Of a DNA stretch of 64,000 nucleotides, positions 1 to 64,000 are shown one piece after another. The stretch is taken from NCBI GenBank assembly GCA_020833005.1, contig JAJHRD010000002.1:1-64000 (forward strand), given 5' to 3'. This stretch comes from Candidatus Methanomethylicota archaeon. Its GTDB lineage: Archaea > Thermoproteota > Methanomethylicia > Culexarchaeales > Culexarchaeaceae. The notes under the pieces are model-generated. The model saw nothing but the letters and a program-made list of their open reading frames with translations, did no database searches and was not told the DNA's origin. The position numbers and the translations under genes are program-made. Positions within the stretch are counted from its first letter, which is position 1; each line of letters opens with the position of its first letter.

Positions 1-127
1 TAAGCACTTCTAAATATGCTCCAGAAATCGACCTAGCCCCCTCATAAGTCATATCAGCGAAAAGAGAGACTAGGGATAACAAGATAAACGTTATTAAAGA
101 CGCCCTACTTAAATCTCGAAAACCCAT
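1..127 (-). CDS. MFS permease, N-terminal fragment (cut by window edge)
   Basis: Reading the minus strand from the ATG at 127 gives 42 codons with no stop before the window ends. The peptide begins MGFRDLSRASLITF and runs into a hydrophobic segment followed by SLFADMTYEGARSISGAYL. That block, a first membrane helix followed by FADM-YEGARSI-G-YL, is the conserved start of a group of prokaryotic major facilitator superfamily permeases. Only the first helix and loop are present, so the substrate cannot be inferred. The call rests on recognising this N-terminal signature; the remainder lies left of the window. Confidence 0.7.
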   Translation of the reverse strand, partial: MGFRDLSRASLITFILLSLVSLFADMTYEGARSISGAYLEVL

Positions 128-343
128 TCCCGATCCCCAACCAATTTGTAATAATAAAGGTTTGCCCTCTGCTTAAATTATTTCTCTTTCCATTATTCCC
201 CTCACCCCCCCACTAATGAAAGTATTACATTAAATATGTATCACAGTGAGCTGGCAATAACAATACATAGAACTATAAAATCGAGTAGATAAGTATTAAG
301 TTGTGTTTTAATGTTAATTTATCGTGGTATTGTAATTGTGGAT

Positions 344-421
344 GGGCCCGTAGCTCAGTTTGGATAGAGCACTGGCCTCCGGAGCCAGGGGTCCCGGGTT
401 CAAATCCCGGCGGGCCCGCCA
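344..421 (+). tRNA. tRNA-Arg (anticodon CCG)
   Basis: The acceptor stem GGGCCCG (344-350) pairs with CGGGCCC (411-417), followed by discriminator G and an encoded CCA (419-421). The anticodon arm has stem CTGGC/GCCAG around the loop CTCCGGA, giving anticodon CCG, which reads the arginine codon CGG. The T arm is CCGGG-TTCAAAT-CCCGG. There is no intron. A decayed copy of its 3' portion lies at 1287-1338, beyond the vapBC pair, so this tRNA may have served as an integration site. Confidence 0.96.
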
Positions 422-577
422 TTTCCAGCTCGAGCTCCTCTCTTTGATAACAGTGGTTTGAAAGGTTTTCAACTTAATTCAACTAGTAATGCTTTTAATG
501 TCATGAAAGAAGCTATTGTAAATTATGCTACAGAAATCTTTATTAACTTATTTACTTACCTACCTACTGGAGTTAGT

Positions 578-844
578 ATGGTTAGGAAGAAGACGAGCAT
601 ATATGTAGATGAGGAGATTTGGATGGAGTTTAAGAGGTATGCAGTAGATAAAGGGATGGATGTGAGCAGCCTCATTGAGGAAATATTAAGGGAAGAGCTA
701 TTGAGCCATATTGATGATGCACTAAGCAAGATTGCAGGTTCAGAAGATTATCAGATAAACTTCGAACCCATAGAACCTAGGGGTTCTGTAAGTGCCCTAA
801 TTAGGGAGATGAGAAATGAAAGAGCGAGTGGCTTACCTCGATAG
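578..844 (+). CDS. vapB: VapB-type antitoxin (ribbon-helix-helix)
   Basis: 88-residue protein beginning MVRKKTSIYVDEEIWMEFKR. The basic beta-strand followed by two helices (about residues 4-45) resembles the CopG/ribbon-helix-helix DNA-binding fold of antitoxins, with an acidic C-terminal tail that would wrap the toxin. The frame is open upstream to an ATG at 458, but those 40 residues look non-coding, so I chose the ATG at 578. It overlaps the downstream PIN-domain gene by 29 bases, the usual antitoxin-toxin coupling. In this family the antitoxin neutralises VapC and represses its own promoter; that role is inferred here. Confidence 0.78.
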   Translation: MVRKKTSIYVDEEIWMEFKRYAVDKGMDVSSLIEEILREELLSHIDDALSKIAGSEDYQINFEPIEPRGSVSALIREMRNERASGLPR

Positions 845-1271
845 CAGCGCTATTATAAAAAGGTATATAAAGGAGGCGGGGAGCGAATTCGTTAAACAAC
901 TTTACCAAGGGGCTTATATTGGAGAAGTTAAAGTATGTTTTAGCATATGGAACGTTGGTGAAGTTCTAGGAGCTCTAGACAGGGCGATGTGTAAAGGTAG
1001 ATTGACTGAAGAGGAATATGCCACTGCTAGGAGGAGATTTCTATTAGAAACTAGAAGATTAATGAAACTCAAACTCTTACTAGTAGTTCCGCTTAAAGGG
1101 AAGTTGTTAGTTGAAGCTTGGAGAATCGTAGAGAAGCATCACATATATCAAGCAGATGCCTTACAAATAGCTACTGCAAAACAGATAGCATGCACGGAGT
1201 TCCTAACAGGGGATGTTACACTGCACAATATAGCTTTAAAAGAGGGGTTAAATAGCATATGTTTAAGTTAA
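816..1271 (+). CDS. vapC: VapC-type PIN-domain toxin
   Basis: 151-residue PIN-domain protein. The acidic metal-binding residues are visible as D9 in AYLDSSAI, E49 in NVGEV, D114 in YQADALQIATA and D133 in FLTGD, in the order and spacing of VapC ribonucleases. Known members cleave RNA, often tRNA or rRNA, using Mg2+ or Mn2+. The start lies inside the preceding antitoxin gene, so the two are translated together. The pair sits between tRNA-Arg and a decayed tRNA-Arg 3' fragment, suggesting arrival by transfer. All four acidic residues are kept, so the toxin looks intact. Confidence 0.88.
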   Translation: MKERVAYLDSSAIIKRYIKEAGSEFVKQLYQGAYIGEVKVCFSIWNVGEVLGALDRAMCKGRLTEEEYATARRRFLLETRRLMKLKLLLVVPLKGKLLVEAWRIVEKHHIYQADALQIATAKQIACTEFLTGDVTLHNIALKEGLNSICLS

Positions 1272-1286
1272 AAATGTGTATGGGAT

Positions 1287-1338
1287 AATGGCCTCTGAAG
1301 TCAGGGTCCCGACTTTAAATCTGGCAAACCTCGATGCC
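1287..1338 (+). pseudogene. Decayed 3' part of tRNA-Arg (possible att remnant)
   Basis: The stretch aatggcctctgaagtcaggg and what follows aligns with bases 371-420 of the tRNA-Arg gene: anticodon arm, variable region, T arm (TCCCGACTTTAAATC against TCCCGGGTTCAAATC) and a degraded acceptor strand. Most differences are C-to-T or G-to-A, with a single-base gap near the variable loop. No match to the 5' third of the tRNA is apparent. A 3' tRNA fragment downstream of an intact tRNA is what integration of an element into a tRNA gene leaves behind. A decayed tandem tRNA copy is the alternative. Confidence 0.65.
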
Positions 1339-1397
1339 TTTTGGTTTTAAACCTTTATACTGATGAATGTAAAAGAAAGCTGGAAACTAAATAAAAT

Positions 1398-2243
1398 CTA
1401 TCCCTTTTGAGAGATCTTTATGATGTTTTCAGCGTTTTTATGTAGCATTCTTTCCCTTTCCTCTTCATTGAGTGGAAGTCTTTTAATTAAATTTATCTGC
1501 ATTTTCGCACCAAGCTCTTCCGGGGTGCAGCCTAAGATTGTGTCGCTTCCGAAGAGGAACTTCTCTGCACCTAGCAATTTAATGTATTCTGCCAATCTTT
1601 CCATACCTATTTCACGTGAGATCGTTATTATGCTGTAGGATACATCTAAGTATACGTTCTTATGGGTTGCTATTCCTAGGAATTCTTTGAAGTAGAGTAA
1701 GCCTCCCATATGTGCGTATATCAATTTTACTTCGGGGGCGACGTAGGGTAGGAGTGCATAATCCTCTAGCGTATTAATCCATGGGGTGTAAGGAGACTTA
1801 AAGTAGAGTGTGGATTCATCAATCCATAATGCATGTATAACAACTGGAATACTTAATTCACCAGCTACATGCAATACTTTCCAGACATGCGGATTCCTTA
1901 AGCAGAAGCCTTGGAGGCTTGGATGCAACTTCAACCCTTTCAAGTCCAAGTCTAAAATAGCCCTCTTAAGCTCTTTCACTGCTTTATCATAGGGGTTGGG
2001 AACCGTGGAGGCAAAGCCGATTAATATTTTTGGATCAACCTCCACTATCTTGTAAATGTAATCATTGGAGATGTATGGAGCTATTGGCAAAACGACGACT
2101 CTTGAAATACCATTCCCATTTGCCCATTCAAGTAATTTCTCCCCAACGATCCTAGGGTTTACCCCTTTATCTTCGGCATCAAGGGGTGGGTGAACATGAA
2201 CATCTATAATTTGAGACACATATACCACTAGTAAAAGTATCAC
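1398..2243 (-). CDS. Amidohydrolase-2 family metal-dependent hydrolase
   Basis: 281 residues. The metal-dependent hydrolase TIM-barrel pattern is clear: H16 and H18 in DVHVHPP, K105/H107 in LKLHPS, H137 in VVIHA, H178 in YAHMGG and D234 in LFGSDT. This matches the amidohydrolase-2 family (decarboxylases and hydrolases related to ACMSD and resorcylate decarboxylase), where these residues bind the catalytic metal. The substrate cannot be read from sequence. The first six residues are hydrophobic, and the true start may be the codon nearer the HVH motif. It stands alone, convergent with the vapBC side. Confidence 0.8.
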   Translation of the reverse strand: MILLLVVYVSQIIDVHVHPPLDAEDKGVNPRIVGEKLLEWANGNGISRVVVLPIAPYISNDYIYKIVEVDPKILIGFASTVPNPYDKAVKELKRAILDLDLKGLKLHPSLQGFCLRNPHVWKVLHVAGELSIPVVIHALWIDESTLYFKSPYTPWINTLEDYALLPYVAPEVKLIYAHMGGLLYFKEFLGIATHKNVYLDVSYSIITISREIGMERLAEYIKLLGAEKFLFGSDTILGCTPEELGAKMQINLIKRLPLNEEERERMLHKNAENIIKISQKG

Positions 2244-2337
2244 TTTAAATTCTTAATTGAATTACCTTCAAAGGCAACTTGAGTAATATTGCAACCTAAG
2301 TAATGCTACAATGTCATCTATGATGCATAGCATACAT

Positions 2338-2742
2338 TTAGCGCTTATACTTCATAAGTTTTCCACGAAAAATATGTAGTATTACTGAAACAGCTATTGC
2401 CACTATCACAATCAATTCTAGGAAAATGCTTCCAGTAACAATGTAACCATACATGAGAATTGCAAGGGAGCCAATTATGGAGAGTAGATTCAATATTGTT
2501 TTCAGTTTAGGCTTATCCATGGCAATTATAGATGACATTATAAGCATGGTTGTGGTGAAGCATAAAGCTGAGCCGAGGGTTAATGTAATGGTATCGCTGG
2601 AAGAGAAGCCTTCAAAAACCATGAATAATCCAAGTACAATCCAAAAGAGGTAGGTGAAGCTGATAGAATCCTCCATCCACGACACAAACAATATAAGAGT
2701 GCCACAGAATTTAAGTATTAAGTGTGTAGCTAAATTGCCCAA
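2338..2742 (-). CDS. Small polytopic membrane protein, unknown function
   Basis: 134 residues with about four hydrophobic segments (roughly residues 8-22, 28-46, 54-73 and 84-125) and a basic C-terminal tail (RGKLMKYKR), consistent with a positive-inside membrane protein. I recognise no family. It is transcribed away from the YdjM-like membrane gene that starts 22 bases beyond its start codon, so the two share a short divergent promoter region. Codon use looks like that of its neighbours. Confidence 0.6.
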   Translation of the reverse strand: MGNLATHLILKFCGTLILFVSWMEDSISFTYLFWIVLGLFMVFEGFSSSDTITLTLGSALCFTTTMLIMSSIIAMDKPKLKTILNLLSIIGSLAILMYGYIVTGSIFLELIVIVAIAVSVILHIFRGKLMKYKR

Positions 2743-2764
2743 AATTGTTTAGGCTCAATTCTAT

Positions 2765-3430
2765 ATGGTGGCTGAGTTGGGGGATTTGATACTTGCTGAG
2801 AATATTGTGAAGTTGGAAAAGTTAATTGAAGAATTAAAGGAGCATACAAACCTTTTAAAATGGTGTTTTAAAAGATTAATTATACCATTGATGGGATTTA
2901 TGATTATATTAAGCTTAATATGGAATGTGGATGTCATGGGGTTGATGCTATTCTCAACCATAACCTTCTTTTATGGTGGATTTCTACCAGACATAGATAT
3001 ACTTGTGAGGAAAACGGAGAATCAATATGAAGAATCATTATGGTATGAAAAATACATGTATCTTTCCCTAGCTCCAATAATATTGTATTACAGTTTGATC
3101 GGTAGAGCTAAACCAATATATTCGGTTAAGAGTAAATGCTTCCATAACGTTGAATCAGCATTGATTTATAGTTTATTAATCTTTGTGATTTCATGTATTT
3201 TCTGGCATGAATTTTGGATGAGGATCATTCCATCCGCAACTGGCTTCATGGGATACTTGACACATTTAATTGTAGATGGATTTATAGGTATAGCTAATGA
3301 AAAGCGTGAAAGGATGTATTATTGGTTTAGTTTGAAAAGTGGCGCCATAATTTTCGATGATGATTTAGTAATGGAATTCTATAGTTTCCCCATGGGATTC
3401 GAGAAGCCTATAATTCTCCAGCTTATGTAG
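2765..3430 (+). CDS. YdjM-like membrane-bound metal-dependent hydrolase
   Basis: 221 residues with several membrane segments after an N-terminal amphipathic stretch. It carries the polar motifs of the YdjM/DUF457 family embedded in membrane helices: D76 and D78 in GGFLPDIDILVRK, H127 in CFHNVESA, and H166 and D171 in GYLTHLIVDG. In that family these residues are thought to bind a metal. The substrate is unknown. The last 66 bases overlap the 3' end of the convergent valS gene, so the two mRNAs would be complementary at their ends. Confidence 0.68.
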   Translation: MVAELGDLILAENIVKLEKLIEELKEHTNLLKWCFKRLIIPLMGFMIILSLIWNVDVMGLMLFSTITFFYGGFLPDIDILVRKTENQYEESLWYEKYMYLSLAPIILYYSLIGRAKPIYSVKSKCFHNVESALIYSLLIFVISCIFWHEFWMRIIPSATGFMGYLTHLIVDGFIGIANEKRERMYYWFSLKSGAIIFDDDLVMEFYSFPMGFEKPIILQLM

Positions 3431-5797
3431 ATCCCTAAGCTCATCAATTATGTCAGCATAATCCTTGGAAAACTTTACTTCAACTTTTAGTGGGCTACTT
3501 AAGCTTAACCCTAAACTCTTCTTCAAATTCCATATCTTGCTATTAGCGTTCATAAGCAATTCCAGAGGTTTAGATGGATAATTCCAATCACTCCTAGGAT
3601 CTATAATTCTCTCGACATGTATGCTTCTCTTGGAGTAAAGCCTCCTCCATATGGAATCAGTTATTATTGGCATTATTGGTGCCAACAATTTTAGAATGTT
3701 GCTTAAAACTTCATGTAGAACGTACCATGAAGCTCTCTGCTGCTCAGCTGGGTATTTTCCATTGAAGTTGTAAGCTCTGGACTTCACAGCCTCAATATAG
3801 TGTGATGCGAAAATGTTCCATGTGAAATTGTAAACTTCATTTGCAGGTGTATAGACGTCCATGGAATTATATGCCGATATACATTTATCTAAAAGCATGT
3901 TTAAACTTGAGAGCATAGCCTTATCCAATGGTCTAAGTTCAATTTCACTTGAATTTGGGCGGGGGAATGATGATATGAATCTAGATATATTCCAAAGTTT
4001 AGTAACAAATAATGATCCAGTTTTAATTAGTTGCTCTGAAAACCTATAGTCGCTTCCAAGTTTGGAGGCTGAAGCAGCCCAAAACCTAAAGGCATCCACA
4101 CCATACTTCTTAATGTATGGCTCTGGATCTATAACGTTACCCTTAGATTTATGCATAGCCTCCCCCTTCTCATCTAAACCCATACCACTAATCCTAACAT
4201 ACTTGAATGCAGGTTTACCCATCAATTGATATATTCTTAGAACTGAGTAGTATAGCCAAGTCCTAATGATATCATAACCTTGAGGCCTAACAGCATTTGG
4301 GAATAGCTTATTGAATAGCTTATCATCACCATACCTTGAAACATATAAGACGCTTATGGAAGAATCAAACCATGTGTCAAGCACCTTCAATTCCCCCTTA
4401 AGCCTACCCCTAGGAGCATTACATTTCGGGCATTGCTGAAATGGGGGCTCATCGATCCAAGGCCTATAATACCCTCCAGGCTCTGGCAATAGGATTTCAC
4501 CACAATTGAGACATCTCCAAATAGGGACTTCAGTGGCATAATATCTATCCTTACTTATAGGCCAATCGGTGGATATGGATTCAATCCAATCCAAGAGCCT
4601 CCTCCTATGCTCCTCAGGGTAGAATGTCATGAGTTGAGATATTCTCTTCAAATCCTCCTTGAAATCCAATTGTTTGAGGAAGTATTCCTTGGAATTTATG
4701 AATTCAATTGGGGTTTTACATCTCCAACAAACTGGACGTTCATGAATGATATCCTCAACCTTAACTATCAACCCTCTGGAGTGAAGCTCCTCCACAATTT
4801 TCATTCTAGCTTCAGCGACACTCAACCCCTTAAGGAAGCCTGAAAGCTCATTCATCCTTCCATCCTTGTCAATTATAATCCTAGGCTCTAAACCCATATC
4901 CCTAAAAATCTTGACATCTACACTATCGCCATAGCTACATATCATGGCAAGCCCAGTTCCAAAATCCGGTTTAGCCTCCCCCCTCTCAACTATTGGGACT
5001 ATTTGACCATAGATTGGGACCACTGCATGGAGACCACGCAACCTCTTATACCTATCATCAAGTGGATTGTATATGACTATGGAGCATGCAGCTAAAAGTT
5101 CAGGTCTAGTTGTGGCTATAATTATATCTTCACCGGTTTCATGAACTTTAAATTTAATGTAGTATAGTTTGGCTACATCAGACTTATACTCAAGCTCAGC
5201 ATCTGCAAGTGTTGTCCTACAACGTGGACACCAATTTACAGGCCTCTCATCCTCATATATGAGTCCACGCTTAAACAATTCAATGAATGTTGCTTGAGTT
5301 ATACGCCTATAATCTGGACTATCAGTTCCATGAGGCCAATACTCAAAGCTACATCCACCCCTAATTAACCCATCAACCAAAATCTTCTCCACGGAATCAA
5401 GCTCAGCCTTACATAATTTCAAGAATTCCAATCTACCGTTAGGTGTTGAGGCAAATTCATGTATGTTTAAATTGAATTTACGCTCCACTTGAACCTCCAC
5501 TGGAAGACCATTCCTATCAGCGTAGAAGGGGAGTAGAACGTTATACCCTCTCATCCTAAAGTATCTTGCCACCATATCTATCTGCATGTAATGAGCCAAG
5601 TTTCCAACATTCCATGGACCTGAAGCATATGGTGGTGGCGTATCGAATACTATTACAGGCCTATCATCACTTGGATCATAATTGAACTTGTATACCCCCT
5701 CAGACCACCAAGACTCTATAATCTTAGATTCCTCAGCCCTATCCCAACGCTTCTCAGCTATAATGGGTTTAAACTCTTCACCAATAAGACTCACCAA
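3365..5797 (-). CDS. valS: Valyl-tRNA synthetase
   Basis: 810-residue class Ia synthetase that charges tRNA-Val in the cytosol. The catalytic domain opens with DTPPPYASGPWNVGNLAHY (the HIGH-like element). It continues with the editing (CP1) region containing IIATTRPELLAACS, zinc-binding CPRC and CWRCK knuckles, then DTWFDSSIS and RPQGYDIIRTWLYY, and the KMSKS-like loop MHKSKGNV. An anticodon-binding helical domain follows. WFDSSIS and the domain order match the compact archaeal ValRS group rather than LeuRS or IleRS. It lies just upstream of nothing essential on its own strand; argS is 47 bases upstream and may be co-transcribed. Confidence 0.93.
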   Translation of the reverse strand: MVSLIGEEFKPIIAEKRWDRAEESKIIESWWSEGVYKFNYDPSDDRPVIVFDTPPPYASGPWNVGNLAHYMQIDMVARYFRMRGYNVLLPFYADRNGLPVEVQVERKFNLNIHEFASTPNGRLEFLKLCKAELDSVEKILVDGLIRGGCSFEYWPHGTDSPDYRRITQATFIELFKRGLIYEDERPVNWCPRCRTTLADAELEYKSDVAKLYYIKFKVHETGEDIIIATTRPELLAACSIVIYNPLDDRYKRLRGLHAVVPIYGQIVPIVERGEAKPDFGTGLAMICSYGDSVDVKIFRDMGLEPRIIIDKDGRMNELSGFLKGLSVAEARMKIVEELHSRGLIVKVEDIIHERPVCWRCKTPIEFINSKEYFLKQLDFKEDLKRISQLMTFYPEEHRRRLLDWIESISTDWPISKDRYYATEVPIWRCLNCGEILLPEPGGYYRPWIDEPPFQQCPKCNAPRGRLKGELKVLDTWFDSSISVLYVSRYGDDKLFNKLFPNAVRPQGYDIIRTWLYYSVLRIYQLMGKPAFKYVRISGMGLDEKGEAMHKSKGNVIDPEPYIKKYGVDAFRFWAASASKLGSDYRFSEQLIKTGSLFVTKLWNISRFISSFPRPNSSEIELRPLDKAMLSSLNMLLDKCISAYNSMDVYTPANEVYNFTWNIFASHYIEAVKSRAYNFNGKYPAEQQRASWYVLHEVLSNILKLLAPIMPIITDSIWRRLYSKRSIHVERIIDPRSDWNYPSKPLELLMNANSKIWNLKKSLGLSLSSPLKVEVKFSKDYADIIDELRDLHKLENYRLLESHGETIEFHY

Positions 5798-5844
5798 TCA
5801 GCAGTAAACTATAGTTTTGGAATGTGAAATAAACTTTTCGCAAT

Positions 5845-7788
5845 CTACATCCTCTTAGGAGCCTCTATACCCAGAATCCCTAAACCATTTCTAAGAACCC
5901 TCATAACCGATTTAACGAGCATAACCCTAGCATTCCTCAACCCCTCATCACTACACTTTAAAACTGGAAGATTATCATAGAATAAATTGAAGTCCATGGC
6001 TAAATCGTTTAAATATGCGCAGAGGGATTCGAAACTCAATTTTGAAACTGCATCTGAAACAACTTCAGGGAAAATGGCTAAATCCAGAATCAATTTACGC
6101 TCCAAAGGATCCACAAGCTTACCAGCATCGTAATTGCTGTAATCCCAATCCACCTTAACCATAATATTATATGCCCTTGCATGGGCATACTGTATGAATG
6201 GACCACTATTCTGATTGAAATCCAAAACCCTACTCCAATCAAAAACTATCCTCTTACTTGGCGATACTGAGAGCATGGCATAACGTATAGCACCAACAGC
6301 CACAATCCTAGCTATATTCTCAACTTCAGACATATCCAAACCGGGATTCCTCTTCAAAACCTCAACTTTACATCTCTCAACAGCTTCATTGAGCAATCCA
6401 TCAAGATCCACATATCTACCACGCCTACTGGACATTTTAAATCCAGGTAGATGAACCAACTCATAGGAGTAGTGCAATAGGTTTAGAGCGTAATCCATTA
6501 AACCCATACATGCCAATGCAACCCTCAATTGAAGTTGAGCTAGAGACTGCTCATTCCCAATAACATGTATAACCATATCAGCATCCCTAAACTGCCTTAT
6601 CGTGTAAGCTATATCCCTAGTGGTGTATAGGGTTCTACCATCAGACCTAGTTAAAACGAGTTCTGGAAGCTCATGATGCTCATCAACTTTAAAAAGCTTC
6701 TTCAAACCCAAACTTCTACATGCAGATTCCACATCAAATATCCATACACCATCAAACTTCAAGTATCCAGTACCCTTAAGCTTCTCCAAAACCCTACCCA
6801 CATCCCCACTCCAAACCACATCACTCTCCCAATCCCAGAATTCATGATGAACATTTATCTTTGAAAGAGTCTCCTTAAACCCCTCAATAACCATATTGCA
6901 AAGATCGCGTATAACCTTCTTAGCATAATCAGCTCCACGCTCATAATCCAAATCAAGCTTATTTATTGAAGATAATGGGTCAGCATCAGAATTAACGTAA
7001 TCCAGCAATGCATCAAAGAGTTCAGGATTTCTACCCCTCAACTCATCGGCAATTGAAACCCACTCAGAAAGCTCAGCATTCAACTTTGAAATCTCATCTA
7101 GATTTGGATTCTGGGATGATTTCAAAACTGCCAATCTATCCTTCAACCTCCTAATCTCAACTAAGCAATTAGTTATGGCATAAACTAAACCTATGAAGTG
7201 ATCTGGCTTCAAATTCACTTTAACCCTATCCCTAATACCCATAAACCCATATGCCGCTATTGAAACTTGAAGACCAACATCATCTATGTAGAAGTGAGTC
7301 CTAACCTTATGACCAACACCCCTCAAAAGCCTAGCCAAACTATCCCCCAAAATAGCATTCCTACCAGCACCTATATGGAGTGGATGTATGGGATTGGCAC
7401 TGGTATGCTCCACAACAATCCTAAGAGGCTTATCCACAGGTATGAAGCCATAATTGTAATCTAAAACTTCAATGGATTCAAAAGTTAATGATGCAAGCTT
7501 CTGATAATTAACCCTAAAATTCACATATCCACCAGAAGGTTCAACACCACCTATAAGACTATAATTGGATAGATCAATCCCCCTAGATATCTTTAAAGCA
7601 AGATCCGTAGGGCTTACGCCCAATGATTTAGCCAATGGAAAAGTGGGGAAAGCCATTTCAGCTGAAATCCCACTGGGAGGTCTCTCCAGAAATATATTTG
7701 AAACACTAACACCAATCCCACTCAAAACCTTTGAAATTGCATCAGCACATTCAAACCTAAACTTCCCAAACGGATTGTATTCAACCAT
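5845..7788 (-). CDS. argS: Arginyl-tRNA synthetase
   Basis: About 647 residues, class I enzyme charging tRNA-Arg. The signature HTSANPIHPLHIGAGRNA contains the HIGH motif; YIDDVG, KMSSRRGRYVDL (KMSKS equivalent) and a C-terminal helical anticodon-binding domain with QYAHARAYNI complete the family pattern. I chose the ATG at 7788 because the protein then begins MVEYNPFGKFRFECADAI, the usual Arg-specific N-terminal domain. The frame remains open to 7863, but that extension overlaps the upstream MFS gene and is hydrophobic. It is followed closely by valS on the same strand. Confidence 0.95.
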   Translation of the reverse strand: MVEYNPFGKFRFECADAISKVLSGIGVSVSNIFLERPPSGISAEMAFPTFPLAKSLGVSPTDLALKISRGIDLSNYSLIGGVEPSGGYVNFRVNYQKLASLTFESIEVLDYNYGFIPVDKPLRIVVEHTSANPIHPLHIGAGRNAILGDSLARLLRGVGHKVRTHFYIDDVGLQVSIAAYGFMGIRDRVKVNLKPDHFIGLVYAITNCLVEIRRLKDRLAVLKSSQNPNLDEISKLNAELSEWVSIADELRGRNPELFDALLDYVNSDADPLSSINKLDLDYERGADYAKKVIRDLCNMVIEGFKETLSKINVHHEFWDWESDVVWSGDVGRVLEKLKGTGYLKFDGVWIFDVESACRSLGLKKLFKVDEHHELPELVLTRSDGRTLYTTRDIAYTIRQFRDADMVIHVIGNEQSLAQLQLRVALACMGLMDYALNLLHYSYELVHLPGFKMSSRRGRYVDLDGLLNEAVERCKVEVLKRNPGLDMSEVENIARIVAVGAIRYAMLSVSPSKRIVFDWSRVLDFNQNSGPFIQYAHARAYNIMVKVDWDYSNYDAGKLVDPLERKLILDLAIFPEVVSDAVSKLSFESLCAYLNDLAMDFNLFYDNLPVLKCSDEGLRNARVMLVKSVMRVLRNGLGILGIEAPKRM

Positions 7789-7852
7789 AAATCCCAAAAG
7801 GAGATTGTGGGAGGAGACATATAAAATTAGAGTTACATCTAAAACCAGAATG

Positions 7853-9094
7853 CTACCTCTCAACGGGAGGTTTTGGAGGTTTTAGGAGGAGGGAGGCAAA
7901 ACCAGCGGCAATGGATGAGAATGAGAGGAATAATAATATCTGATCATAAGAGCCGAAGACCATGTACAAGTATCCAGTCAACCAACCCGATATCAATCCA
8001 GCCCAAGCCTTAGCAGTGTAAGTTAAACCATAATTTGCAGTGGCATACCTAGAACCATAATAATCGCCTATAATTGATGGATAGAAGGCGAAGGGTGAAC
8101 CTCCAAACAAAGCCACAACAAAACTTAAACATACAAATAAGAATGGATTAAAGCCTAAGAAGACTAAAGCCATAGTTGAAACGCCCAATAATAGGTAGAA
8201 GATGAACATACACTTAACCCTACCAATCCTATCAGAAATGAAACCAGCAAGAATCCTACTTAAACCATTACCCACGGGGAATAATGTTAAAGCCAAATTC
8301 AGATAGTAACCTGAAATACCGAAAAACTTTGCCAAAAACTTCAATTGAGCTGCAAATATCAAAACTATAGCCACTGTAAAAGTGAAGGATACATATATGA
8401 GATACCACTGCCAAGTTGAAACCATACCCTTCATATTGAAATCAAAACTGGAAGAGGAACGTGAACGTTCAACCCTCCCCTCAGGATAAACATAAAATAG
8501 CGATGCAATAAGAGTAACCAATAACATACTTAACCCTAGAATTTTCAGTGCAAAACTTAAACCATAAATTGATAAAAGCCATTGAATAATCAAATTGAAT
8601 AATGCAGCTCCAGAACCAAACCCGAAAACCACAATTCCAGTGGCAAAACCACGCTTCTCAGGAAACCACTTAACAGCCAAAGCAGTTGAAACACCATAAA
8701 GTATTCCAACACCAAAACCTCCAAAACCATAAGCCAAATACAATAGCATTGGACTCCCAACCATAGATGAAAATATTAAACCAAAACCGCAAACAACTGA
8801 AGCAAACATTGAAACCTTCCTAGCACCATAATTATCAGCTAGGAAACCAGACAACGGTTGAATGAAAGTTGCAGTATAAGTGAATATTGTGAAAGCCAAA
8901 CCCACAGTGGCAGCATCCCAACCGAAAACCATTGAAAAAGCATCTGCAAATAGAGACCAAGAATACTGATAAACACTAATAAACATCATAACAACAACTG
9001 CGAAGAGCAATATCAAAACCCTACGCTCCAAACCAAACACCCAAACTAAAACCATTAAACTTAAATCCAAATATAAAAGAGTAGCGAAACCCAA
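7853..9094 (-). CDS. MFS transporter, oxalate/formate antiporter-like (OFA)
   Basis: 413 residues with about twelve membrane segments. The N half contains YQYSWSLFADAF and the loop FLADNYGARKV (MFS motif A, G-x-L-a-D-x-x-G-x-R/K). The C half repeats it as GFISDRIGRVKC, and AVKWFPEKRGFATG between helices is typical of the OFA group of organic-anion exchangers. The substrate is not certain; monocarboxylates or dicarboxylates are usual. An internal start at 9055 would remove a hydrophobic leader that looks dispensable. It lies between glmS and argS on the same strand with short gaps. Confidence 0.85.
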   Translation of the reverse strand: MGFATLLYLDLSLMVLVWVFGLERRVLILLFAVVVMMFISVYQYSWSLFADAFSMVFGWDAATVGLAFTIFTYTATFIQPLSGFLADNYGARKVSMFASVVCGFGLIFSSMVGSPMLLYLAYGFGGFGVGILYGVSTALAVKWFPEKRGFATGIVVFGFGSGAALFNLIIQWLLSIYGLSFALKILGLSMLLVTLIASLFYVYPEGRVERSRSSSSFDFNMKGMVSTWQWYLIYVSFTFTVAIVLIFAAQLKFLAKFFGISGYYLNLALTLFPVGNGLSRILAGFISDRIGRVKCMFIFYLLLGVSTMALVFLGFNPFLFVCLSFVVALFGGSPFAFYPSIIGDYYGSRYATANYGLTYTAKAWAGLISGWLTGYLYMVFGSYDQILLFLSFSSIAAGFASLLLKPPKPPVER

Positions 9095-9142
9095 GTGTAT
9101 AATACAATTGAAGATTGAAAAATGTTGAATATGCAGGATTGG

Positions 9143-10966
9143 TTATGGCACTGTGACACTTTTAGCTAAATTCCTAGGTTTATCAGGGTCAAGCCCCTTC
9201 TCAACGGCAACATAGTATGCAAAGAGCTGTAATGGAACAATATATGGTATTGGACTTAAGACATCAGGTATACCCTTAGGCATAGGTATATGGTGATCAG
9301 CCAACCCAATGATCTCCCTATCATCCTCCTCACATAAAGCTATGACTTCAGCCCCCCTAGCCTTCATCTCCATAATATTACCAATAATCTCCTTCCTAGT
9401 GGAATCCCTTGGAGCAATGAATATCACTGGAACCCCCTTCTCAACAATACTTATTGGGCCATGCTTAGATTCAGCTGCACTGAAAGCCAGTGAGGGGGTG
9501 TATGTTATCTCGAGAAGCTTCAATCTACCCTCAAGGGCTGTGGCAACATTTATCCCCCTACCAAGGAATAGGAATAAATTCTTCTTAGCATAACGTTTAG
9601 CTAGAAGCTTAACATTATCAGCACAAGAATTTAAAACTCTACCAATAACTTCAGGCATACCCTTAAGGCTATCCCTAAGTGAATCCGACTCCTGCTGGGA
9701 AAGCTTCCCCCTCAAATTTGCAACCCTCATAGCCAATTGAGCTAAAACAATGAGCTGAGAAGTGAATGTCTTCGTGGCTGCAACGCCAATCTCAGGGCCA
9801 GATTGCTGAACAATGTAAGCCCTTGAAACCCTAGTGAGAGTTGAACCAACAGTGTTGGTTAAGCCTAGAACTGTGGCAGCCCTCATCCTAGCATGATCCA
9901 CAGCCCTCAAAACATCATAAGTCTCACCAGACTGACTCACTGCCAAAATAACATCATCAATGCCAACGGAATCACCATACTGCTCCAGAAACTCAGAAGC
10001 CACCACGGGGAAAGCTGCAACCCTAGCAATCTTGGAGAACATGTATGAAGCAGCTAAACATGCATGATATGAAGTACCGCAAGCCACCAAGAAAACCCTC
10101 TCACCACGATCAATAAATCTTGAAAGCAAATCCAAATACTGCTCCTGAAGTCTAAGGGCATTCCTAAGACTCAGCGGTTGCTCATAAATTTCCTTAAGCA
10201 TGAAGTGTGGGTAACCTTGCTTCTCAGCCAACTCAATACTCCAATCCACAGTGAAAGGCTTCTTAAGGACAATTTCACCATCAGATATCCTCCTAAACTC
10301 AACACCACCAAGACTTAGAACTGCTATTTCACCATTATCCATGGAGATAAAGTTCCTAGTATATTCGAGGATTGCAGGTATATCTGAAGCGCAATAGTAT
10401 GCTCCATCACCAATCCCAACAATCAATGGACTCTCATTCCTAGCGCAAATTATCTTGTCAGGCTCAACCGTCGAGATGACTGCTATGGCATAGGATCCCC
10501 TAAGCCTCCTAACAGCTTGGAGGACAGCTTCATAAAGATTTAAACCAGACTTAACCCCCTCCTCAATCAAGTGTGGGATAACCTCAGTATCTGTTCTTGA
10601 AGTGAATTTATGCCCCCTATCCTCAAGCTCCCTCTTCAACTCCAAGAAGTTCTCTATAACACCATTATGTACAACGGCAATAGTACCACTACAATCCAAA
10701 TGTGGATGAGCATTCTCCCTACTTGGAGCACCATGAGTAGCCCACCTAGTATGAGCTATACCCAAACTTCCAGGCATATCCATAAAATTTAGCCTAGAAT
10801 TAATATCATCAATCTTACCGGAATCCTTCTTCAAATACAATTTACCGCCATAAATTGTAGCCATACCAGCAGAATCATACCCCCTATACTCAAGCCTCTT
10901 CAAACCACTAAACAGTATTGGAGCCGCCAAACCACTGGAGAGTATACAGCCAATTATGCCACACAT
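9143..10966 (-). CDS. glmS: Glutamine-fructose-6-phosphate aminotransferase
   Basis: 607 residues, the usual length. It makes glucosamine-6-phosphate from fructose-6-phosphate and glutamine, the first committed step to UDP-GlcNAc. The catalytic cysteine follows the initiator Met (MCGIIGC), and the class II glutaminase domain shows LEYRGYDSAG and AHTRWATHG. Two SIS domains follow (about residues 280-420 and 455-600) with ACGTSYHA, SQSGETYD and the C-terminal KSVTVP ending typical of GlmS. GlmM (57.9 kb) and a GlmU-like enzyme (38.7 kb) complete the pathway elsewhere in the window. Confidence 0.97.
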   Translation of the reverse strand: MCGIIGCILSSGLAAPILFSGLKRLEYRGYDSAGMATIYGGKLYLKKDSGKIDDINSRLNFMDMPGSLGIAHTRWATHGAPSRENAHPHLDCSGTIAVVHNGVIENFLELKRELEDRGHKFTSRTDTEVIPHLIEEGVKSGLNLYEAVLQAVRRLRGSYAIAVISTVEPDKIICARNESPLIVGIGDGAYYCASDIPAILEYTRNFISMDNGEIAVLSLGGVEFRRISDGEIVLKKPFTVDWSIELAEKQGYPHFMLKEIYEQPLSLRNALRLQEQYLDLLSRFIDRGERVFLVACGTSYHACLAASYMFSKIARVAAFPVVASEFLEQYGDSVGIDDVILAVSQSGETYDVLRAVDHARMRAATVLGLTNTVGSTLTRVSRAYIVQQSGPEIGVAATKTFTSQLIVLAQLAMRVANLRGKLSQQESDSLRDSLKGMPEVIGRVLNSCADNVKLLAKRYAKKNLFLFLGRGINVATALEGRLKLLEITYTPSLAFSAAESKHGPISIVEKGVPVIFIAPRDSTRKEIIGNIMEMKARGAEVIALCEEDDREIIGLADHHIPMPKGIPDVLSPIPYIVPLQLFAYYVAVEKGLDPDKPRNLAKSVTVP

Positions 10967-11061
10967 CCCAATACACCAAGTAAACTTGTTTTAAGTAAAA
11001 AACAGTTAAAATAATTTCTACGAAACAAACTTAAAAGCTTTACCATAAGATAGTAATAGGC

Positions 11062-12771
11062 TCAAATAACGTTAGCCAAACATCTAAATAGGTAATTCAA
11101 TTGACTTAAAACTGCAAGGGATATTATCGATGAACGCATCCTAGAACCAATACCCCTTGAACTTGAAACCCAATACACTAGCATTGCAGAATAAACTTCG
11201 AGGGGGAGGTTGAATAAAACCCTACTCTGAAGCATACCATCGAGAAATGGGTAGGCAATTGAAGATGCAATTACCGTAAACCTCAAAATATCATCACAAA
11301 CCCCACGGGACGGAGCCAACAGAGCCATTAAAGCTGAAATTAACGTGAAGAAGTTAAGTTGGAAACCACCATAAAGTATGAAGCCAATGAAGAATGAGTT
11401 ATACCAGTAATTGTATAGGTTGCTGAGATTTAAAGCTCTAAACAAACCATAAATAACCCAAAACTGACTACCACCGGGAATTAGGAGGACTAAAGCCAGG
11501 GGGATTGATGGAGCCAACATCAAAAATACACCATAATACTCCCTTAAAACCCCAACAACCCCCCTAAATTTGAAAATGGAGTATAAGAGGAATAGGGCTA
11601 GGGAACCTGAAAACTGAAAATAAGTCCATGGGTGAATAAGTAAAGCCAAATTATAGAGGACCACAGCAAAAATCAATGCAACCCTAGACTTGGAATGGAT
11701 ATGCAAAAACAATAGGGATAATGATAGGAATATGAATATCAATGCAGAAACATTGGCTAGAAAGTATGAATACATGTTAACTGAAATCTTAAAACCAATG
11801 GAAGTAAATAATGCGGAAATAGAGGCTAGCCTCGAATCCCCAAAACCCATCCAAACAACCATGAAAATTGAGAAGACCAATAATGGGTTAAGTATGATTG
11901 GAGCAAAAGTCACGGTAGTCCTAACATCAAAACCAAATAAACACTTAAACACATATAGAATTGGAATGAGGAGAGGCCTAGAACCACCAAAGAATCTGAA
12001 TACACTCCAAGGATTAGCTTCAAACCCCCTCAAAGCCTCCTCATAATACCTGAAATCAACACCCACAGGATAGAAGTTTGGATTTAAGGATGGAATATAG
12101 GGGTATAGGGATGCTGCAACGGAAATCACAATTGACGCTGAGAGAATAGCGAAATCCACAATAGATTTACGTGAAAACAAACCATCAATCGATAAACCCC
12201 CAAACCTAATATTAAGAAAACTTAGCAATGGCTTAAGAATCCAAAAGTATAACATGAAAACCAACACCATCGGAGACGAGGAGGAAAGCAGCGATGACGA
12301 CGACAACTCGAGGAAAGCCAAATCATAAATTAATGGGACTTTAAGATTCAAAGGATACAGGAAAACCCAATAAACTAAGCTGATGAACTCGAAAATGCAT
12401 AAGATAATTATCATTGAGAGAACTGTCCAACCATCAAAACCAAACTCATATAAAAACAATATGAAGGTGGAGAAGGCATAAATTAAAGTTGCCCACCCAA
12501 AACCAAAAATGGCATAAGAAGCCAATGCAACGGCTATTGAAGCTAGGGAAGCATAAAACCCCCTAAAAACCATGTAAAGCAATAAAGCTGAAGAGAAGAT
12601 TACACTTATAAACCATAGGAGCTGAGGAGCGTTAAACCTAACCAAACTAGTAACCCTATGAATTGTAACCCAACAATTAAACCCAAATAGATCCGATAAA
12701 AGCAAGAGGGAAGTAAAAATGTTGAAAGCAGAAATGAAGTTTATAATCCTATTAAAATGGGAAGTGGACAT
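11062..12771 (-). CDS. Large polytopic membrane protein, possible GT-C glycosyltransferase
   Basis: 569 residues with at least twelve hydrophobic segments. After the first five helices there is a Ser-rich stretch (LELSSSSLLSSSSPM), then the extracytoplasmic loop YPVGVDFRYYEEALRGFEAN that carries acidic and aromatic residues. That arrangement, an acidic loop early in a many-helix protein, resembles GT-C polyprenyl-phosphate sugar transferases such as mannosyltransferases. No diagnostic motif makes it certain. Upstream on the same strand sits the Ig-repeat surface protein, which would be a plausible glycosylation substrate; that link is inference. Confidence 0.5.
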   Translation of the reverse strand: MSTSHFNRIINFISAFNIFTSLLLLSDLFGFNCWVTIHRVTSLVRFNAPQLLWFISVIFSSALLLYMVFRGFYASLASIAVALASYAIFGFGWATLIYAFSTFILFLYEFGFDGWTVLSMIIILCIFEFISLVYWVFLYPLNLKVPLIYDLAFLELSSSSLLSSSSPMVLVFMLYFWILKPLLSFLNIRFGGLSIDGLFSRKSIVDFAILSASIVISVAASLYPYIPSLNPNFYPVGVDFRYYEEALRGFEANPWSVFRFFGGSRPLLIPILYVFKCLFGFDVRTTVTFAPIILNPLLVFSIFMVVWMGFGDSRLASISALFTSIGFKISVNMYSYFLANVSALIFIFLSLSLLFLHIHSKSRVALIFAVVLYNLALLIHPWTYFQFSGSLALFLLYSIFKFRGVVGVLREYYGVFLMLAPSIPLALVLLIPGGSQFWVIYGLFRALNLSNLYNYWYNSFFIGFILYGGFQLNFFTLISALMALLAPSRGVCDDILRFTVIASSIAYPFLDGMLQSRVLFNLPLEVYSAMLVYWVSSSRGIGSRMRSSIISLAVLSQLNYLFRCLANVI

Positions 12772-12820
12772 AAGGAAGCACCAAATAAAAAATTTGGGGG
12801 TTTAGGGTGCACTGGTAGCC

Positions 12821-14134
12821 CTAAAATCTCCTACTCAATATGATTATTATCACCAACACCACTATCAATACCACTATTGGTATTATTATCGTGTAAGACC
12901 ATGTTGGAACGGGGGGTGCTGGTGGAGCCTCAACGGTAACAGTAACTTCAGTGGAAGATACACCCTCACAAACAGCCTTAAACTTATAGCTACCAGCAAT
13001 ATCTATCCGATACGGGAATACAGCCTTACCATCAGAATCAGTGTACTTCTCAAGTTGCTTAACCCCATCCACATACAACTCAACCTTCCTATTAGCCATA
13101 ACATTACCATACTGATCCTTAACCACAACAGTCACAGTGACAGACTCACCAGTATATATCTTAGTCCTATCAACACTAATGGAAACTGACGTAACCGCTG
13201 GTGGAGGAACATACTTCGAAACAGTTATAGTGATTGTTGGAGACTTAACAACTCCAGAGGCAACATAAACTGTGAAGCTACCGAAATCTTTGAATGTATA
13301 CTTGAATGTGGCTGTGCCTGAGGAGTCTGAAACCTTAGAGTCAACCTTAACCCCATTCACATATAGATCCAATGTTACACCAGCCATCCCAGCGCCATAC
13401 TGATCCAAAGCAGTAGCGGAGAACATTACGGTTTGATACTGAATTATGGATGTGGCATTTGCAGATAAAGTTATGGACGTCAATACTGGTGGAATCCTAG
13501 CCACAGTGATAGTTACAATGTTCGATGAAACCCCAGCTGAAGATGCATATACGCTGAAAGTGCCAGCATTACTGAAAACAACTGTGAAGAAGGCTTTACC
13601 ATCAGAACCAGTGGTCTTAGTGGCATACCTAACCCCATCCACAAGCAAATCCACATCCACACCAGCCATAACATTACCATACTGATCCTTAACAGTAGCC
13701 GTAAACCCAACAACCCCACCAGCCAATACAGTAGTGACATTCGCAGCGAGCAATATTGAGGAAACTTTTGGTAGAGCTATTATGTTGAATTGATATGTTG
13801 CAAGACTGCCAGTATAGTCATCCTTAGCGTAAACAGTATACTTGCCAAGAGGCCAATCCATGGGTATCGTTATACTTACACTTCCAGAACCGGTGGAACT
13901 TGCAGTTAACTCATCAACATACCTAACATTGTTTGATGGATCATTAACTTGAATTGCAACCTTCCTATTAGGGGTAGCCCCACTAACGGTGATGGTTAAT
14001 GTGGAGCCAGGATAGTAATTGTCCTTATCAGTTTTAACTTGAAAAACACCTGCAGAAATTGATTTAATGGGGAGGAGCATGTACACTAGGAATAACGCTA
14101 GAATTATGGTATATGTGAGCTTTCTGCATTCCAA
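12821..14134 (-). CDS. Secreted surface protein with tandem Ig-like domains
   Basis: 437 residues. An N-terminal signal segment (TYTIILALFLVYMLLPIKS) is followed by an opening domain (about 30-120) and three tandem Big-type Ig-like repeats of about 93 residues. Each repeat contains a KDQYGNVMA- or LDQYGAGMA-type motif, then a VDLLVDGV-type strand and an SDGKAFF-type strand. After a Pro-rich linker comes one C-terminal helix (TIIIPIVVLIVVLVIIIILS) ending in basic residues, which anchors the protein with the repeats outside. It is probably a cell-surface or adhesion protein. The gene 13 bases upstream is co-oriented and likely its partner. Confidence 0.78.
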   Translation of the reverse strand: MECRKLTYTIILALFLVYMLLPIKSISAGVFQVKTDKDNYYPGSTLTITVSGATPNRKVAIQVNDPSNNVRYVDELTASSTGSGSVSITIPMDWPLGKYTVYAKDDYTGSLATYQFNIIALPKVSSILLAANVTTVLAGGVVGFTATVKDQYGNVMAGVDVDLLVDGVRYATKTTGSDGKAFFTVVFSNAGTFSVYASSAGVSSNIVTITVARIPPVLTSITLSANATSIIQYQTVMFSATALDQYGAGMAGVTLDLYVNGVKVDSKVSDSSGTATFKYTFKDFGSFTVYVASGVVKSPTITITVSKYVPPPAVTSVSISVDRTKIYTGESVTVTVVVKDQYGNVMANRKVELYVDGVKQLEKYTDSDGKAVFPYRIDIAGSYKFKAVCEGVSSTEVTVTVEAPPAPPVPTWSYTIIIPIVVLIVVLVIIIILSRRF

Positions 14135-14147
14135 TACTTCCTCCCCC

Positions 14148-14684
14148 CTATCCAGTCACTTGAAATGTGAATGTTACCCCTTCACCCAGTATTACGCCAC
14201 CCTTCTCCAACCAATTACTCCAAAGGAATATCTTCACAGTATAGGTTCCTGTGGGGGCATTCATTGGTATACTATAGCCTATGCCTGCAGTGGAAGTCCC
14301 ACCTGGAGGGATCTCATGACCTACAAATCCTATAAACACTGGAGTATTCCCATAAAGTATCTCAACAATGTATAGGTATTTTGTTGGCGTAGTGTAATAG
14401 TAGTAGTAAGTGTAGTAATAGTAGTAGGCTGTGGCCATCTCTATTGTGGCATTAACAATGACCATCTCTCCACGGGCGAAAGTCGTCTTCGGAGCCCCAA
14501 CCCTATCAGTAGTTGCATATCTAGTTATCCTTAAGGGTTTACCTTGCTCGGGAGCTATGAATGCGAATAGACCACTAAGATATGTTGAGAATAATACCCC
14601 GAAGGCTATTATTGATATTACTATGACTGCTATACGCTTCTCATCTAAAACAATCTCAATAACCTTCTCATTTCCTTCACTCAA
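14148..14684 (-). CDS. Membrane-anchored extracellular protein with Tyr tract
   Basis: 178 residues. A charged cytoplasmic N-terminus leads into one membrane helix (about residues 17-42). The rest is an extracytoplasmic beta-rich domain that ends in TGTYTVKIFLW...GVTFTFQV, reminiscent of an Ig-like fold. Residues 90-102 read YYYYYTYYYYYTT, encoded by a near-perfect TAC/TAT repeat that appears as a (TAG)n-like microsatellite on the plus strand. Such a tract can change length by slippage. It is 13 bases upstream of the Ig-repeat protein and probably forms an operon with it. I do not recognise a named family. Confidence 0.62.
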   Translation of the reverse strand: MSEGNEKVIEIVLDEKRIAVIVISIIAFGVLFSTYLSGLFAFIAPEQGKPLRITRYATTDRVGAPKTTFARGEMVIVNATIEMATAYYYYYTYYYYYTTPTKYLYIVEILYGNTPVFIGFVGHEIPPGGTSTAGIGYSIPMNAPTGTYTVKIFLWSNWLEKGGVILGEGVTFTFQVTG

Positions 14685-14768
14685 ATCTACATCACCAAAT
14701 TTGAATCAACAAAACATTATGGGAATGTTTAAATATAAAACTTTCCGTTGAAAAATGGAAATTTAAAT

Positions 14769-15536
14769 TTAGAATGGTCTACCAAATAAATGCCCCCTAG
14801 ACTTAGCCTCAATTATATATTTTACAAGATTTTCAGAAGCTTCATTAAGTAGCCTCTCACCAAGATCTAAACTAGCCTTAGATGGATCACCCAAATACCC
14901 CATCCCACCAGTATGACTCCACATATCCATTAATGGTATCTGCACCTTAGATTTCACAGAAACATATTTTGAAGTAGCTTTAACTGCTGGAACACCTCGA
15001 TAATCAATGCTTGGTTTGAAATTCAAGTTTATGATTATTGATGTCTCCATTGGACCTGCATGATCAGTAAAACCCTCAGATATTAGGTCAAACCAATTTA
15101 CAATGGCCACCATAATTGAATCTTCATCCCTAAGCTTAATTGCCGCAGCCTTCAATGGAGCTTCATTCCCACCATGACCATTCAACAGCAATATATTCTT
15201 AAAACCACAATTTGCAAGGGATTTACAGACCTCATATATCAATTCAATCATAGATTCGCAGCTTAAGCTTATAGTTCCGGGGAAGTTTATATGTTCACCT
15301 GAACATCCAAACCTAATTCTAGGCCCAATCAGAACCCTAAAACCTAAGTTGTTAAGCTTCATGGCAGTTCTCAAAGCTATGGCTTCAGCTATCATGGTAT
15401 CAGTCGATAACGGGAGGTGTGGACCGTGAGACTCCATAGACCCAACTGGAACTATAACTACACACCAATCGCTGAGTAAACTATTCAAATCCTCGTAGGT
15501 TAAATATTCAATGAACAATTTATCCATAGCAATCAC
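14769..15536 (-). CDS. Creatininase-family amidohydrolase
   Basis: 255 residues. The creatininase signature is present: VPVGSMESHGPHLPLSTDT supplies the Glu/His/Asp metal ligands, followed by NGHGGNEAPL and AGPMETS. Family members include creatininase, MftE and archaeal ArfB, the formamide hydrolase of riboflavin and F420 biosynthesis. In an archaeon ArfB is the most attractive guess, but sequence motifs alone do not separate these. The start is probably the second Met (15527). It is divergent from the PurN-fusion gene across about 60 bases. Confidence 0.8.
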   Translation of the reverse strand: MIAMDKLFIEYLTYEDLNSLLSDWCVVIVPVGSMESHGPHLPLSTDTMIAEAIALRTAMKLNNLGFRVLIGPRIRFGCSGEHINFPGTISLSCESMIELIYEVCKSLANCGFKNILLLNGHGGNEAPLKAAAIKLRDEDSIMVAIVNWFDLISEGFTDHAGPMETSIIINLNFKPSIDYRGVPAVKATSKYVSVKSKVQIPLMDMWSHTGGMGYLGDPSKASLDLGERLLNEASENLVKYIIEAKSRGHLFGRPF

Positions 15537-15586
15537 ATGGATAAATTAATCTCCAAATTAAGCATATAAATTATTGGGTGTGTGGT

Positions 15587-16615
15587 GTGGGAAAGCTTAG
15601 GATAGGTGTTTTGGGTTCAACCCGTGGAACTGATTTGGAGGGGATATTTAAAGCAATAGATGAGGGGAGACTTAGAGATGTGGAAATAGTATGTGTGATA
15701 AGCAATAAGAAGGATGCATATATACTTGAGAGGGCTAGGCAGAGAGGGGTTGAAGCAATATTCATAGATCCAAAGGGGAAGGATAGGGAGAGCTACGATA
15801 AGGAGGTTGCCGCAGAATTGGATAAACGTGGAGTTGACTTAATACTGCTAATAGGTTATATGAGGATACTTAGCCCATGGTTTGTGAACAAGTATAAGTG
15901 GAGGATAATGAACATCCACCCATCACTACTACCAGCCTTCGCAGGTGGAATGGATCTAGAAGTACATAAGGCAGTATTGGATTATGGGGTGAAAGTTACT
16001 GGATGTACACTACATTTTGTGGATGAAGGTGTGGATACTGGACCAATAATACTCCAAAAAGCTGTACCAGTAGAGGAGGATGATACACCAGAAACATTAA
16101 AACCAAAAGTTCAGAAAGCTGAGCAAGAGATCATAATTGAAGCCATAAAACTATTCCAGGAGGGGAGACTAAAAGTTGAGGGTAGGAGGGTGAAGATACT
16201 TCCAGCAAAAACAGACATAGAACACGGATTGAGTGTAGGAATGAAGTTGACGGAAGAGTATAAGGTGGGGGAAGAGCATGCAGCTAAAAACGTGGGATCG
16301 GGGGATGTTAAGGTTCTATCAACACCATCAATGATTGCATTCATGGAGATAACATCAAACAAACTTGCACAGCAACACTTACCAGAAGGATATGTGACTG
16401 TTGGATCTGGAATAAATGTGAGACATTTAAATCCTGCACCTGTAGGAGAGAATATCAAAGTAACTTCAGAAATAATTGGGATAGATGGGAGGAAGATAAA
16501 ATTCAAAGTGACGGCAACATGGAGAGACATATTAATTGGCGAGGGGGAACATGAGAGAGTGATAGTTAACGCAGAAAACTTCATTAAAAGGTTATCTGAA
16601 AAGTTACGTGTATAA
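15587..16615 (+). CDS. PurN formyltransferase fused to FlK-type hotdog thioesterase
   Basis: A single uninterrupted protein of 342 residues with two domains. Residues 3-205 are a phosphoribosylglycinamide formyltransferase: VLGSTRGTDLEGI at the start, catalytic N109 and H111 in NIHPSLLPAF, and D150 in DEGVDTGPII. Residues 208-335 match the fluoroacetyl-CoA thioesterase (FlK) hotdog family. T246 (STPSM), E254 (FMEIT) and H280 (NVRHL) have exactly the 8- and 26-residue spacing of FlK T42, E50 and H76. I chose the GTG at 15587 because a TATA-like element near 15564-15570 fits a leaderless transcript there; the frame opens at 15578. The function of the thioesterase half in purine synthesis is unknown. 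Confidence 0.85.
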   Translation: MGKLRIGVLGSTRGTDLEGIFKAIDEGRLRDVEIVCVISNKKDAYILERARQRGVEAIFIDPKGKDRESYDKEVAAELDKRGVDLILLIGYMRILSPWFVNKYKWRIMNIHPSLLPAFAGGMDLEVHKAVLDYGVKVTGCTLHFVDEGVDTGPIILQKAVPVEEDDTPETLKPKVQKAEQEIIIEAIKLFQEGRLKVEGRRVKILPAKTDIEHGLSVGMKLTEEYKVGEEHAAKNVGSGDVKVLSTPSMIAFMEITSNKLAQQHLPEGYVTVGSGINVRHLNPAPVGENIKVTSEIIGIDGRKIKFKVTATWRDILIGEGEHERVIVNAENFIKRLSEKLRV

Positions 16616-16633
16616 CAAGCTTGGGGGGACAAA

Positions 16634-17053
16634 ATGCGTAGGAAACGTAAATCCATATTCGATGAATTCTTCGGGGAACCATTATTTGATGAATGGGATG
16701 AAATATTCAAGAAATTTGAAAATCTAAACATCCCAAGCGGCTACTCAATAACAATAACACAAACAGGGGATAAGACCGAGATACACGTGAAAGCAGGTGA
16801 AGATGTAGATGTTGATGAATTGAAGAGGGAATTGGAATTAAAGTATCCGGGGGCAAAGATATACATAGAAGGGGGGAGGAAGTCTAGGATGATAGAGGAG
16901 ATAAGTGAAAACGAGGAGAAATCTGAGAAGGGCGAGGGGAAGCATAAAGGGGGAAGGGAGAGTGCCAATATAATGGATATTCTTAGTAAAGGTAAAGCCG
17001 ACATAAAAATCGTAGAAGAAGATGAAGAAGACAAGAAAATGAAGAGAAAGTGA
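16634..17053 (+). CDS. Small charged archaeal protein, unknown function
   Basis: 139 residues. The first 80 form an ordered-looking unit: an aromatic and acidic helix (SIFDEFFGEPLFDEWDEIFK), then beta strands SITITQTGDKTEIHVKAGE and a VDELKRELELKYPGAKIYIEGG segment. The remainder is a highly charged, probably disordered tail rich in Lys and Glu, ending EDEEDKKMKRK. It starts 18 bases after the PurN-FlK gene, so co-transcription is likely. I do not recognise the family. The aromatic N-terminus resembles small heat-shock leader segments only superficially. Confidence 0.6.
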   Translation: MRRKRKSIFDEFFGEPLFDEWDEIFKKFENLNIPSGYSITITQTGDKTEIHVKAGEDVDVDELKRELELKYPGAKIYIEGGRKSRMIEEISENEEKSEKGEGKHKGGRESANIMDILSKGKADIKIVEEDEEDKKMKRK

Positions 17054-17061
17054 GGGTAAAG

Positions 17062-17070
17062 TATATATAG
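17062..17070 (+). promoter_or_regulatory. TATA box for leaderless ECF operon
   Basis: TATATATAG with an upstream GGTAAAG that can serve as a BRE lies 24-31 bases before the GTG start at 17093. This is the archaeal spacing for transcription starting at or next to the start codon, and there is no Shine-Dalgarno sequence before that GTG. Confidence 0.6.
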
Positions 17071-17092
17071 GGAGTAGGCAAAATTACCTATT

Positions 17093-17626
17093 GTGAAAAC
17101 TAGGCAATTAGCTTTAACCGCAAATCTAGCAGCAATTCCAGTGGCTTTAAGAATAATTAAGCATAATATTGTTGGAGCTATCCCAATAATAAACTTCCCA
17201 GTGGCATTTGCATTAATTTCAGGAGCCCTCCTAGGACCATTAAATGGATTCATAGTGGGATTGCTCAGCTTCCTAGTTTCAGATATATTCCTAGGATTGG
17301 GATACTGGACTATATTCACAAGCTTAACATGTGGAATTATTGGGTTAATAGGTGGATTTATGTGGAGGGGGAGAAACCCATGCAGATTAGAATTATTGGC
17401 GGTAACATTGATGTTAACCTTCACATACGACATATTAACATCAATACTGCTATATGCAATATTCATGCCCCTCCAAGAAGCTGTGATTATGGGTTTAATT
17501 GGATTATTCCTACCAGCAATGGGTGGAACACTCTACGCCATGGGGCCAATAGTTGAATTGTCAACGGCAATCCTAGTATCAATACTACTACCAAAGGTTA
17601 GGGGGGTGAGGATAAATGAGGGGTAA
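17093..17626 (+). CDS. ECF transporter substrate-binding S component
   Basis: 177 residues with about six membrane segments. The opening RQLALTANLAAIPVALR, then INFPVAFALISGALLGPLNGFIVGLLSFLVSD, is the typical pattern of the energy-coupling factor S-component family (helix 1 with the Ala-rich T-component contact surface, then the G-P-x-x-G loop). These proteins bind a vitamin or metal and work with a shared EcfT/EcfA module that is not in this window. The next gene overlaps by 11 bases and encodes a DUF4430 protein, a transcobalamin-like domain, which hints at a corrinoid or related ligand. GTG start. Confidence 0.8.
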   Translation: MKTRQLALTANLAAIPVALRIIKHNIVGAIPIINFPVAFALISGALLGPLNGFIVGLLSFLVSDIFLGLGYWTIFTSLTCGIIGLIGGFMWRGRNPCRLELLAVTLMLTFTYDILTSILLYAIFMPLQEAVIMGLIGLFLPAMGGTLYAMGPIVELSTAILVSILLPKVRGVRINEG

Positions 17627-18233
17627 AGTATACTGGGCTACAATAATCATACTATTCATATGGGCTTTATCATCCACAGCATTCGCCACATACTACTACA
17701 CAAAAATGATGGAATTATCATCATATGCTAGAAACCTGGAAGAAAACATAAGGCAAGTTAGAGTGTACATGGAAAAACTAACATCAAATGTGATGAAAGC
17801 CATGGAATATGCCAGCTTAAGTGGAAATCAAGAAATAGCTAAAGTAATAGAAGAAATTGGAAATGACACCATAAAAGTGAATAGGGTATTGGGTGGGGAA
17901 ATCAAGATAAAAATACTTTTGGATTACGGTAATGGAAGCAGAGTTTGGTATAATGAAACAATAATAAGCAATGGGGAAACCCTATTTAAAGCCATGACAA
18001 AAGCATTGAAGGTAACGTATAAGACATATCAATATGGGGTATTCATAGAATCCATAAACAACGTATACAACGACCCAAACAGAAACATGTACTGGATGTG
18101 GTGGAGATGGGATTCGGAGAAGAAGATATGGATCCTTGGATCAATATCATGCGACAAATACATACCAGTAAATGGCGAAATATTCGCATGGAAGTATAGT
18201 AACGTAATGGAATGGCCTCCAAAACCACCATAA
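17616..18233 (+). CDS. Membrane-anchored DUF4430 (transcobalamin-like) protein
   Basis: 205 residues: an N-terminal membrane anchor or signal (about 5-28), a helical coiled segment (35-80), then a C-terminal beta domain. The segment GETLFKAMTKALKVTYKTY, followed by GVFIESINNV, MYWMWWRWDSEKKIW and GEIFAWKYS, fits DUF4430, the C-terminal fold of transcobalamin and intrinsic factor. In that fold a short aromatic-rich hairpin holds the ligand. It overlaps the ECF S-component gene by 11 bases, so it is likely an extracytoplasmic capture protein for that transporter. Ligand identity is inference. Confidence 0.7.
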   Translation: MRGKVYWATIIILFIWALSSTAFATYYYTKMMELSSYARNLEENIRQVRVYMEKLTSNVMKAMEYASLSGNQEIAKVIEEIGNDTIKVNRVLGGEIKIKILLDYGNGSRVWYNETIISNGETLFKAMTKALKVTYKTYQYGVFIESINNVYNDPNRNMYWMWWRWDSEKKIWILGSISCDKYIPVNGEIFAWKYSNVMEWPPKPP

Positions 18234-18268
18234 CACTAAAATTCAGCTTAAACCACAATTAACATGTA

Positions 18269-18889
18269 ATGCTCAAGAAATTAATGAGTGAAATGAGAGG
18301 GGGGAAGAGGGGGCCAACGCCGAAGATAGACCTAGAAGACTTAGCAACAGTACTAATAATGATAAAACATAGTGGAGGGATGGGGAGATATAGAATATCT
18401 GAGGAAATGGAGATACCAAATGGAACCATAAGGGGGGTTTTAAAGAAACTTTCTGAAACAGGGATTTTGAAGGCAACTCCAAGGGGATGCGAATTAACAG
18501 ATCTTGGGGAGAAAATGTTAATGGAATATTTGATTGAATTGGGAATTGGGAGGATAGAGCTGTATGAGGGGGATGAATTCAACCTCATAGCCCCAGGGAA
18601 AGCTAAGGTTTTAGCAATATTGAGGAGTGGAGCTGAAAAGGTTACGAATGGATTAATGCAAAGGGATGAAGCTGTGAGGGCTGGAGCTGATGGAGCTACA
18701 ATAATAATCAAGAGGATGGGGAGAGTATTGATCCCAGGAGTCGAGGTGTCAAGGGAATTAAATGAACAATTGAGGAAATTGGAGGAAGAATATGGTGTGG
18801 GAGAAGGTGGTGTAGCAATATTTTGTTGGGGTAAGAATTTAGCTAAAGCAGTGAAGGGAGCTTTAAAGGCAGCTACAACCCTACAATGA
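18269..18889 (+). CDS. DUF4443-type winged-helix regulator
   Basis: 206 residues. Residues 17-90 form a winged helix-turn-helix (LATVLIMIKHSGGMGRYRIS, then NGTIRGVLKKLSETGILKAT and a Leu-rich wing). The C-terminal half contains EAVRAGADGATIIIKRMGRV and LIPGVEV, which I associate with the archaeal DUF4443 family. It follows the ECF/DUF4430 pair by 35 bases and precedes an M32 peptidase, so it could regulate either or act as a general factor. The small-molecule ligand, if any, is unknown. Confidence 0.65.
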   Translation: MLKKLMSEMRGGKRGPTPKIDLEDLATVLIMIKHSGGMGRYRISEEMEIPNGTIRGVLKKLSETGILKATPRGCELTDLGEKMLMEYLIELGIGRIELYEGDEFNLIAPGKAKVLAILRSGAEKVTNGLMQRDEAVRAGADGATIIIKRMGRVLIPGVEVSRELNEQLRKLEEEYGVGEGGVAIFCWGKNLAKAVKGALKAATTLQ

Positions 18890-18941
18890 TAGCAAAACAC
18901 CTTTAAATTAAAACAACCATTAAGATTGTTATGGTGAACAT

Positions 18942-20447
18942 ATGAGTCAAGAAGTATTCAAAGATGAGAATATAAAGAAAATAGTTGAAAAGGTTAGGAC
19001 TGTATGGGCATTGGACATTGCAGACAGCCTAATGGGGTGGGATATAGAAGTCCTAATGCCACAAGAGGGGGCTACGGAGAGGGGGATAGCTAGAGCTGAA
19101 CTACAAGCATTAGGTCAAAGTATACTTAAATCAAAGGAACTTAGGAGCTTGGTGGAAGAAGCTGAAAGGAATATTGAGAAACTAAATGATTATGAGAGGG
19201 GATTAATAAGGGTTTTGAAGAGAAGGATAAAAATTGCAACAGCCATACCGGAAGAGGTATTAAAGGAATATGTGAAAACCACATCAGAAGCCACCATACA
19301 ATGGAGGATTGCAAGATCTAAGAGTGAATATGGAATATTCAAACCATACCTCGAGAAGATAGTGGATTTAATGAGGAAGTTTGCTGAATACTTGGGATAT
19401 GAGGAGCACCCATACGATGCACTACTAGATCTATATGAGGAAGGGTTTAGAACCAGGGATGCCGATAAAATGTTCAACGTATTAGAACCTGGAATAAGGA
19501 GGATATTTAGCAGGGTGCAGAGGGAAGGGAGATACAGATCAAAACATGAACTTGAAGACGTTGAATACAATGTTGATGACATGAAGAATCTAAACCTAGA
19601 AATACTGAAGATATTTGAATATCCATTGGGGGTTAGATCTAGATTCGATGTATCCACACATCCATTCACAACGAGCATAGGTATAAGGGATGTAAGAATA
19701 ACAACAAGATATGAGGGGAAGGATTTCAAGAGGAGTATGTATAGTACAATACATGAGTATGGACATGCCCTATACGAATTACAAATAGATGAAAGGTTAT
19801 CTGGAACAATACTAGCCACAGGGGTTAGTGGAGGAATACATGAAAGCCAATCTAGATTCTGGGAAAACATAATTGGGAGGAGTAGAGTATTTGCAGAAGC
19901 CATATACCCAACAATCAAAAAGCACTTGAAATTTGTGGAGAAATACACCCCAGAAGAACTATACTACTACTTCAACACCGTTAAGCCAAGCCTAATAAGG
20001 GTTGATGCAGATGAAGTCACATACAACCTACACATACTCCTACGATACAAACTGGAAAAATCAATGATAACTGGAGAAGTAAGGATGGATGAACTACCAG
20101 AAGTATGGAACTCAGAATTTGAAAGACTAATTGGAATTAGACCTAAGAAGGATAGTGAAGGTGTATTACAAGACATACATTGGAGTAGTGGACTGGGATC
20201 ATTCTGCAACTACACAATTGGAAACGTGGTGGCAGCACAAATACTAAAGCATATGAAAAGGGAAATGGACTTCGAAACACAAATAGCCAAACTAAACTTC
20301 AAACCAATAAGGGAGTACTTGAGAAACAAGATACACATGTGGGGATCAGTATACGAACCAAAGGAGCTGCTCAAGAGGAGCTTCAATGAAGAAATGAACC
20401 CAGAACACCTACTAAAATACTTAGAGGAAAAATACTTAGGGGGATAA
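18942..20447 (+). CDS. M32 family metallocarboxypeptidase
   Basis: 501 residues, the normal length for the thermostable carboxypeptidase (Taq/Pfu type) family. The zinc site is H271-E-x-x-H275 in STIHEYGHALYE, with the third ligand Glu in GGIHESQSRFWEN downstream. DVSTHPFTTSIGIRDVRITTRY and the late IHWSSGLGSFCNYTIGN block are also family landmarks. It removes C-terminal residues from peptides in the cytosol. A TTTAAATT element about 35 bases upstream suggests its own promoter. Confidence 0.92.
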   Translation: MSQEVFKDENIKKIVEKVRTVWALDIADSLMGWDIEVLMPQEGATERGIARAELQALGQSILKSKELRSLVEEAERNIEKLNDYERGLIRVLKRRIKIATAIPEEVLKEYVKTTSEATIQWRIARSKSEYGIFKPYLEKIVDLMRKFAEYLGYEEHPYDALLDLYEEGFRTRDADKMFNVLEPGIRRIFSRVQREGRYRSKHELEDVEYNVDDMKNLNLEILKIFEYPLGVRSRFDVSTHPFTTSIGIRDVRITTRYEGKDFKRSMYSTIHEYGHALYELQIDERLSGTILATGVSGGIHESQSRFWENIIGRSRVFAEAIYPTIKKHLKFVEKYTPEELYYYFNTVKPSLIRVDADEVTYNLHILLRYKLEKSMITGEVRMDELPEVWNSEFERLIGIRPKKDSEGVLQDIHWSSGLGSFCNYTIGNVVAAQILKHMKREMDFETQIAKLNFKPIREYLRNKIHMWGSVYEPKELLKRSFNEEMNPEHLLKYLEEKYLGG

Positions 20448-20490
20448 GTAAAGCAAAAATAAATTAAAATTAAAAAATATTTTTCATTTT

Positions 20491-22194
20491 TCACATATTG
20501 ACTCCACCAATTATTGGTAGGAGGAGTGCTGAAGATAGATTTCCTCCATGGAAAATTACGTTATTAGCCTTCCTAGCCTTCAACATCTCACCTATAGGTT
20601 CACCACTATTAAAGTTCCTATCAAATCTTGGGAAGTAGCTACTTGTTATGGATAGCCTCAACCTACACTCAGGCTCTATTAGAATGTTTGTATCGAAGAA
20701 GAAGTTGAATTCAAATTTGTAAATCTTATTTGGCTCCATGAAAGTCTCCCGCTCAAAGGACTCCCTAAACCTAGCTCTAAGACCACCATAATTGAATAGA
20801 ATGGACTTGCCATCCGGATAGACTTTGGAGAGTAAGCATATCCAATCCGTATCAATACAATCGCTTGATGCATACAATAACATCTTGGGTTTACCTGCAA
20901 TTTCAATTGGCTTCTTCAATGGTTCACTAGTATAAACTAAGACGTCAAACCTAGATTCTAAAGCTCTAATATCCAATGGTGTTTCAACAGCCTTTGGGGA
21001 ATAGAAGTTGAAGTCCACTGAAGATATGACTGGATTCATTGGATCATATATGTATGAATCATAAGATTCAATACTAGGCTTTTCAACCGTTAATCTACCA
21101 TCACCAAATAGAGTGTTCGCCCTACCACCACTATCAATATACCAATTGCACCAACAAACCTCCCTCGGAGGCCAAATATCCCTTGAAACCCACTTATTCA
21201 ATCCCATAACGAAGGTTAAGCATCTACCACCACCAAAGAATTCCTGTATACTCTTTAAGGCTTTTTCATCATCCTTCAACCAGTAATCAAACCACCATAA
21301 ATGTAATTTGAGGAGGTCTATAACTGCTTCTGGGCCGAAATCAACGCCTCCAAGAACCCTCCTCGGAACCCTCGTACCAGCATGATCCCATGGCCCTGAA
21401 ACCAAGTACTGCTTATCCCTAGCTGGGGAATACCTTACCATCCCCTCATAAAAGTATGTGGCTCCAGGTTGATCGCCATCATACCATCCAGTTATATGGA
21501 GAACTGGGAGGTTAATCCTCTTAAAATCCTCCTCAGTTAATAGTATGCTCTTCCAGTAATCGTCAAGTCTTGAGTGACTTAACCAAATCCTCCAAACAGT
21601 ATTAACTCTACCTAGAACTTCATCCATACTCTTTAATGGGAAATGCCACAAAACTTTAACCCAATCCACAACATCAGGGTTTTGCACAACTCGACCGCCA
21701 ACATAGTGAAGCCACTCCAACATCCCCAAACTAACTAAACCATTATAGTATGGTAGCTCTTGAAACCATCTCCCAGCGGCAGCTGTACTAATCATGGTTA
21801 CAAGGTTTGGTGGATTAAGTTTAGCAGCAGCCCATTGAACCCAGCCCCTATACGATCCACCCATCATCGCTATACGTCCATTACACCAATCTTGCTCTGA
21901 AATCCACTTTATAGTATCATAACCATCTTCACCCTCATGTATGAATGGATGCCATTCACCCTCAGAATCCCCTCTACCCCTAACATCTTGAATTACAACA
22001 GCATATCCATTCTTAACATAGAACTCAACATCACGAGTCCCATACTTTATCTCACCAGGCAAAGCCTTATTGTATGGTGTTCTAATCAAGATGACTGGAT
22101 ACTTGCCGCCTCTACGTGGAAGATATATGTCTGCTGAAAGCTTAACACCATCCCTCATTGGAATCTTAACATCGAAATATGATTCAAAATACAT
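20491..22194 (-). CDS. CocE/NonD-type alpha/beta hydrolase (S15 family)
   Basis: 567 residues. The N-terminal alpha/beta-hydrolase domain begins FDVKIPMRDGVKLSADIYLP and has IRTPYNK, the nucleophile S114 in MGGSYRGWVQW, and an Asp/His set including WYDGDQPG and GPWDHAG. A C-terminal jelly-roll domain (about residues 390-567, ending RNFNSGEPIG...HGGN) completes the architecture of the X-Pro dipeptidyl-peptidase/cocaine esterase class. The substrate may be a peptide or an acyl ester. It is convergent with the M32 peptidase and divergent from the S9 peptidase gene, forming a small peptidase cluster. Confidence 0.88.
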   Translation of the reverse strand: MYFESYFDVKIPMRDGVKLSADIYLPRRGGKYPVILIRTPYNKALPGEIKYGTRDVEFYVKNGYAVVIQDVRGRGDSEGEWHPFIHEGEDGYDTIKWISEQDWCNGRIAMMGGSYRGWVQWAAAKLNPPNLVTMISTAAAGRWFQELPYYNGLVSLGMLEWLHYVGGRVVQNPDVVDWVKVLWHFPLKSMDEVLGRVNTVWRIWLSHSRLDDYWKSILLTEEDFKRINLPVLHITGWYDGDQPGATYFYEGMVRYSPARDKQYLVSGPWDHAGTRVPRRVLGGVDFGPEAVIDLLKLHLWWFDYWLKDDEKALKSIQEFFGGGRCLTFVMGLNKWVSRDIWPPREVCWCNWYIDSGGRANTLFGDGRLTVEKPSIESYDSYIYDPMNPVISSVDFNFYSPKAVETPLDIRALESRFDVLVYTSEPLKKPIEIAGKPKMLLYASSDCIDTDWICLLSKVYPDGKSILFNYGGLRARFRESFERETFMEPNKIYKFEFNFFFDTNILIEPECRLRLSITSSYFPRFDRNFNSGEPIGEMLKARKANNVIFHGGNLSSALLLPIIGGVNM

Positions 22195-22288
22195 GCGCAG
22201 TAGCCACCGAAATAACTCTACAATAAAATGTATTTAAGCGATACCGTTAAAGAGGAGGTTATACAATAATTATTTGTGATGAAGAATT

Positions 22289-24085
22289 ATGATTATGGAA
22301 ATGTACGATCCAATATGGCTTGAAGTAAAGAAGTATTTAAGCATAAGATCAGCCACAACACCTAGGGCATTGAAAAACTCATACAAACTCATATATTTGA
22401 GCGATACAACTGGCGTGCCAATACCATGGATTTATGACATGAATAGAAGCGACCCCCTAATACCAATGGAACAGAGAGTTGGAAATTTGAGTGTAAGTGA
22501 AAATGGTATTATAGCTTTAACAAATGATATCGATGGAAATGAGAGATGGCAAATATCCACATACGATCTCAACAATGATAAATTAACACATGTGGCTGGT
22601 GATGGAAGTGACATAAATAATTTAGGTGCATGGAGCATTGATGGAAAAACTTTAGGATTCACATCAAATAAGAGGAATGGAGTGGATTTCGACGTATACA
22701 TTTATAAGCTAAGTGGAAAGGTTGAAGGACCAATTGCAAAAATGGAGGGAACCAACAACCTTGTGGAATGGGTAAACCACGACCATGCACTAATAATACA
22801 CAACAATACAAATCTAGATAGTGACATATACCTAATAGATTTCAAAAATGGGAATCTAGAAAACCTCACAAAACATGATGGGGAAGCTGCAAACACAAAC
22901 CCAAAAAACCTTGGAGATGGGAAATTCCTATTCACAACAAACATAAACTCAGAATACATGGGAATAGCCATATACGATCTAAATAGGAGGGGGTGGAAAT
23001 ACCTATACCAGCCAGATAGGGATGTGGAAGCCATAGAAGTATCCCCAGATAAACTTAAAGTGGCATTTAGCGAAAATGTGGAGGGATACTCAAAACTATA
23101 CACTGCAAACATAGACTTCACACACGTTAGGGAAATGAAGATTCCGAAGGGGGTTATAAGTGAAATATCTTGGGGTAAAATTGGATTAACATACTCAATT
23201 TCAAGCCCAAAAATTGGAAACGAAATATGGGTTTGGAGTGAAGGAGCTGGGCAAAGGCAAATAACATACTCACCAAAATACCACGTGAAAATGGAGGAAA
23301 ACGTACTGCCAGAAACCGTCAGATATAGGAGTTGGGATGGAATGATGATACCAGCATTAATCTACAAGCCAAAAACTGGGAAACCACCATACCCAGCAGT
23401 GGTAACAATACATGGTGGACCTGAAAGTCAAGATAGACCATCATTCCAATTCCTACCACAAATACTCGTAAAACTAGGATACATAGTTCTCTCACCAAAC
23501 TTTAGGGGATCCAGCGGTTATGGTAAAACATTCATACACCTAGATGACCGTGAGAAGAGGATGGACTCATTAAGGGATATAGGAGCCTTAGTGGATTGGG
23601 CTGAGGGGGAGGGGCTTGTACGTAAAGGTGAAATAGCAATCACAGGGGCATCATATGGAGGATATGCCACACTAATGAGCATGGCACTATACCCAGAATA
23701 CTGGAGTTGTGGTGTAGAAAGGGTTGGAATAGTGAACCTAGTCACATTCATAAGGAATACTGGGCCATGGAGGAGGAAGTATAGGATGCATGAATATGGA
23801 GATCCGGAGAAAATGTACGATGTAATGATGGAACTAAGCCCAATAAAACATTTAGATAAAATTAAAGCTCCATTAATGGTTATACATGGATCCAACGATC
23901 CAAGAGTACCGATAAGTGAAGCTGAACAACTCGTTGAAGAAATGAAGAAGAGGGGTAGGGAAGTTAAATACATAAAGGTTGGCGATGAAGGACATGGATT
24001 AACAAAGATAAATAATAGAGTAAACCTTCAAATGGAAATAATAAGATTCATAATGCAACATACACCAGTGAAAAGGGGTAGCTGA
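22289..24085 (+). CDS. S9 family prolyl oligopeptidase/acylaminoacyl peptidase
   Basis: 598 residues. The N-terminal part (about 40-340) is a beta-propeller with recurring WSIDGKTLGF and VSPDKLKVAF-type blades that gates access. The C-terminal alpha/beta hydrolase has nucleophile S455 in GASYGGYAT, Asp in HGSNDPRVP and His in DEGHGL, the catalytic triad of S9 peptidases. HGGPESQDR and FRGSSGYGK are further landmarks. It degrades short peptides in the cytosol; no signal peptide is visible. It is transcribed divergently from the CocE-like gene across about 95 bases. Confidence 0.92.
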   Translation: MIMEMYDPIWLEVKKYLSIRSATTPRALKNSYKLIYLSDTTGVPIPWIYDMNRSDPLIPMEQRVGNLSVSENGIIALTNDIDGNERWQISTYDLNNDKLTHVAGDGSDINNLGAWSIDGKTLGFTSNKRNGVDFDVYIYKLSGKVEGPIAKMEGTNNLVEWVNHDHALIIHNNTNLDSDIYLIDFKNGNLENLTKHDGEAANTNPKNLGDGKFLFTTNINSEYMGIAIYDLNRRGWKYLYQPDRDVEAIEVSPDKLKVAFSENVEGYSKLYTANIDFTHVREMKIPKGVISEISWGKIGLTYSISSPKIGNEIWVWSEGAGQRQITYSPKYHVKMEENVLPETVRYRSWDGMMIPALIYKPKTGKPPYPAVVTIHGGPESQDRPSFQFLPQILVKLGYIVLSPNFRGSSGYGKTFIHLDDREKRMDSLRDIGALVDWAEGEGLVRKGEIAITGASYGGYATLMSMALYPEYWSCGVERVGIVNLVTFIRNTGPWRRKYRMHEYGDPEKMYDVMMELSPIKHLDKIKAPLMVIHGSNDPRVPISEAEQLVEEMKKRGREVKYIKVGDEGHGLTKINNRVNLQMEIIRFIMQHTPVKRGS

Positions 24086-24099
24086 ATGGAAATGCACAT

Positions 24100-25491
24100 T
24101 TAGAGTCTAATTTTAGGTCTACCAATACCCACAAATGTTATGCCCCTTGGAATATTAGATATATCCACAATCCCCCTACCATCAAAAATTATTTTTGGAT
24201 TAGACATTAAATCTGAAATCCTCCCCCAATCCAGATTGCGATAGTAATCATGATCAGTGGCTATAATAACAACATTACACCCTTTAACAGCTTCCTCAAT
24301 GGATCCAGTCAAAGTCACACCAAGCGATTTCAGCTTCTGATCTATGCTGATGTATGGGTCATGAACCACAACCCTAACCCCCATATTAAGGAGCAATTTA
24401 ACAATTTCATATGTTGGGCTCCCCCTAGAATCAGCAATATTACCCCTAAAAGCTAAACCAAATACCGCCACAACAGCTTTTGATGGAGCTAAATTTAACT
24501 CAAACATAACTTCCCTCAGAATTGAAATAGTTTTTGAAGGCATATCCTCATTTATGGTTCTAGCCAACCTAGTTAGCTCTAATCTTAAACCAACCTTAGA
24601 TGCAGATTCAAGGAGGAAGTATGGGTAGACTGGGATGCATGGCCCCCCAACTCCAACCCCAGGTTTATGGAGGTGGCAGAAGGGTTGACTATTGGATGCC
24701 TCCCTAACCTCAAAGAAGTCCACACCATAAGCACTGCATAGAGCTGCAAGTTCATTGGCCAATGCAATATTCACATCCCTATAAACCCCCTCAAAAATCT
24801 TTGAAAGCTCAGCAGCCCTAGCACTACCCATCTCAATAACCCCCCTCTTAGCAATCCTCCTATATAGGAGGGAGAAGAAGTGCGTACTCCTTTGACCAAC
24901 CCCACCAACTATCTTTGGATACCTAACCTCCAAATCCTCCAAAGCTCTACCCTCATAAATCCTCTCCGGGCTAAAGGCTAAAGCAAAATCCTCCTCAGCT
25001 TTAAGGCCACTCTCACTCTCAAGTATGGATTTAACGAAGGTTTCCGTTGTCATTGGTGGAACTGTACACTCTACACATACAGCATCCCCCCTCTTCAAAC
25101 CCTTCCCAATCCCCCTTAAAGCCCTCTCCAAGTGTGCACCATTAAATTTACCATCAACAATCCCCGTTGGAACAGTCACAAACTTAACTTCACAAATCTT
25201 CGATGCTTCAACAAGGTTTGTGGTGGCTTTAAACATTCCAATACTCACATAATGCTTAACGGCTTCAGGTACCATCGGTTCATCAGAAATTGGTGATACA
25301 CCAGAATTTATGGATTCAACAATCTTCTCATCAACATCAACACCCAAAACCCTCTGACCAGCTCTAAGCCAAGCCACAGCCAAGGGGAGACCAACCCTAC
25401 CCAAACCATAAACTGCTATCCTAACATCACCGGAATCCAATTTCTTCAAAATCTCAGAATCACTTAAGCCGAATAACATGCATACCCACAA
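24100..25491 (-). CDS. Nucleotide-sugar dehydrogenase (UDP-ManNAc dehydrogenase-like)
   Basis: 463 residues; the real start is probably the ATG at 25479. The NAD-binding Rossmann motif is VYGLGRVGLPLAVAW. The central domain has FSPERIYEGRALEDL and the C-terminal one has VFGLAFRGNIADSRGSP; the catalytic Cys lies in GGPCIPVYPYF. These are marks of the UDP-glucose/UDP-N-acetylmannosamine dehydrogenase superfamily, which oxidises the C6 hydroxyl to a carboxylate in two steps. The WecC-like branch fits best, giving an N-acetylhexosaminuronic acid for a surface glycan. It sits near the glycan genes of 29-40 kb. Confidence 0.87.
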   Translation of the reverse strand: MWVCMLFGLSDSEILKKLDSGDVRIAVYGLGRVGLPLAVAWLRAGQRVLGVDVDEKIVESINSGVSPISDEPMVPEAVKHYVSIGMFKATTNLVEASKICEVKFVTVPTGIVDGKFNGAHLERALRGIGKGLKRGDAVCVECTVPPMTTETFVKSILESESGLKAEEDFALAFSPERIYEGRALEDLEVRYPKIVGGVGQRSTHFFSLLYRRIAKRGVIEMGSARAAELSKIFEGVYRDVNIALANELAALCSAYGVDFFEVREASNSQPFCHLHKPGVGVGGPCIPVYPYFLLESASKVGLRLELTRLARTINEDMPSKTISILREVMFELNLAPSKAVVAVFGLAFRGNIADSRGSPTYEIVKLLLNMGVRVVVHDPYISIDQKLKSLGVTLTGSIEEAVKGCNVVIIATDHDYYRNLDWGRISDLMSNPKIIFDGRGIVDISNIPRGITFVGIGRPKIRL

Positions 25492-25541
25492 ACATTTAAT
25501 AATACTTGGAGCTTATAACTATATTCACCCATTTTCACTCT

Positions 25542-27230
25542 TTAAAGGTTAAGTCTCCTCCAAGAAAACTGCCTTTCAAATATCTCTCTAACATGCTGAA
25601 TTGTATCAGCATCTTCAGGACCCTTATCCTCAACAATCCTATTAATCCTTGCAAACCTCAAAGCCATACCACACTCATACTTAGGACTCTTCTGAATCTC
25701 ATTGTATAAAACTTCCACGACAATCTTCGGGGCAACATAAACCCTCCTCCCCTCTTCACTAATCGCCAACTCCTTAAGCCTCCTAGTCATCTCCTCCAAC
25801 TCATCATCACTTAACCCCTTAAAGGTTTTGCCAACAACATAAAATTTTCCAGTTTCCTCATCCCTAGCTGCAAGATAGTAGTCTGAAAGCCATCTACGCC
25901 TACGACCATAACCATACTCAGCTGCAACTATGACGAGGTCTAGAGGTTCAAGGGTTTGCTTAAATTTAAACCAAAACTTCCCCCTAACCCCTGGAACATA
26001 TGGCCCCCTAAGATCTTTAATCATAACCCCCTCACAACCATACTCCAAAGCCTCTTTAAGGAAATCCTCAGCCACAGATGGATCATTGGTAACTATTTGC
26101 TTAACTAGGGGTATCCCCATGGAAATTTCAGACAATATCTTCCTACGCTCAATGTACGGCTTATCTATCAATGAAACTCCATTAACATATATTGCATCGA
26201 ACAAGTATAATTTCAATTTAAACATCTTTGAAGAAGTTTCCAAATCACGTTTACGCTTAAATCTCATCATCAGATACTGGAATGGGAGGGGTTTACCATC
26301 ATCCCCCACAGCCACAACTTCACCATCCAATATGGCCTCTTCAACCTTCAATCCACCCTTAACCTCATCCACTATCTCAGGCAAACTACCTGTAGCATCA
26401 GTTAGACGTCTACTATAAATCTTAACTTCACTGCCAGACCTATGTATCTGAACTCTAACACCATCAAGCTTATACTCCAAAGCAACTTCACCACCAATGA
26501 TTTCAAAGGCTTCCCTCAAACTTCCAACATCCTTTGCAAGCATTGGTTTAATTGGTCTGAAAACCTGGAATCCAAGTTTGGAGAATCCATTTAAACCATA
26601 ACGTTTAGCTGTTTCAGCAAGAACCTCCAAATCTCCAACCATCAACATAGCTCTATTAATTACTTCTATGGGTATGTTGAAGGCTTCTGAAATGGCTTCC
26701 CTCATTAAACCCTCACTAAACCCAGTCCTCATCTCACCAATCAAAATCCTAACAATATACTTCATTTCAATTGGTGATGCCAAGCTGAATAGGGATTCAA
26801 GTAGCCTAGCTTTATGATCCCTAGCCCCCCTACCACTTGCCTTAGCTATTTCCTCAAAGAAACGTTTAACCTCAATTATGGTTAAATGCTTACTGGCTAG
26901 AGTGGTCTGCCTAGAAACCCTACTAGACTCCAAGAATAATTTGACTGCAGAACCAACATCCCCAGTCTTCTTAAATGCATCTGTGAATATCCTCCAATCC
27001 CCATGCACAATCCCCCTCAAAACCTTGAGTATTGTGCTCCAACTAACATTCAACTCCAAACCACTACTCAATGGGAATGCTCTACCTAGAATCATGGATA
27101 CTGCAGGTGAAATTTCATCGACATCAAGATTCTTGAGGAAAGCTGCAACTTCACTTACCATCAACCCCCTCCTACTCATGGATTCAAGTTTCTCACAAAG
27201 CTCAGCTAGAGTTTTGAATTCGGTTTTCAT
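25542..27230 (-). CDS. lig: ATP-dependent DNA ligase
   Basis: 562 residues, a typical archaeal replicative ligase. The N-terminal DNA-binding domain (1-210) contains KYIVRILIGEMRTGFSEGL. The nucleotidyltransferase domain carries the AMP-accepting lysine K254 in EYKLDGVRVQIH, then LDGEVVA and GCEGVMIKD, and FWFKFK (motif V). The C-terminal OB domain includes GRRRRWLSDYYLAARDE and APKIVVEV. It seals nicks in DNA during replication and repair. The neighbouring UPF0282 hydrolase gene ends 17 bases upstream on the same strand. Confidence 0.95.
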   Translation of the reverse strand: MKTEFKTLAELCEKLESMSRRGLMVSEVAAFLKNLDVDEISPAVSMILGRAFPLSSGLELNVSWSTILKVLRGIVHGDWRIFTDAFKKTGDVGSAVKLFLESSRVSRQTTLASKHLTIIEVKRFFEEIAKASGRGARDHKARLLESLFSLASPIEMKYIVRILIGEMRTGFSEGLMREAISEAFNIPIEVINRAMLMVGDLEVLAETAKRYGLNGFSKLGFQVFRPIKPMLAKDVGSLREAFEIIGGEVALEYKLDGVRVQIHRSGSEVKIYSRRLTDATGSLPEIVDEVKGGLKVEEAILDGEVVAVGDDGKPLPFQYLMMRFKRKRDLETSSKMFKLKLYLFDAIYVNGVSLIDKPYIERRKILSEISMGIPLVKQIVTNDPSVAEDFLKEALEYGCEGVMIKDLRGPYVPGVRGKFWFKFKQTLEPLDLVIVAAEYGYGRRRRWLSDYYLAARDEETGKFYVVGKTFKGLSDDELEEMTRRLKELAISEEGRRVYVAPKIVVEVLYNEIQKSPKYECGMALRFARINRIVEDKGPEDADTIQHVREIFERQFSWRRLNL

Positions 27231-27246
27231 CTAAAATCCTAACCCC

Positions 27247-28131
27247 TTAACCCTCCTCCCAGCCACCATACTTCTCATATAAATCCTTCCTATGTGCTTC
27301 AAGCATCTCAATACTCCTACCGGAAAACTCTGCAGCAGTTAAAACCCTACAATTGAATTCCCCCGCAACATCATAAACCCTTGAAACCCTCTCCCTATAC
27401 TTTAAATCCCTAAGTAAATGGTGATCCAAAACCAATGTTTCAACACACCTCAAACTTAAAATTCTAATTAGGTTTTCAATGGAAGCTTCCAAACTCCTAT
27501 TGGAGTATCTGTATCCAAGCATGTACGTCATAGGTCCATCGACGAATAGTATGTTGGGCTTCTCAGCCAATATGAATTCCACTTGACTATCAACTGATGG
27601 CCCCTCAACATCAGAAGTGTAGAGGAAGACTTCACCACCAGACCTTATGGAAACCTCAACTACAAAACCCAACCTAGGATTCGTCCCATGGAAAACTGCT
27701 TTTGAAAATGATATCAATGTACCCCCAAATTTGAAGCTATTTCCATCTGCAATGGAAATTTTACTAGCGAAGCTATTGATTTTATCCAAGAAGTATGAAG
27801 CACGCCTCCTCTGACTGAAATTGATATTCTCATTTGGATCCTTAATTAAAACCAGTTTACCCCCATAAATGTCTGGGGAATCTGGATCATGATGATCATA
27901 ATGGTAATGCGTAACTATAAGAACATCAGCCTCGGAGGAGTAATTCTTAATATCAGACCAAACTTCATCCATACGTTGAAGCTCAAGGTAATGGGGCTCC
28001 AAACCATACCTCAAAGGTGCCAGTGAAACCCCTGGATCTAAGACCACCTTCACATCATCAGTCTCAACATATGTGGCCATAGATCTAACTCCAAAACTGT
28101 CAAAACCCAATGGGATTATACGTCTAATCAT
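27247..28131 (-). CDS. UPF0282-type metallo-beta-lactamase-fold hydrolase
   Basis: 294 residues of the metallo-beta-lactamase fold. The metal site appears as THYHYDHHDPD (H-x-H-x-D-H), with later ligands in VFHGTNPR, LYTSDVEGP and LDHHLLRD. RRIIPLGFDSFGVRSMAT at the start and FVDGPMTYMLGYRYS are features I associate with the archaeal UPF0282 group, whose substrate is not established. The start codon shares one base with the stop region of the PurD-like gene upstream, so the two are translationally coupled. Confidence 0.83.
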   Translation of the reverse strand: MIRRIIPLGFDSFGVRSMATYVETDDVKVVLDPGVSLAPLRYGLEPHYLELQRMDEVWSDIKNYSSEADVLIVTHYHYDHHDPDSPDIYGGKLVLIKDPNENINFSQRRRASYFLDKINSFASKISIADGNSFKFGGTLISFSKAVFHGTNPRLGFVVEVSIRSGGEVFLYTSDVEGPSVDSQVEFILAEKPNILFVDGPMTYMLGYRYSNRSLEASIENLIRILSLRCVETLVLDHHLLRDLKYRERVSRVYDVAGEFNCRVLTAAEFSGRSIEMLEAHRKDLYEKYGGWEEG

Positions 28132-29567
28132 CAGAAACCAAACCTCTCCCTCAAAATCCTCCTATGCTGAATACTCTTATCCACATGAGCTTTAACCCCC
28201 ACATCACCCCTATGCCAAAGTAACCCTTTAGGTTCAGAATTATCTTCAACATAAACTGCAAGTTTATGAGCTTTCTGAGCAGCTTCCTCTAAACACTCCC
28301 CAACAGCCACTGCAGCAACACTCCTAGAAGTCCTTGCATATATCCTACCATCAGCCCTAACCTCCACATCCCCAGGTATGAGAAGCCTATCGGAGGAAAT
28401 ATTTAAGTCGAAGAGTTCAGGTAGGTTTAAAACTATATCTCTATGAATGGAAGACTTACCACCATAAGTTGGTGGAACAACATAAACTAGAACTGTTGCC
28501 TTCAAATCGAATTCAAGCCTCTCAGGGTTACCCTCACATAGGTGGAAGTAGAATTCGAGGAGGTCATTCTTCATGGATAGGAGTGGAGGTATATCCTCAG
28601 GATCCCCAGGTCTACCAATATTCCCCTCAAAAACCTTGTGTGGATGAGCCATAGCCAAATAGTACATGCAAGGCTTCATCCCAGACTTATCAAACCCATT
28701 CTCCTCAGCCCACTTCTCCACATTCCTAATAGTTCTACGGGCTAGATCGTATCCAGCTCCAAAATCCTCTTCAAACATGAAGGGGAGCTTGAAGTTTGAA
28801 TCCATATAGCAACCCATACCACCAGTATTTGGACCTAAATCCCCATCAAAAGCCCTCTTATAATCCCTAACCTCAGGGTATCGTAGGAAACTTATGTGAT
28901 CAATATTCCCATCAAACCACAATTGACAACTGGATTCCTCAACCTCCTCCCTCCGCTCAATTATGAATGGAGAATTAAACCCTGAAACATAATTTGCTAA
29001 GAGATCTTCAATTGTTTGGAAGTGTTCCCCACCAACAGCAACCCCCTTACCAGCAGCAGGCTCATCAGGTTTAAACACCACATTACATGCACCACCAAGA
29101 CTCTCCACCCAAACCTTAACATCATGGAAAAGTTCATTCTCATTTGGGTAAGATCTAGGGTAAAACGCCTTCCACGGGGGATTATAATCTTCGGGGAAAA
29201 GCTTCCTCTGAAGAATCTTACTCCTCTCCAATGCAAAAGTGGATGTGGGGAATGTTGTGTAAAGCTTAATCCCCCTCCTCTCAATCTCATCCCTCAAACC
29301 ACCTATAATTGGCTTCTCATGTGTACATATGGCTATGTCCAAATCATCCTTAAACTTCTCAATCATATGAATATGGGATTTTATCGATAAACTTGAATCC
29401 ACAAGAACCTCTCCACCAGTAACTTCAACAACCCTCTTAACAATGGGATTATACTGCTTGGAAACAACATAAAACCTAGTGGAGTAAACTCCACTGGAAT
29501 ATATTTTGAGCAATTCAAAGATTTCCCTAGCACCATAAACTGAAATGAATACCCCAACCCTCTCCAT
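28131..29567 (-). CDS. PurD-like ATP-grasp ligase
   Basis: 478 residues with the ATP-grasp layout of phosphoribosylamine-glycine ligase: an N-terminal pre-grasp domain, FKPDEPAAGKGVAVGGE (ATP-binding lysine and Gly-rich loop), and GDLGPNTGGMGCY, a hallmark of PurD. It is longer than most PurD proteins (about 430), and the C-terminal domain with VEVRADGRIYARTSRSVAAVAVG fits. Divergence at the N-terminus (VGVFISVYGAREIFELLKIY in place of the usual VLVIGSGGREHAL) leaves open a related but distinct ligase. It would add to the purine theme of the PurN fusion at 15.6 kb. Confidence 0.72.
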   Translation of the reverse strand: MERVGVFISVYGAREIFELLKIYSSGVYSTRFYVVSKQYNPIVKRVVEVTGGEVLVDSSLSIKSHIHMIEKFKDDLDIAICTHEKPIIGGLRDEIERRGIKLYTTFPTSTFALERSKILQRKLFPEDYNPPWKAFYPRSYPNENELFHDVKVWVESLGGACNVVFKPDEPAAGKGVAVGGEHFQTIEDLLANYVSGFNSPFIIERREEVEESSCQLWFDGNIDHISFLRYPEVRDYKRAFDGDLGPNTGGMGCYMDSNFKLPFMFEEDFGAGYDLARRTIRNVEKWAEENGFDKSGMKPCMYYLAMAHPHKVFEGNIGRPGDPEDIPPLLSMKNDLLEFYFHLCEGNPERLEFDLKATVLVYVVPPTYGGKSSIHRDIVLNLPELFDLNISSDRLLIPGDVEVRADGRIYARTSRSVAAVAVGECLEEAAQKAHKLAVYVEDNSEPKGLLWHRGDVGVKAHVDKSIQHRRILRERFGF

Positions 29568-29606
29568 AAAACCACATAGATAATGTCGTATGGGCTGTAT
29601 AAAAAT

Positions 29607-30569
29607 TTATAATGATAAATCTCCCATTTGCTTGGAAACGTAACTTATTGTTCTAGCCAAACCCTCACGTAAATCCACACTACAATTAAAGTTGAATTCC
29701 CCCCTAATCCTAGAGATATCAGCATAACTAAACTTAACATCACCAGGCCTCTCAGGAGCAAAATTCAAGTCGACACGTTTATCAACCAGCTTAATCACCA
29801 TTGAAGCTAAATCGATAATCCTAGTGGGAACACCACTACCAACATTGTAAACATCAAAATTGAAATCACTATTCTCCACGAATAACATTATGGCTTTAAC
29901 AACATCATCAATGTAAATGAAATCTCTAGTCTGCATTCCATCACCATAAATTGTTAGAGGCACCCCCCTCAAAGCATTCTCAATAAATATCCTAATTACA
30001 CCAGAATAATCGCTGAGCCTTTGACCGGGACCATAGGCATTGAAAAGCCTAAGGGAAACAGACTTAACCCCATAAAGTCTACGATAAACCCCAACAAGCA
30101 ACTCACCCTCAACCTTACTGGCAGCATAAATGGACTTTGGATTCAATGGGTGAAGCTCATTAACAGGTAGAGTTACTGGATCACCGTAAACTGCAGCTGA
30201 AGACATAAATATAAACTTCCCAGCATTAACCCTCCTCGCAAGTTCAAGGGCATTCAAAGTTCCACCAACATTAACCTCATGATACCTATATGGAAACAGA
30301 TTGGATTCCTCAACACTTATTAAAGCAGCTAAATGAATTATGACATCAAACCTATAATCAGAAAGACTTGATACAAAAGATGGGGAGGATACATCAAGCT
30401 TGAAAATCCTCAAACCGGAATCAATATAAGGCTTCAAAAACTCAACACTCCCACGGGAGAAGTCATCAACAACATAGACTTCAAAGCCATCCTTAAAAAG
30501 CCTACCAACAACATTAGATCCAATGAAACCAGCACCACCAGTAACCAAAACCCTCAACAAAAACACCAA
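29607..30569 (-). CDS. NAD-dependent sugar-nucleotide epimerase (GalE-like)
   Basis: About 316-320 residues, an extended short-chain dehydrogenase/reductase. The NAD motif is VTGGAGFIGSNVV; the catalytic set is SSAAVYGDP (Ser) and YAASKVEGE (Tyr-x-x-x-Lys); RLFNAYGPGQ and DFIYIDDVVKA follow. It probably interconverts UDP-glucose/UDP-galactose or their N-acetyl forms. The start is likely the TTG at 30557, giving LRVLVTGG at the N-terminus; the frame opens at 30569. It lies at the left edge of the glycan gene group. Confidence 0.88.
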   Translation of the reverse strand: MVFLLRVLVTGGAGFIGSNVVGRLFKDGFEVYVVDDFSRGSVEFLKPYIDSGLRIFKLDVSSPSFVSSLSDYRFDVIIHLAALISVEESNLFPYRYHEVNVGGTLNALELARRVNAGKFIFMSSAAVYGDPVTLPVNELHPLNPKSIYAASKVEGELLVGVYRRLYGVKSVSLRLFNAYGPGQRLSDYSGVIRIFIENALRGVPLTIYGDGMQTRDFIYIDDVVKAIMLFVENSDFNFDVYNVGSGVPTRIIDLASMVIKLVDKRVDLNFAPERPGDVKFSYADISRIRGEFNFNCSVDLREGLARTISYVSKQMGDLSL

Positions 30570-30702
30570 ATAACATAATGTGAAACTTTAAAATTTAAAA
30601 TAAATTCATAAACCCAAACCCCCAAAAAGCCTGTAAAAATGGGAAACGTTAAATATTAATTTTGAATAATATTTTAAGGATAATTTAAGAGATGATGATA
30701 AC

Positions 30703-30993
30703 ATGAGTAAAGATCAAATCATAGGAGTAATACTCCTAATAGCAAGCATAATAGGAATAATAGTCTACGGATACCTAATCTACATGTACCCACTAATAAT
30801 AATGCAGATAACACTATTCATAGCAGTGGCAGCAGTGGGGCTAATAGTAGCATGGATAGGATACACGTTAGCCACAACACCACCACCAAAACCCATAGAA
30901 GAAATAGAGAAAGAAATAGAAAAGGAAATGAAAGAGATAGAGAAGGGGGAAGGCGGAGAGAAGAAGGAAGGGGAAGGGGAGAAAAAGGAATAA
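30703..30993 (+). CDS. Small two-helix membrane protein with charged tail
   Basis: 96 residues. Two hydrophobic helices (about 5-27 and 33-56) are followed by TPPPKPIEEIEKEIEKEMKE and a low-complexity tail of Glu, Lys and Gly. The tail would be cytoplasmic by charge and may form a short coiled coil. It stands alone between the divergent GalE-like gene and the degenerate epimerase. I recognise no family. The start at 30703 is supported by the ATG after an A/T-rich region with a TTTTAAGGA-like element about 35 bases upstream. Confidence 0.6.
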   Translation: MSKDQIIGVILLIASIIGIIVYGYLIYMYPLIIMQITLFIAVAAVGLIVAWIGYTLATTPPPKPIEEIEKEIEKEMKEIEKGEGGEKKEGEGEKKE

Positions 30994-31150
30994 ACAATTT
31001 TAAACACCCCAAATCATTTTAGATTTAAACATTAAATGTTTAGATGAACAAGTACATCTCCATGCTATAAGCCCATATAGACTTTAAATCAAAAATGAAT
31101 AAAAAGCCCTATAAAACAATCCTCATAAAATGATTTGATGGGATTATAAA

Positions 31151-31990
31151 GTGAAATCCACATTGATAATCGGTGGAGACCCACTATCAGACAAAGTGAT
31201 TGAAAGACTAAACAGAAGATATCAAACACCATACTATTGGAACATATATGGCGCCAGCAAAATAAACTCAGAAGAATACGAAGCAGAGATGATTAATGGT
31301 GAAAATGCAAAGATTTGCGAAGACTATATATCAAGATCCCCTGAAATAATATTCACAATACCACTGAAAATATTCAATGAGAAGAGGGGGGAAACTCTGG
31401 AAACTCTAAATAGAGTTATGGAGTCAATTGGAGGGGGCATGGTAAACTTTACAATAGCAGTATATCAACACACACCCAAATCCGGAGAGGAAATAGAGAG
31501 ATTAAGCAACATACTAAAAGATTGCAAAACTAAAATGTGGAAGATAATTTATTTTGGGGAAGTTTATGGAGAAAGAGTTAACGTTGGAGTAGTTTTCGAA
31601 GTACTGGAGAAGTTAAAGGAGGATTGCATGAACATAAAAATCCCATTACACCCAGAGGAGAAGAGGAATTACATATATGTGGATGATGCTGCAAGGGCTG
31701 TGCTGAGTAGAAATATAGGTGTAGGGGGAGGAGCAATATACTTAGTGAAGGATGTAACCATAAACAACAAAACCCTCCTAAAGAGGATAACCGAACTGAT
31801 AGGGGTAAATGGACTATGCAAAATAAACTTCGATGAGAAAGCTGAGAAGGCAGACCCACCAAACCTACCACAACCAAAGGAATTCAAAACCAAAATCAAC
31901 ATAATAGATGGATTGAATAGAACCATAGGCTGGTTTGAGGGGGAATATGGCCCGATACAAGTATTGAAAAACAATAATTGTAAATTCTAA
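31151..31990 (+). CDS. Degenerate SDR-epimerase-like protein
   Basis: 279 residues, GTG start. The second half looks like the C-terminal part of an extended SDR epimerase: YFGEVYGERVNVGVVFEV, then KRNYIYVDDAARAVLSRN and GGAIYLVKDVTI. The usual Gly-x-x-Gly-x-x-Gly nucleotide motif is reduced to LIIGGDPLSDKVI, and no Tyr-x-x-x-Lys pair is visible where it should be. It therefore probably lost catalysis, though it may still bind a sugar nucleotide. It is convergent with, and overlaps by four bases, the membrane gene ending at 31987. Confidence 0.55.
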   Translation: MKSTLIIGGDPLSDKVIERLNRRYQTPYYWNIYGASKINSEEYEAEMINGENAKICEDYISRSPEIIFTIPLKIFNEKRGETLETLNRVMESIGGGMVNFTIAVYQHTPKSGEEIERLSNILKDCKTKMWKIIYFGEVYGERVNVGVVFEVLEKLKEDCMNIKIPLHPEEKRNYIYVDDAARAVLSRNIGVGGGAIYLVKDVTINNKTLLKRITELIGVNGLCKINFDEKAEKADPPNLPQPKEFKTKINIIDGLNRTIGWFEGEYGPIQVLKNNNCKF

Positions 31991-32475
31991 ACGCCAGACC
32001 CTTTGGCACTAGCCCAATCAAAAACACATTTTAAAATGGATAGAAAACCTGCCACAATCACCAAGTACACCACAATGGTATAATCAAGGGAAACCATTAT
32101 GCTGGGTTGAGATATGAAGGGGAATTTCAATGTAAGCTTACCCATACCCCCAATATTACCAAGCGTAACCAGGTACAATGAGAAGTAAATGGATAAAAAT
32201 GCTCTAAACAGTGAAACAACCAAACTCCCACGAGAACCAGGATTCAAAATGCCACCCACAAAGGAAAGTAAGGATATTACAATGCCCATTGCAGCAAGAC
32301 CATAAAAGAAGCTGTACAATCCAAGATTTTCATTTAAATACGATAAAACTTCTTGAGGCAGATTCATAAGGGATAATGCATATATCATCCCAATTGGGAT
32401 TAAAACCCTAACTATAATTGATGGAATCGTACGTATGAATGCACTTAAAATTTTACCCAACTCACCCACCACCAA
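31987..32475 (-). CDS. Polytopic membrane protein, unknown
   Basis: 162 residues with about four hydrophobic segments (roughly 18-37, 53-75, 84-105 and 129-150), short loops and no recognised motif. It overlaps the upstream single-helix protein gene by 14 bases, and the flippase gene lies just upstream of that, so the three probably form one transcript. A role in surface-glycan export is possible from context only. Confidence 0.6.
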   Translation of the reverse strand: MVVGELGKILSAFIRTIPSIIVRVLIPIGMIYALSLMNLPQEVLSYLNENLGLYSFFYGLAAMGIVISLLSFVGGILNPGSRGSLVVSLFRAFLSIYFSLYLVTLGNIGGMGKLTLKFPFISQPSIMVSLDYTIVVYLVIVAGFLSILKCVFDWASAKGSGV

Positions 32476-32944
32476 TCCTCACATTACCAATATCAACCCT
32501 CAAACCAAACAAGTTAGAGATAACTCTAAATTCTAAACCCATATTCATATATGGAGGGTTCACATCAAAACCATACTTCATAACATCAGATTCAGTAAGA
32601 GTGAATTTCAAACTCAATGTCTTTAGGCTGTGGGGTGGAATAGTTGTGGAGTTGGAAGCGGATCTGACGACAACCCCACTGGCAGTACATATTGATGCAT
32701 CAAACTTCACATTCATATCCACAAACCCATTATTAACAGCATTCAATCTAATAATCATAAAATACTCCCTAGACACATCATTAAAGCCTAAATCGATCTT
32801 AATGGATTCATTGGGATTGGACATAATGCCCATTAAACCTGTGGATATTGTATATAAGGATAGGGAGAATAAGACTAATATACACAGGTCTATTGCTAAA
32901 ATAGATGCCCGCAACCCAAAAGACACATACTTATACTTACCCAA
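32462..32944 (-). CDS. Single-pass membrane protein with extracellular beta domain
   Basis: 160 residues: a membrane helix at about residues 12-35, then an extracytoplasmic beta-rich domain. The pattern IKIDLGFNDVSREYFMIIRLNAVNNGFVDMNVKFDASI, followed by STTIPPHSLKTLSLKFTLTES, resembles the LEA14-like/WHy fold (a strand, a polar residue before the N-n-G turn, and a paired strand). That likeness is weak. It sits between the flippase gene (38 bases upstream) and a polytopic partner gene with which it overlaps. Confidence 0.55.
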   Translation of the reverse strand: MGKYKYVSFGLRASILAIDLCILVLFSLSLYTISTGLMGIMSNPNESIKIDLGFNDVSREYFMIIRLNAVNNGFVDMNVKFDASICTASGVVVRSASNSTTIPPHSLKTLSLKFTLTESDVMKYGFDVNPPYMNMGLEFRVISNLFGLRVDIGNVRIGGG

Positions 32945-32982
32945 GGATTCCCACTACCAGCAAACAAGACTAATTTGGGGTG

Positions 32983-34542
32983 CTAAAATATAAATTTACC
33001 TTTTAAAATCCTACCCCTAAACCATGATATGGAATGTTGAATCAACCTCCTAAACTCCACGTCAAAAGCCATCAAAGTAATACCATAAACCATTGCCCCA
33101 AGAGCTACACCAAAAAGAGAATACTTGAATACCTCAACAAACTCCCTTGAAACAACAGTGCCAAAACCACTCAAATAGAGCATGGAAAACATGATGGCTG
33201 AGGAAAACATATACTTTGAAACGTTAACCCATGGAAACCTAACGCCCATAATACGTTTAGAATCCAAATAGAACTTTAAACATAGAATCAAATTAATTAT
33301 TAAACCCAGCAGAATCCATATAGAGACAAGCATTGATGGATCATATATAAATGGTGATACAGCATTGAAAACCAAGTATAGGCAAATTATGTAAAGAACA
33401 TTTAATGTGAGGGATATGGAGGGATACGTAAACAATTTGCTGGCTAGGTAACCCCTCAAATCAACATTATCCATAACGTCAACGCGCTCAAAACCTATTA
33501 TGGCACTTGATAGAACACCTGCAACCAGTGATGGGAGAACGCTTATGGCTCCAAGATACAAAGCCTGATAGGAAACTGCATACTCAGCTCTAAGCAAGGA
33601 GAGGAAGGTTTCAGACATGGCTAAAACCCCAAACACCATTGGAAATGCAAACATCAAAACATACTTCAAAGCAGACTCCACATCCTCCCTAGAACCCCCA
33701 CTCAAAATCTTTGGGTATAAAGCTGATGACAGCATACCAGCATAGGATATAACTGAAGATATCGTGCTAACAGCCTTAAGATGGGCTAAAACCCTAAATG
33801 GGATTGAGGGATCTGGGAATCGTATGAGGAATGTTATGATGGGAGTTTCCAAGCTTCTAACGTAACCGGGTATGATGCTGTATGCTGGGAGCCATGAAAG
33901 CTTAACCCATTTAAAAGCCAAACTGGAATTAAAGCCTCCACTAAAACTCCCCCTAAACATGATGAATATGAAGGAAGAGTAAAAGTATTTTGCAATAACA
34001 TATGAGAGTAATGCACCTACAAGTCCAAGCCTATAATAATTTACGAGTATAAAACCTGAGGAAAGCTTAACAACCTCCAACAATATTCCTCCATAACCGG
34101 TAAATTCAGGAGCAAGGGCGGTGGCAATGGCATCCAAATTGGATGCAAAATACTCTGCTGGTATCTGCAATAATAGAACCATTATGACAGCTTGCAAGTA
34201 GCTTAAGCTTATATTAGAGTATAATATGTATTGTGAAGCCACCATGAAAACCAGCATTGAAGTCAATGTTAAAATTGAAGTTAAAATTAAACTCGTCTTA
34301 CCAACCCTAAACCCCCTACTCGCATACCTAACAACCCAATAATTCACAAAGGTGGAGGGGATGACAAAGTATTGAAGCCAAACACCAAAGAAGCTCCATA
34401 AACCAAACTCCTCTTCACTAAGCCTCCTAGAAACCATCGTAACAAAAATAAGTCCAGTTAATGTGCTAAAAAGTTTCGAGACAAAATTAACAGCCCCAGC
34501 ATACCTAACCCTAATACCCCTAGACCCAGTCATTACAACCAT
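32983..34542 (-). CDS. Wzx-like polysaccharide flippase (MOP superfamily)
   Basis: 519 residues with about fourteen membrane segments. The N-terminus GAVNFVSKLFSTLTGLIFVTMVSRRLSEEEFGLW has the G-x-x...F-G layout of polysaccharide biosynthesis exporters. Later regions such as FPMVFGVLAMSETFLSLL are the second-half equivalents. These proteins flip lipid-linked oligosaccharides outward across the membrane. It is divergent from the AglH-like GlcNAc-1-P transferase across 66 bases, which fits a glycan assembly and export locus. Confidence 0.8.
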   Translation of the reverse strand: MVVMTGSRGIRVRYAGAVNFVSKLFSTLTGLIFVTMVSRRLSEEEFGLWSFFGVWLQYFVIPSTFVNYWVVRYASRGFRVGKTSLILTSILTLTSMLVFMVASQYILYSNISLSYLQAVIMVLLLQIPAEYFASNLDAIATALAPEFTGYGGILLEVVKLSSGFILVNYYRLGLVGALLSYVIAKYFYSSFIFIMFRGSFSGGFNSSLAFKWVKLSWLPAYSIIPGYVRSLETPIITFLIRFPDPSIPFRVLAHLKAVSTISSVISYAGMLSSALYPKILSGGSREDVESALKYVLMFAFPMVFGVLAMSETFLSLLRAEYAVSYQALYLGAISVLPSLVAGVLSSAIIGFERVDVMDNVDLRGYLASKLFTYPSISLTLNVLYIICLYLVFNAVSPFIYDPSMLVSIWILLGLIINLILCLKFYLDSKRIMGVRFPWVNVSKYMFSSAIMFSMLYLSGFGTVVSREFVEVFKYSLFGVALGAMVYGITLMAFDVEFRRLIQHSISWFRGRILKGKFIF

Positions 34543-34608
34543 TAAAACTATAAGGGCAATAATACATTTTAAGATTTACATGCGCAGATATATTAGAGGT
34601 AACTGGCA

Positions 34609-35598
34609 ATGATACCAATAGCCCTAATAGCCTCATTCACAATAACATTAGCGGTAACCCCACTAATAATGAAGCTTATGCGCAAATTAGGCATCATCGG
34701 AATAGACGTCCACAAGCCCAGTAAACCAGAAATACCTGAAATGTGTGGGTTGAGCATGCTAATAGGGTTGGTGGCATCATCAATAATACTCTTAAGCATA
34801 CAATTCAACCCAAAGATATTGGCATTCACATTAACATCGACACTAGCAGCAATTATAGGGATGATAGATGACATATTAACCCTTAAGGCTAAGGTTAAAA
34901 CTGCACTAACAATAACATGCTTCACACCAATAGCCATAATGTCTATGCTATACCCAAACTACATAGTTCTCGGAAGACCTAGAGCCCCATTAATAGGGGG
35001 GTTCAGACTCACCATAGTTTACTGGATACTACTACCATTCGCAATAGCTGTGCCAGCCAACGCCATAAACATGATGGACACATATAATGGTGTAATGTCA
35101 GGGGGATGCGCCATGATGTCAGCATCCCTACTAACATCATCAATAATACTTGGACAATGGGATGAAGCTGCAATGTCCGCAATAATATTAGGGGTTTCAT
35201 CAGCATTCTACTACTACAACAAGTATCCTGCAAAAGCTTTTGCAGGGGATACTGGAAGCTTAATGCTTGGAGCAGCCATTGGAAGTATAGCTGTTCTTGG
35301 TAGAATGGAGATTGTTGGGATAACTGTCCTAATGCCATTCATAATGAATGCATTCCACTCACTGAGTAGTATTGGAGGATTATTGGAGAGGAGGGAGATA
35401 GCTGAGAGACCCGTTAAAGTTGTGGGTGAATATATAGAGGCAAACCCTAACCCAAAAGCTCCAAAAACACTGGCAAACCTAATGCTCAGAAAGGGGAGGG
35501 CCACTGAACTGGAGCTAATAAAATCTTATCACGCCCTATGCGCAATATCCTCAATAATGGGAGTAATAACGGCAATACTAATGCTGGTGAGAATATGA
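34609..35598 (+). CDS. AglH-like UDP-GlcNAc:polyprenyl-P GlcNAc-1-P transferase
   Basis: 329 residues with about ten membrane helices. Catalytic landmarks of the MraY/WecA/GPT family are present: GIIGIDVHKPSKPEIPEMCG near the N-terminus, GMIDDILTLKAKVKT (Asp-Asp pair), NAINMMDTYNGVMSG (Asn-Asp motif) and FAGDTGSLMLG. It starts N-glycan or surface-glycan assembly on a dolichyl or undecaprenyl phosphate carrier. It is 66 bases from the divergent flippase and overlaps the next small membrane gene by four bases (ATGA). Confidence 0.88.
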   Translation: MIPIALIASFTITLAVTPLIMKLMRKLGIIGIDVHKPSKPEIPEMCGLSMLIGLVASSIILLSIQFNPKILAFTLTSTLAAIIGMIDDILTLKAKVKTALTITCFTPIAIMSMLYPNYIVLGRPRAPLIGGFRLTIVYWILLPFAIAVPANAINMMDTYNGVMSGGCAMMSASLLTSSIILGQWDEAAMSAIILGVSSAFYYYNKYPAKAFAGDTGSLMLGAAIGSIAVLGRMEIVGITVLMPFIMNAFHSLSSIGGLLERREIAERPVKVVGEYIEANPNPKAPKTLANLMLRKGRATELELIKSYHALCAISSIMGVITAILMLVRI

Positions 35599-35843
35599 AG
35601 ACTTTGAATAGAATATGGGATTTAGCATTAATAATGGTGGCAGTATGGGTGATGATGATAGCATTAATAGTTATGATAGATAAGATGGTAGTTCCATTGA
35701 AGATATTGGTGGATGGAGGAGCTGCCCAAACAATCCTTGAAGCTTTAATAAAGCTTATGATATCCGCATTCATGGCAATGTCTTGGCTTCTAATATGGGT
35801 GAAAATGATTCAAAAGTACATTGAAAGGTATAATAGGATTTAA
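35595..35843 (+). CDS. Small membrane protein after AglH-like gene
   Basis: 82 residues, two hydrophobic segments (about 8-31 and 49-70), beginning MKTLNRIWDLALIMV. Its ATG overlaps the TGA of the preceding transferase gene, which indicates translational coupling. No family is recognised. It may be an accessory subunit of the GlcNAc-1-P transferase, which is context-based inference. The last four bases overlap the convergent TrmB gene. Confidence 0.6.
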   Translation: MKTLNRIWDLALIMVAVWVMMIALIVMIDKMVVPLKILVDGGAAQTILEALIKLMISAFMAMSWLLIWVKMIQKYIERYNRI

Positions 35844-36661
35844 GAAGTGGAAGCTGAAGACCACCTATACTCAAATGCATCGAGAAATATTGATATCAAC
35901 CCCCTATTCTCAGTGTAATGAGGCCTGTAAACTATTGGACTCCAATACCTCCTCTCCTCCCTTGGAACCCATATGAGGAATATAAGCTTACAGCGATCAA
36001 CAATAGTCCCCCTAACTGGATACCAATCCTCAGAGGCAATCCTAACATCAACACCCATCCTCTTAAGACGATTAAATATCTCCCTAGACTCTGGATTCAG
36101 AATCCTCATCAAAACCCTAACTTTAACCCCCCTACTAAGGGCATCATGAATCTCCTTCTCAATCTTATTGAACCATGTGAATAGCTGTGAGAATATTATT
36201 ATCTCCTGCTTAGCTGAAGATATCATCTCCCTAGTCTTATCCTCCATTTCATGTAAATCTGGTATAGGCTCAAGTAGGGAGCTTGGATCAATCTTCAACC
36301 TACTACTATAATAATGCTCCTCCAAAATTGGCTGTAGAGAATCGAAAATCCTCTCTAAACTGGATATCTCATTATCAAGACTCCTCCTCAAGTATGATAC
36401 GTAATTCTTGAATGCAGATTTAGGATCTAAAGCCTCAAACCTCCTAGGCCTACCTGAAATGATCTTCACAAACCCCTTATCCTCCAAAGCCTCCAAAACA
36501 TCATAAACTCTTGGTAGTGGAACATTGGATAAGCTACTAATCTCTTCAGCGGTAAGCTCAGCCCTATCAAGTAAAGCTAAATAAACTCTAGCCTCATACT
36601 CAGTTAAGCCTAAGGATTTAAGCTTCAAGATAATATCATAAAAATCGGAGCTCTGCATCAA
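35840..36661 (-). CDS. TrmB-family transcriptional regulator
   Basis: About 272 residues, starting at ATG 36658 (a TTG lies just before). The N-terminal winged helix is typical of TrmB: LGLTEYEARVYLALLDRAELTAEEIS, then VPLPRVYDVLEALEDKGFVK. The C-terminal part (about 130-270) with REMISSAKQEIIIFSQ and HDALSRGVKVRVLMRI is a phospholipase-D-like effector domain, as in TrmB proteins that sense sugars. It is divergent from the DUF354-Gfo-GlmU-like operon, and an inverted repeat over its start (36655-36678) is a candidate operator for both. Confidence 0.85.
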   Translation of the reverse strand: MMQSSDFYDIILKLKSLGLTEYEARVYLALLDRAELTAEEISSLSNVPLPRVYDVLEALEDKGFVKIISGRPRRFEALDPKSAFKNYVSYLRRSLDNEISSLERIFDSLQPILEEHYYSSRLKIDPSSLLEPIPDLHEMEDKTREMISSAKQEIIIFSQLFTWFNKIEKEIHDALSRGVKVRVLMRILNPESREIFNRLKRMGVDVRIASEDWYPVRGTIVDRCKLIFLIWVPREERRYWSPIVYRPHYTENRGLISIFLDAFEYRWSSASTS

Positions 36662-36678
36662 TACTCATTATTTGATGC
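36655..36678. promoter_or_regulatory. Inverted repeat at TrmB start (candidate operator)
   Basis: GCATCAA (36655-36661) and TTGATGC (36672-36678) are perfect inverted 7-mers separated by ten bases, overlapping the regulator's start codon. A TATA-like AAAATATATATG follows toward the divergent DUF354 operon. The geometry suits autoregulation and control of the divergent operon. Confidence 0.42.
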
Positions 36679-36745
36679 AAAAATATATATGTAGAGTTTT
36701 TCACTAGAAGAGTGTAAAAAAGAGTTAAAATGAAGGTAGATATCA

Positions 36746-37789
36746 TTGGAGACAATATGGATCGATGCATTAACACCAAAACAGGCACTACTATCAATAA
36801 AGATCATGGAAGCAGCATGGAGGATAGGATACAAATCAATAATAACCACAAGAGAATACGATTACACAACGAAAATCTACAAGCTATACAATTTGAACCC
36901 AATAATTGTGGGTAAGCATGGTGGAGAGAAGCTTGAAGGGAAGCTTATGGCAAGCCTAAATAGGAGCATAAAACTTGCAGAGACAATAATGGGTTTAGAG
37001 CATAAACCATCATACCATATCTCACTAACATCACCAGAAGCTGTAAGGGTAGCCTTTGGACTATCAATACCAATAATACTATTAAATGACACACCACACT
37101 CAAAATATGTGAACAAACTTACAATACCACTAGCAGATATACTGATAACCCCAAGAGCTATACCAAAGGAGGAATATAGAAACCTAATAGATGAAGAGAA
37201 GATCATACAATACGATGGAGTTGACGAATTAGCTTGGATAAGGGACTTCAAACCAGATGAGAGAGTTCTAAATGAAATTGGATTGAACGCCAATGATAAA
37301 ATAATCATTGCAAGGGAAGCAGAATATAAAGCATCATACTACGATCAGAATGGGAAGCCTGTGAAGATGCTCATAGAGAAGATAATTAGGGAATTCGGTG
37401 AAGAAGTGAAGGTGATTTACCTACCAAGATACGATGATGAATCAATACCCAATGGAGCCATAGTGCCAAGGGAAGCTGTGGATGCAAGGAGCATAATGAA
37501 ATACGCAACACTAACCATAACTGGCGGAGGAACCATGGCTAGAGAATCAGCATTGATAGGGACACCATCAATAAGCCTATTCCCAAAACAAATACATGTA
37601 AATAAATGGCTTGAGGAGAGAGGGTTGCCAATAAAGAGCATAAGGGATATAAATGAAGCATACGAATATGCATCGAAGGTCATTAGGGATCCAGACAAAT
37701 ATAAGGTTAAAACAGACGAGATAATTAGGGGGATGGAAGATCCAACCCAAGTGATCATGAAGATTTTGAGGGGGGATATGGATGGATAA
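36746..37789 (+). CDS. DUF354 glycosyltransferase-like protein
   Basis: 347 residues, the normal DUF354 length. The opening METIWIDALTPKQALL is the family hallmark, followed by the middle LNDTPHSKYVNKLTIPLADILITP and the C-terminal TGGGTMARESALIGTPSIS, which resembles the donor-binding half of GT-B enzymes related to UDP-GlcNAc 2-epimerase. The exact reaction is not established. A GGAG lies before this start. It overlaps the Gfo/Idh gene by eight bases and heads a three-gene operon ending with the GlmU-like enzyme. Confidence 0.82.
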   Translation: METIWIDALTPKQALLSIKIMEAAWRIGYKSIITTREYDYTTKIYKLYNLNPIIVGKHGGEKLEGKLMASLNRSIKLAETIMGLEHKPSYHISLTSPEAVRVAFGLSIPIILLNDTPHSKYVNKLTIPLADILITPRAIPKEEYRNLIDEEKIIQYDGVDELAWIRDFKPDERVLNEIGLNANDKIIIAREAEYKASYYDQNGKPVKMLIEKIIREFGEEVKVIYLPRYDDESIPNGAIVPREAVDARSIMKYATLTITGGGTMARESALIGTPSISLFPKQIHVNKWLEERGLPIKSIRDINEAYEYASKVIRDPDKYKVKTDEIIRGMEDPTQVIMKILRGDMDG

Positions 37790-38741
37790 AGTTGGCGTTG
37801 CAGTAATAGGATGTGGAGCATGGGGGAGAAACCACCTCAGAGTATTAAGCGAACTGAAAGGGGCTAAACTAGTGGCTGCATCAGACATAAATCAAGAAGT
37901 TCTAAGAATGGTAAAGGAGAAGTATGAAATACAAGTCTACACAGATTACCATGAAATGTTGAAGGATAAGGAGATAGAGGCCGTAACCATATGCACACCA
38001 TCATCAACCCATGCAAAAATAGCATTAGACGTTATAGAAGCAGGGAAAAACCTACTGGTGGAAAAACCCATGACCATAACAGTTGAGGAAGCAAAAACCA
38101 TAATTGAAAGAGCAAATGAACGCAAAGTTAAGTTGATGGTAGGCCACATAGAAAGATACAATCCAGCAGTACAGAGAGTTAAGAAGATGATAGATGAAGG
38201 GAGAATTGGAGAAATTGTGCTAATATCATCAAAGAGAGTTTCAAGATGGCCTGAAAGGGTGGGGGATGTGGGAGTTGTAAGAGACCTAGCAATACACGAC
38301 CTAGACCTAATGAGATACATAACTGGAGCCGAACCCACAGAGATATATGCAGTTACTGGAAGCCTAAAACACAAGTATGAAGACCATGCAAACATAATAC
38401 TGAAATTCAACTCAAACCCAACGGGGATAATAGAAGCCAACTGGATTACACCAAAGAAGATTAGAGAACTAACAGTAACTGGAAGTGAGGGGAGAATAGT
38501 AGCAGACTACATAACGCAAGAAATAAGGATAGAGAATAGCAATGGAGTATACATCCCAAACACACAATATGAAGAACCATTAAAGAGGGAACTGGAAAAC
38601 TTCATAAATGTGGTTTTGGGAATAGAGGAGCCAATAGCAACTGGGATGGATGGATTAATAGCAGTATACCTATGTGAATTAACGCTGAAATCATCGAAAA
38701 CAGGGCAACCAATAAAGGTTGAGGGGATATGGAATAAATGA
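37782..38741 (+). CDS. Gfo/Idh/MocA-family sugar oxidoreductase
   Basis: 319 residues. The Rossmann motif GVAVIGCGAWGRNHLRVL, then AVTICTPSSTHAKIALDVIEAG, and the catalytic lysine region LLVEKPMT are typical. GHIERYNPAVQRVKK and VVRDLAIHDLDLMRYI follow. WlbA-like members oxidise the 3-position of UDP-N-acetylhexosaminuronic acids. That would fit the nucleotide-sugar dehydrogenase at 24-25 kb, but the substrate is inferred from context. It overlaps both neighbours (eight and four bases). Confidence 0.85.
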   Translation: MDKVGVAVIGCGAWGRNHLRVLSELKGAKLVAASDINQEVLRMVKEKYEIQVYTDYHEMLKDKEIEAVTICTPSSTHAKIALDVIEAGKNLLVEKPMTITVEEAKTIIERANERKVKLMVGHIERYNPAVQRVKKMIDEGRIGEIVLISSKRVSRWPERVGDVGVVRDLAIHDLDLMRYITGAEPTEIYAVTGSLKHKYEDHANIILKFNSNPTGIIEANWITPKKIRELTVTGSEGRIVADYITQEIRIENSNGVYIPNTQYEEPLKRELENFINVVLGIEEPIATGMDGLIAVYLCELTLKSSKTGQPIKVEGIWNK

Positions 38742-39943
38742 AAGCAATAATCCTAGCAGCTGGGAAGGGGACTAGACTAAACCCACTAACAAAATATAGA
38801 CCAAAACACCTACTCCCAATAGCTGGAAAAACGTTACTTGAAAGGATAATAATTGAATTGAAGAAGGCTGGAGTGGAGGAGATTGGGTTAATAGTTGGAT
38901 ACATGAAAGATGAAATTCAAAGGATGATTGGTGATGGAAGCAAGTATAAAGTGAAGATCAATTACATAGTTCAAGAAGCACAGCTTGGAACTGCACATGC
39001 AATAAAGATGGCTGAAAAGTACGTTGACAATGAAAGATTCATAGTGGTATATGGAGACATAACAGTTAATGGCGAAATAATATTGAAGGCAATAAATAGG
39101 CATGAAGAAACAAATGCCGCAACAACAATAGTATCCACGGAAGTGGAAGATCCATGGAACTATGGAGTTCTAGATGTGGATCAAGATGGGATGCTGGTAA
39201 ACATAGTTGAAAAACCTGAGATGGGGATGGAGCCAAGTAGGCAGATAAATGCAGGCATATACGTCATGGAGGGAGGGAAAATATTCAATGCAATAAATAG
39301 GACAAGCATATCCAAGAGGGGGGAATACGAGATAACAGATACATTCAAAGAACTAATTAAAAATGGGGAAAGGATTGCAGTTTGCAAGATACCTGGAAAA
39401 TGGTGGAAAGATGTTGGGAGGCCATGGGACCTTCTGGAAGCAAATGAAGGGGAGATGAGTAAAATGGAGTATAATGGAAAAGTGCTTATTGGCTTGGGAA
39501 GCATAATTGGGGATGGCTGCATAATAAACCCACCAGTAATAATAGGTGCTGAAAGTAAAATTGGCTGTAAATCTATAATTGGACCGTACACGTATATAGG
39601 AGATCGTGTTGAAGTGGGATTTGGAAGTAAGATCCTTGGAAGCATAGTAATGGATGATACGGTAATAATGAATAATGTGGAAATAGGTTACAGTATAATA
39701 GCATCAAACTGTATAATTGAGGGGGATGTGAAATTCGAATATGAAGCTAAAGATGGGGGGAAAGTGAAAATGAGGGTTAAGGGGGTTGACGTGGATACTG
39801 GGAGGGATAGGATGGGTTCAGTGGTTGGAGACTATAGTTTCATAGGATGTGGAAGTATAATAGCTCCAGGAACGACAATACATCCGAATAGCATAATTCC
39901 ACGCAGGAGACTCATATACTTCGACGTTGATGGAATCCTCTAA
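38738..39943 (+). CDS. GlmU-like bifunctional sugar-1-P nucleotidyltransferase/acetyltransferase
   Basis: 401 residues. The N-terminal nucleotidyltransferase has AAGKGTRLNPLTKYRPKHLL (GxGTRL...K), VYGDITV and VEKPEMG. From about residue 245 a left-handed beta-helix of hexapeptide repeats begins (LIGLGSIIGDGCIINPPVII...). Architecture and length match the archaeal enzyme of Sulfolobus (ST0452 type), which acetylates GlcN-1-P and makes UDP-GlcNAc. With GlmS at 10 kb and GlmM at 58 kb this completes UDP-GlcNAc synthesis. A plain glucose-1-phosphate thymidylyltransferase is the alternative. Confidence 0.82.
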   Translation: MKAIILAAGKGTRLNPLTKYRPKHLLPIAGKTLLERIIIELKKAGVEEIGLIVGYMKDEIQRMIGDGSKYKVKINYIVQEAQLGTAHAIKMAEKYVDNERFIVVYGDITVNGEIILKAINRHEETNAATTIVSTEVEDPWNYGVLDVDQDGMLVNIVEKPEMGMEPSRQINAGIYVMEGGKIFNAINRTSISKRGEYEITDTFKELIKNGERIAVCKIPGKWWKDVGRPWDLLEANEGEMSKMEYNGKVLIGLGSIIGDGCIINPPVIIGAESKIGCKSIIGPYTYIGDRVEVGFGSKILGSIVMDDTVIMNNVEIGYSIIASNCIIEGDVKFEYEAKDGGKVKMRVKGVDVDTGRDRMGSVVGDYSFIGCGSIIAPGTTIHPNSIIPRRRLIYFDVDGIL

Positions 39944-40860
39944 CCCGCAGCTCCAGAAGTCTTAGACTTCTCGATCATCAATGCAATTTCATTCCATAAG
40001 CTTTCAACATAACGCTCCAACTCAGCCAATTGCTCCTTGCTAACCCTTGAAAATCTACCTTGAATCTTAATGTACTCCTCAATTGGCTTCCTATTCCTCT
40101 TATCTAGGAGTGGTTTGCATATATCACTCAATTTGAAGATTCCATGATCGATCTCATATAATGGCCACAGCCCAGTTTGAACAGCTAATCTACCAACCTC
40201 CACAGTCTTATCACTTGGGAATCTCCACCCAGTTGGGCATGGACAGTGTAAATGAATATATCTCATACCCCTAATGGATGCAGCCCTCCTAACCTTAGCC
40301 ACAAAATCCAGTGGATAGGCAACTGAAGCTGTTGCAACGTATGGTATTCCATGGGCAGCCATTATCATAGGCAAATTCTTCTTATGCTCACCCTTACCAG
40401 TAATTGTCGTGGTAGTCCAAGCAGCATATGGAGTTGCACTACTCCTCTGAATACCAGTGTTCATGTAAGCTTCATTATCATAGCATACATAGATTATGTC
40501 ATCATTCCTCTCAGCAGCACCGCTAAGGGAAGCCATACCAATATCTGCAGTTCCACCATCACCAGCCCATACAACCACATGAACATCCCTTTTACCAAGG
40601 ACCTCAAAGCCTGCTTTAACACCAGCAGCAGCTGAGGGGGATGCTGCAAAAGCAATATTCAAGACTGGAACACCATATGAGGATTTAGGATATGGACCTT
40701 CAATTATCGTGGAGCAACATGCAGGTATTACAAGGACATATTTGCCCTCCAAGGCCTTACCAAGCATTCTCAAACCCATGGTGGCTGGACATCCTGGACA
40801 TGCAGCGTTGCCAGGTAGAAGATACTCATTTAATGTTAAACTCCTTATGGGGATACTCAT
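39940..40860 (-). CDS. porB: Pyruvate:ferredoxin oxidoreductase beta subunit
   Basis: 306 residues from ATG 40860 (MSIPIRSLTLNEYLLPGN). The TPP-binding domain shows GNAACPGCPA with cysteines for a 4Fe-4S cluster, VWAGDGGTADIG (G-D-G motif for TPP/Mg) and YDNEAYMNTGIQRSS. The late HCPCPTGWRF is typical of PorB. The complex turns pyruvate and CoA into acetyl-CoA, CO2 and reduced ferredoxin. The frame extends to 40890 but overlaps porA; the ATG directly after the porA stop is the better start. Confidence 0.94.
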   Translation of the reverse strand: MSIPIRSLTLNEYLLPGNAACPGCPATMGLRMLGKALEGKYVLVIPACCSTIIEGPYPKSSYGVPVLNIAFAASPSAAAGVKAGFEVLGKRDVHVVVWAGDGGTADIGMASLSGAAERNDDIIYVCYDNEAYMNTGIQRSSATPYAAWTTTTITGKGEHKKNLPMIMAAHGIPYVATASVAYPLDFVAKVRRAASIRGMRYIHLHCPCPTGWRFPSDKTVEVGRLAVQTGLWPLYEIDHGIFKLSDICKPLLDKRNRKPIEEYIKIQGRFSRVSKEQLAELERYVESLWNEIALMIEKSKTSGAAG

Positions 40861-40862
40861 AC

Positions 40863-42050
40863 TCAAACCACCTCCCTCAAACCCACCCATAAAGGTGGTT
40901 TTGGCTCCACCCCCCTATCAGCCATATCAATTAGGGTTTTGAAGATATTTACATAGTTATCCACAGTTACATCTCTACCACCCAAACCCCCCACAAACCC
41001 TTGAACTGGAACTTTAATTCCAGATAGCGCTGATGAAACTTCACAGTGCAAGATTCCACCATAACCGAAACTATAATTCCTATCGAAAACGCCAATGTAA
41101 CGCTTACCATCACAAATCCTCCTTAAATCTTCAAATGGGAATGGCCTAATAGCTCTAAGCTTCAATAATCCAACTCTATACCCCTCATCCCTCAATAAAT
41201 CCACAGCTTCCTTAGCATCACCACTAGATGACCCAACATTAACCAATACAACATCAGCATCACTACACCTATAATCTTCAACAAGACTATCATAGTATCT
41301 ACCAGTAATTTCACCATACCTCCTACCAGCTTCAACAATAACCCTCCTAGCAGAATTCATGGACTTCTCAATCTCATACCTAAACTCCATGAAGTATTCT
41401 GGGTAAGTTAAGTTTCCATGCGTCAATGGGTTTTCTATATCAAGTATGAATGGTTTACGCCTAGATCCAGGTGGAGGCAGGTATCCATCAACATCACTCT
41501 GTTCAGGTATGGAAACCGGTGTGGATGTATGTGATAGGATGAATGCATCAAGTGCAACCATAACTGGTTGCAGAACCCTCTCATCTTCACAAATCCTGTA
41601 AGATTGAATTATCAAATCGAGAACCTCCTGATTATCCTCAGCGAAGAATATTATCCAACCACTATCCCTATGGGCTAAAACATCATTATGCTCAGACCAT
41701 ATACTCCAAGGTGGAGCAAGAGCCCTACATACAACAGCCATAACCAATGGAAACTTACCAAGCCCTGCCCACCAAACAAGTTCAGACATGTACATGAGTC
41801 CATGGGAGGATGTGGCGGTGAAAGCTCTAGCCCCAGTTGCCGCTGCACCAATACAAGCAGCCATAGCACTATGCTCACTCTCAACCCTAACATACCTCGC
41901 ATCCAACTCTCCACTCTCAACAAATTCATCAAGCTTCTCAACAATGGAAGTCTGCGGAGTTATGGGATATGCCGATATAACTTGAACTCTAGAGAGCTTA
42001 GCCCCATATGCCACCGCATAATTCCCAGTTAAAATCTCAGTTCTCGCCAT
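40863..42050 (-). CDS. porA: Pyruvate:ferredoxin oxidoreductase alpha subunit
   Basis: About 395 residues starting MARTEILTGNYAVAYGAK. The pyrimidine-binding domain includes VQVISAYPITPQTSIVEKL, VESEHSAMAACIGAAATGAR and TSSHGLMYMSELVWWA. The C-terminal domain has VLVNVGSSSGDAKEAVD. A GGAGG lies seven bases upstream of the ATG at 42050, which decides the start (GTG and ATG codons at 42056 and 42053 are alternatives). It overlaps or abuts porD and porB in the order porG-porD-porA-porB. Confidence 0.95.
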   Translation of the reverse strand: MARTEILTGNYAVAYGAKLSRVQVISAYPITPQTSIVEKLDEFVESGELDARYVRVESEHSAMAACIGAAATGARAFTATSSHGLMYMSELVWWAGLGKFPLVMAVVCRALAPPWSIWSEHNDVLAHRDSGWIIFFAEDNQEVLDLIIQSYRICEDERVLQPVMVALDAFILSHTSTPVSIPEQSDVDGYLPPPGSRRKPFILDIENPLTHGNLTYPEYFMEFRYEIEKSMNSARRVIVEAGRRYGEITGRYYDSLVEDYRCSDADVVLVNVGSSSGDAKEAVDLLRDEGYRVGLLKLRAIRPFPFEDLRRICDGKRYIGVFDRNYSFGYGGILHCEVSSALSGIKVPVQGFVGGLGGRDVTVDNYVNIFKTLIDMADRGVEPKPPLWVGLREVV

Positions 42051-42052
42051 CA

Positions 42053-42322
42053 TCACCCCTCCCTAACCATGATTATAGCTTTAAATGGACATTCATTAGC
42101 GCAAATACCACAACCCTTACAATACCTATAATCAACCTCAACGCTCATAAGATCATCACCAACACGTTTAATGGCCGCTTCAGGGCAATAAAGCCAACAC
42201 AACAAACACTTCTTACACTTACCCACATCAATTACAGGCTTAAATGTTCTCCAAATACCAGTAAGCCCTGAAGCTCCCTCAGAGGGTTTGGATATTGGAA
42301 GAATATGCGACAATTCAAACAC
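42053..42322 (-). CDS. porD: Pyruvate:ferredoxin oxidoreductase delta (ferredoxin) subunit
   Basis: 89 residues with two 4Fe-4S motifs, CKKCLLCWLYCP and CKGCGICANECP. It carries electrons from the catalytic core to ferredoxin. The GTG at 42322 (reading VFELSHILP) overlaps the porG stop (GTGTTTGA), a coupled start; the frame itself is open to 42361 but that part repeats porG coding in another frame. Confidence 0.93.
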   Translation of the reverse strand: MFELSHILPISKPSEGASGLTGIWRTFKPVIDVGKCKKCLLCWLYCPEAAIKRVGDDLMSVEVDYRYCKGCGICANECPFKAIIMVREG

Positions 42323-42872
42323 CCCCAATAGAATTGTAAGCCAACTTGGCTGCCTCAGCATTCAACTCCCCAACCTTACCAGACCATATGGATGAAATAG
42401 TCTCCAAAACAGCTTCCAAGGGGAGGATTCCAATAACCCTAGCCAAAGCGCCAACAATAGCTGTATTCACAGCTGGGAAACCTGCAAAATACAATCCAAG
42501 CTTAACAGCTATACCAGTGGCATCAACACAGTAAACCCTAAACCCCTCAAACCCATGTTCAAATTTACCCTCAGGGGAATTCAGTAGTATGATGCCATTG
42601 GGCTTCAACCCCCTCAAAACATCCACAACCTCCATTATTTTAGGATCAAAAACAGCAACAACATCGGGACGATAAACCTGACTATGCCTCCTAATAGGTG
42701 TATTGGATATCCTAGCATAAGCCTCAACAGGAGCCCCACGCCTCTCAGCACCAAACATCGGTATACTTTGACCCCACAAACCCACCTTAAAAGCTGAAGC
42801 AACCAAGAGCTGTGAAGCAGTAACGACACCCTGACCTCCACGACCATGAAATCTGAACTCCAAGAAGACCAA
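42315..42872 (-). CDS. porG: Pyruvate:ferredoxin oxidoreductase gamma subunit
   Basis: 185 residues. FRFHGRGGQGVVTASQLL is the family signature, followed by MFGAERRGAPVEAYARI and PDVVAVFDPKIMEVVDVLRG. It is the first gene of porGDAB. Upstream lies a pair of GATATCTA repeats one helical turn apart (42890-42907). With no biosynthetic partner nearby, this is a central carbon enzyme. Other 2-oxoacid oxidoreductases (2-ketoisovalerate) share the fold; the subunit order and PorB sequence favour pyruvate. Confidence 0.92.
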   Translation of the reverse strand: MVFLEFRFHGRGGQGVVTASQLLVASAFKVGLWGQSIPMFGAERRGAPVEAYARISNTPIRRHSQVYRPDVVAVFDPKIMEVVDVLRGLKPNGIILLNSPEGKFEHGFEGFRVYCVDATGIAVKLGLYFAGFPAVNTAIVGALARVIGILPLEAVLETISSIWSGKVGELNAEAAKLAYNSIGGV

Positions 42873-42889
42873 AATCTACACCATGAAAA

Positions 42890-42907
42890 GATATCTAATG
42901 ATATCTA
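42890..42907. repeat. GATATCTA direct repeat upstream of porG
   Basis: GATATCTA occurs at 42890 and again at 42900, ten bases apart, i.e. on the same face of the helix. Each copy contains the palindrome GATATC. They lie 18-35 bases upstream of the porG start on the minus strand, so they could be a regulator binding site or lie within the core promoter. Confidence 0.35.
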
Positions 42908-42982
42908 AAAATCTTTCGAAGCCAGAGTTTAAATGTTGAAGCAAAGAATTTATTCAACAGAAATTATAATTCTAACTTAGAA

Positions 42983-43060
42983 GCGGCGGTCGTCTAGCCT
43001 GGACTAGGACACTGGCCTTCCGAGTCAGCAACCCGGGTTCAAATCCCGGCCGCCGCACCA
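42983..43060 (+). tRNA. tRNA-Gly (anticodon TCC)
   Basis: Acceptor GCGGCGG (42983-42989) pairs with CCGCCGC (43050-43056), with discriminator A and encoded CCA. Anticodon arm CTGGC-CTTCCGA-GTCAG gives anticodon TCC, reading GGA/GGG glycine codons. T arm CCGGG-TTCAAAT-CCCGG. No intron. Confidence 0.96.
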
Positions 43061-43155
43061 TACCTCCACTTCAACCATTATAAGCATGATCGGGAAAAAA
43101 GCAGCTTGAAAGGAATCACTAAACATATATGTGGTATACATAGAAATCTAATTAC

Positions 43156-44346
43156 ATGAGATACTTAAATGTTAAAGAAGATTTTCCAGCCCTAAAGAGG
43201 TATAAGGCATACCTAAACACAGCAGCTCAAGGGTTAATTCCAAAACAAACATCAGAAGCTTTAAGGAGATTCCTAGAAAAGATGGAGGTGGATGAATGGG
43301 GGGATTTAGGGGAAGAAGTTGAAAAGCCAGCTAAGAGGGAAATTGCAAAACTAATAGGATGCGATGATGAGGAAGTATCATTCAGCGTACAAACCACAGA
43401 TGGATTTAGAAGAATACTACTATCAATAAAACCAAGGGAGGGGGGTAACATAGTGGGCATAGACTTAGAGTTCCCATCAATATCAATGGCAATAAAAACA
43501 TTAAGCCAAAGAAATCACAGCGAATTAAGAATTGTAAAGCATAGGGATGGAAGATATTATGTAACCGACTTCGAGAAATTGATAGATGATAAGACATATG
43601 CAGTTATATTTAGCAGTGTAGTATGGGTTGATGGATTCATGCTACCAATAAGGGAGATAAGCGAGATAGCCCATGAAAGGGGGGCGCTGGTAGTTGTGGA
43701 TGGAATACAACATGTGGGTGCAGTAAACATGAATGTGAAGAAGCTTGGAATAGATGCCATGGCTGTTGGTGGAGAGAAATGGTTACTAAACAATGTTATA
43801 GGATCAGGATTCATATACGTGGATAAAGAGGTTGTGGAGGAACTTGAACCCCCAGCTCAAACACTAATGAACTTCCAAGAGCCACCTGAAGGATGGAGCA
43901 AATGGTGGACCAAAATAGATAAAGACCCATGGAAACCTTTGGAGAAATCTAAAACAGCATCAAAACTTGATTGGGGTGGTGGAAAACCATACATTTTAAT
44001 AGAGGCATTGAGATCCTCAGTGGAATACTTAAACAAGATTGGAATTGAGAGAATAGAGAAGCATAACAGAGCATTGAAGAGAAAGATAATTGAGGAAGCT
44101 GAGAAGATGGGGTATAAAGTTCTAGGTTACGTTGAAGATGAAGATAAATGGTCATCCATAACGACAATATCCACAGGGAAGGGATATGTAAGGGAGATGG
44201 AGGCAGTTAGAATTATGAGGGAAGAGGGAATGCAAGTATCATATAGAGGTTCATCGGGGATAGGTGGAATAAGAATTTCACCACACATATACAACGATGA
44301 AGCGGACATAGAAGTGTTGTTTTCTAAGCTCAAGGAAAAAATTTAA
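43156..44346 (+). CDS. Class V aminotransferase (cysteine desulfurase-like)
   Basis: 396 residues, fold-type I PLP enzyme. LNTAAQGLIPKQTSEALRRF opens the protein. VVVDGIQHVGAVNMNVKKLG carries the PLP-binding Asp/Gln/His, and GGEKWLLNNVIGSGF carries the PLP lysine. SYRGSSGIGGIRISPHIYN is the C-terminal Arg motif. Typical class V members include cysteine desulfurases and kynureninase-like or isopenicillin-epimerase-like enzymes. No Cys loop typical of IscS is seen, so a desulfurase role is not assured. Confidence 0.82.
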   Translation: MRYLNVKEDFPALKRYKAYLNTAAQGLIPKQTSEALRRFLEKMEVDEWGDLGEEVEKPAKREIAKLIGCDDEEVSFSVQTTDGFRRILLSIKPREGGNIVGIDLEFPSISMAIKTLSQRNHSELRIVKHRDGRYYVTDFEKLIDDKTYAVIFSSVVWVDGFMLPIREISEIAHERGALVVVDGIQHVGAVNMNVKKLGIDAMAVGGEKWLLNNVIGSGFIYVDKEVVEELEPPAQTLMNFQEPPEGWSKWWTKIDKDPWKPLEKSKTASKLDWGGGKPYILIEALRSSVEYLNKIGIERIEKHNRALKRKIIEEAEKMGYKVLGYVEDEDKWSSITTISTGKGYVREMEAVRIMREEGMQVSYRGSSGIGGIRISPHIYNDEADIEVLFSKLKEKI

Positions 44347-44377
44347 GGATAAACCATCCTCAAATATTTTGAAGAAT

Positions 44378-44480
44378 GCCTCGGTCGTATAGCCCGGTCA
44401 AGTATTCAGGCCTCTCGAGCAACAATTGAATAGCGTGGGGAAAGCCTGAGACCCGGGTTCAAATCCCGGCCGAGGCACCA
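44378..44480 (+). tRNA. tRNA-Glu (anticodon CTC) with 25-nt intron
   Basis: Acceptor GCCTCGG pairs with CCGAGGC (44470-44476), discriminator A, encoded CCA. The 5' anticodon stem CAGGC and loop CTCTCG give anticodon CTC (44414-44416). The matching GCCTG appears only at 44444-44448, so about 25 bases (44418-44442, or shifted by one base) between positions 37 and 38 must be removed. This is the canonical archaeal intron site. The mature sequence closely matches the tRNA-Glu at 57200. Confidence 0.92.
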
Positions 44481-44490
44481 AACAATTTAT

Positions 44491-45009
44491 TCAACGCCTA
44501 AGAGATGAAAAGCCGCCCTGCCTATGTGGAAGCTTATCCATCCCCCTAATCTTTGAAACCTCAGATAATAAGGCATCAGTCTCAACCCTAATTTTACGGG
44601 CGAAATCAAGTGCAAAATTACGATCAAAATTACCTGAAGATACCATGCCATCAAAGGATTTCAAGTCATCCACATACCCCCTAAACAATTCCGCAAATTT
44701 TGGAACCCTCATATTCAATTCAGAAAGCAAAGTAACGCTCAACCCATCATACAAAAGCTCAACAAGAGATTTTGAAACAACACCCCCACCCTCAAAATCC
44801 ATCAAACAACCCTTAACCCTCTCAAGATTTGAAGATAATCTTGGAATTAAATCCCCCTTAACCTTCTCAGTAACTTCAATACGAACCTTATCCTCATGAA
44901 CCATATACATGTAAACGTACAGTAATATCATAACTATGGCGATTAAACCAGCATAATCCAAATAACTATTCTCACCAAGCCATAAGTAAGGGTAATTGAA
45001 CATGAACAT
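44491..45009 (-). CDS. Single-pass membrane protein with helical domain, unknown
   Basis: 172 residues. One membrane helix (about 17-36, YAGLIAIVMILLYVYMYMV) is followed by a mostly helical cytoplasmic domain with heptad-like spacing of Leu and Val. No family is recognised. The gene is divergent from the saccharopine-dehydrogenase-like gene across about 85 bases and ends 11 bases from the tRNA-Glu gene. Confidence 0.58.
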   Translation of the reverse strand: MFMFNYPYLWLGENSYLDYAGLIAIVMILLYVYMYMVHEDKVRIEVTEKVKGDLIPRLSSNLERVKGCLMDFEGGGVVSKSLVELLYDGLSVTLLSELNMRVPKFAELFRGYVDDLKSFDGMVSSGNFDRNFALDFARKIRVETDALLSEVSKIRGMDKLPHRQGGFSSLRR

Positions 45010-45094
45010 AAACCCACAACAAATCTACCCACAACCTCAAATATAAACCTATATATACCATGCAACCAAATATAGATAGTTAACGTGAAGTTGT

Positions 45095-46243
45095 ATGAAG
45101 GCAATAATAATTGGATGCGGCCCAATGGGTCAAGCTGCAGCCATAGAAATGCTAAGAGACAAAGATTTAGAAGAAGTGAGCATATTAGATGTAGATTCAT
45201 CGAAACTTGAAGCAGCAAAGAGTAAACTTAAAGATGAAAGATTAAAAACCACACAAATGAACGTTGAGAAAACCGAGGAGCTAATGAAGATAGTATCAAA
45301 ATACGATTGCGCCATAATAGCTTTACCACACAAACTAGTGGTTAAAGTTGATGAAACATGCATAGATGCAGGGGTAAACACAGTGGACTTAGCATACGAA
45401 CCAGAACAATTGGAATTAAATGGGAAGGCTGAAGATAGGGGGGTCATGCTAATCCCAGGATGCGGTGTAGCCCCAGGATTAAGCAACATACTAGCAAGAT
45501 ACGGTTCATATAGGATGAGTAAAGTTGATGCTATAAAGATAAGGGTTGGAGGGATACCATTAAACCCAAAACCCCCACTAGATTATGGATTATTCTTCTC
45601 CCTAGAAAGCGTGATAAATGAGTATACGAGGCCTGCAAGGATAATAATGGATGGAAGAATGATGCATGTACCGGCACTATCTGGACTTGAAATCATAGAA
45701 GTACCTGAACTGGGCACCCTAGAATGCTTCTACACAGACGGCTTATCAACACTACCACACACCATGGGAAATGTGAGGGAAATGTGGGAGAAGACAATAA
45801 GATGGCCTGGACATGCAGAAAAGATGATGACACTAAGAGAATTGGGATTCTTCGAAAAAACTGGAGTAAAAATAGGCGAACTCGAAGTAAAACCAGTAGA
45901 CCTAACAATAAAAATGCTGAAAGAGAAATTGAAAGAAGAGGAGGATGTGATAGTACTAATAGTTGAAGTTATTGGTTATATGGGGGATGTATATGTGGAA
46001 GCAAAATACAAGCTAATAGACTACTATGATAGGGAATTGAAGGTTACAGCCATGGGCAGAACAACTGGATACACAGCTGCTTTAATAGCGAAAATGATCA
46101 TGAAAGGCAAAGTGAAGGGGAAGGGGGTAATACCACCAGAAAACCTATTAACAAAGGAGGGTATAGAAGAACTATTCAAAGAACTATGGAATAGAGGAAT
46201 TAGAATAGATGAAGAGGTAGTGTACAAGAAGACAAGCTGGTAG
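45095..46243 (+). CDS. Saccharopine/lysine-6-dehydrogenase-like oxidoreductase
   Basis: 382 residues. The Rossmann motif is IIGCGPMGQAAAIEML. YDCAIIALPHKL and VDLAYEPEQLELNG follow, with IPGCGVAPGLSNILARYG typical of the saccharopine dehydrogenase superfamily. The C-terminal domain (about 130-330) is the reductase-like insert. Lysine 6-dehydrogenase, carboxynorspermidine dehydrogenase and saccharopine reductase are all possible; the substrate is not decided by the sequence. It sits alone between tRNA genes and the C/D guide RNA. Confidence 0.82.
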   Translation: MKAIIIGCGPMGQAAAIEMLRDKDLEEVSILDVDSSKLEAAKSKLKDERLKTTQMNVEKTEELMKIVSKYDCAIIALPHKLVVKVDETCIDAGVNTVDLAYEPEQLELNGKAEDRGVMLIPGCGVAPGLSNILARYGSYRMSKVDAIKIRVGGIPLNPKPPLDYGLFFSLESVINEYTRPARIIMDGRMMHVPALSGLEIIEVPELGTLECFYTDGLSTLPHTMGNVREMWEKTIRWPGHAEKMMTLRELGFFEKTGVKIGELEVKPVDLTIKMLKEKLKEEEDVIVLIVEVIGYMGDVYVEAKYKLIDYYDRELKVTAMGRTTGYTAALIAKMIMKGKVKGKGVIPPENLLTKEGIEELFKELWNRGIRIDEEVVYKKTSW

Positions 46244-46349
46244 CTGAGGATCAATAAACCCATGAAAACATTAAGTAAATGGGCATATGGTAGTGAACAT
46301 TCTAAAATTAAAACCCTATCATGGAAGAATTAATAATAATGTATGATGG

Positions 46350-46408
46350 AGGCTCAGCCGGTTGATCCATCATCAACCTTCAGCCAAGGCTGAACTCCTC
46401 ATCGCCAA
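46350..46408 (-). ncRNA. Box C/D guide RNA with two 16S rRNA guides
   Basis: On the minus strand all four boxes occur in order: C box GCGATGA (46405-46399), a 15-base D' guide (46398-46384), D' box CTGA (46383-46380), C' box TTGATGA (46376-46370), a 12-base D guide (46369-46358) and D box CTGA (46357-46354). The D guide TGGATCAACCGG is complementary to CCGGUUGAUCC at the 5' end of archaeal 16S rRNA. The D' guide is complementary to CAAGGCUGAA, the conserved stretch near position 900. Counting five bases from each D box predicts 2'-O-methylation at a U near E. coli position 13 and a G near 902. Confidence 0.85.
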
Positions 46409-46449
46409 AATTAATTTAAATGATTAAGCATAGATAAGTGTTACTGAAT

Positions 46450-46971
46450 CTATGAGTAGAATTCAGGTGAAATCTTATATGTTAAAGCATAGATCAATGC
46501 AGTCTCCCAAGAATCCCTCCTAGTAAGTAGATTCTTAGTTAAAACTCCAATGGCACCAACATCAAGCTTAGTATGGGATAAACCACTTATGGCATCAATG
46601 GCATCACCAAGCTCCATCCCACCCAAAACCATATCAACAACCCTACGTGGCAATGGCATATAACCACCACAACCAAAAGACCAAAAACCACTGGAATCCA
46701 TAATGGCACACCATGAAGAAACAAACCAAACTCCAAACTTCTCAACAACACCACCCTCCATACCCACATAAAGATCTCCAGAGGAAATTTTAGAGGCATT
46801 TAAAGCCCTATTCATAGCTCCACGAATAATTTCATCCTCACCAATAGGAGTATGGGAAACACCACTCCCAACATCCACAGACAACAAATCAAAACTCCCA
46901 AAAACCCTACAAGCAACCCTCCTAACAGCCTCAACCTTAACAGGATTAACAGAGCCAACAACAATCCTCAT
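46450..46971 (-). CDS. Inosine/xanthosine triphosphatase (YjjX/DUF84)
   Basis: 173 residues from ATG 46971 (MRIVVGSVNPVKVEAV). The VGSVNPVKVEAVRR signature, VSHTPIGEDEIIRGAMNRAL and YVGMEGGVV are typical of the DUF84/YjjX family, which hydrolyses non-canonical purine triphosphates such as ITP and XTP to clean the nucleotide pool. It has its own start after a short A/T-rich gap and is transcribed on the same strand as the C/D RNA upstream of it. Confidence 0.88.
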   Translation of the reverse strand: MRIVVGSVNPVKVEAVRRVACRVFGSFDLLSVDVGSGVSHTPIGEDEIIRGAMNRALNASKISSGDLYVGMEGGVVEKFGVWFVSSWCAIMDSSGFWSFGCGGYMPLPRRVVDMVLGGMELGDAIDAISGLSHTKLDVGAIGVLTKNLLTRRDSWETALIYALTYKISPEFYS

Positions 46972-47044
46972 AAACACATCAATAAAGGAAAGAAATATGA
47001 AAGGAAAATTTAAACATTAAGATTTGGAATAAAAGAAGTTGAAG

Positions 47045-47132
47045 GCGGGGGTCGCCAAGCCAGGTCAAAGGCGCAGGGCTTAGGACCCTGTCCCGAAGGG
47101 GTTCGTGGGTTCAAATCCCACCCCCCGCACCA
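47045..47132 (+). tRNA. tRNA-Leu (anticodon TAG)
   Basis: Acceptor GCGGGGG (47045-47051) pairs with CCCCCGC (47122-47128), discriminator A and encoded CCA. Anticodon arm CAGGG-CTTAGGA-CCCTG gives TAG (codon CTA). The long variable arm TCCCGAAGGGG is the class II arm expected for leucine tRNA. T arm GTGGG-TTCAAAT-CCCAC. No intron. An A/T-rich island begins directly downstream. Confidence 0.95.
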
Positions 47133-47389
47133 ATTTAATAAATCATGAATACTAGCTCAGCACATCTCTTATTATTAACACCATTTCTGACAATCGAAGT
47201 AAAGGATAGGGCTCGAGAATGTATTAGAAGAAACCACTTCACAAAATTTCATAATAAGATTCACATCTATCCCATATGGTGCTCAACAAAATACAAATTT
47301 AATACGCCAATAGAGAAAATCCACTAAGTTTGGAGATTCCTAATTTTGCCGTTTATCTGGATTTCATGTCTGGAGAGTACGTAAATTAA

Positions 47390-47982
47390 TTATATTTTTA
47401 ATTTCTCAACTTTATCATATTCAGATTTTCTAAAATAATGTTCTACTGACCAATCCCCCTCTAGGAGAATGATCCTTTTACCTTGATGCCTCATTCCATA
47501 AGCAACTCTAGGTACTTCTCCAAAATGAATGACCCATACCTCAGTATTTTTAGGGATAATTTTTCTAAGTGCATAATGAGTATCATCATTGCTTCTCGCA
47601 TACTCTAAGAGATCATTCCAACATTCAAAATTAATTAAAAAGGCCACCTTACCTCTGAAAACTTTCCTAATATTGTTTACTTTTTCCTCGAATTTTAAAT
47701 AGGTGGGTTCACATTCCAACCAAATCTGCCTTCTTTTCCTTTTCTCGTATTGTTCCGCATATATGTCTGCTCTACATGTAGTTTTATTTTAGAGAAAACT
47801 TTTTCAACCTCTATATCCTTAGCTTTAAAACCTTGCCTTAATAACTCTATAACCCCAGCAACCTTTAAAGCCCAATGCTCAAAACTTTCACCCTTAGACC
47901 ATCTAACAATGCATTCTTCCCTTCCCTTGCTGATTATCGCATGGCTTATAGAAATATTAATTCTTGCCACCGACGCCCTCAT
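47390..47982 (-). pseudogene. Frameshifted PD-(D/E)XK nuclease-like gene
   Basis: Two minus-strand frames join into one plausible protein. The first (from 47982) reads MRASVARINIS...GESFEHWALKVAGVIELLRQ...KVFSKIK. The other resumes with TTCRADIYAEQYEKRKRR, then QIWLECEPTYLK, and continues to the stop near 47390. A helix with E and H, then R-A-D-I-Y, then W-L-E-C-E resembles the E...D...(D/E)xK layout of restriction-type nucleases. The shift lies at a run of four A (plus 47782-47785), where tRNA-Lys could slip back by one base. It is either a programmed frameshift, a decayed gene or a sequencing error. The strand lies in a low-GC stretch next to tRNA-Leu. Confidence 0.55.
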
Positions 47983-48347
47983 ACAAACTCCTCATCTCAA
48001 ATGATCAATAAATACCTTATTATCGATTTTCAACATTTTAAAATTACGATTTCTGTAAAGTTTAATAAGTTAATGCTGGATATAGGTTGTAGCAGTCACT
48101 TATGAAAATTTGATTAATTGTAAAAACTTTAGGGAAAATACTTAATGTTGAGGACTATATTTACAAGGCAACCTAAGTTTTAATCAATACCGTAATCTTA
48201 CCAAGAGGAAAAGTGTGAAAAAATGCGAATTCGGTTGAACTAGTCTGATGCTACAATTAACTTTTAGAAAGAATTTTGTAAATGTTATTTTGGAGTTATG
48301 TTATGATTCAGGGGAGATGGAAGAATAACCAACACAGCATACGTGTA
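47983..48347. other. A/T-rich gene-free stretch
   Basis: About 365 bases, low in G+C, between the frameshifted nuclease-like gene and the methyltransferase. I see no convincing coding frame, tRNA-like fold, repeat array or copy of the neighbouring tRNA-Leu. Promoters for the divergent genes on both sides are expected here, and several A/T-rich elements could serve. Confidence 0.4.
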
Positions 48348-49004
48348 ATGCAGGTTTTTGACAATTTTGTCGAGAGGTATGATGCATGGTTTGACTCACC
48401 CTTTGGAAAATCCGCTTTTGAAATTGAAAGGGCTTGTATAGCATCTCTATGCCGCAATCTTAAGGGGCCTTCACTTGAGATAGGTGTGGGTACAGGACGT
48501 TTCGCGGAGGCTTTGGGAATAGAGTATGGTGTTGATATATCCGTGAGGGCATTGGAGTATGCTAAAAGGCGTGGTATAATTGTTGTGAGGGCATCTGGTG
48601 AGGAGCTACCATTTCCGGATGAATCGTTTAGCTCCATATTCATTATAGTAACTCTATGCTTTGTTGAGAATCCAGAAAAGGTTCTTAGTGAAGCTTCAAG
48701 AGTATTATCGAAAGATGGGAGAATCATTTTAGGATTGATATTAAAGGAAAGTCCATGGGCACAGTTCTACATGAAGAAGGGGGAGGAAGGTAACGTTTTC
48801 TACAGAAACGCGAAATTCTACAGCTTCAATGAGCTGAAGGATATGCTGATAAAGAATGGGTTAAAAATAGTAAATGTATGCTCAACCATCTTCCAGAAGC
48901 CAACAGAAGAACCATTACACTTCGAAGCTCCTAGGAGGGGGTATTATAGGGAAGCTGGATTCATAGCTGTTGAAGCTGGGAGGAAGCCTCCAACCAGCAT
49001 TTAA
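48348..49004 (+). CDS. Class I SAM-dependent methyltransferase
   Basis: About 218 residues from the ATG at 48348 (MQVFDNFVERYDAWFDSPFGK); the frame opens at 48282. Motif I is LEIGVGTGRFAEAL, with GVDIS as the acidic post-I element, then ASGEELPFPDESFSSIFI (motif II) and VLSEASRVLSKDGRIILGL. This is the UbiE/Methyltransf_11 layout. FVERYDAWFD is common in small-molecule methyltransferases. The substrate is unknown. It is convergent with nothing and reads toward the ferritin-VIT1 gene. Confidence 0.85.
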   Translation: MQVFDNFVERYDAWFDSPFGKSAFEIERACIASLCRNLKGPSLEIGVGTGRFAEALGIEYGVDISVRALEYAKRRGIIVVRASGEELPFPDESFSSIFIIVTLCFVENPEKVLSEASRVLSKDGRIILGLILKESPWAQFYMKKGEEGNVFYRNAKFYSFNELKDMLIKNGLKIVNVCSTIFQKPTEEPLHFEAPRRGYYREAGFIAVEAGRKPPTSI

Positions 49005-49154
49005 ACTTTAATTGTGCAACCAACGGAACATTTCCTACATGCTTCGGGGTAAAGAGGGCATATGACTCTCTTACACATTCACTTAGATGGTTCGTTTATA
49101 AGATGAGAGAGCAGTGGCAACATCTTTATTAAATGATTGAGGCATATAGCTTGA

Positions 49155-50030
49155 ATGATGTTAGATAAAAGTGTTGAGAAGGTCATATTAGATGCTCAAA
49201 GGAACGAAATCACGGAGCATTTAATATATGAGCGTTTGTCACGATCAGTGAAAGACCCACATAATAAGGAAGTTTTAAAGCGCATTTCAGATGAAGAGCT
49301 AAGGCACTATAATTTTTGGAAGAAGTATACGCATAGAGATGTTAAGCCTAACATGTGGAAAGTTTGGAAATACTTTTTGATCTCGAAAACTTTTGGGATA
49401 ACTTTTGGAATAAAGCTTATGGAAAATGGGGAAGAGGAGGCTCGAACAACCTATGAAAGAATATCTGAGCTTATACCTGAAGCTAAAAATATTGTGAGGG
49501 ATGAGGATGAACATGAAAGGCAGCTTATGGATTTAATTGATGAGGAAAGGCTTAAGTACGTTGGTTCTATGATCTTAGGGTTGAATGATGCACTGGTGGA
49601 GTTTACTGGTGCCCTTGCAGGCTACACCTTCGCCCTCCCAAACACGCGAATAGTTGCAATGACGGGATTAATTACGGGAGTAGCTGCATCGCTGTCGATG
49701 GCTACATCGGAATACTTGTCAACTAAATCTGAGGGGGATGCTAGAAGCCCTTTGAAGGCAGCATCATACACAGGCATTGCCTACATCATCACAGTCCTAT
49801 TCTTAATAGCACCATACATGATCCTCACAGACGCCTACGTTTGCCTAGGATTGGAAATAATGGATGCAATCATAGTCATCTTCCTATTCACCTTCTACAT
49901 TTCAGTTGCAAGAGATTTACCATTCAAAAAGAGATTTCTAGAAATGGCTGCAATCAGCCTAGGAATAGCAGGCTTAACATTCACCATAGGAGTATTCATA
50001 AGAATATTCTTAAACGTGGAAGTAGATTGA
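49155..50030 (+). CDS. Ferritin-like/VIT1 (CCC1) fusion, iron or manganese transporter
   Basis: 291 residues (ATG at 49155 or 49158). Residues 1-130 are a ferritin-like helical domain with EITEHLIYERLSR, EELRHYNFW and RDEDEHERQLMDLID, which supply Glu and His ligands for a di-iron site. Residues 135-290 form about five membrane helices of the VIT1/CCC1 family (GSMILGLNDALVEFTGALAGYTFAL, then ATSEYLSTKSEGDARSPLKA). Such fusions (MbfA type) bind iron and export it from the cytoplasm. Metal choice is by family analogy. Confidence 0.86.
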   Translation: MMLDKSVEKVILDAQRNEITEHLIYERLSRSVKDPHNKEVLKRISDEELRHYNFWKKYTHRDVKPNMWKVWKYFLISKTFGITFGIKLMENGEEEARTTYERISELIPEAKNIVRDEDEHERQLMDLIDEERLKYVGSMILGLNDALVEFTGALAGYTFALPNTRIVAMTGLITGVAASLSMATSEYLSTKSEGDARSPLKAASYTGIAYIITVLFLIAPYMILTDAYVCLGLEIMDAIIVIFLFTFYISVARDLPFKKRFLEMAAISLGIAGLTFTIGVFIRIFLNVEVD

Positions 50031-50126
50031 TGCCCGATTCATTTGATCATTGAAGGGAAAAAGGAAAACATATATTCCTAATAGGCAAGTGAAATTTAAC
50101 CAAACCTATTTGCAAACATCCTTATA

Positions 50127-50754
50127 TCATCTAAAATTTCGTTCAACAATTTTGAAGAGGAAAAGTGCTACTGAAGACCAGATTAATCCAACTAAGACTC
50201 CTCCAATGACGTCACTTAACCAGTGGACGTTTAGGTATATTCTATCAAAGCAGACTATGAGTATCAATAGGAGAGAGAGGCTTCCAACCAATATCTTAAG
50301 AGGCTTCGACCGTAGGGAGGCACCTTTGAAAATGATGTGTAAAATTATTATTGTGAAGGGGATTATTGATGATGCATGACCACTGGGGGAATGAGTAGCC
50401 TGATTCAGGTATAATCATGTTTGGTGGTCTTGGGGCAGCCACATATAATTTAATGATTTGCGTTGTAATGGCGTTTCCAGCCATGGAGCCAACGAATATT
50501 ATGGCGTCGTAGGAGTAGCCCTTAAAATAGAGTATTATGGCAATGAATATTGATATTAATGTTAACGCATACGTATCGAAGATAATGGAAATCAGTATGG
50601 CAACTTGATCGAAAAATGGAATCCTATATTGCATAATCAACGAGTTTACATAGTTATCCATCTGGGATAACTCAGCTCTAAAGGAAATTAGTATTAAAAG
50701 TAGGATTATGGATGTGAGAAGCACAGCCCCCATTGCTCTCACAGACTTCCCCAT
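50127..50754 (-). pseudogene. PAP2-family lipid phosphatase broken by one base
   Basis: From ATG 50754 the protein has three to four membrane helices and the PAP2 motif 1 (IIKLYVAAPRPPN). It then reaches GYSF and goes out of frame (PQWSC...) at five C (plus 50385-50389). Removing one C restores FPSGHASSIIPFTIIIL (motif 2) and later RIYLNVHWLSDVIGGVLVG (motif 3), ending at TGA 50127. All three catalytic motifs survive, so the loss is recent, a homopolymer sequencing error, or slippage. Function would be dephosphorylation of polyprenyl or lipid phosphates at the outer membrane face. Confidence 0.82.
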
Positions 50755-50956
50755 GGTAAATCACAAAATCAAACAAAGGATACTAAGAATACAAAGTATA
50801 AAGAACTTACTGACACAATTTCTTCACAACCTTAATGTAGGGTTTAATTGGGCAACTTCCATAATTAAGGTGAGTAAATTTATACTATCATAATCAATGA
50901 AGTATTTTGCAAGAATTATTCTTAATAAAAATTGATGTGTATTAGAAATTTATTTT

Positions 50957-51130
50957 TCATTCACTTCTCTTTCTGGCTACGTAGTATACTATTGTTTGGT
51001 ATGCTGGTAGCACCGCAGGCCTTTCTTCAAATGTAACTTTCCCACTTAACTCATCAGCTTAGATAGTATATTCTCCAGCTTTATCTTTCGGCGTGTAGAG
51101 CCTATTGCTGAAAAGTAAATTGAGATTTGA
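50957..51130 (-). pseudogene. C-terminal gene remnant with in-frame stop
   Basis: On the minus strand one frame reads NLLFSNRLYTPKDKAGEYTI, a TAA (51059-51061), then ADELSGKVTFEERPAVLPAY and QTIVYYVARKRSE before the TGA at 50957. The amino-acid pattern looks like the end of a real enzyme rather than chance. No start or earlier part is visible upstream, which is taken up by the URO-D-like gene. I cannot name the family. The stretch 50755-51250 otherwise holds only A/T-rich spacer. Confidence 0.45.
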
Positions 51131-51250
51131 GGAATGCAATTATCTACTGCAGCCGAAATTTATGAAGCCAATATAAGATACCATTCCTCACGGGAGAAAC
51201 TGAAAATTTTAGGGGTAAACACATTTCATTTAACAAAAATTAATTCACGT

Positions 51251-52399
51251 TTAAGTGACTTGAATTTTTAATTCTCGTAGAAAATCCTTTCGCCCATATT
51301 TCCTCGCAGCTGCAATCATAGCATCTATGTTTTCTGGTGGAACATCCTTTAAAACTGGGGATCCCGTGCCTAACACGAAGCCCCCACCTGGAGCAAGTTT
51401 TAGGATCATTTCCTTCACCCTCTCCTCCACTTCCATTGGGCTTTTCCTCAAGACGTTTATTGTGTCAAAATTTCCGAAGAGGCATGCCCTCCCCTTTAAT
51501 ATACTCCTAATGCGGGGCATATCAATTTTGAATCCCTTCTTATCCTCTTCAAAGGCGAATGCATGCGCATTTATGGAGGCAATCTTCTCTATTACGGGCA
51601 TTGCGTTGCCGCAGAAATAGAGAATTGTGTATACGCCTAAACGCTTAAGCTCATTAATCTCCATCTTCTCGTATGGTAAAGCTATTTCCTCAAAATGTTT
51701 GGGGGAGATTGTGCTGGCATCGGCGAAAACCTCCTCGACCCAGAAGGCTTCAGCTCCAGCTTCAATTAATGCTTTCGCCTCCTCAATGTATCTCCTCACA
51801 ACCAGTTCAGAGAGTTTTTTAATTAAGTCTGGACGTTTGCGTAGGCATAACGCAGTTTCCTTTAAACCCAATCTACAAACGACTTCGCCGAAGGGGGCTC
51901 CTATAATCGCCGTTACCAAAGCTACTTTCCCAACCTTCTGTGAAACAATCTTTGCAACTTCACATCTTCCACTCCTCAATATCTCTTTATAATCCTCTAT
52001 TTCTGATTCCATTCGCTCAATAGCTTCATCCACCTTTAAATCTCCGAAACCTAACCATGACCCATAAACTGGAGTATCATCCTTTGGGAGGAGACATACA
52101 AGTCGACCATCACGTTTATCCAGCAACTCATATCTATCACCCTTATCAACAATTCGAACACTTTCAAGCCAATTTTTCGGCTCATATAAACCAACCATTA
52201 CCCAATTATACCTAAACCTTTCAAAAGCATTTATGAGCACCTTAGCCTTCAACTCACTTGAACCCAAAATAAACTCAGAAATCTTCAACCCAAACAATTT
52301 AGGTGCATAATTATCAGATATATATGGAGCAACCGGGACAACTTCAGGTTCTCCAAGGTTCAATGCCTCGATAATATCCTTTCTTAAATTACGCTCCAT
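51251..52399 (-). CDS. Uroporphyrinogen decarboxylase-family (MtaA-like) protein
   Basis: 382 residues from ATG 52399 (MERNLRKDIIEALNLGEPEV); the frame opens at 52423. The TIM-barrel URO-D family is recognised by the LNLGEPEVVPV opening, VTAIIGAPFGEVVCRLG, AKALIEAGAEAFWVEEVFAD and GTGSPVLKDVPPENIDAMIAAAR. It resembles methylcobamide:CoM methyltransferases. However, the zinc ligands of that group (His-x-Cys-Gly and a Gly-Cys-Gly) are replaced by YFCGN and TGSPV, so two of three are missing. It may act on another methyl donor, or be a scaffold. A palindrome lies just upstream of its probable promoter. Confidence 0.72.
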   Translation of the reverse strand: MERNLRKDIIEALNLGEPEVVPVAPYISDNYAPKLFGLKISEFILGSSELKAKVLINAFERFRYNWVMVGLYEPKNWLESVRIVDKGDRYELLDKRDGRLVCLLPKDDTPVYGSWLGFGDLKVDEAIERMESEIEDYKEILRSGRCEVAKIVSQKVGKVALVTAIIGAPFGEVVCRLGLKETALCLRKRPDLIKKLSELVVRRYIEEAKALIEAGAEAFWVEEVFADASTISPKHFEEIALPYEKMEINELKRLGVYTILYFCGNAMPVIEKIASINAHAFAFEEDKKGFKIDMPRIRSILKGRACLFGNFDTINVLRKSPMEVEERVKEMILKLAPGGGFVLGTGSPVLKDVPPENIDAMIAAARKYGRKDFLRELKIQVT

Positions 52400-52430
52400 A
52401 CACCAGTATAAATGGATCTCCACTACTTAT

Positions 52431-52451
52431 CTCTTTCCGATGCGGAAAGAG
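52431..52451. promoter_or_regulatory. Perfect palindrome upstream of URO-D-like gene
   Basis: CTCTTTCC (52431-52438) and GGAAAGAG (52444-52451) form an 8-base perfect inverted repeat around the 5-base spacer GATGC. It lies 32-52 bases upstream of the ATG at 52399, just above a TATA-like ATAAGT. The position suits an activator or repressor site in front of a leaderless transcript. Confidence 0.45.
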
Positions 52452-52658
52452 CATAGTGAAATGACATTGGTGAAGTTGAATGAATAAAGGACTTGCGTAA
52501 AATGAAGGTTGGAAGAATCATTTATAATTTGATTATTGCAAGGAGGTATTGTGGCAAATAAACTACAAACTTTACTAAATTTGCAGACTTAACCTTAATG
52601 GAAACAATATTATCCACTATGACTGAGGATATATAAGGTTTATTGTATATGTGCCTTA

Positions 52659-54059
52659 TCAACCTCTTCTTACAACAGCTTTAGTCCAATTGCCATATTT
52701 AATCCAAGCAATCGATAGTAAACCGCCAACAACATTACTTAATGAGAGTGCAAGCCAAATTCCATAAGACCCCATCATGAAGGTAAAGGCAAATATGTAT
52801 CCCATGAAAATTCTTATAACCCAAAGCCTAACGATTCCTATTAAAGTTGGGATAAGCGTATGCCCAGAACCTCTACCAGTGGACATCCCAATCATGAATA
52901 ACCCGAAGAAAGCCAATGTTGGAAGGAGGGTTTTGAGGAAGGAATCGGTTTCAGCGAAAACTTGTGGATCGTCTGTAAATGCAACAATGATATCTGACCT
53001 AATGGGGTACAATATTAATGAACCTAGAAGAATTACACTAAACACAAGCAGTGCAGATTTATATGCAACTTCCCTAGCCCTACTGAAATTCCCTGCACCG
53101 AGATTCTGCCCAACCATTATGGAGTTTGCCCCCATAAAACCCCACAAAGCGCCATCCACAATATCCATGATTACAAAACCTATGGAGTAAGCTGTGGCAA
53201 CAACGACGCCAAAAGCGTTAACCAATCTTAATTGGAATACAAATGCGAAGCTGTTAGTTAAACCTAAAGCTAAAACTGGAATACCTATACGTAAAACCAA
53301 TTTAATCCAATCGAGATCAATGTTGCTTGTGAATCTCACCTTCAAATCTGGATAACTCTTCCTAAGTATGTAGGTTAAACCCGTAATGGATATCAATTTC
53401 CCCATGACGTCAGTGGCTGAAGCTCCTACAACCCCCAATCTTGGAAACGGACCAATACCTAAAACTAGGAATGGATCTAAAGCCACATTCGCTGAAACAG
53501 CAATCACATTTACAATTGCAGGCCTCCTAGTATCACCAACGCTTTGAAGTATAGTAGTATAAATGAATGAAATATAGTTGAGGAAGACATCCACAGCAAT
53601 AATCCCAGAATACTTCATAACATCATCAAATATTTCAGGTGGAACTGAAACAATCGATGTGAATATTAAGCCTCTAAGCATGTAGAAGGTTGTGGAAAAT
53701 ATTCCTCCAAGAATGAATGCTAAAGTGAAGAATTTGGAGGCGGAGGAGCTTGCATCCCTATAAGATTTAGCACCAATATACTGTGAAATAATGCTTAAAC
53801 TTGCAGCTGTCAAAGCATTTAAAACTGCTTGGAAAAGCATGACCACAGGCCAAGTTTGCCTAGGAACAGACACAGCATAATCACTATACATGCTCAGCCA
53901 AAACGCATCAGCAACGTTGTAAGCCACCATAACTATCTGATTTATTAGGGGTGGAAGACCGAGCCATATTAGGGTTCTAATGATTGGGCCACTAACAATC
54001 TGATCCCTATACCTACCAATACCTCGAGGCTCAACCCCCTCTTCAATCTCATCAGACAT
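52659..54059 (-). CDS. MATE family efflux transporter
   Basis: 466 residues with twelve membrane segments in two halves. PIIRTLIWLGLPPLINQIVMVAYNVADAFWLSMYSD is the typical opening, with the second-half equivalent GIPVLALGLTNSFAFVFQLRLVNAFG. MATE proteins export organic cations or drugs using a Na+ or H+ gradient. The substrate is unknown. It is followed by the proton-pumping pyrophosphatase gene on the same strand, 60 bases away. Confidence 0.88.
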   Translation of the reverse strand: MSDEIEEGVEPRGIGRYRDQIVSGPIIRTLIWLGLPPLINQIVMVAYNVADAFWLSMYSDYAVSVPRQTWPVVMLFQAVLNALTAASLSIISQYIGAKSYRDASSSASKFFTLAFILGGIFSTTFYMLRGLIFTSIVSVPPEIFDDVMKYSGIIAVDVFLNYISFIYTTILQSVGDTRRPAIVNVIAVSANVALDPFLVLGIGPFPRLGVVGASATDVMGKLISITGLTYILRKSYPDLKVRFTSNIDLDWIKLVLRIGIPVLALGLTNSFAFVFQLRLVNAFGVVVATAYSIGFVIMDIVDGALWGFMGANSIMVGQNLGAGNFSRAREVAYKSALLVFSVILLGSLILYPIRSDIIVAFTDDPQVFAETDSFLKTLLPTLAFFGLFMIGMSTGRGSGHTLIPTLIGIVRLWVIRIFMGYIFAFTFMMGSYGIWLALSLSNVVGGLLSIAWIKYGNWTKAVVRRG

Positions 54060-54118
54060 AACTTTATTAGTTTGAAGAGAATATCCCTATAAAATTAACT
54101 ATAACATGATCACTTAAT

Positions 54119-56116
54119 TTAGAGGGATAATAGTATTGGAGCTATCAGAAGCGCCACCATATTCATAAGCTTCATAAAAATGTTCAGGGAGGGGCCTGCA
54201 ACATCCTTCAATGGGTCGCCAACGGTATCGCCAACAACTGCAGCTTCATGTACTGGTGTACCCTTCATCCAGAAATCCCTCTCAATATACTTCTTGGAAT
54301 TATCCCATAATCCACCGCCAAAAGTGAACATTGGGGATAGAATGGCTGATGAAGATAGCCCACCAAGTAGCATTGCTCCAAGAGCATATTTACCAAGTGT
54401 AAATCCAATTAGTATTGGCGGCAACATGGCTATAAATCCGGGGATAACCATACGCTTAAGGGAGAGGTTTATAGCCACATCAACACATCTAGCGTAATCG
54501 GGCTTAGCCTTACCCTCAAGGACTTCTGGATTCTCCTTAAAATAATTCCTAATTAAATCCACCAATTCCAAAGCAGTTTTACTTGTTGCACCAATAACCA
54601 TTGAGGAGAATATGAAGGATAATGATGCACCTATAAGTAGGCCGGCAACGAATATTGGGCTCATAACCCTAAAATTGATATTCCAGAAATCAACGATTTC
54701 ACTATAAGTCATGAATATCACGAGGGTTGAGAAGACCCCAGATGATGATGCGAAAGCCTTAGTGTAAGCTTTAGTGGTATTCCCAAGAGCATCAAGCTCA
54801 TCTAAACCGCCATTGAAAACTCTAAACCCAGTCATCTCAGCAATTCCAGCAGCATTATCACATATGGGGCCGAAGGCATCACCAGACATTATAAAGCCTA
54901 TGGCTAAATCAGTTCCAAGATTAGCTCCAAGAATGCCATAAATTGACCCATTCGTTACAATGTATGAGAATAGGAAGGCCGATGCCACCATCAATATTGG
55001 TAGGAAGGGGCCTTGAAGGGCATAGGAAAACCCGGTTAAAATATTTATGGCTGCACCACGCTTAGATGCTTCAGCAACCCTCTTCACAGGTCCACCGCCA
55101 AAACCAGTATAATACTGGACTACAAACCCCACAGCCAAACTGGCTAATAAACCACTTAAAATGCTTAGGAAGACATTGAAGTCATGTAGTGTTAGCATGG
55201 AAACTATGAAGGAACCTGAAATGCAGAAAATTGCCGTTACAATTAAACCCAAATTGAATATAAAAGTTGGTTTCCCCCTACTTGAAAAGTTTATCAATGA
55301 AATACCAACTAAAGTTGCAATTATGCTCGACGCCCCAAGTAGCAGTGGGAAAGCTAAAGCATTAATACCAAACCTACCAATAAACATTGATCCAAGTATC
55401 ATTGCAGTAACATAATCATCACTGAGAGACTCAAAAAGATCAGAACCCCTACCAGCACAATCACCAACAATATCACCAACTTGATCAGCTATAACTGCTG
55501 GGTTACGTGGATCATCCTCAGAGATTCGATGCTCAACCTTACCCACCAAATCAGCAGCTATATCGGCAGCCTTAGTGAAAATTCCACCACCAAGCTGGGT
55601 GAATAATGCAGATAAACTAGCTCCAAAACCGAAACCAACAATGTAAACTGGGTTTTGAAGTATAACGTATAGGAGCCCAACACCAATCAAACTCAAACTC
55701 ACAATCGACAAACCCACAACTGCACCACCATTAAATGCCAATTTAAATGCCCTAAACGGGGAAATTGTGGAGATATACGCTGTCCTAACATTGGCTTCCA
55801 CAGCTATACGTAAACTTATATATGCAGATAAAAGTGATAATAATGCCCCAACAAGGAAGGATAAAGCAATATACATGTTGAAAAATATCAGTGGAATAAG
55901 CGGTACTACCATAAACATGATTATAGTCCTATAATGCCTCATAATGAAGGCATTAGTAGCCTCCTTAATATACCCAGAAACCCTATTCATATCCTTATTA
56001 TCAACATTAACCCGAACTATTCTCAATGCTAAGCAAACAACAATAAGTAAAGCTAAAACTCCAACTCCAATAGAAGCATATATCAAGTACATGTAAACCA
56101 CCATTAAAGGGGGCAT
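54119..56116 (-). CDS. hppA: Membrane-bound proton-translocating pyrophosphatase
   Basis: 665 residues with about sixteen membrane helices. It hydrolyses cytosolic pyrophosphate and pumps protons outward. FTKAADIAADLVGKVEHRI, then DDPRNPAVIADQVGDIVGDCAGRGSDLFES, and late GDTVGDPLKDVAGPSLNIFMKL are the substrate-binding loops. The sequence LGNTTKAYTKAFA has Lys where K+-dependent enzymes have Ala, pointing to the K+-independent class. The ADQVGDIVGD form replaces the common ADNVGDNVGD, as in some archaeal enzymes. The start may be the ATG at 56104. Confidence 0.92.
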   Translation of the reverse strand: MPPLMVVYMYLIYASIGVGVLALLIVVCLALRIVRVNVDNKDMNRVSGYIKEATNAFIMRHYRTIIMFMVVPLIPLIFFNMYIALSFLVGALLSLLSAYISLRIAVEANVRTAYISTISPFRAFKLAFNGGAVVGLSIVSLSLIGVGLLYVILQNPVYIVGFGFGASLSALFTQLGGGIFTKAADIAADLVGKVEHRISEDDPRNPAVIADQVGDIVGDCAGRGSDLFESLSDDYVTAMILGSMFIGRFGINALAFPLLLGASSIIATLVGISLINFSSRGKPTFIFNLGLIVTAIFCISGSFIVSMLTLHDFNVFLSILSGLLASLAVGFVVQYYTGFGGGPVKRVAEASKRGAAINILTGFSYALQGPFLPILMVASAFLFSYIVTNGSIYGILGANLGTDLAIGFIMSGDAFGPICDNAAGIAEMTGFRVFNGGLDELDALGNTTKAYTKAFASSSGVFSTLVIFMTYSEIVDFWNINFRVMSPIFVAGLLIGASLSFIFSSMVIGATSKTALELVDLIRNYFKENPEVLEGKAKPDYARCVDVAINLSLKRMVIPGFIAMLPPILIGFTLGKYALGAMLLGGLSSSAILSPMFTFGGGLWDNSKKYIERDFWMKGTPVHEAAVVGDTVGDPLKDVAGPSLNIFMKLMNMVALLIAPILLSL

Positions 56117-56233
56117 TTACCAAACTCAAATTTGGAAATAATGTTTAGAAAGCTTCGATATAAATTTAATTGGATGACCACGATAACAAATATATATCGA
56201 TGATACATAATTATGAAATTGGTGGCATGGAAA

Positions 56234-56650
56234 ATGCAGGAACAGAAGTTTAGAATATCACCCACATGTAGAGGGGCAATATTCAGAGCAAAAAGATGGT
56301 TTTATGCCACATTCTACAACAAAAACATACCACAAGAAGTTAGGGAAGAGAATAAGAAGGCTTGGACTGAGCTTGCTAGGAGGATGGTTGAGGAAGCTAA
56401 TAAATATGGATATGTAGATTACCCAACAAGGCTATCAATAAAATATGAGACAGGTCCTAATAAAGAATTTAAACCCATCTCAGCAACATTAGAAATCATG
56501 AATATGGTTCCAGTAAAGACAATAGTGATTTCATCAAGACCAGAAGCATTAAAAGAAGAAGAGAAGGAGATATTGAAGAAGCAATTTGAAGAAATATTAA
56601 AGAAGGCAAAAGAGCTTGGAGTAGACGTAAAAGAATTGATTAAAAGCTGA
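56234..56650 (+). CDS. Small archaeal protein of unknown function
   Basis: 138 residues from the ATG at 56234 (MQEQKFRISPTCRGAIFRAK); the frame opens at 56213. There is a basic, aromatic N-terminus, a central beta-rich unit (RLSIKYETGPNKEFKPISATLEIMN, VPVKTIVIS) and a C-terminal helix with alternating charges (EEEKEILKKQFEEILKKAKE), which may form a coiled coil. I do not recognise the family. It is divergent from hppA across about 115 bases and may be soluble. Confidence 0.62.
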   Translation: MQEQKFRISPTCRGAIFRAKRWFYATFYNKNIPQEVREENKKAWTELARRMVEEANKYGYVDYPTRLSIKYETGPNKEFKPISATLEIMNMVPVKTIVISSRPEALKEEEKEILKKQFEEILKKAKELGVDVKELIKS

Positions 56651-56807
56651 ATATACAGCCACCACAACTAAAATTTAGAGGAAAACCGAAAATTCATATT
56701 TACACCTCCAATGAAGAGGAAAATTATAAAGATTCCATAATTCACCCCCCATTTAAAGTAGTGGATAAGCTAATAAGTAAGCAATTTAGATATGAGTTGG
56801 GATTTGA

Positions 56808-57125
56808 ATGAGGAGTTATATAAAATTGTATGGGCCATCAATAGATAGAGGGTTAGAGGCTTTAGATAAATTGATGAAAGAAATAACCAAAGTTTACCCA
56901 TACGGTGAAGCCATAGAGCGTATAATATCCATTGTAGACCCAAGCATAGACTTGAAAACTGGGAAGAGTATACGTGGAGGCAGAGAAGTAATAGGGGAAT
57001 ACGACTACGTAGTGGAATGGGCCAACACCCCAACATTAGAGCAGCTTAGAAGCCTAATAAGGAAAATAGATGAAGCACTACTATACACTGGATGCAGATA
57101 CACCATAACAACAAAAGAAGAATAA
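56808..57125 (+). CDS. Small protein of unknown function
   Basis: 105 residues, MRSYIKLYGPSIDRGLEALDKLMKEITKVYPYGEAIERI... with an alpha/beta pattern and a late YDYVVEWANTPTLEQLRSLIRKIDEAL helix. No catalytic motif is evident. It stands alone between the preceding unknown gene and tRNA-Glu(TTC), with A/T-rich flanks. Confidence 0.62.
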   Translation: MRSYIKLYGPSIDRGLEALDKLMKEITKVYPYGEAIERIISIVDPSIDLKTGKSIRGGREVIGEYDYVVEWANTPTLEQLRSLIRKIDEALLYTGCRYTITTKEE

Positions 57126-57199
57126 AAGAATTTAGAAGCATGGGAAAAAAATAAAACCCAAAATTTTTATCCATAAATAGTGTACTGAAAATTTTGGGA

Positions 57200-57300
57200 G
57201 CCTCGGTCGTATAGTCCGGCCAAGTATGCAGGCCTTTCGAGCCTGCGATCACCAGCATGGGTGACAGGAAACCCGGGTTCAAATCCCGGCCGAGGCACCA
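57200..57300 (+). tRNA. tRNA-Glu (anticodon TTC) with insertion in variable region
   Basis: Acceptor GCCTCGG (57200-57206) pairs with CCGAGGC (57290-57296); CCA is encoded. Anticodon arm CAGGC-CTTTCGA-GCCTG gives TTC (57236-57238) without an intron at the usual 37/38 site. Between position 43 (57245) and position 48 (57272) lie 26 bases, whereas the tRNA-Glu(CTC) isoacceptor has three. The extra 22-23 bases contain TCACC and GGTGA that can pair as a hairpin, with flanking CCTG and CAGG. This fits a non-canonical intron in the variable loop; exact splice sites are not determined. Confidence 0.88.
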
Positions 57301-57333
57301 AAAAATATTATTTAAAAATGCCAGTGACAAAGT

Positions 57334-57801
57334 TCATTTTAATGATGAAGCCAATTTCAACCCAAACTCTTCAGCAAGCTTTAAATCATTCTCGCTGGGG
57401 GTCTCTGCAATGAAGAATCCAGGCATTAAAACTTTTAAACCCATAAGCTTAGCATACTTGTTGAAAACCCTTTCCAATGCTATTCCACCATCCCATCCAT
57501 AACTTCCAAAGAATGCAAATGATTTGCCTTTTAAATTTAGTATGCCAAGCTCTATTGCTTCCAAAATAGCCGTTAGTAGGGTATGCATATCAGGAGTGAC
57601 ATTTGCATATCTTGCTGGAGAACCAAACACTATTAAGTCAGCATCATTCAAAATTCTCAATGGAAATTTCTCATTAACCTTCTTCAACAATACATTAACA
57701 TTTCCACCCTTTTTAAGGCCATTAACTATAGCTTCAGCTATTTTCGCAGTATTACCGGTAACACTATCGTATAGCACAACTACGTTACGCATAAATACCA
57801 A
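57334..57801 (-). CDS. Flavodoxin-family protein
   Basis: 155 residues. The FMN phosphate loop is YDSVTGNTAKIAEAI, followed by LIVFGSPARYANVTPDMHTLL and the second FMN-contact loop FAFFGSYGWDGG. This is the long-chain flavodoxin layout and the protein would carry electrons in the cytosol, perhaps together with ferredoxin produced by PorGDAB. It ends 33 bases from tRNA-Glu(TTC) and is divergent from glmM. Confidence 0.87.
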   Translation of the reverse strand: MVFMRNVVVLYDSVTGNTAKIAEAIVNGLKKGGNVNVLLKKVNEKFPLRILNDADLIVFGSPARYANVTPDMHTLLTAILEAIELGILNLKGKSFAFFGSYGWDGGIALERVFNKYAKLMGLKVLMPGFFIAETPSENDLKLAEEFGLKLASSLK

Positions 57802-57875
57802 ACCCAGTTACCAACAAATATAGTGGAGACAGAATTTAAAATTAACTGATAATAAAGAATTGAGGGAAAATAAAT

Positions 57876-59249
57876 ATGGGAAGACTATTTGGGACTAATG
57901 GGATTAGGGGGAGAATAAATGAACTCACCCCAGAACTAGCTGTGAAAATAGCATTATCCATTGGAACATATTTTGGTGGAGGAGAAGTCATGGTTGGATA
58001 TGATGGTAGAATGACGAGTCCAATACTGTTTAGAGCTGTGATAAGTGGATTAATGGCCTCTGGATGTAACGTTTACAATTCAGGCTTAACGACAACCCCA
58101 CTACTACAATTCTCAATTAAAACTCTGAAACTTGATGGAGGAGTAATGATAACAGCAAGCCATAATCCACCTGAATTTAATGGGATAAAGGTTATTGGTG
58201 GAGATGGAGTGGAGATAGATAGACCTGAAGAGGAGAAGATAGAAGACATATTCTTTAATAACAAAATTTCTAGGAAACCATGGAATGAAGTTGGACATCT
58301 CAGGGAAGCTCCCAACATGCTTGATGAATATATAAAGTCGATCAAGAGAAATGTGAATGTTAAGGGGATTTCATCAATGGGTTTTAGGGTATTAATTGAC
58401 CCTGGAAATGGAGTTTCAACTCTAACGATACCAAAATTAATGAATGAATTAGACTGTGAATATGATGTGGTTAATGGGGAGATAAATGGTGAGTTTCCAG
58501 GTAGAGGGGCTGAGCCAACACCCCAAACCCTAATTGAAGTAGCTAAAATCGTGAAAAGTGGAGGATACGATTTAGGAGTATCATATGATGGGGATGGGGA
58601 TAGAGCAATATTCACAGATGATGAGGGGATTGTGCATTGGGGGGATAAGACTGGAGCAGTTATAGAGGAGCATATTCTGAAGAAGAGGGGGGGAGGAGTT
58701 ATAGTTACCCCAATAAGCTCATCAAAGATAGTGGAGGAGATAGCTGAGAAGTATGGTGGCAGAGTTCAATGGACCGTTGTGGGTAGCGTAGTGGTATCAC
58801 ATGAATTGATAAGGGTTAATGGTGTAATGGGGATGGAGGATAATGGTGGAATAATGTACCCAGAACACCAGTACGTTAGGGATGGAGCCATGGCAACAGC
58901 ACTAATGCTTGAAGCAATCTATGAAAATGGAATGAAACTTTCAAAAATGATATCAATGTTACCAAAATATCATAGTGTGAAGAAGAGGGTGGAATGTAGA
59001 AATGAAATTAAACATGAAGTGATAAGGAAGATTTCCACAAAAATTGAAAGTGAAAAGCACTACAGAGTGGAAAAGATAGATGGTGTAAAAGTTTGGCTGA
59101 ATAGAGATACATGGATACTCATAAGAGCCTCAGGAACCGAACCAATAATAAGGATATATGTTGAAGCTAAGAGCATGGAAGAAGCTGAAGAATTGGCATT
59201 AAGATATGAGGGTGAGCTGAAATCAATTATACGAGAAATGGGAGGGTAA
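57876..59249 (+). CDS. glmM: Phosphoglucosamine/phosphomannomutase (GlmM-like)
   Basis: 457 residues of the alpha-D-phosphohexomutase superfamily. The N-terminus FGTNGIRG, phosphoserine S95 in TASHNPPEFNG, the metal loop YDGDGDRAIF, the sugar-binding GVMGMEDNGGIMYPEHQY and the phosphate-binding RASGTEPIIRIYVEA are all present. It converts glucosamine-6-phosphate to glucosamine-1-phosphate or acts on mannose phosphate. The presence of glmS and a GlmU-like gene favours GlmM. It heads a run glmM-unknown-uppS-glycosyltransferase with very short gaps. Confidence 0.88.
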   Translation: MGRLFGTNGIRGRINELTPELAVKIALSIGTYFGGGEVMVGYDGRMTSPILFRAVISGLMASGCNVYNSGLTTTPLLQFSIKTLKLDGGVMITASHNPPEFNGIKVIGGDGVEIDRPEEEKIEDIFFNNKISRKPWNEVGHLREAPNMLDEYIKSIKRNVNVKGISSMGFRVLIDPGNGVSTLTIPKLMNELDCEYDVVNGEINGEFPGRGAEPTPQTLIEVAKIVKSGGYDLGVSYDGDGDRAIFTDDEGIVHWGDKTGAVIEEHILKKRGGGVIVTPISSSKIVEEIAEKYGGRVQWTVVGSVVVSHELIRVNGVMGMEDNGGIMYPEHQYVRDGAMATALMLEAIYENGMKLSKMISMLPKYHSVKKRVECRNEIKHEVIRKISTKIESEKHYRVEKIDGVKVWLNRDTWILIRASGTEPIIRIYVEAKSMEEAEELALRYEGELKSIIREMGG

Positions 59250-59252
59250 TAG

Positions 59253-60164
59253 TTGAATGATCACGAATTTGAAGCAATTATAAAAAAGATAATTGCATTC
59301 AAAGATCTGGAAGACGCCATACAACTGGCAATCTCACCATCAGATACATGTATAATTGCTGAAAACGAAATCTATCAAGCAGCAAAAATATCCCCACTAA
59401 TATCAGAAACCCTAATGGGCATTCCAATAAGATGCTACACACCACTAGAATACAATAGGTATGTGGCACCCTACAGAGATGCAGATAAAATGATAATCAT
59501 GATAGATGATGGGGAGAAGCTGACACCAAACATGAAGAACACCATAGAAATATGCAGAATAATGGGGGTAGAATCAATCATAATACTATTCAGCGATATA
59601 AGTGGAGAATTGAAAAGGATGATGACCCCAGAAATAATTCCACTAAAATTCAGCCCAAACCTAGAAGCCATGGAGAAACTTATAATATCAACAGCAATAA
59701 CAATAAAGGTATTAGCAGAAGCAGCTTCAAGGAAAATGGATAATCCAAGGGCAAAAGACGTATTGAAAGGATTAGGAGAAGTAAAGGTTTACGAGGAAGA
59801 TGAAAAGAAGTTAAAAAGTATTTTAATGGAAATTGCAAATGGAAACATCAAACATGTATTTAGCGACCACATGCTAATGGGGGTAATCGAAACTGTCATA
59901 GAGGAAATCACTGTGAAAAAACAGTATGCAATAAAAGTTTATAGAATGGACGATCACCCAAAAATCACAATGAACATAATAAGCAGAGGTGGAAAAACAG
60001 CAATATTCACATCAGAAGTAGAAGCGGATGTAGCAAAACAAATACAAAACTACATGAAGATGCATGGAAGAGAAGTTGAAGAGTATATGGAGAAGGGGGA
60101 TCCAATAATAGCCCCACTACAATTAAGCATAAATCTATTTAAAGCAAAAAGGGAGGTGGCGTAA
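59253..60164 (+). CDS. Unknown protein between glmM and uppS (possible SIS-like fold)
   Basis: 303 residues, TTG start with GGGAGGG seven bases upstream; the ATG at 59257 is out of frame. The first half resembles a Rossmann-like alpha/beta domain (SDTCIIAENEIYQAAK, YRDADKMIIMIDDGEK, GVESIIILFSD), similar in spacing to sugar isomerase (SIS) domains of PGI/PMI type. The second half has ISRGGKTAIFTSEVEADVAKQI. No clear active-site motif is visible. Four bases from glmM and five from uppS, it probably serves the same glycan or lipid carrier pathway. Confidence 0.6.
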   Translation: MNDHEFEAIIKKIIAFKDLEDAIQLAISPSDTCIIAENEIYQAAKISPLISETLMGIPIRCYTPLEYNRYVAPYRDADKMIIMIDDGEKLTPNMKNTIEICRIMGVESIIILFSDISGELKRMMTPEIIPLKFSPNLEAMEKLIISTAITIKVLAEAASRKMDNPRAKDVLKGLGEVKVYEEDEKKLKSILMEIANGNIKHVFSDHMLMGVIETVIEEITVKKQYAIKVYRMDDHPKITMNIISRGGKTAIFTSEVEADVAKQIQNYMKMHGREVEEYMEKGDPIIAPLQLSINLFKAKREVA

Positions 60165-60169
60165 GAGAA

Positions 60170-60952
60170 ATGCTCAGAAGACTACTAGAAATCATCGGAA
60201 TATATAAGTTATATGAGAAGTGGCTTTGGAGACAAATAAAGGATAAAGAGAAGCCAACACACGTTGGAATAATATTGGATGGGAATAGGAGATGGGCAAA
60301 GGAGAGAAAGCTTCCACCATGGATGGGGCATGAAAAGGGGGCTGAAAAGGTTAAAGATGTAATAAAATGGTGTTATGAAACTGGAATAAAGATACTCACA
60401 CTATACGTATTCTCAACAGAAAACTTCAATAGAAGTAGGGAGGAGGTGGAGGCAATAATGAACCTAGCAAAGAGATACATGCAAGAATACATGAACGACA
60501 AAAACATACATGAAAAGAAGGTTAGAGTAAAATTGCTGGGTAAAAGAGAACTTCTAGATGAGGAATTAAGAAGGAAGATAGAGGAGCTGGAAAAGGTCAC
60601 AGAAAAATATGATGAAAGATACTTAAACATAGCATTGGCATACGGGGGTAGAGTGGAAATAGTGGATGCAGTAAAGGAGATATGCAGGAAAATTATGAAT
60701 GGAGAGATTAAGGTTGATGAAATAAATGAGGAAATCATCGAAAAACACCTATACACTTCACATCTCCCCCAACCAAGCCCAGACCTAATAATTAGAACCA
60801 GTGGAGAAGAGAGGTTAAGTGGATTCCTGTTATGGCAGTCAGCATACAGCGAACTAGTCTTCCTAGATGTATACTGGCCAGACTTCAGAAAGATAGATTT
60901 TTGGAGAGCCATAAGAACGTATCAGAGGAGGAATAGGAGATTTGGAAGATAA
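60170..60952 (+). CDS. uppS: cis-Prenyltransferase (undecaprenyl diphosphate synthase family)
   Basis: 260 residues. HVGIILDGNRRWAKERKLPPW carries D37 and the G-N-R-R-W-A signature. LTLYVFSTENFNRSREEV, the conserved NIALAYGGRVEIVDAVK, and RTSGEERLSGFLLWQSAYSEL complete the family. It lengthens a farnesyl or geranylgeranyl diphosphate in cis to give the polyprenyl carrier used for glycan assembly. It follows a GGAGGTGG ribosome-binding site and overlaps the glycosyltransferase gene by 11 bases. Confidence 0.93.
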   Translation: MLRRLLEIIGIYKLYEKWLWRQIKDKEKPTHVGIILDGNRRWAKERKLPPWMGHEKGAEKVKDVIKWCYETGIKILTLYVFSTENFNRSREEVEAIMNLAKRYMQEYMNDKNIHEKKVRVKLLGKRELLDEELRRKIEELEKVTEKYDERYLNIALAYGGRVEIVDAVKEICRKIMNGEIKVDEINEEIIEKHLYTSHLPQPSPDLIIRTSGEERLSGFLLWQSAYSELVFLDVYWPDFRKIDFWRAIRTYQRRNRRFGR

Positions 60953-61946
60953 CAGTGAAAGCAAGTTACCAAAAGTATCAATAATAATTCCAGTTAAGAA
61001 CATGGAAAACACTATAAAAGACTTATTGGATTCAATAATGCAATTGGACTACCCAAAGGATAAAGTGGAAGTCATAATTGTTGATGGAGGTTCCAATGAC
61101 AAGACATTGGAAATAGCTTCAAAATATCCGGTAAAGATATTGAGGGAGGAGGGGAGGGGGCCAAATTATGGTAGAAAGGTGGGGGTAATGAATGCCACCG
61201 GGGAGATATATGCATTCACAGATGGAGACTGCATACTACCAAGAGATTGGCTTAAAAGGATAGTTGAAAAATTAAGGGATCCGGAAGTTGGATGTGTTGG
61301 TGGAAGCGTATTTGTATCAAAAGATCTGGAGGACAATTTAATTGCAAAATATTCAGATGAATCAATAATGAGGGTAATGCCAATAGCTGAGAAAACGGAG
61401 AAAACTGGTGATGTAAAGATCTTCAAACATTTAGCCCTATGCAACATGGCTGTAAAGAGAGATGTATTAAACATCGTGGGTGGACTAAGAGAGAATATGA
61501 AAACCTTCGAAGATGTAGACCTCATGGCTTCAATATGTAAAAGTGGATATAAAGTGTTGAGAAGCCCAGAAATATATGTGTGGCATAAGCATAGGAGTAG
61601 TGTGTGGAGGCTAATTAAACAAACATTTAATTATGGTAGGGGGGCACCTAAATTCTTTAAAAATCACCCTGAAACACAGATAGCAAGGATGTTTATGCTT
61701 GGTTTGCTTGCATTCATAATATACCTCGTAATAATGATTGTTGGATTAATTATGCTGATAAACGGCAATCCAACAATAATAATTGCAATATCAACCATTA
61801 CGTTAACAGCACTAATATTGGATGTAATGTACTATGCTATTAAAACCAGGAACCTGTTGAAAGCGTTACTATATCCATTACTTGATGCCATGAGAATAAT
61901 TGCCTTCGCCAGTGGAAGCTTAATGCAAATGTTAATTGGTGGATAA
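60942..61946 (+). CDS. Family 2 glycosyltransferase, membrane-anchored
   Basis: 334 residues, TTG start overlapping uppS. The GT-A domain (1-230) has SIIIPVKNMENTIKDLLDSI, VIIVDGGSNDKTLEIA, AFTDGDCILPRDW (DxD-like) and the acceptor-side DVDLMASICKSG. Two hydrophobic segments follow (about 252-300) to hold it at the membrane. It likely transfers a sugar to the polyprenyl phosphate made by UppS, or to a lipid-linked intermediate. Donor and product are not determined. Confidence 0.85.
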   Translation: MEDNSESKLPKVSIIIPVKNMENTIKDLLDSIMQLDYPKDKVEVIIVDGGSNDKTLEIASKYPVKILREEGRGPNYGRKVGVMNATGEIYAFTDGDCILPRDWLKRIVEKLRDPEVGCVGGSVFVSKDLEDNLIAKYSDESIMRVMPIAEKTEKTGDVKIFKHLALCNMAVKRDVLNIVGGLRENMKTFEDVDLMASICKSGYKVLRSPEIYVWHKHRSSVWRLIKQTFNYGRGAPKFFKNHPETQIARMFMLGLLAFIIYLVIMIVGLIMLINGNPTIIIAISTITLTALILDVMYYAIKTRNLLKALLYPLLDAMRIIAFASGSLMQMLIGG

Positions 61947-62327
61947 ATTCCATGGAAGCCCCTTCAAAACAATGTTGGCAGGTAAAAGGTCAGCATACTT
62001 CTTTAAGAAGGAGAGATCTGAATTCTTATCCCTCAAATAATCTGGAAGCATATGTGGTATCTCCTCAATTATGGGATACCATCGACCACACTTCGAGCAG
62101 AATAAAACCCCCTCATCAACCTCCCTCATAAGACAAGCCTTACAATCAATGGAACTCAAATTTAAATCCCTAAGGAACTTGGCATTCAAACCACAATACT
62201 CCTCACATAAGACCTTCCTTCCAAGATCAACATTATACTCATACTTGTTCTCATGGAATACATAGAGCTGTAATGGGAAGTTCTTGCAAATTGGGCATGC
62301 AAGGATATCCATCAACCTATACTTCAA
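61932..62327 (-). CDS. Trm112-like zinc-binding protein
   Basis: 131 residues from a TTG that gives LKYRLMDILACPICKNFPL at the N-terminus, a Trm112 hallmark; the frame opens at 62342. Two cysteine pairs (CPIC and CSKC near FCSKCGRWYPIIEEIPHMLPDYLR) can bind zinc. A middle insertion contains two more Cys groups (EEYC, CKAC), which lengthens it beyond typical Trm112 proteins. Such proteins activate tRNA and protein methyltransferases. It is convergent with, and overlaps by 15 bases, the glycosyltransferase gene. Confidence 0.78.
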   Translation of the reverse strand: MKYRLMDILACPICKNFPLQLYVFHENKYEYNVDLGRKVLCEEYCGLNAKFLRDLNLSSIDCKACLMREVDEGVLFCSKCGRWYPIIEEIPHMLPDYLRDKNSDLSFLKKYADLLPANIVLKGLPWNLSTN

Positions 62328-62383
62328 ACCAAAGTACACCAAAACAAGATTTCACATGTGAAGATATAAGGGTAACTGTGCAT

Positions 62384-62827
62384 TCATAGTAGGATGAAGA
62401 ATGCTCTAACTTCATTCGCTGACAACTCAACGGAAAACTTTATGATATAATCCCCGGAAACCGTATATGGTATGTAGCTCTTAGTGGCATTATCCACAAT
62501 CCCCCTAACATCTGAATATGATATGCTAACCCCAATATTCGCATCCCTCAAATCCAAAGTGACATAAACCTGCACCCTATATGGCTTAGGATTACGAACC
62601 AAATAAACTAGACATATGCGATAGGAATTACCAGCAGGATACAGTGAAACAGTGTCAAAGACTGCTTTAACCTCAACCCTCTCAGGAATTGACAATAACA
62701 ATACAGATAAAATGCCAAGGGATATTACTATCAAGAAGAATATTGATAGAAGCTTAAAACCCCTACCACGACCAGTAAACCTAGATTTACCCGGCATTGG
62801 GAATCTAAGATAACTAGGGAAATACAA
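62384..62827 (-). CDS. Single-pass membrane protein, unknown
   Basis: 147 residues. A basic N-terminal part (PGKSRFTGRGRGFKLL) precedes one membrane helix (about 27-47), then an extracytoplasmic beta-rich domain of about 95 residues with regular hydrophobic alternation (RICLVYLVRNPKPYRVQVYVTLDL). The layout resembles the single-pass protein at 32.5-32.9 kb, though sequence likeness is weak. A start at the second Met (MPGKSRF) is possible. No family recognised. Confidence 0.58.
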   Translation of the reverse strand: MYFPSYLRFPMPGKSRFTGRGRGFKLLSIFFLIVISLGILSVLLLSIPERVEVKAVFDTVSLYPAGNSYRICLVYLVRNPKPYRVQVYVTLDLRDANIGVSISYSDVRGIVDNATKSYIPYTVSGDYIIKFSVELSANEVRAFFILL

Positions 62828-62857
62828 ATATTTATCACTTACAATTTAATAGAATTG

Positions 62858-63964
62858 ATGAGCATACTACTAAGACCGGATTCAATAATTGTAATGGGGG
62901 ATCCTGAAGTTAAGAGCAGATTATCATGGTACATTAGCGTTATGAAAGATGAAAAGCCGGCAAAATATCTGATATGCAAAAGGGTGAGTGCAGAATTCAA
63001 CCCAGAAGATGACATGGAAGAATTATGGAGGGAGCATGACAAGAAGGCTATGGAATTCAAGAAGATATATGATGAGATAAGGGAGGGGGAATTAAACTTA
63101 AACGAATTGCAAACACCAAAAATTAGCTTCCTAGATTTGAAAATAGAGATAGTGAATAGAATGCTTAGGGAATGCACATTCTGTGAAAGGAGATGCAAAG
63201 TTGATAGGAGGATTAAAGCTGGATTCTGCAGATTAAACGCCAATACATATGTATCATCATGGTTCCACCATTGGGGTGAAGAAGCCCCACTAGTTCCAAG
63301 CGGCACAATATTCTTCTCATCATGCAACTTTAGATGCGTATTCTGCCAAAACTATGATATAAGCCAACTACACCCACATGGTGGAGTGAAGGTGAATGCT
63401 GAAATGCTTGCAAAAATATCAACAACATTGAGGAGGGAGGGGGTTAGAAACATAAATTACGTTGGAGGAGAACCAACACCAAACCTACACACCATAGTCA
63501 ACTCACTCAAATACATGAACATAAACGTCCCACTACTATGGAATAGCAACATGTACTGCAGCGAGGAAACAATGAAAATACTCCTTGAAATAATAGACAT
63601 AGGATTACCGGACTTCAAATATGGAAATGATGAATGCGCAAAGAGACTTTCAGCTGCAGAAAACTACTTCAAAATTGTGGCTAGAAACCATAAGATCATG
63701 CATGACTATCCAATAGATATGATAATAAGGCATCTGGTAATGCCAAACCACATTCAATGCTGCACAAAACCAGTCTTAAAATGGATAAGTGAAAATACTC
63801 CAAGAGCAATGGTGAACATCATGGAACAATATAGACCAGAATACTTAGTTGAGAAGTATCCAGAAAAATATAGCGATATTAATAGGAGGGTGAGCTGGAG
63901 CGAAATGAATGAAGCATACGAATATGCTGAGAAACTTGGAATATGCTATAAGCCAGTTTCATAA
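62858..63964 (+). CDS. Radical SAM protein (PflA-like)
   Basis: 368 residues from the ATG at 62858. A Cys-rich segment at about 110-130 (CTFCERRCKVDRRIKAGFC) precedes the radical SAM motif SCNFRCVFCQNYDIS (C-x3-C-x2-C) that binds the 4Fe-4S cluster and S-adenosylmethionine. VGGEPTPNLHTI and LWNSNMYCSEET follow. The order matches the group of pyruvate formate-lyase-activating-enzyme homologues found in anaerobes that lack the lyase, including AmmeMemoRadiSam-type proteins. The substrate is unknown. Confidence 0.88.
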   Translation: MSILLRPDSIIVMGDPEVKSRLSWYISVMKDEKPAKYLICKRVSAEFNPEDDMEELWREHDKKAMEFKKIYDEIREGELNLNELQTPKISFLDLKIEIVNRMLRECTFCERRCKVDRRIKAGFCRLNANTYVSSWFHHWGEEAPLVPSGTIFFSSCNFRCVFCQNYDISQLHPHGGVKVNAEMLAKISTTLRREGVRNINYVGGEPTPNLHTIVNSLKYMNINVPLLWNSNMYCSEETMKILLEIIDIGLPDFKYGNDECAKRLSAAENYFKIVARNHKIMHDYPIDMIIRHLVMPNHIQCCTKPVLKWISENTPRAMVNIMEQYRPEYLVEKYPEKYSDINRRVSWSEMNEAYEYAEKLGICYKPVS

Positions 63965-64000
63965 ATCTAAACGATCACTGCACAATTAGACTCACAATAG

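What the first reader, a model, noticed from the sequence alone, without database searches (positions are those of the whole stretch)
46350..46408. Dual-guide C/D RNA bridging both sides of the 16S central pseudoknot
Boxes C, D', C' and D are all present on the minus strand with guide lengths of 15 and 12. One guide pairs 11 bases with the 16S 5' end (CCGGUUGAUCC), the other 10 bases with CAAGGCUGAA near position 900. In folded 16S rRNA these two regions meet at the central pseudoknot, so one RNA could hold both strands during assembly, besides guiding methylation of a U near 13 and a G near 902. The RNA is also unusually self-complementary, so it may switch between a hairpin and a target-bound form. 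Box recognition is direct; chaperoning is inference.
Basis: partly seen in the sequence, partly recalled or inferred. Interest (0 to 1): 0.8.

Follow-up and report, generated by a model that had tools for sequence, protein, structure and literature searches.

The report
Archaeal guide RNA at U3's rRNA sites
A hot-spring archaeon encodes a 56-letter guide RNA, conserved in several archaeal lineages, whose two arms match the same two areas of ribosomal RNA that the essential eukaryotic U3 RNA grips during ribosome assembly, so it probably directs two methyl marks there and may also help the ribosome core fold.

Summary
The minus strand at 46351-46406 encodes a canonical archaeal box C/D sRNA. 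Box C is best read as AUGAGGA, so both guides are 12 nt (not 15 and 12). The organism's own 16S gene carries both complements exactly: 11 bp at E. coli 9-19 (predicted methyl at U13) and 10 bp at 899-908 (predicted methyl at G902). Random windows gave 2 such box layouts in 300 and none with both complements. The same RNA, with near-invariant guides, drifting spacers and flanks, and a compensated terminal stem, occurs in Culexarchaeum, Culexmicrobium, other Methanomethylicota and several submitter-named Bathyarchaeota. The U13 guide reaches further across the phylum (40 of 398 genomes); its partner guide is sometimes swapped for 16S 566-577 or 817-827, also at the base of the central domain.

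"Bridging the pseudoknot" is only partly right: the D guide covers most of the pseudoknot's 5' strand, but the D' guide binds helix 27, short of the 3' strand. Eukaryotic U3 contacts the 18S 5' end and helix 27 in the same order; reviews say no archaeal U3 counterpart is known. The hairpin-switch idea fails because the fold is not conserved. Methylation, expression and chaperoning are untested.

The parts
46351..46406 (-). whole box C/D sRNA (56 nt core)
   Evidence: Model R1 matches 46351-46406 at 4.9e-24, though the window copy is among its training rows; homologues aligned; strict C/D scan finds only this element in the window.
46404..46406 (-). terminal stem, 5' strand GGC (pairs with 46351-46353 GCC)
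   Evidence: GGC/GCC replaced by GCG/CGC in G053 and G060, a compensatory change at two pairs.
46396..46402 (-). box C, AUGAGGA
   Evidence: Columns A5 T6 G7 A8 G10 A11 invariant in the 8 homologues.
46384..46395 (-). D' guide GUUCAGCCUUGG, pairs 10 bp with 16S 899-908 (CAAGGCUGAA, helix 27 loop and 3' arm); predicted methyl at G902
   Evidence: Own 16S; UUCAGCCUU identical in all 15 homologues that keep both targets; duplex -14.8 kcal/mol.
46380..46383 (-). box D', CUGA
   Evidence: Sequence; CNGA in the aligned homologues.
46377..46379 (-). 3-nt D'-C' spacer (k-loop)
   Evidence: Variable in sequence, constant in length among homologues.
46370..46376 (-). box C', UUGAUGA
   Evidence: TGANGA in homologues.
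46358..46369 (-). D guide UGGAUCAACCGG, pairs 11 bp with 16S 9-19 (CCGGUUGAUCC, helix 1 and 5' strand of the central pseudoknot); predicted methyl at U13
   Evidence: Own 16S; TGANGANGGATCAACCNNCTGA in 40 of 398 phylum genomes, 0 for the reversed control pattern; duplex -19.3 kcal/mol.
46354..46357 (-). box D, CUGA
   Evidence: Invariant in homologues.
46351..46353 (-). terminal stem, 3' strand GCC
   Evidence: See the 5' strand.
46450..46977 (-). upstream same-strand gene (YjjX-like NTPase by inspection, not searched in a family library); possible co-transcription
   Evidence: ORF; neighbour conserved only within the genus.

Best explanation
A dual-guide archaeal box C/D sRNA that directs fibrillarin to 2'-O-methylate 16S U13 (D guide) and G902 (D' guide). 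Because the two targets lie far apart in sequence but next to each other in the central core, one sRNP binding both would hold the 16S 5' end and helix 27 near each other and unfolded until release, and so delay or order formation of helix 1, helix 27 and the central pseudoknot. Shown: boxes, complements, conservation. Established for the family: L7Ae/Nop5/fibrillarin assembly and the N+5 rule. Inferred: expression, actual methylation, simultaneous binding, folding effect. The confidence given is for the methylation-guide part; I put the folding role at about 0.4.
For: Exact 11- and 10-bp complements in the organism's own 16S. Chance control: 2 layouts in 300 simulated windows, none with a 9-nt complement. 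Conservation of both guides, in the same order and with the same 41-nt span, in Culexarchaeum, Culexmicrobium, other Methanomethylicota and five submitter-named Bathyarchaeota genomes, while flanks and spacers diverge. In the small class of G053, 4 of 4 genomes with at least 90% completeness carry it. The A-to-G changes seen inside the D-guide core (GGGUC, GGAUCGACC) keep pairing through G-U against an invariant 16S. Terminal-stem compensation. Flanking genes are shared only within the genus, so linkage does not explain the conservation. Fibrillarin is encoded (6e-100). Where the D' guide is swapped, the recognisable replacements target 566-577 or 817-827, also at the base of the central domain.
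Against: No expression or methylation data. About nine other U13-guide RNAs have D' guides without a clear 16S target, so the U13 guide does not need a long-range partner everywhere. Absent from the main Methanomethylicia family f6 in many >90% complete genomes, so it is dispensable. No evidence that one particle binds both sites at once. L7Ae and Nop5 were not searched.
Confidence: 0.86

Rival explanations
1. Two independent methylation guides that happen to share one RNA; there is no coordinated binding and no folding role.
For: Guide modules recombine freely in archaea (PMC4644070); the U13 guide occurs with several different D' partners, some without recognisable rRNA target; absent from f6.
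Against: The U13/G902 combination keeps the same order and spacing across several families and more than one class, and recognisable replacement partners stay at the base of the central domain.
Confidence: 0.45
2. It is an archaeal functional counterpart of the 5' domain of U3 snoRNA: pairing with the 16S 5' end and helix 27 times pseudoknot formation, and methylation is secondary.
For: U3 pairs with the 18S 5' end (box A) and helix 27 (5'-terminal nt 1-13, box A') in the same 5'-3' order (PMC5354517, PMC9196750); [quoted passage not shown] no cis 5'-leader complement to these sites was found in 400 nt upstream of 16S in 12 genomes.
Against: U3 binds the 5' arm of helix 27, this RNA the loop and 3' arm; no U3 box B/C or hinge pairing; layout is an ordinary methylation guide; patchy distribution; no hit in Asgard archaea in the exact-pattern scan.
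Confidence: 0.25
3. A self-folding RNA that switches between a hairpin and a target-bound form.
For: Window copy folds better than shuffles, z -2.9 with flanks and -2.5 as 56 nt.
Against: The hairpins are not conserved: G005 z -0.03, G002 -1.1, other relatives different folds.
Confidence: 0.03
4. Chance match of boxes and complements in AT-rich intergenic DNA.
For: None beyond the shortness of the element.
Against: Simulation and cross-family conservation.
Confidence: 0.01

Closest known systems
Rfam sR60 (RF01309), archaeal box C/D sRNA family
   Same: Best Rfam match, 47.3 bits, just under the gathering score of 50. The box C to D' guide half is nearly identical (GAUGAGGAGUUCAGCCU), so it aims at the same helix 27 segment.
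   Different: sR60's D guide (GGGAGUGACGGA) is unrelated to the 16S 5' end; it lacks the U13 guide and hence this target pair.
Long-range dual-guide C/D sRNAs proposed as rRNA chaperones (Dennis et al. 2015, PMC4644070, Table 3, e.g. N. equitans sR15 and sR17)
   Same: [quoted passage not shown] same proposed chaperone logic.
   Different: None of the listed pairs involves the 16S 5' end or the U13/G902 pair. Supplementary target lists could not be read here.
Eukaryotic U3 snoRNA, 5' domain (box A'/A)
   Same: Pairs with the 18S 5' end and helix 27, in the same order along the RNA, before the central pseudoknot forms (PMC5354517, PMC9196750, PMC4340053).
   Different: U3 is larger, has box B/C and C'/D, pairs with the 5' ETS and is not known to guide methylation (PMC8162545); it binds the 5' arm of helix 27, this RNA the loop and 3' arm.
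Yeast snR41 (18S Gm1126)
   Same: snR41 guides Gm1126 (PMC5199042), which by my count (yeast sequence from memory, consistent with pseudoknot strand 1139-1143) is the E. coli G902 equivalent.
   Different: The other snR41 guide targets Am541, not the 18S 5' end.

Membership tests
archaeal box C/D methylation guide sRNA | boxes C (RUGAUGA-like), D' (CUGA), C', D (CUGA) in order within ~50-70 nt | tested here: met
   box C has one departure (AUGAGGA)
archaeal box C/D methylation guide sRNA | ~12-nt guides next to D' and D with rRNA complement spanning N+5 | tested here: met
archaeal box C/D methylation guide sRNA | terminal stem supported by compensatory change | tested here: met
   GGC/GCC to GCG/CGC
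archaeal box C/D methylation guide sRNA | fibrillarin encoded in the genome | tested here: met
   L7Ae and Nop5 not searched
archaeal box C/D methylation guide sRNA | stable small RNA and actual 2'-O-methyl at targets | not testable with these tools
   no RNA-seq or RiboMeth-seq data
Rfam sR60 (RF01309) | score at or above the gathering score of 50 bits | tested here: not met
   47.3 in the window, best relative 49.9; D guide differs
[quoted passage not shown]
   complements shown, U3 contacts; opposite arm of helix 27; complementarity only, not binding
U3 snoRNA | box B/C and C'/D motifs, U3-specific architecture | tested here: not met
   56-nt canonical C/D'/C'/D layout; no U3 family among the Rfam matches up to E 10
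U3 snoRNA | pairs with the 5' external spacer and is needed for cleavage there | not tested
   spacer was searched only for cis copies of the guides
long-range chaperone dual-guide sRNA (Dennis 2015) | two guides aimed at 16S sites far apart in sequence but near in structure | tested here: met
   targets about 890 nt apart; structural nearness from established 16S structure, not computed here
long-range chaperone dual-guide sRNA (Dennis 2015) | effect on rRNA folding | not testable with these tools
   also unproven for the published examples

The most novel reading that the evidence does not exclude
A trans-acting archaeal RNA that does the job of the U3 5' domain: it captures the 16S 5' end and helix 27 during assembly and times central pseudoknot formation. 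U3's rRNA contacts would then have an archaeal analogue, by descent or convergence, in the form of a methylation guide.
Probability: 0.25. Interest if true: 0.88.

Novelty: new member of a known kind. Interest (0 to 1): 0.62.

Why it matters
[quoted passage not shown] an earlier archaeal U3 report was later judged an artefact (PMC3879963). This RNA is a concrete, conserved candidate aimed at the two 16S areas that matter for U3. It makes the question testable: map two nucleotides by RiboMeth-seq, or delete one 56-nt gene in a tractable relative and look at 30S assembly. Even if it is only a methylation guide, it predicts methylation at U13, next to the pseudoknot, and at G902, probably the same nucleotide as yeast Gm1126.

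Tried and rejected
Hairpin switch: relatives do not share the fold. Cis U3-like sequence in the 16S leader (idea of Dennis 1997): no GATCAAC or TTCAGCC in 400 nt upstream of 16S in 12 genomes; exact 7-mers only, so a weak negative. Rfam at gathering threshold: only tRNAs in the window. Synteny as explanation for conservation: neighbours shared only within the genus. Asgard or euryarchaeal copies: none in the exact-pattern scan of 84,980 species, but a shifted guide would be missed and no Asgard genome could be used as a search centre. Brix/Imp4 search: uninformative because the family rang in no control genome. Bacterial hits (22 of 33) are taken as chance: variable span, against a constant 41 nt in the archaeal ones. 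Promoter: the AT-rich stretch TTTAAATTAA lies too close to the RNA for an archaeal TATA box, so the transcription start is unresolved.

Full report
What is there. The minus strand of the window at 46406-46351 reads GGCG-AUGAGGA-GUUCAGCCUUGG-CUGA-AGG-UUGAUGA-UGGAUCAACCGG-CUGA-GCC. It lies between the 3' ends of a same-strand YjjX-like gene (46450-46977) and a convergent saccharopine-dehydrogenase-like gene (45095-46243) (gene names by inspection, no family search run).

Targets. The 16S gene of the same genome is at G000:C1:175753-177254. It contains CCGGUUGAUCC at its 5' end and CAAGGCUGAAAC immediately before the conserved AAACUUAAAGG stretch. Pairing is 11 bp (E. coli 9-19) and 10 bp (899-908). 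By the N+5 rule the predicted methylated nucleotides are U13 and G902. The duplexes are worth -19.3 and -14.8 kcal/mol. A strict scan finds only this C/D element in the window; 300 simulated windows gave two such layouts, none with a 9-nt complement to 16S.

Conservation. A pattern for both guides hit 14 of 61 relatives; inspection separates true C/D RNAs with a fixed 35-nt span from chance matches. A model built from them (R1) and a pattern scan of 84,980 named species gave the same RNA in Culexarchaeum nevadense, Culexmicrobium profundum, two Methanomethylicota genomes, 'Thermoprotei archaeon' B12_G16 and five genomes named Bathyarchaeota by submitters. The window's genus is that of Ca. Culexarchaeum: G002, labelled same genus, matches the nevadense contig in number and length. 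Within the 15 homologues that keep both targets, the nine-letter cores UUCAGCCUU and GGAUCAACC are identical apart from A-to-G changes that keep pairing by G-U, while the D'-C' spacer and flanks drift. The terminal stem changes from GGC/GCC to GCG/CGC in G053 and G060. Neighbouring genes are conserved only within the genus. In the small class of G053 all four genomes at least 90% complete carry it. In contrast, the main Methanomethylicia family f6 lacks it.

Wider family. The U13 guide alone, with its boxes (TGANGANGGATCAACCNNCTGA), occurs in 40 of 398 phylum genomes and 20 genera; the same pattern read backwards occurs in none. The D' partner is then often different. In family f17 it is GCAUC-type and pairs with 16S 817-827; in f11 and f38 it is UUUAGGCC-type and pairs with 566-577 (helix 19/20); G380 pairs 13 bp at 559-571. 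About nine others have no clear 16S partner. The f17 and f11/f38 matches were scored mostly against the window's 16S and individually are modest (shuffled guides reach the same score in 1-21% of trials); their weight comes from recurrence within clades and from region. The three recurrent partner regions, 566-577, 817-827 and 899-908, all lie at the base of the 16S central domain.

Mechanism. The straightforward reading is guided 2'-O-methylation of U13 and G902 by fibrillarin, which the genome encodes. Since both targets are neighbours in the folded core, binding of one particle to both would keep the 5' end and helix 27 together and unfolded until release.

Relation to U3. In the yeast 90S structure U3 pairs with the 18S 5' end and, through its first 13 nt, with the 5' arm of helix 27, but not with the 3' pseudoknot strand (PMC5354517; PMC9196750). 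The archaeal RNA has the same two areas in the same 5'-3' order, on the other arm of helix 27. It is not U3: it lacks the U3 architecture and looks like a methylation guide. It may work like the U3 5' domain. Published statements that archaea have no U3-like sRNA (PMC3608112; PMC8339473; PMC3879963) make the parallel worth testing. G902 also corresponds, by my own alignment from memory of the yeast sequence, to yeast Gm1126 made by snR41 (PMC5199042).

Known relatives. Rfam sR60 scores 47.3 bits against a cut-off of 50 and shares the helix 27 guide but not the 5'-end guide. Dennis 2015 lists long-range dual guides proposed as chaperones; none uses the 16S 5' end. Supplementary guide lists and the 110-family Pyrobaculum survey were not readable here, so earlier annotation of some U13 guides cannot be excluded.

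Limits. No expression or modification data; Asgard genomes were covered only by one exact pattern; simultaneous binding and any folding role are inference. The hairpin switch is rejected because the fold is not conserved.

Noticed in passing
G018:C74:5281-5337 (L027): A relative in f7 has a drifted version: D' guide CUUAGCCUUGG with degenerate D' box CUAA, while the U13 guide is kept; it looks like decay of one half.
   Followed up: partly
window 44378-44477 (+): Rfam finds a ~100-nt tRNA (46.5 bits) that ARAGORN does not report; probably an intron-containing tRNA. tRNA-Glu at 57200-57300 is also long.
   Followed up: no
L057 (G159) and L062 (G352): 16S genes span ~1976 and ~2002 nt instead of ~1500, suggesting introns in 16S.
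   Followed up: no
L001, 16S gene position 592: A second, 9-bp match for the D' guide (AAGGCUGAA) exists only in the three Culexarchaeum 16S genes among the 12 examined.
   Followed up: partly
G005:C69:8174-8229 and G005:C166:4-59: Two identical copies of the sRNA on short contigs of Culexmicrobium profundum, probably assembly redundancy (contamination 9%).
   Followed up: no
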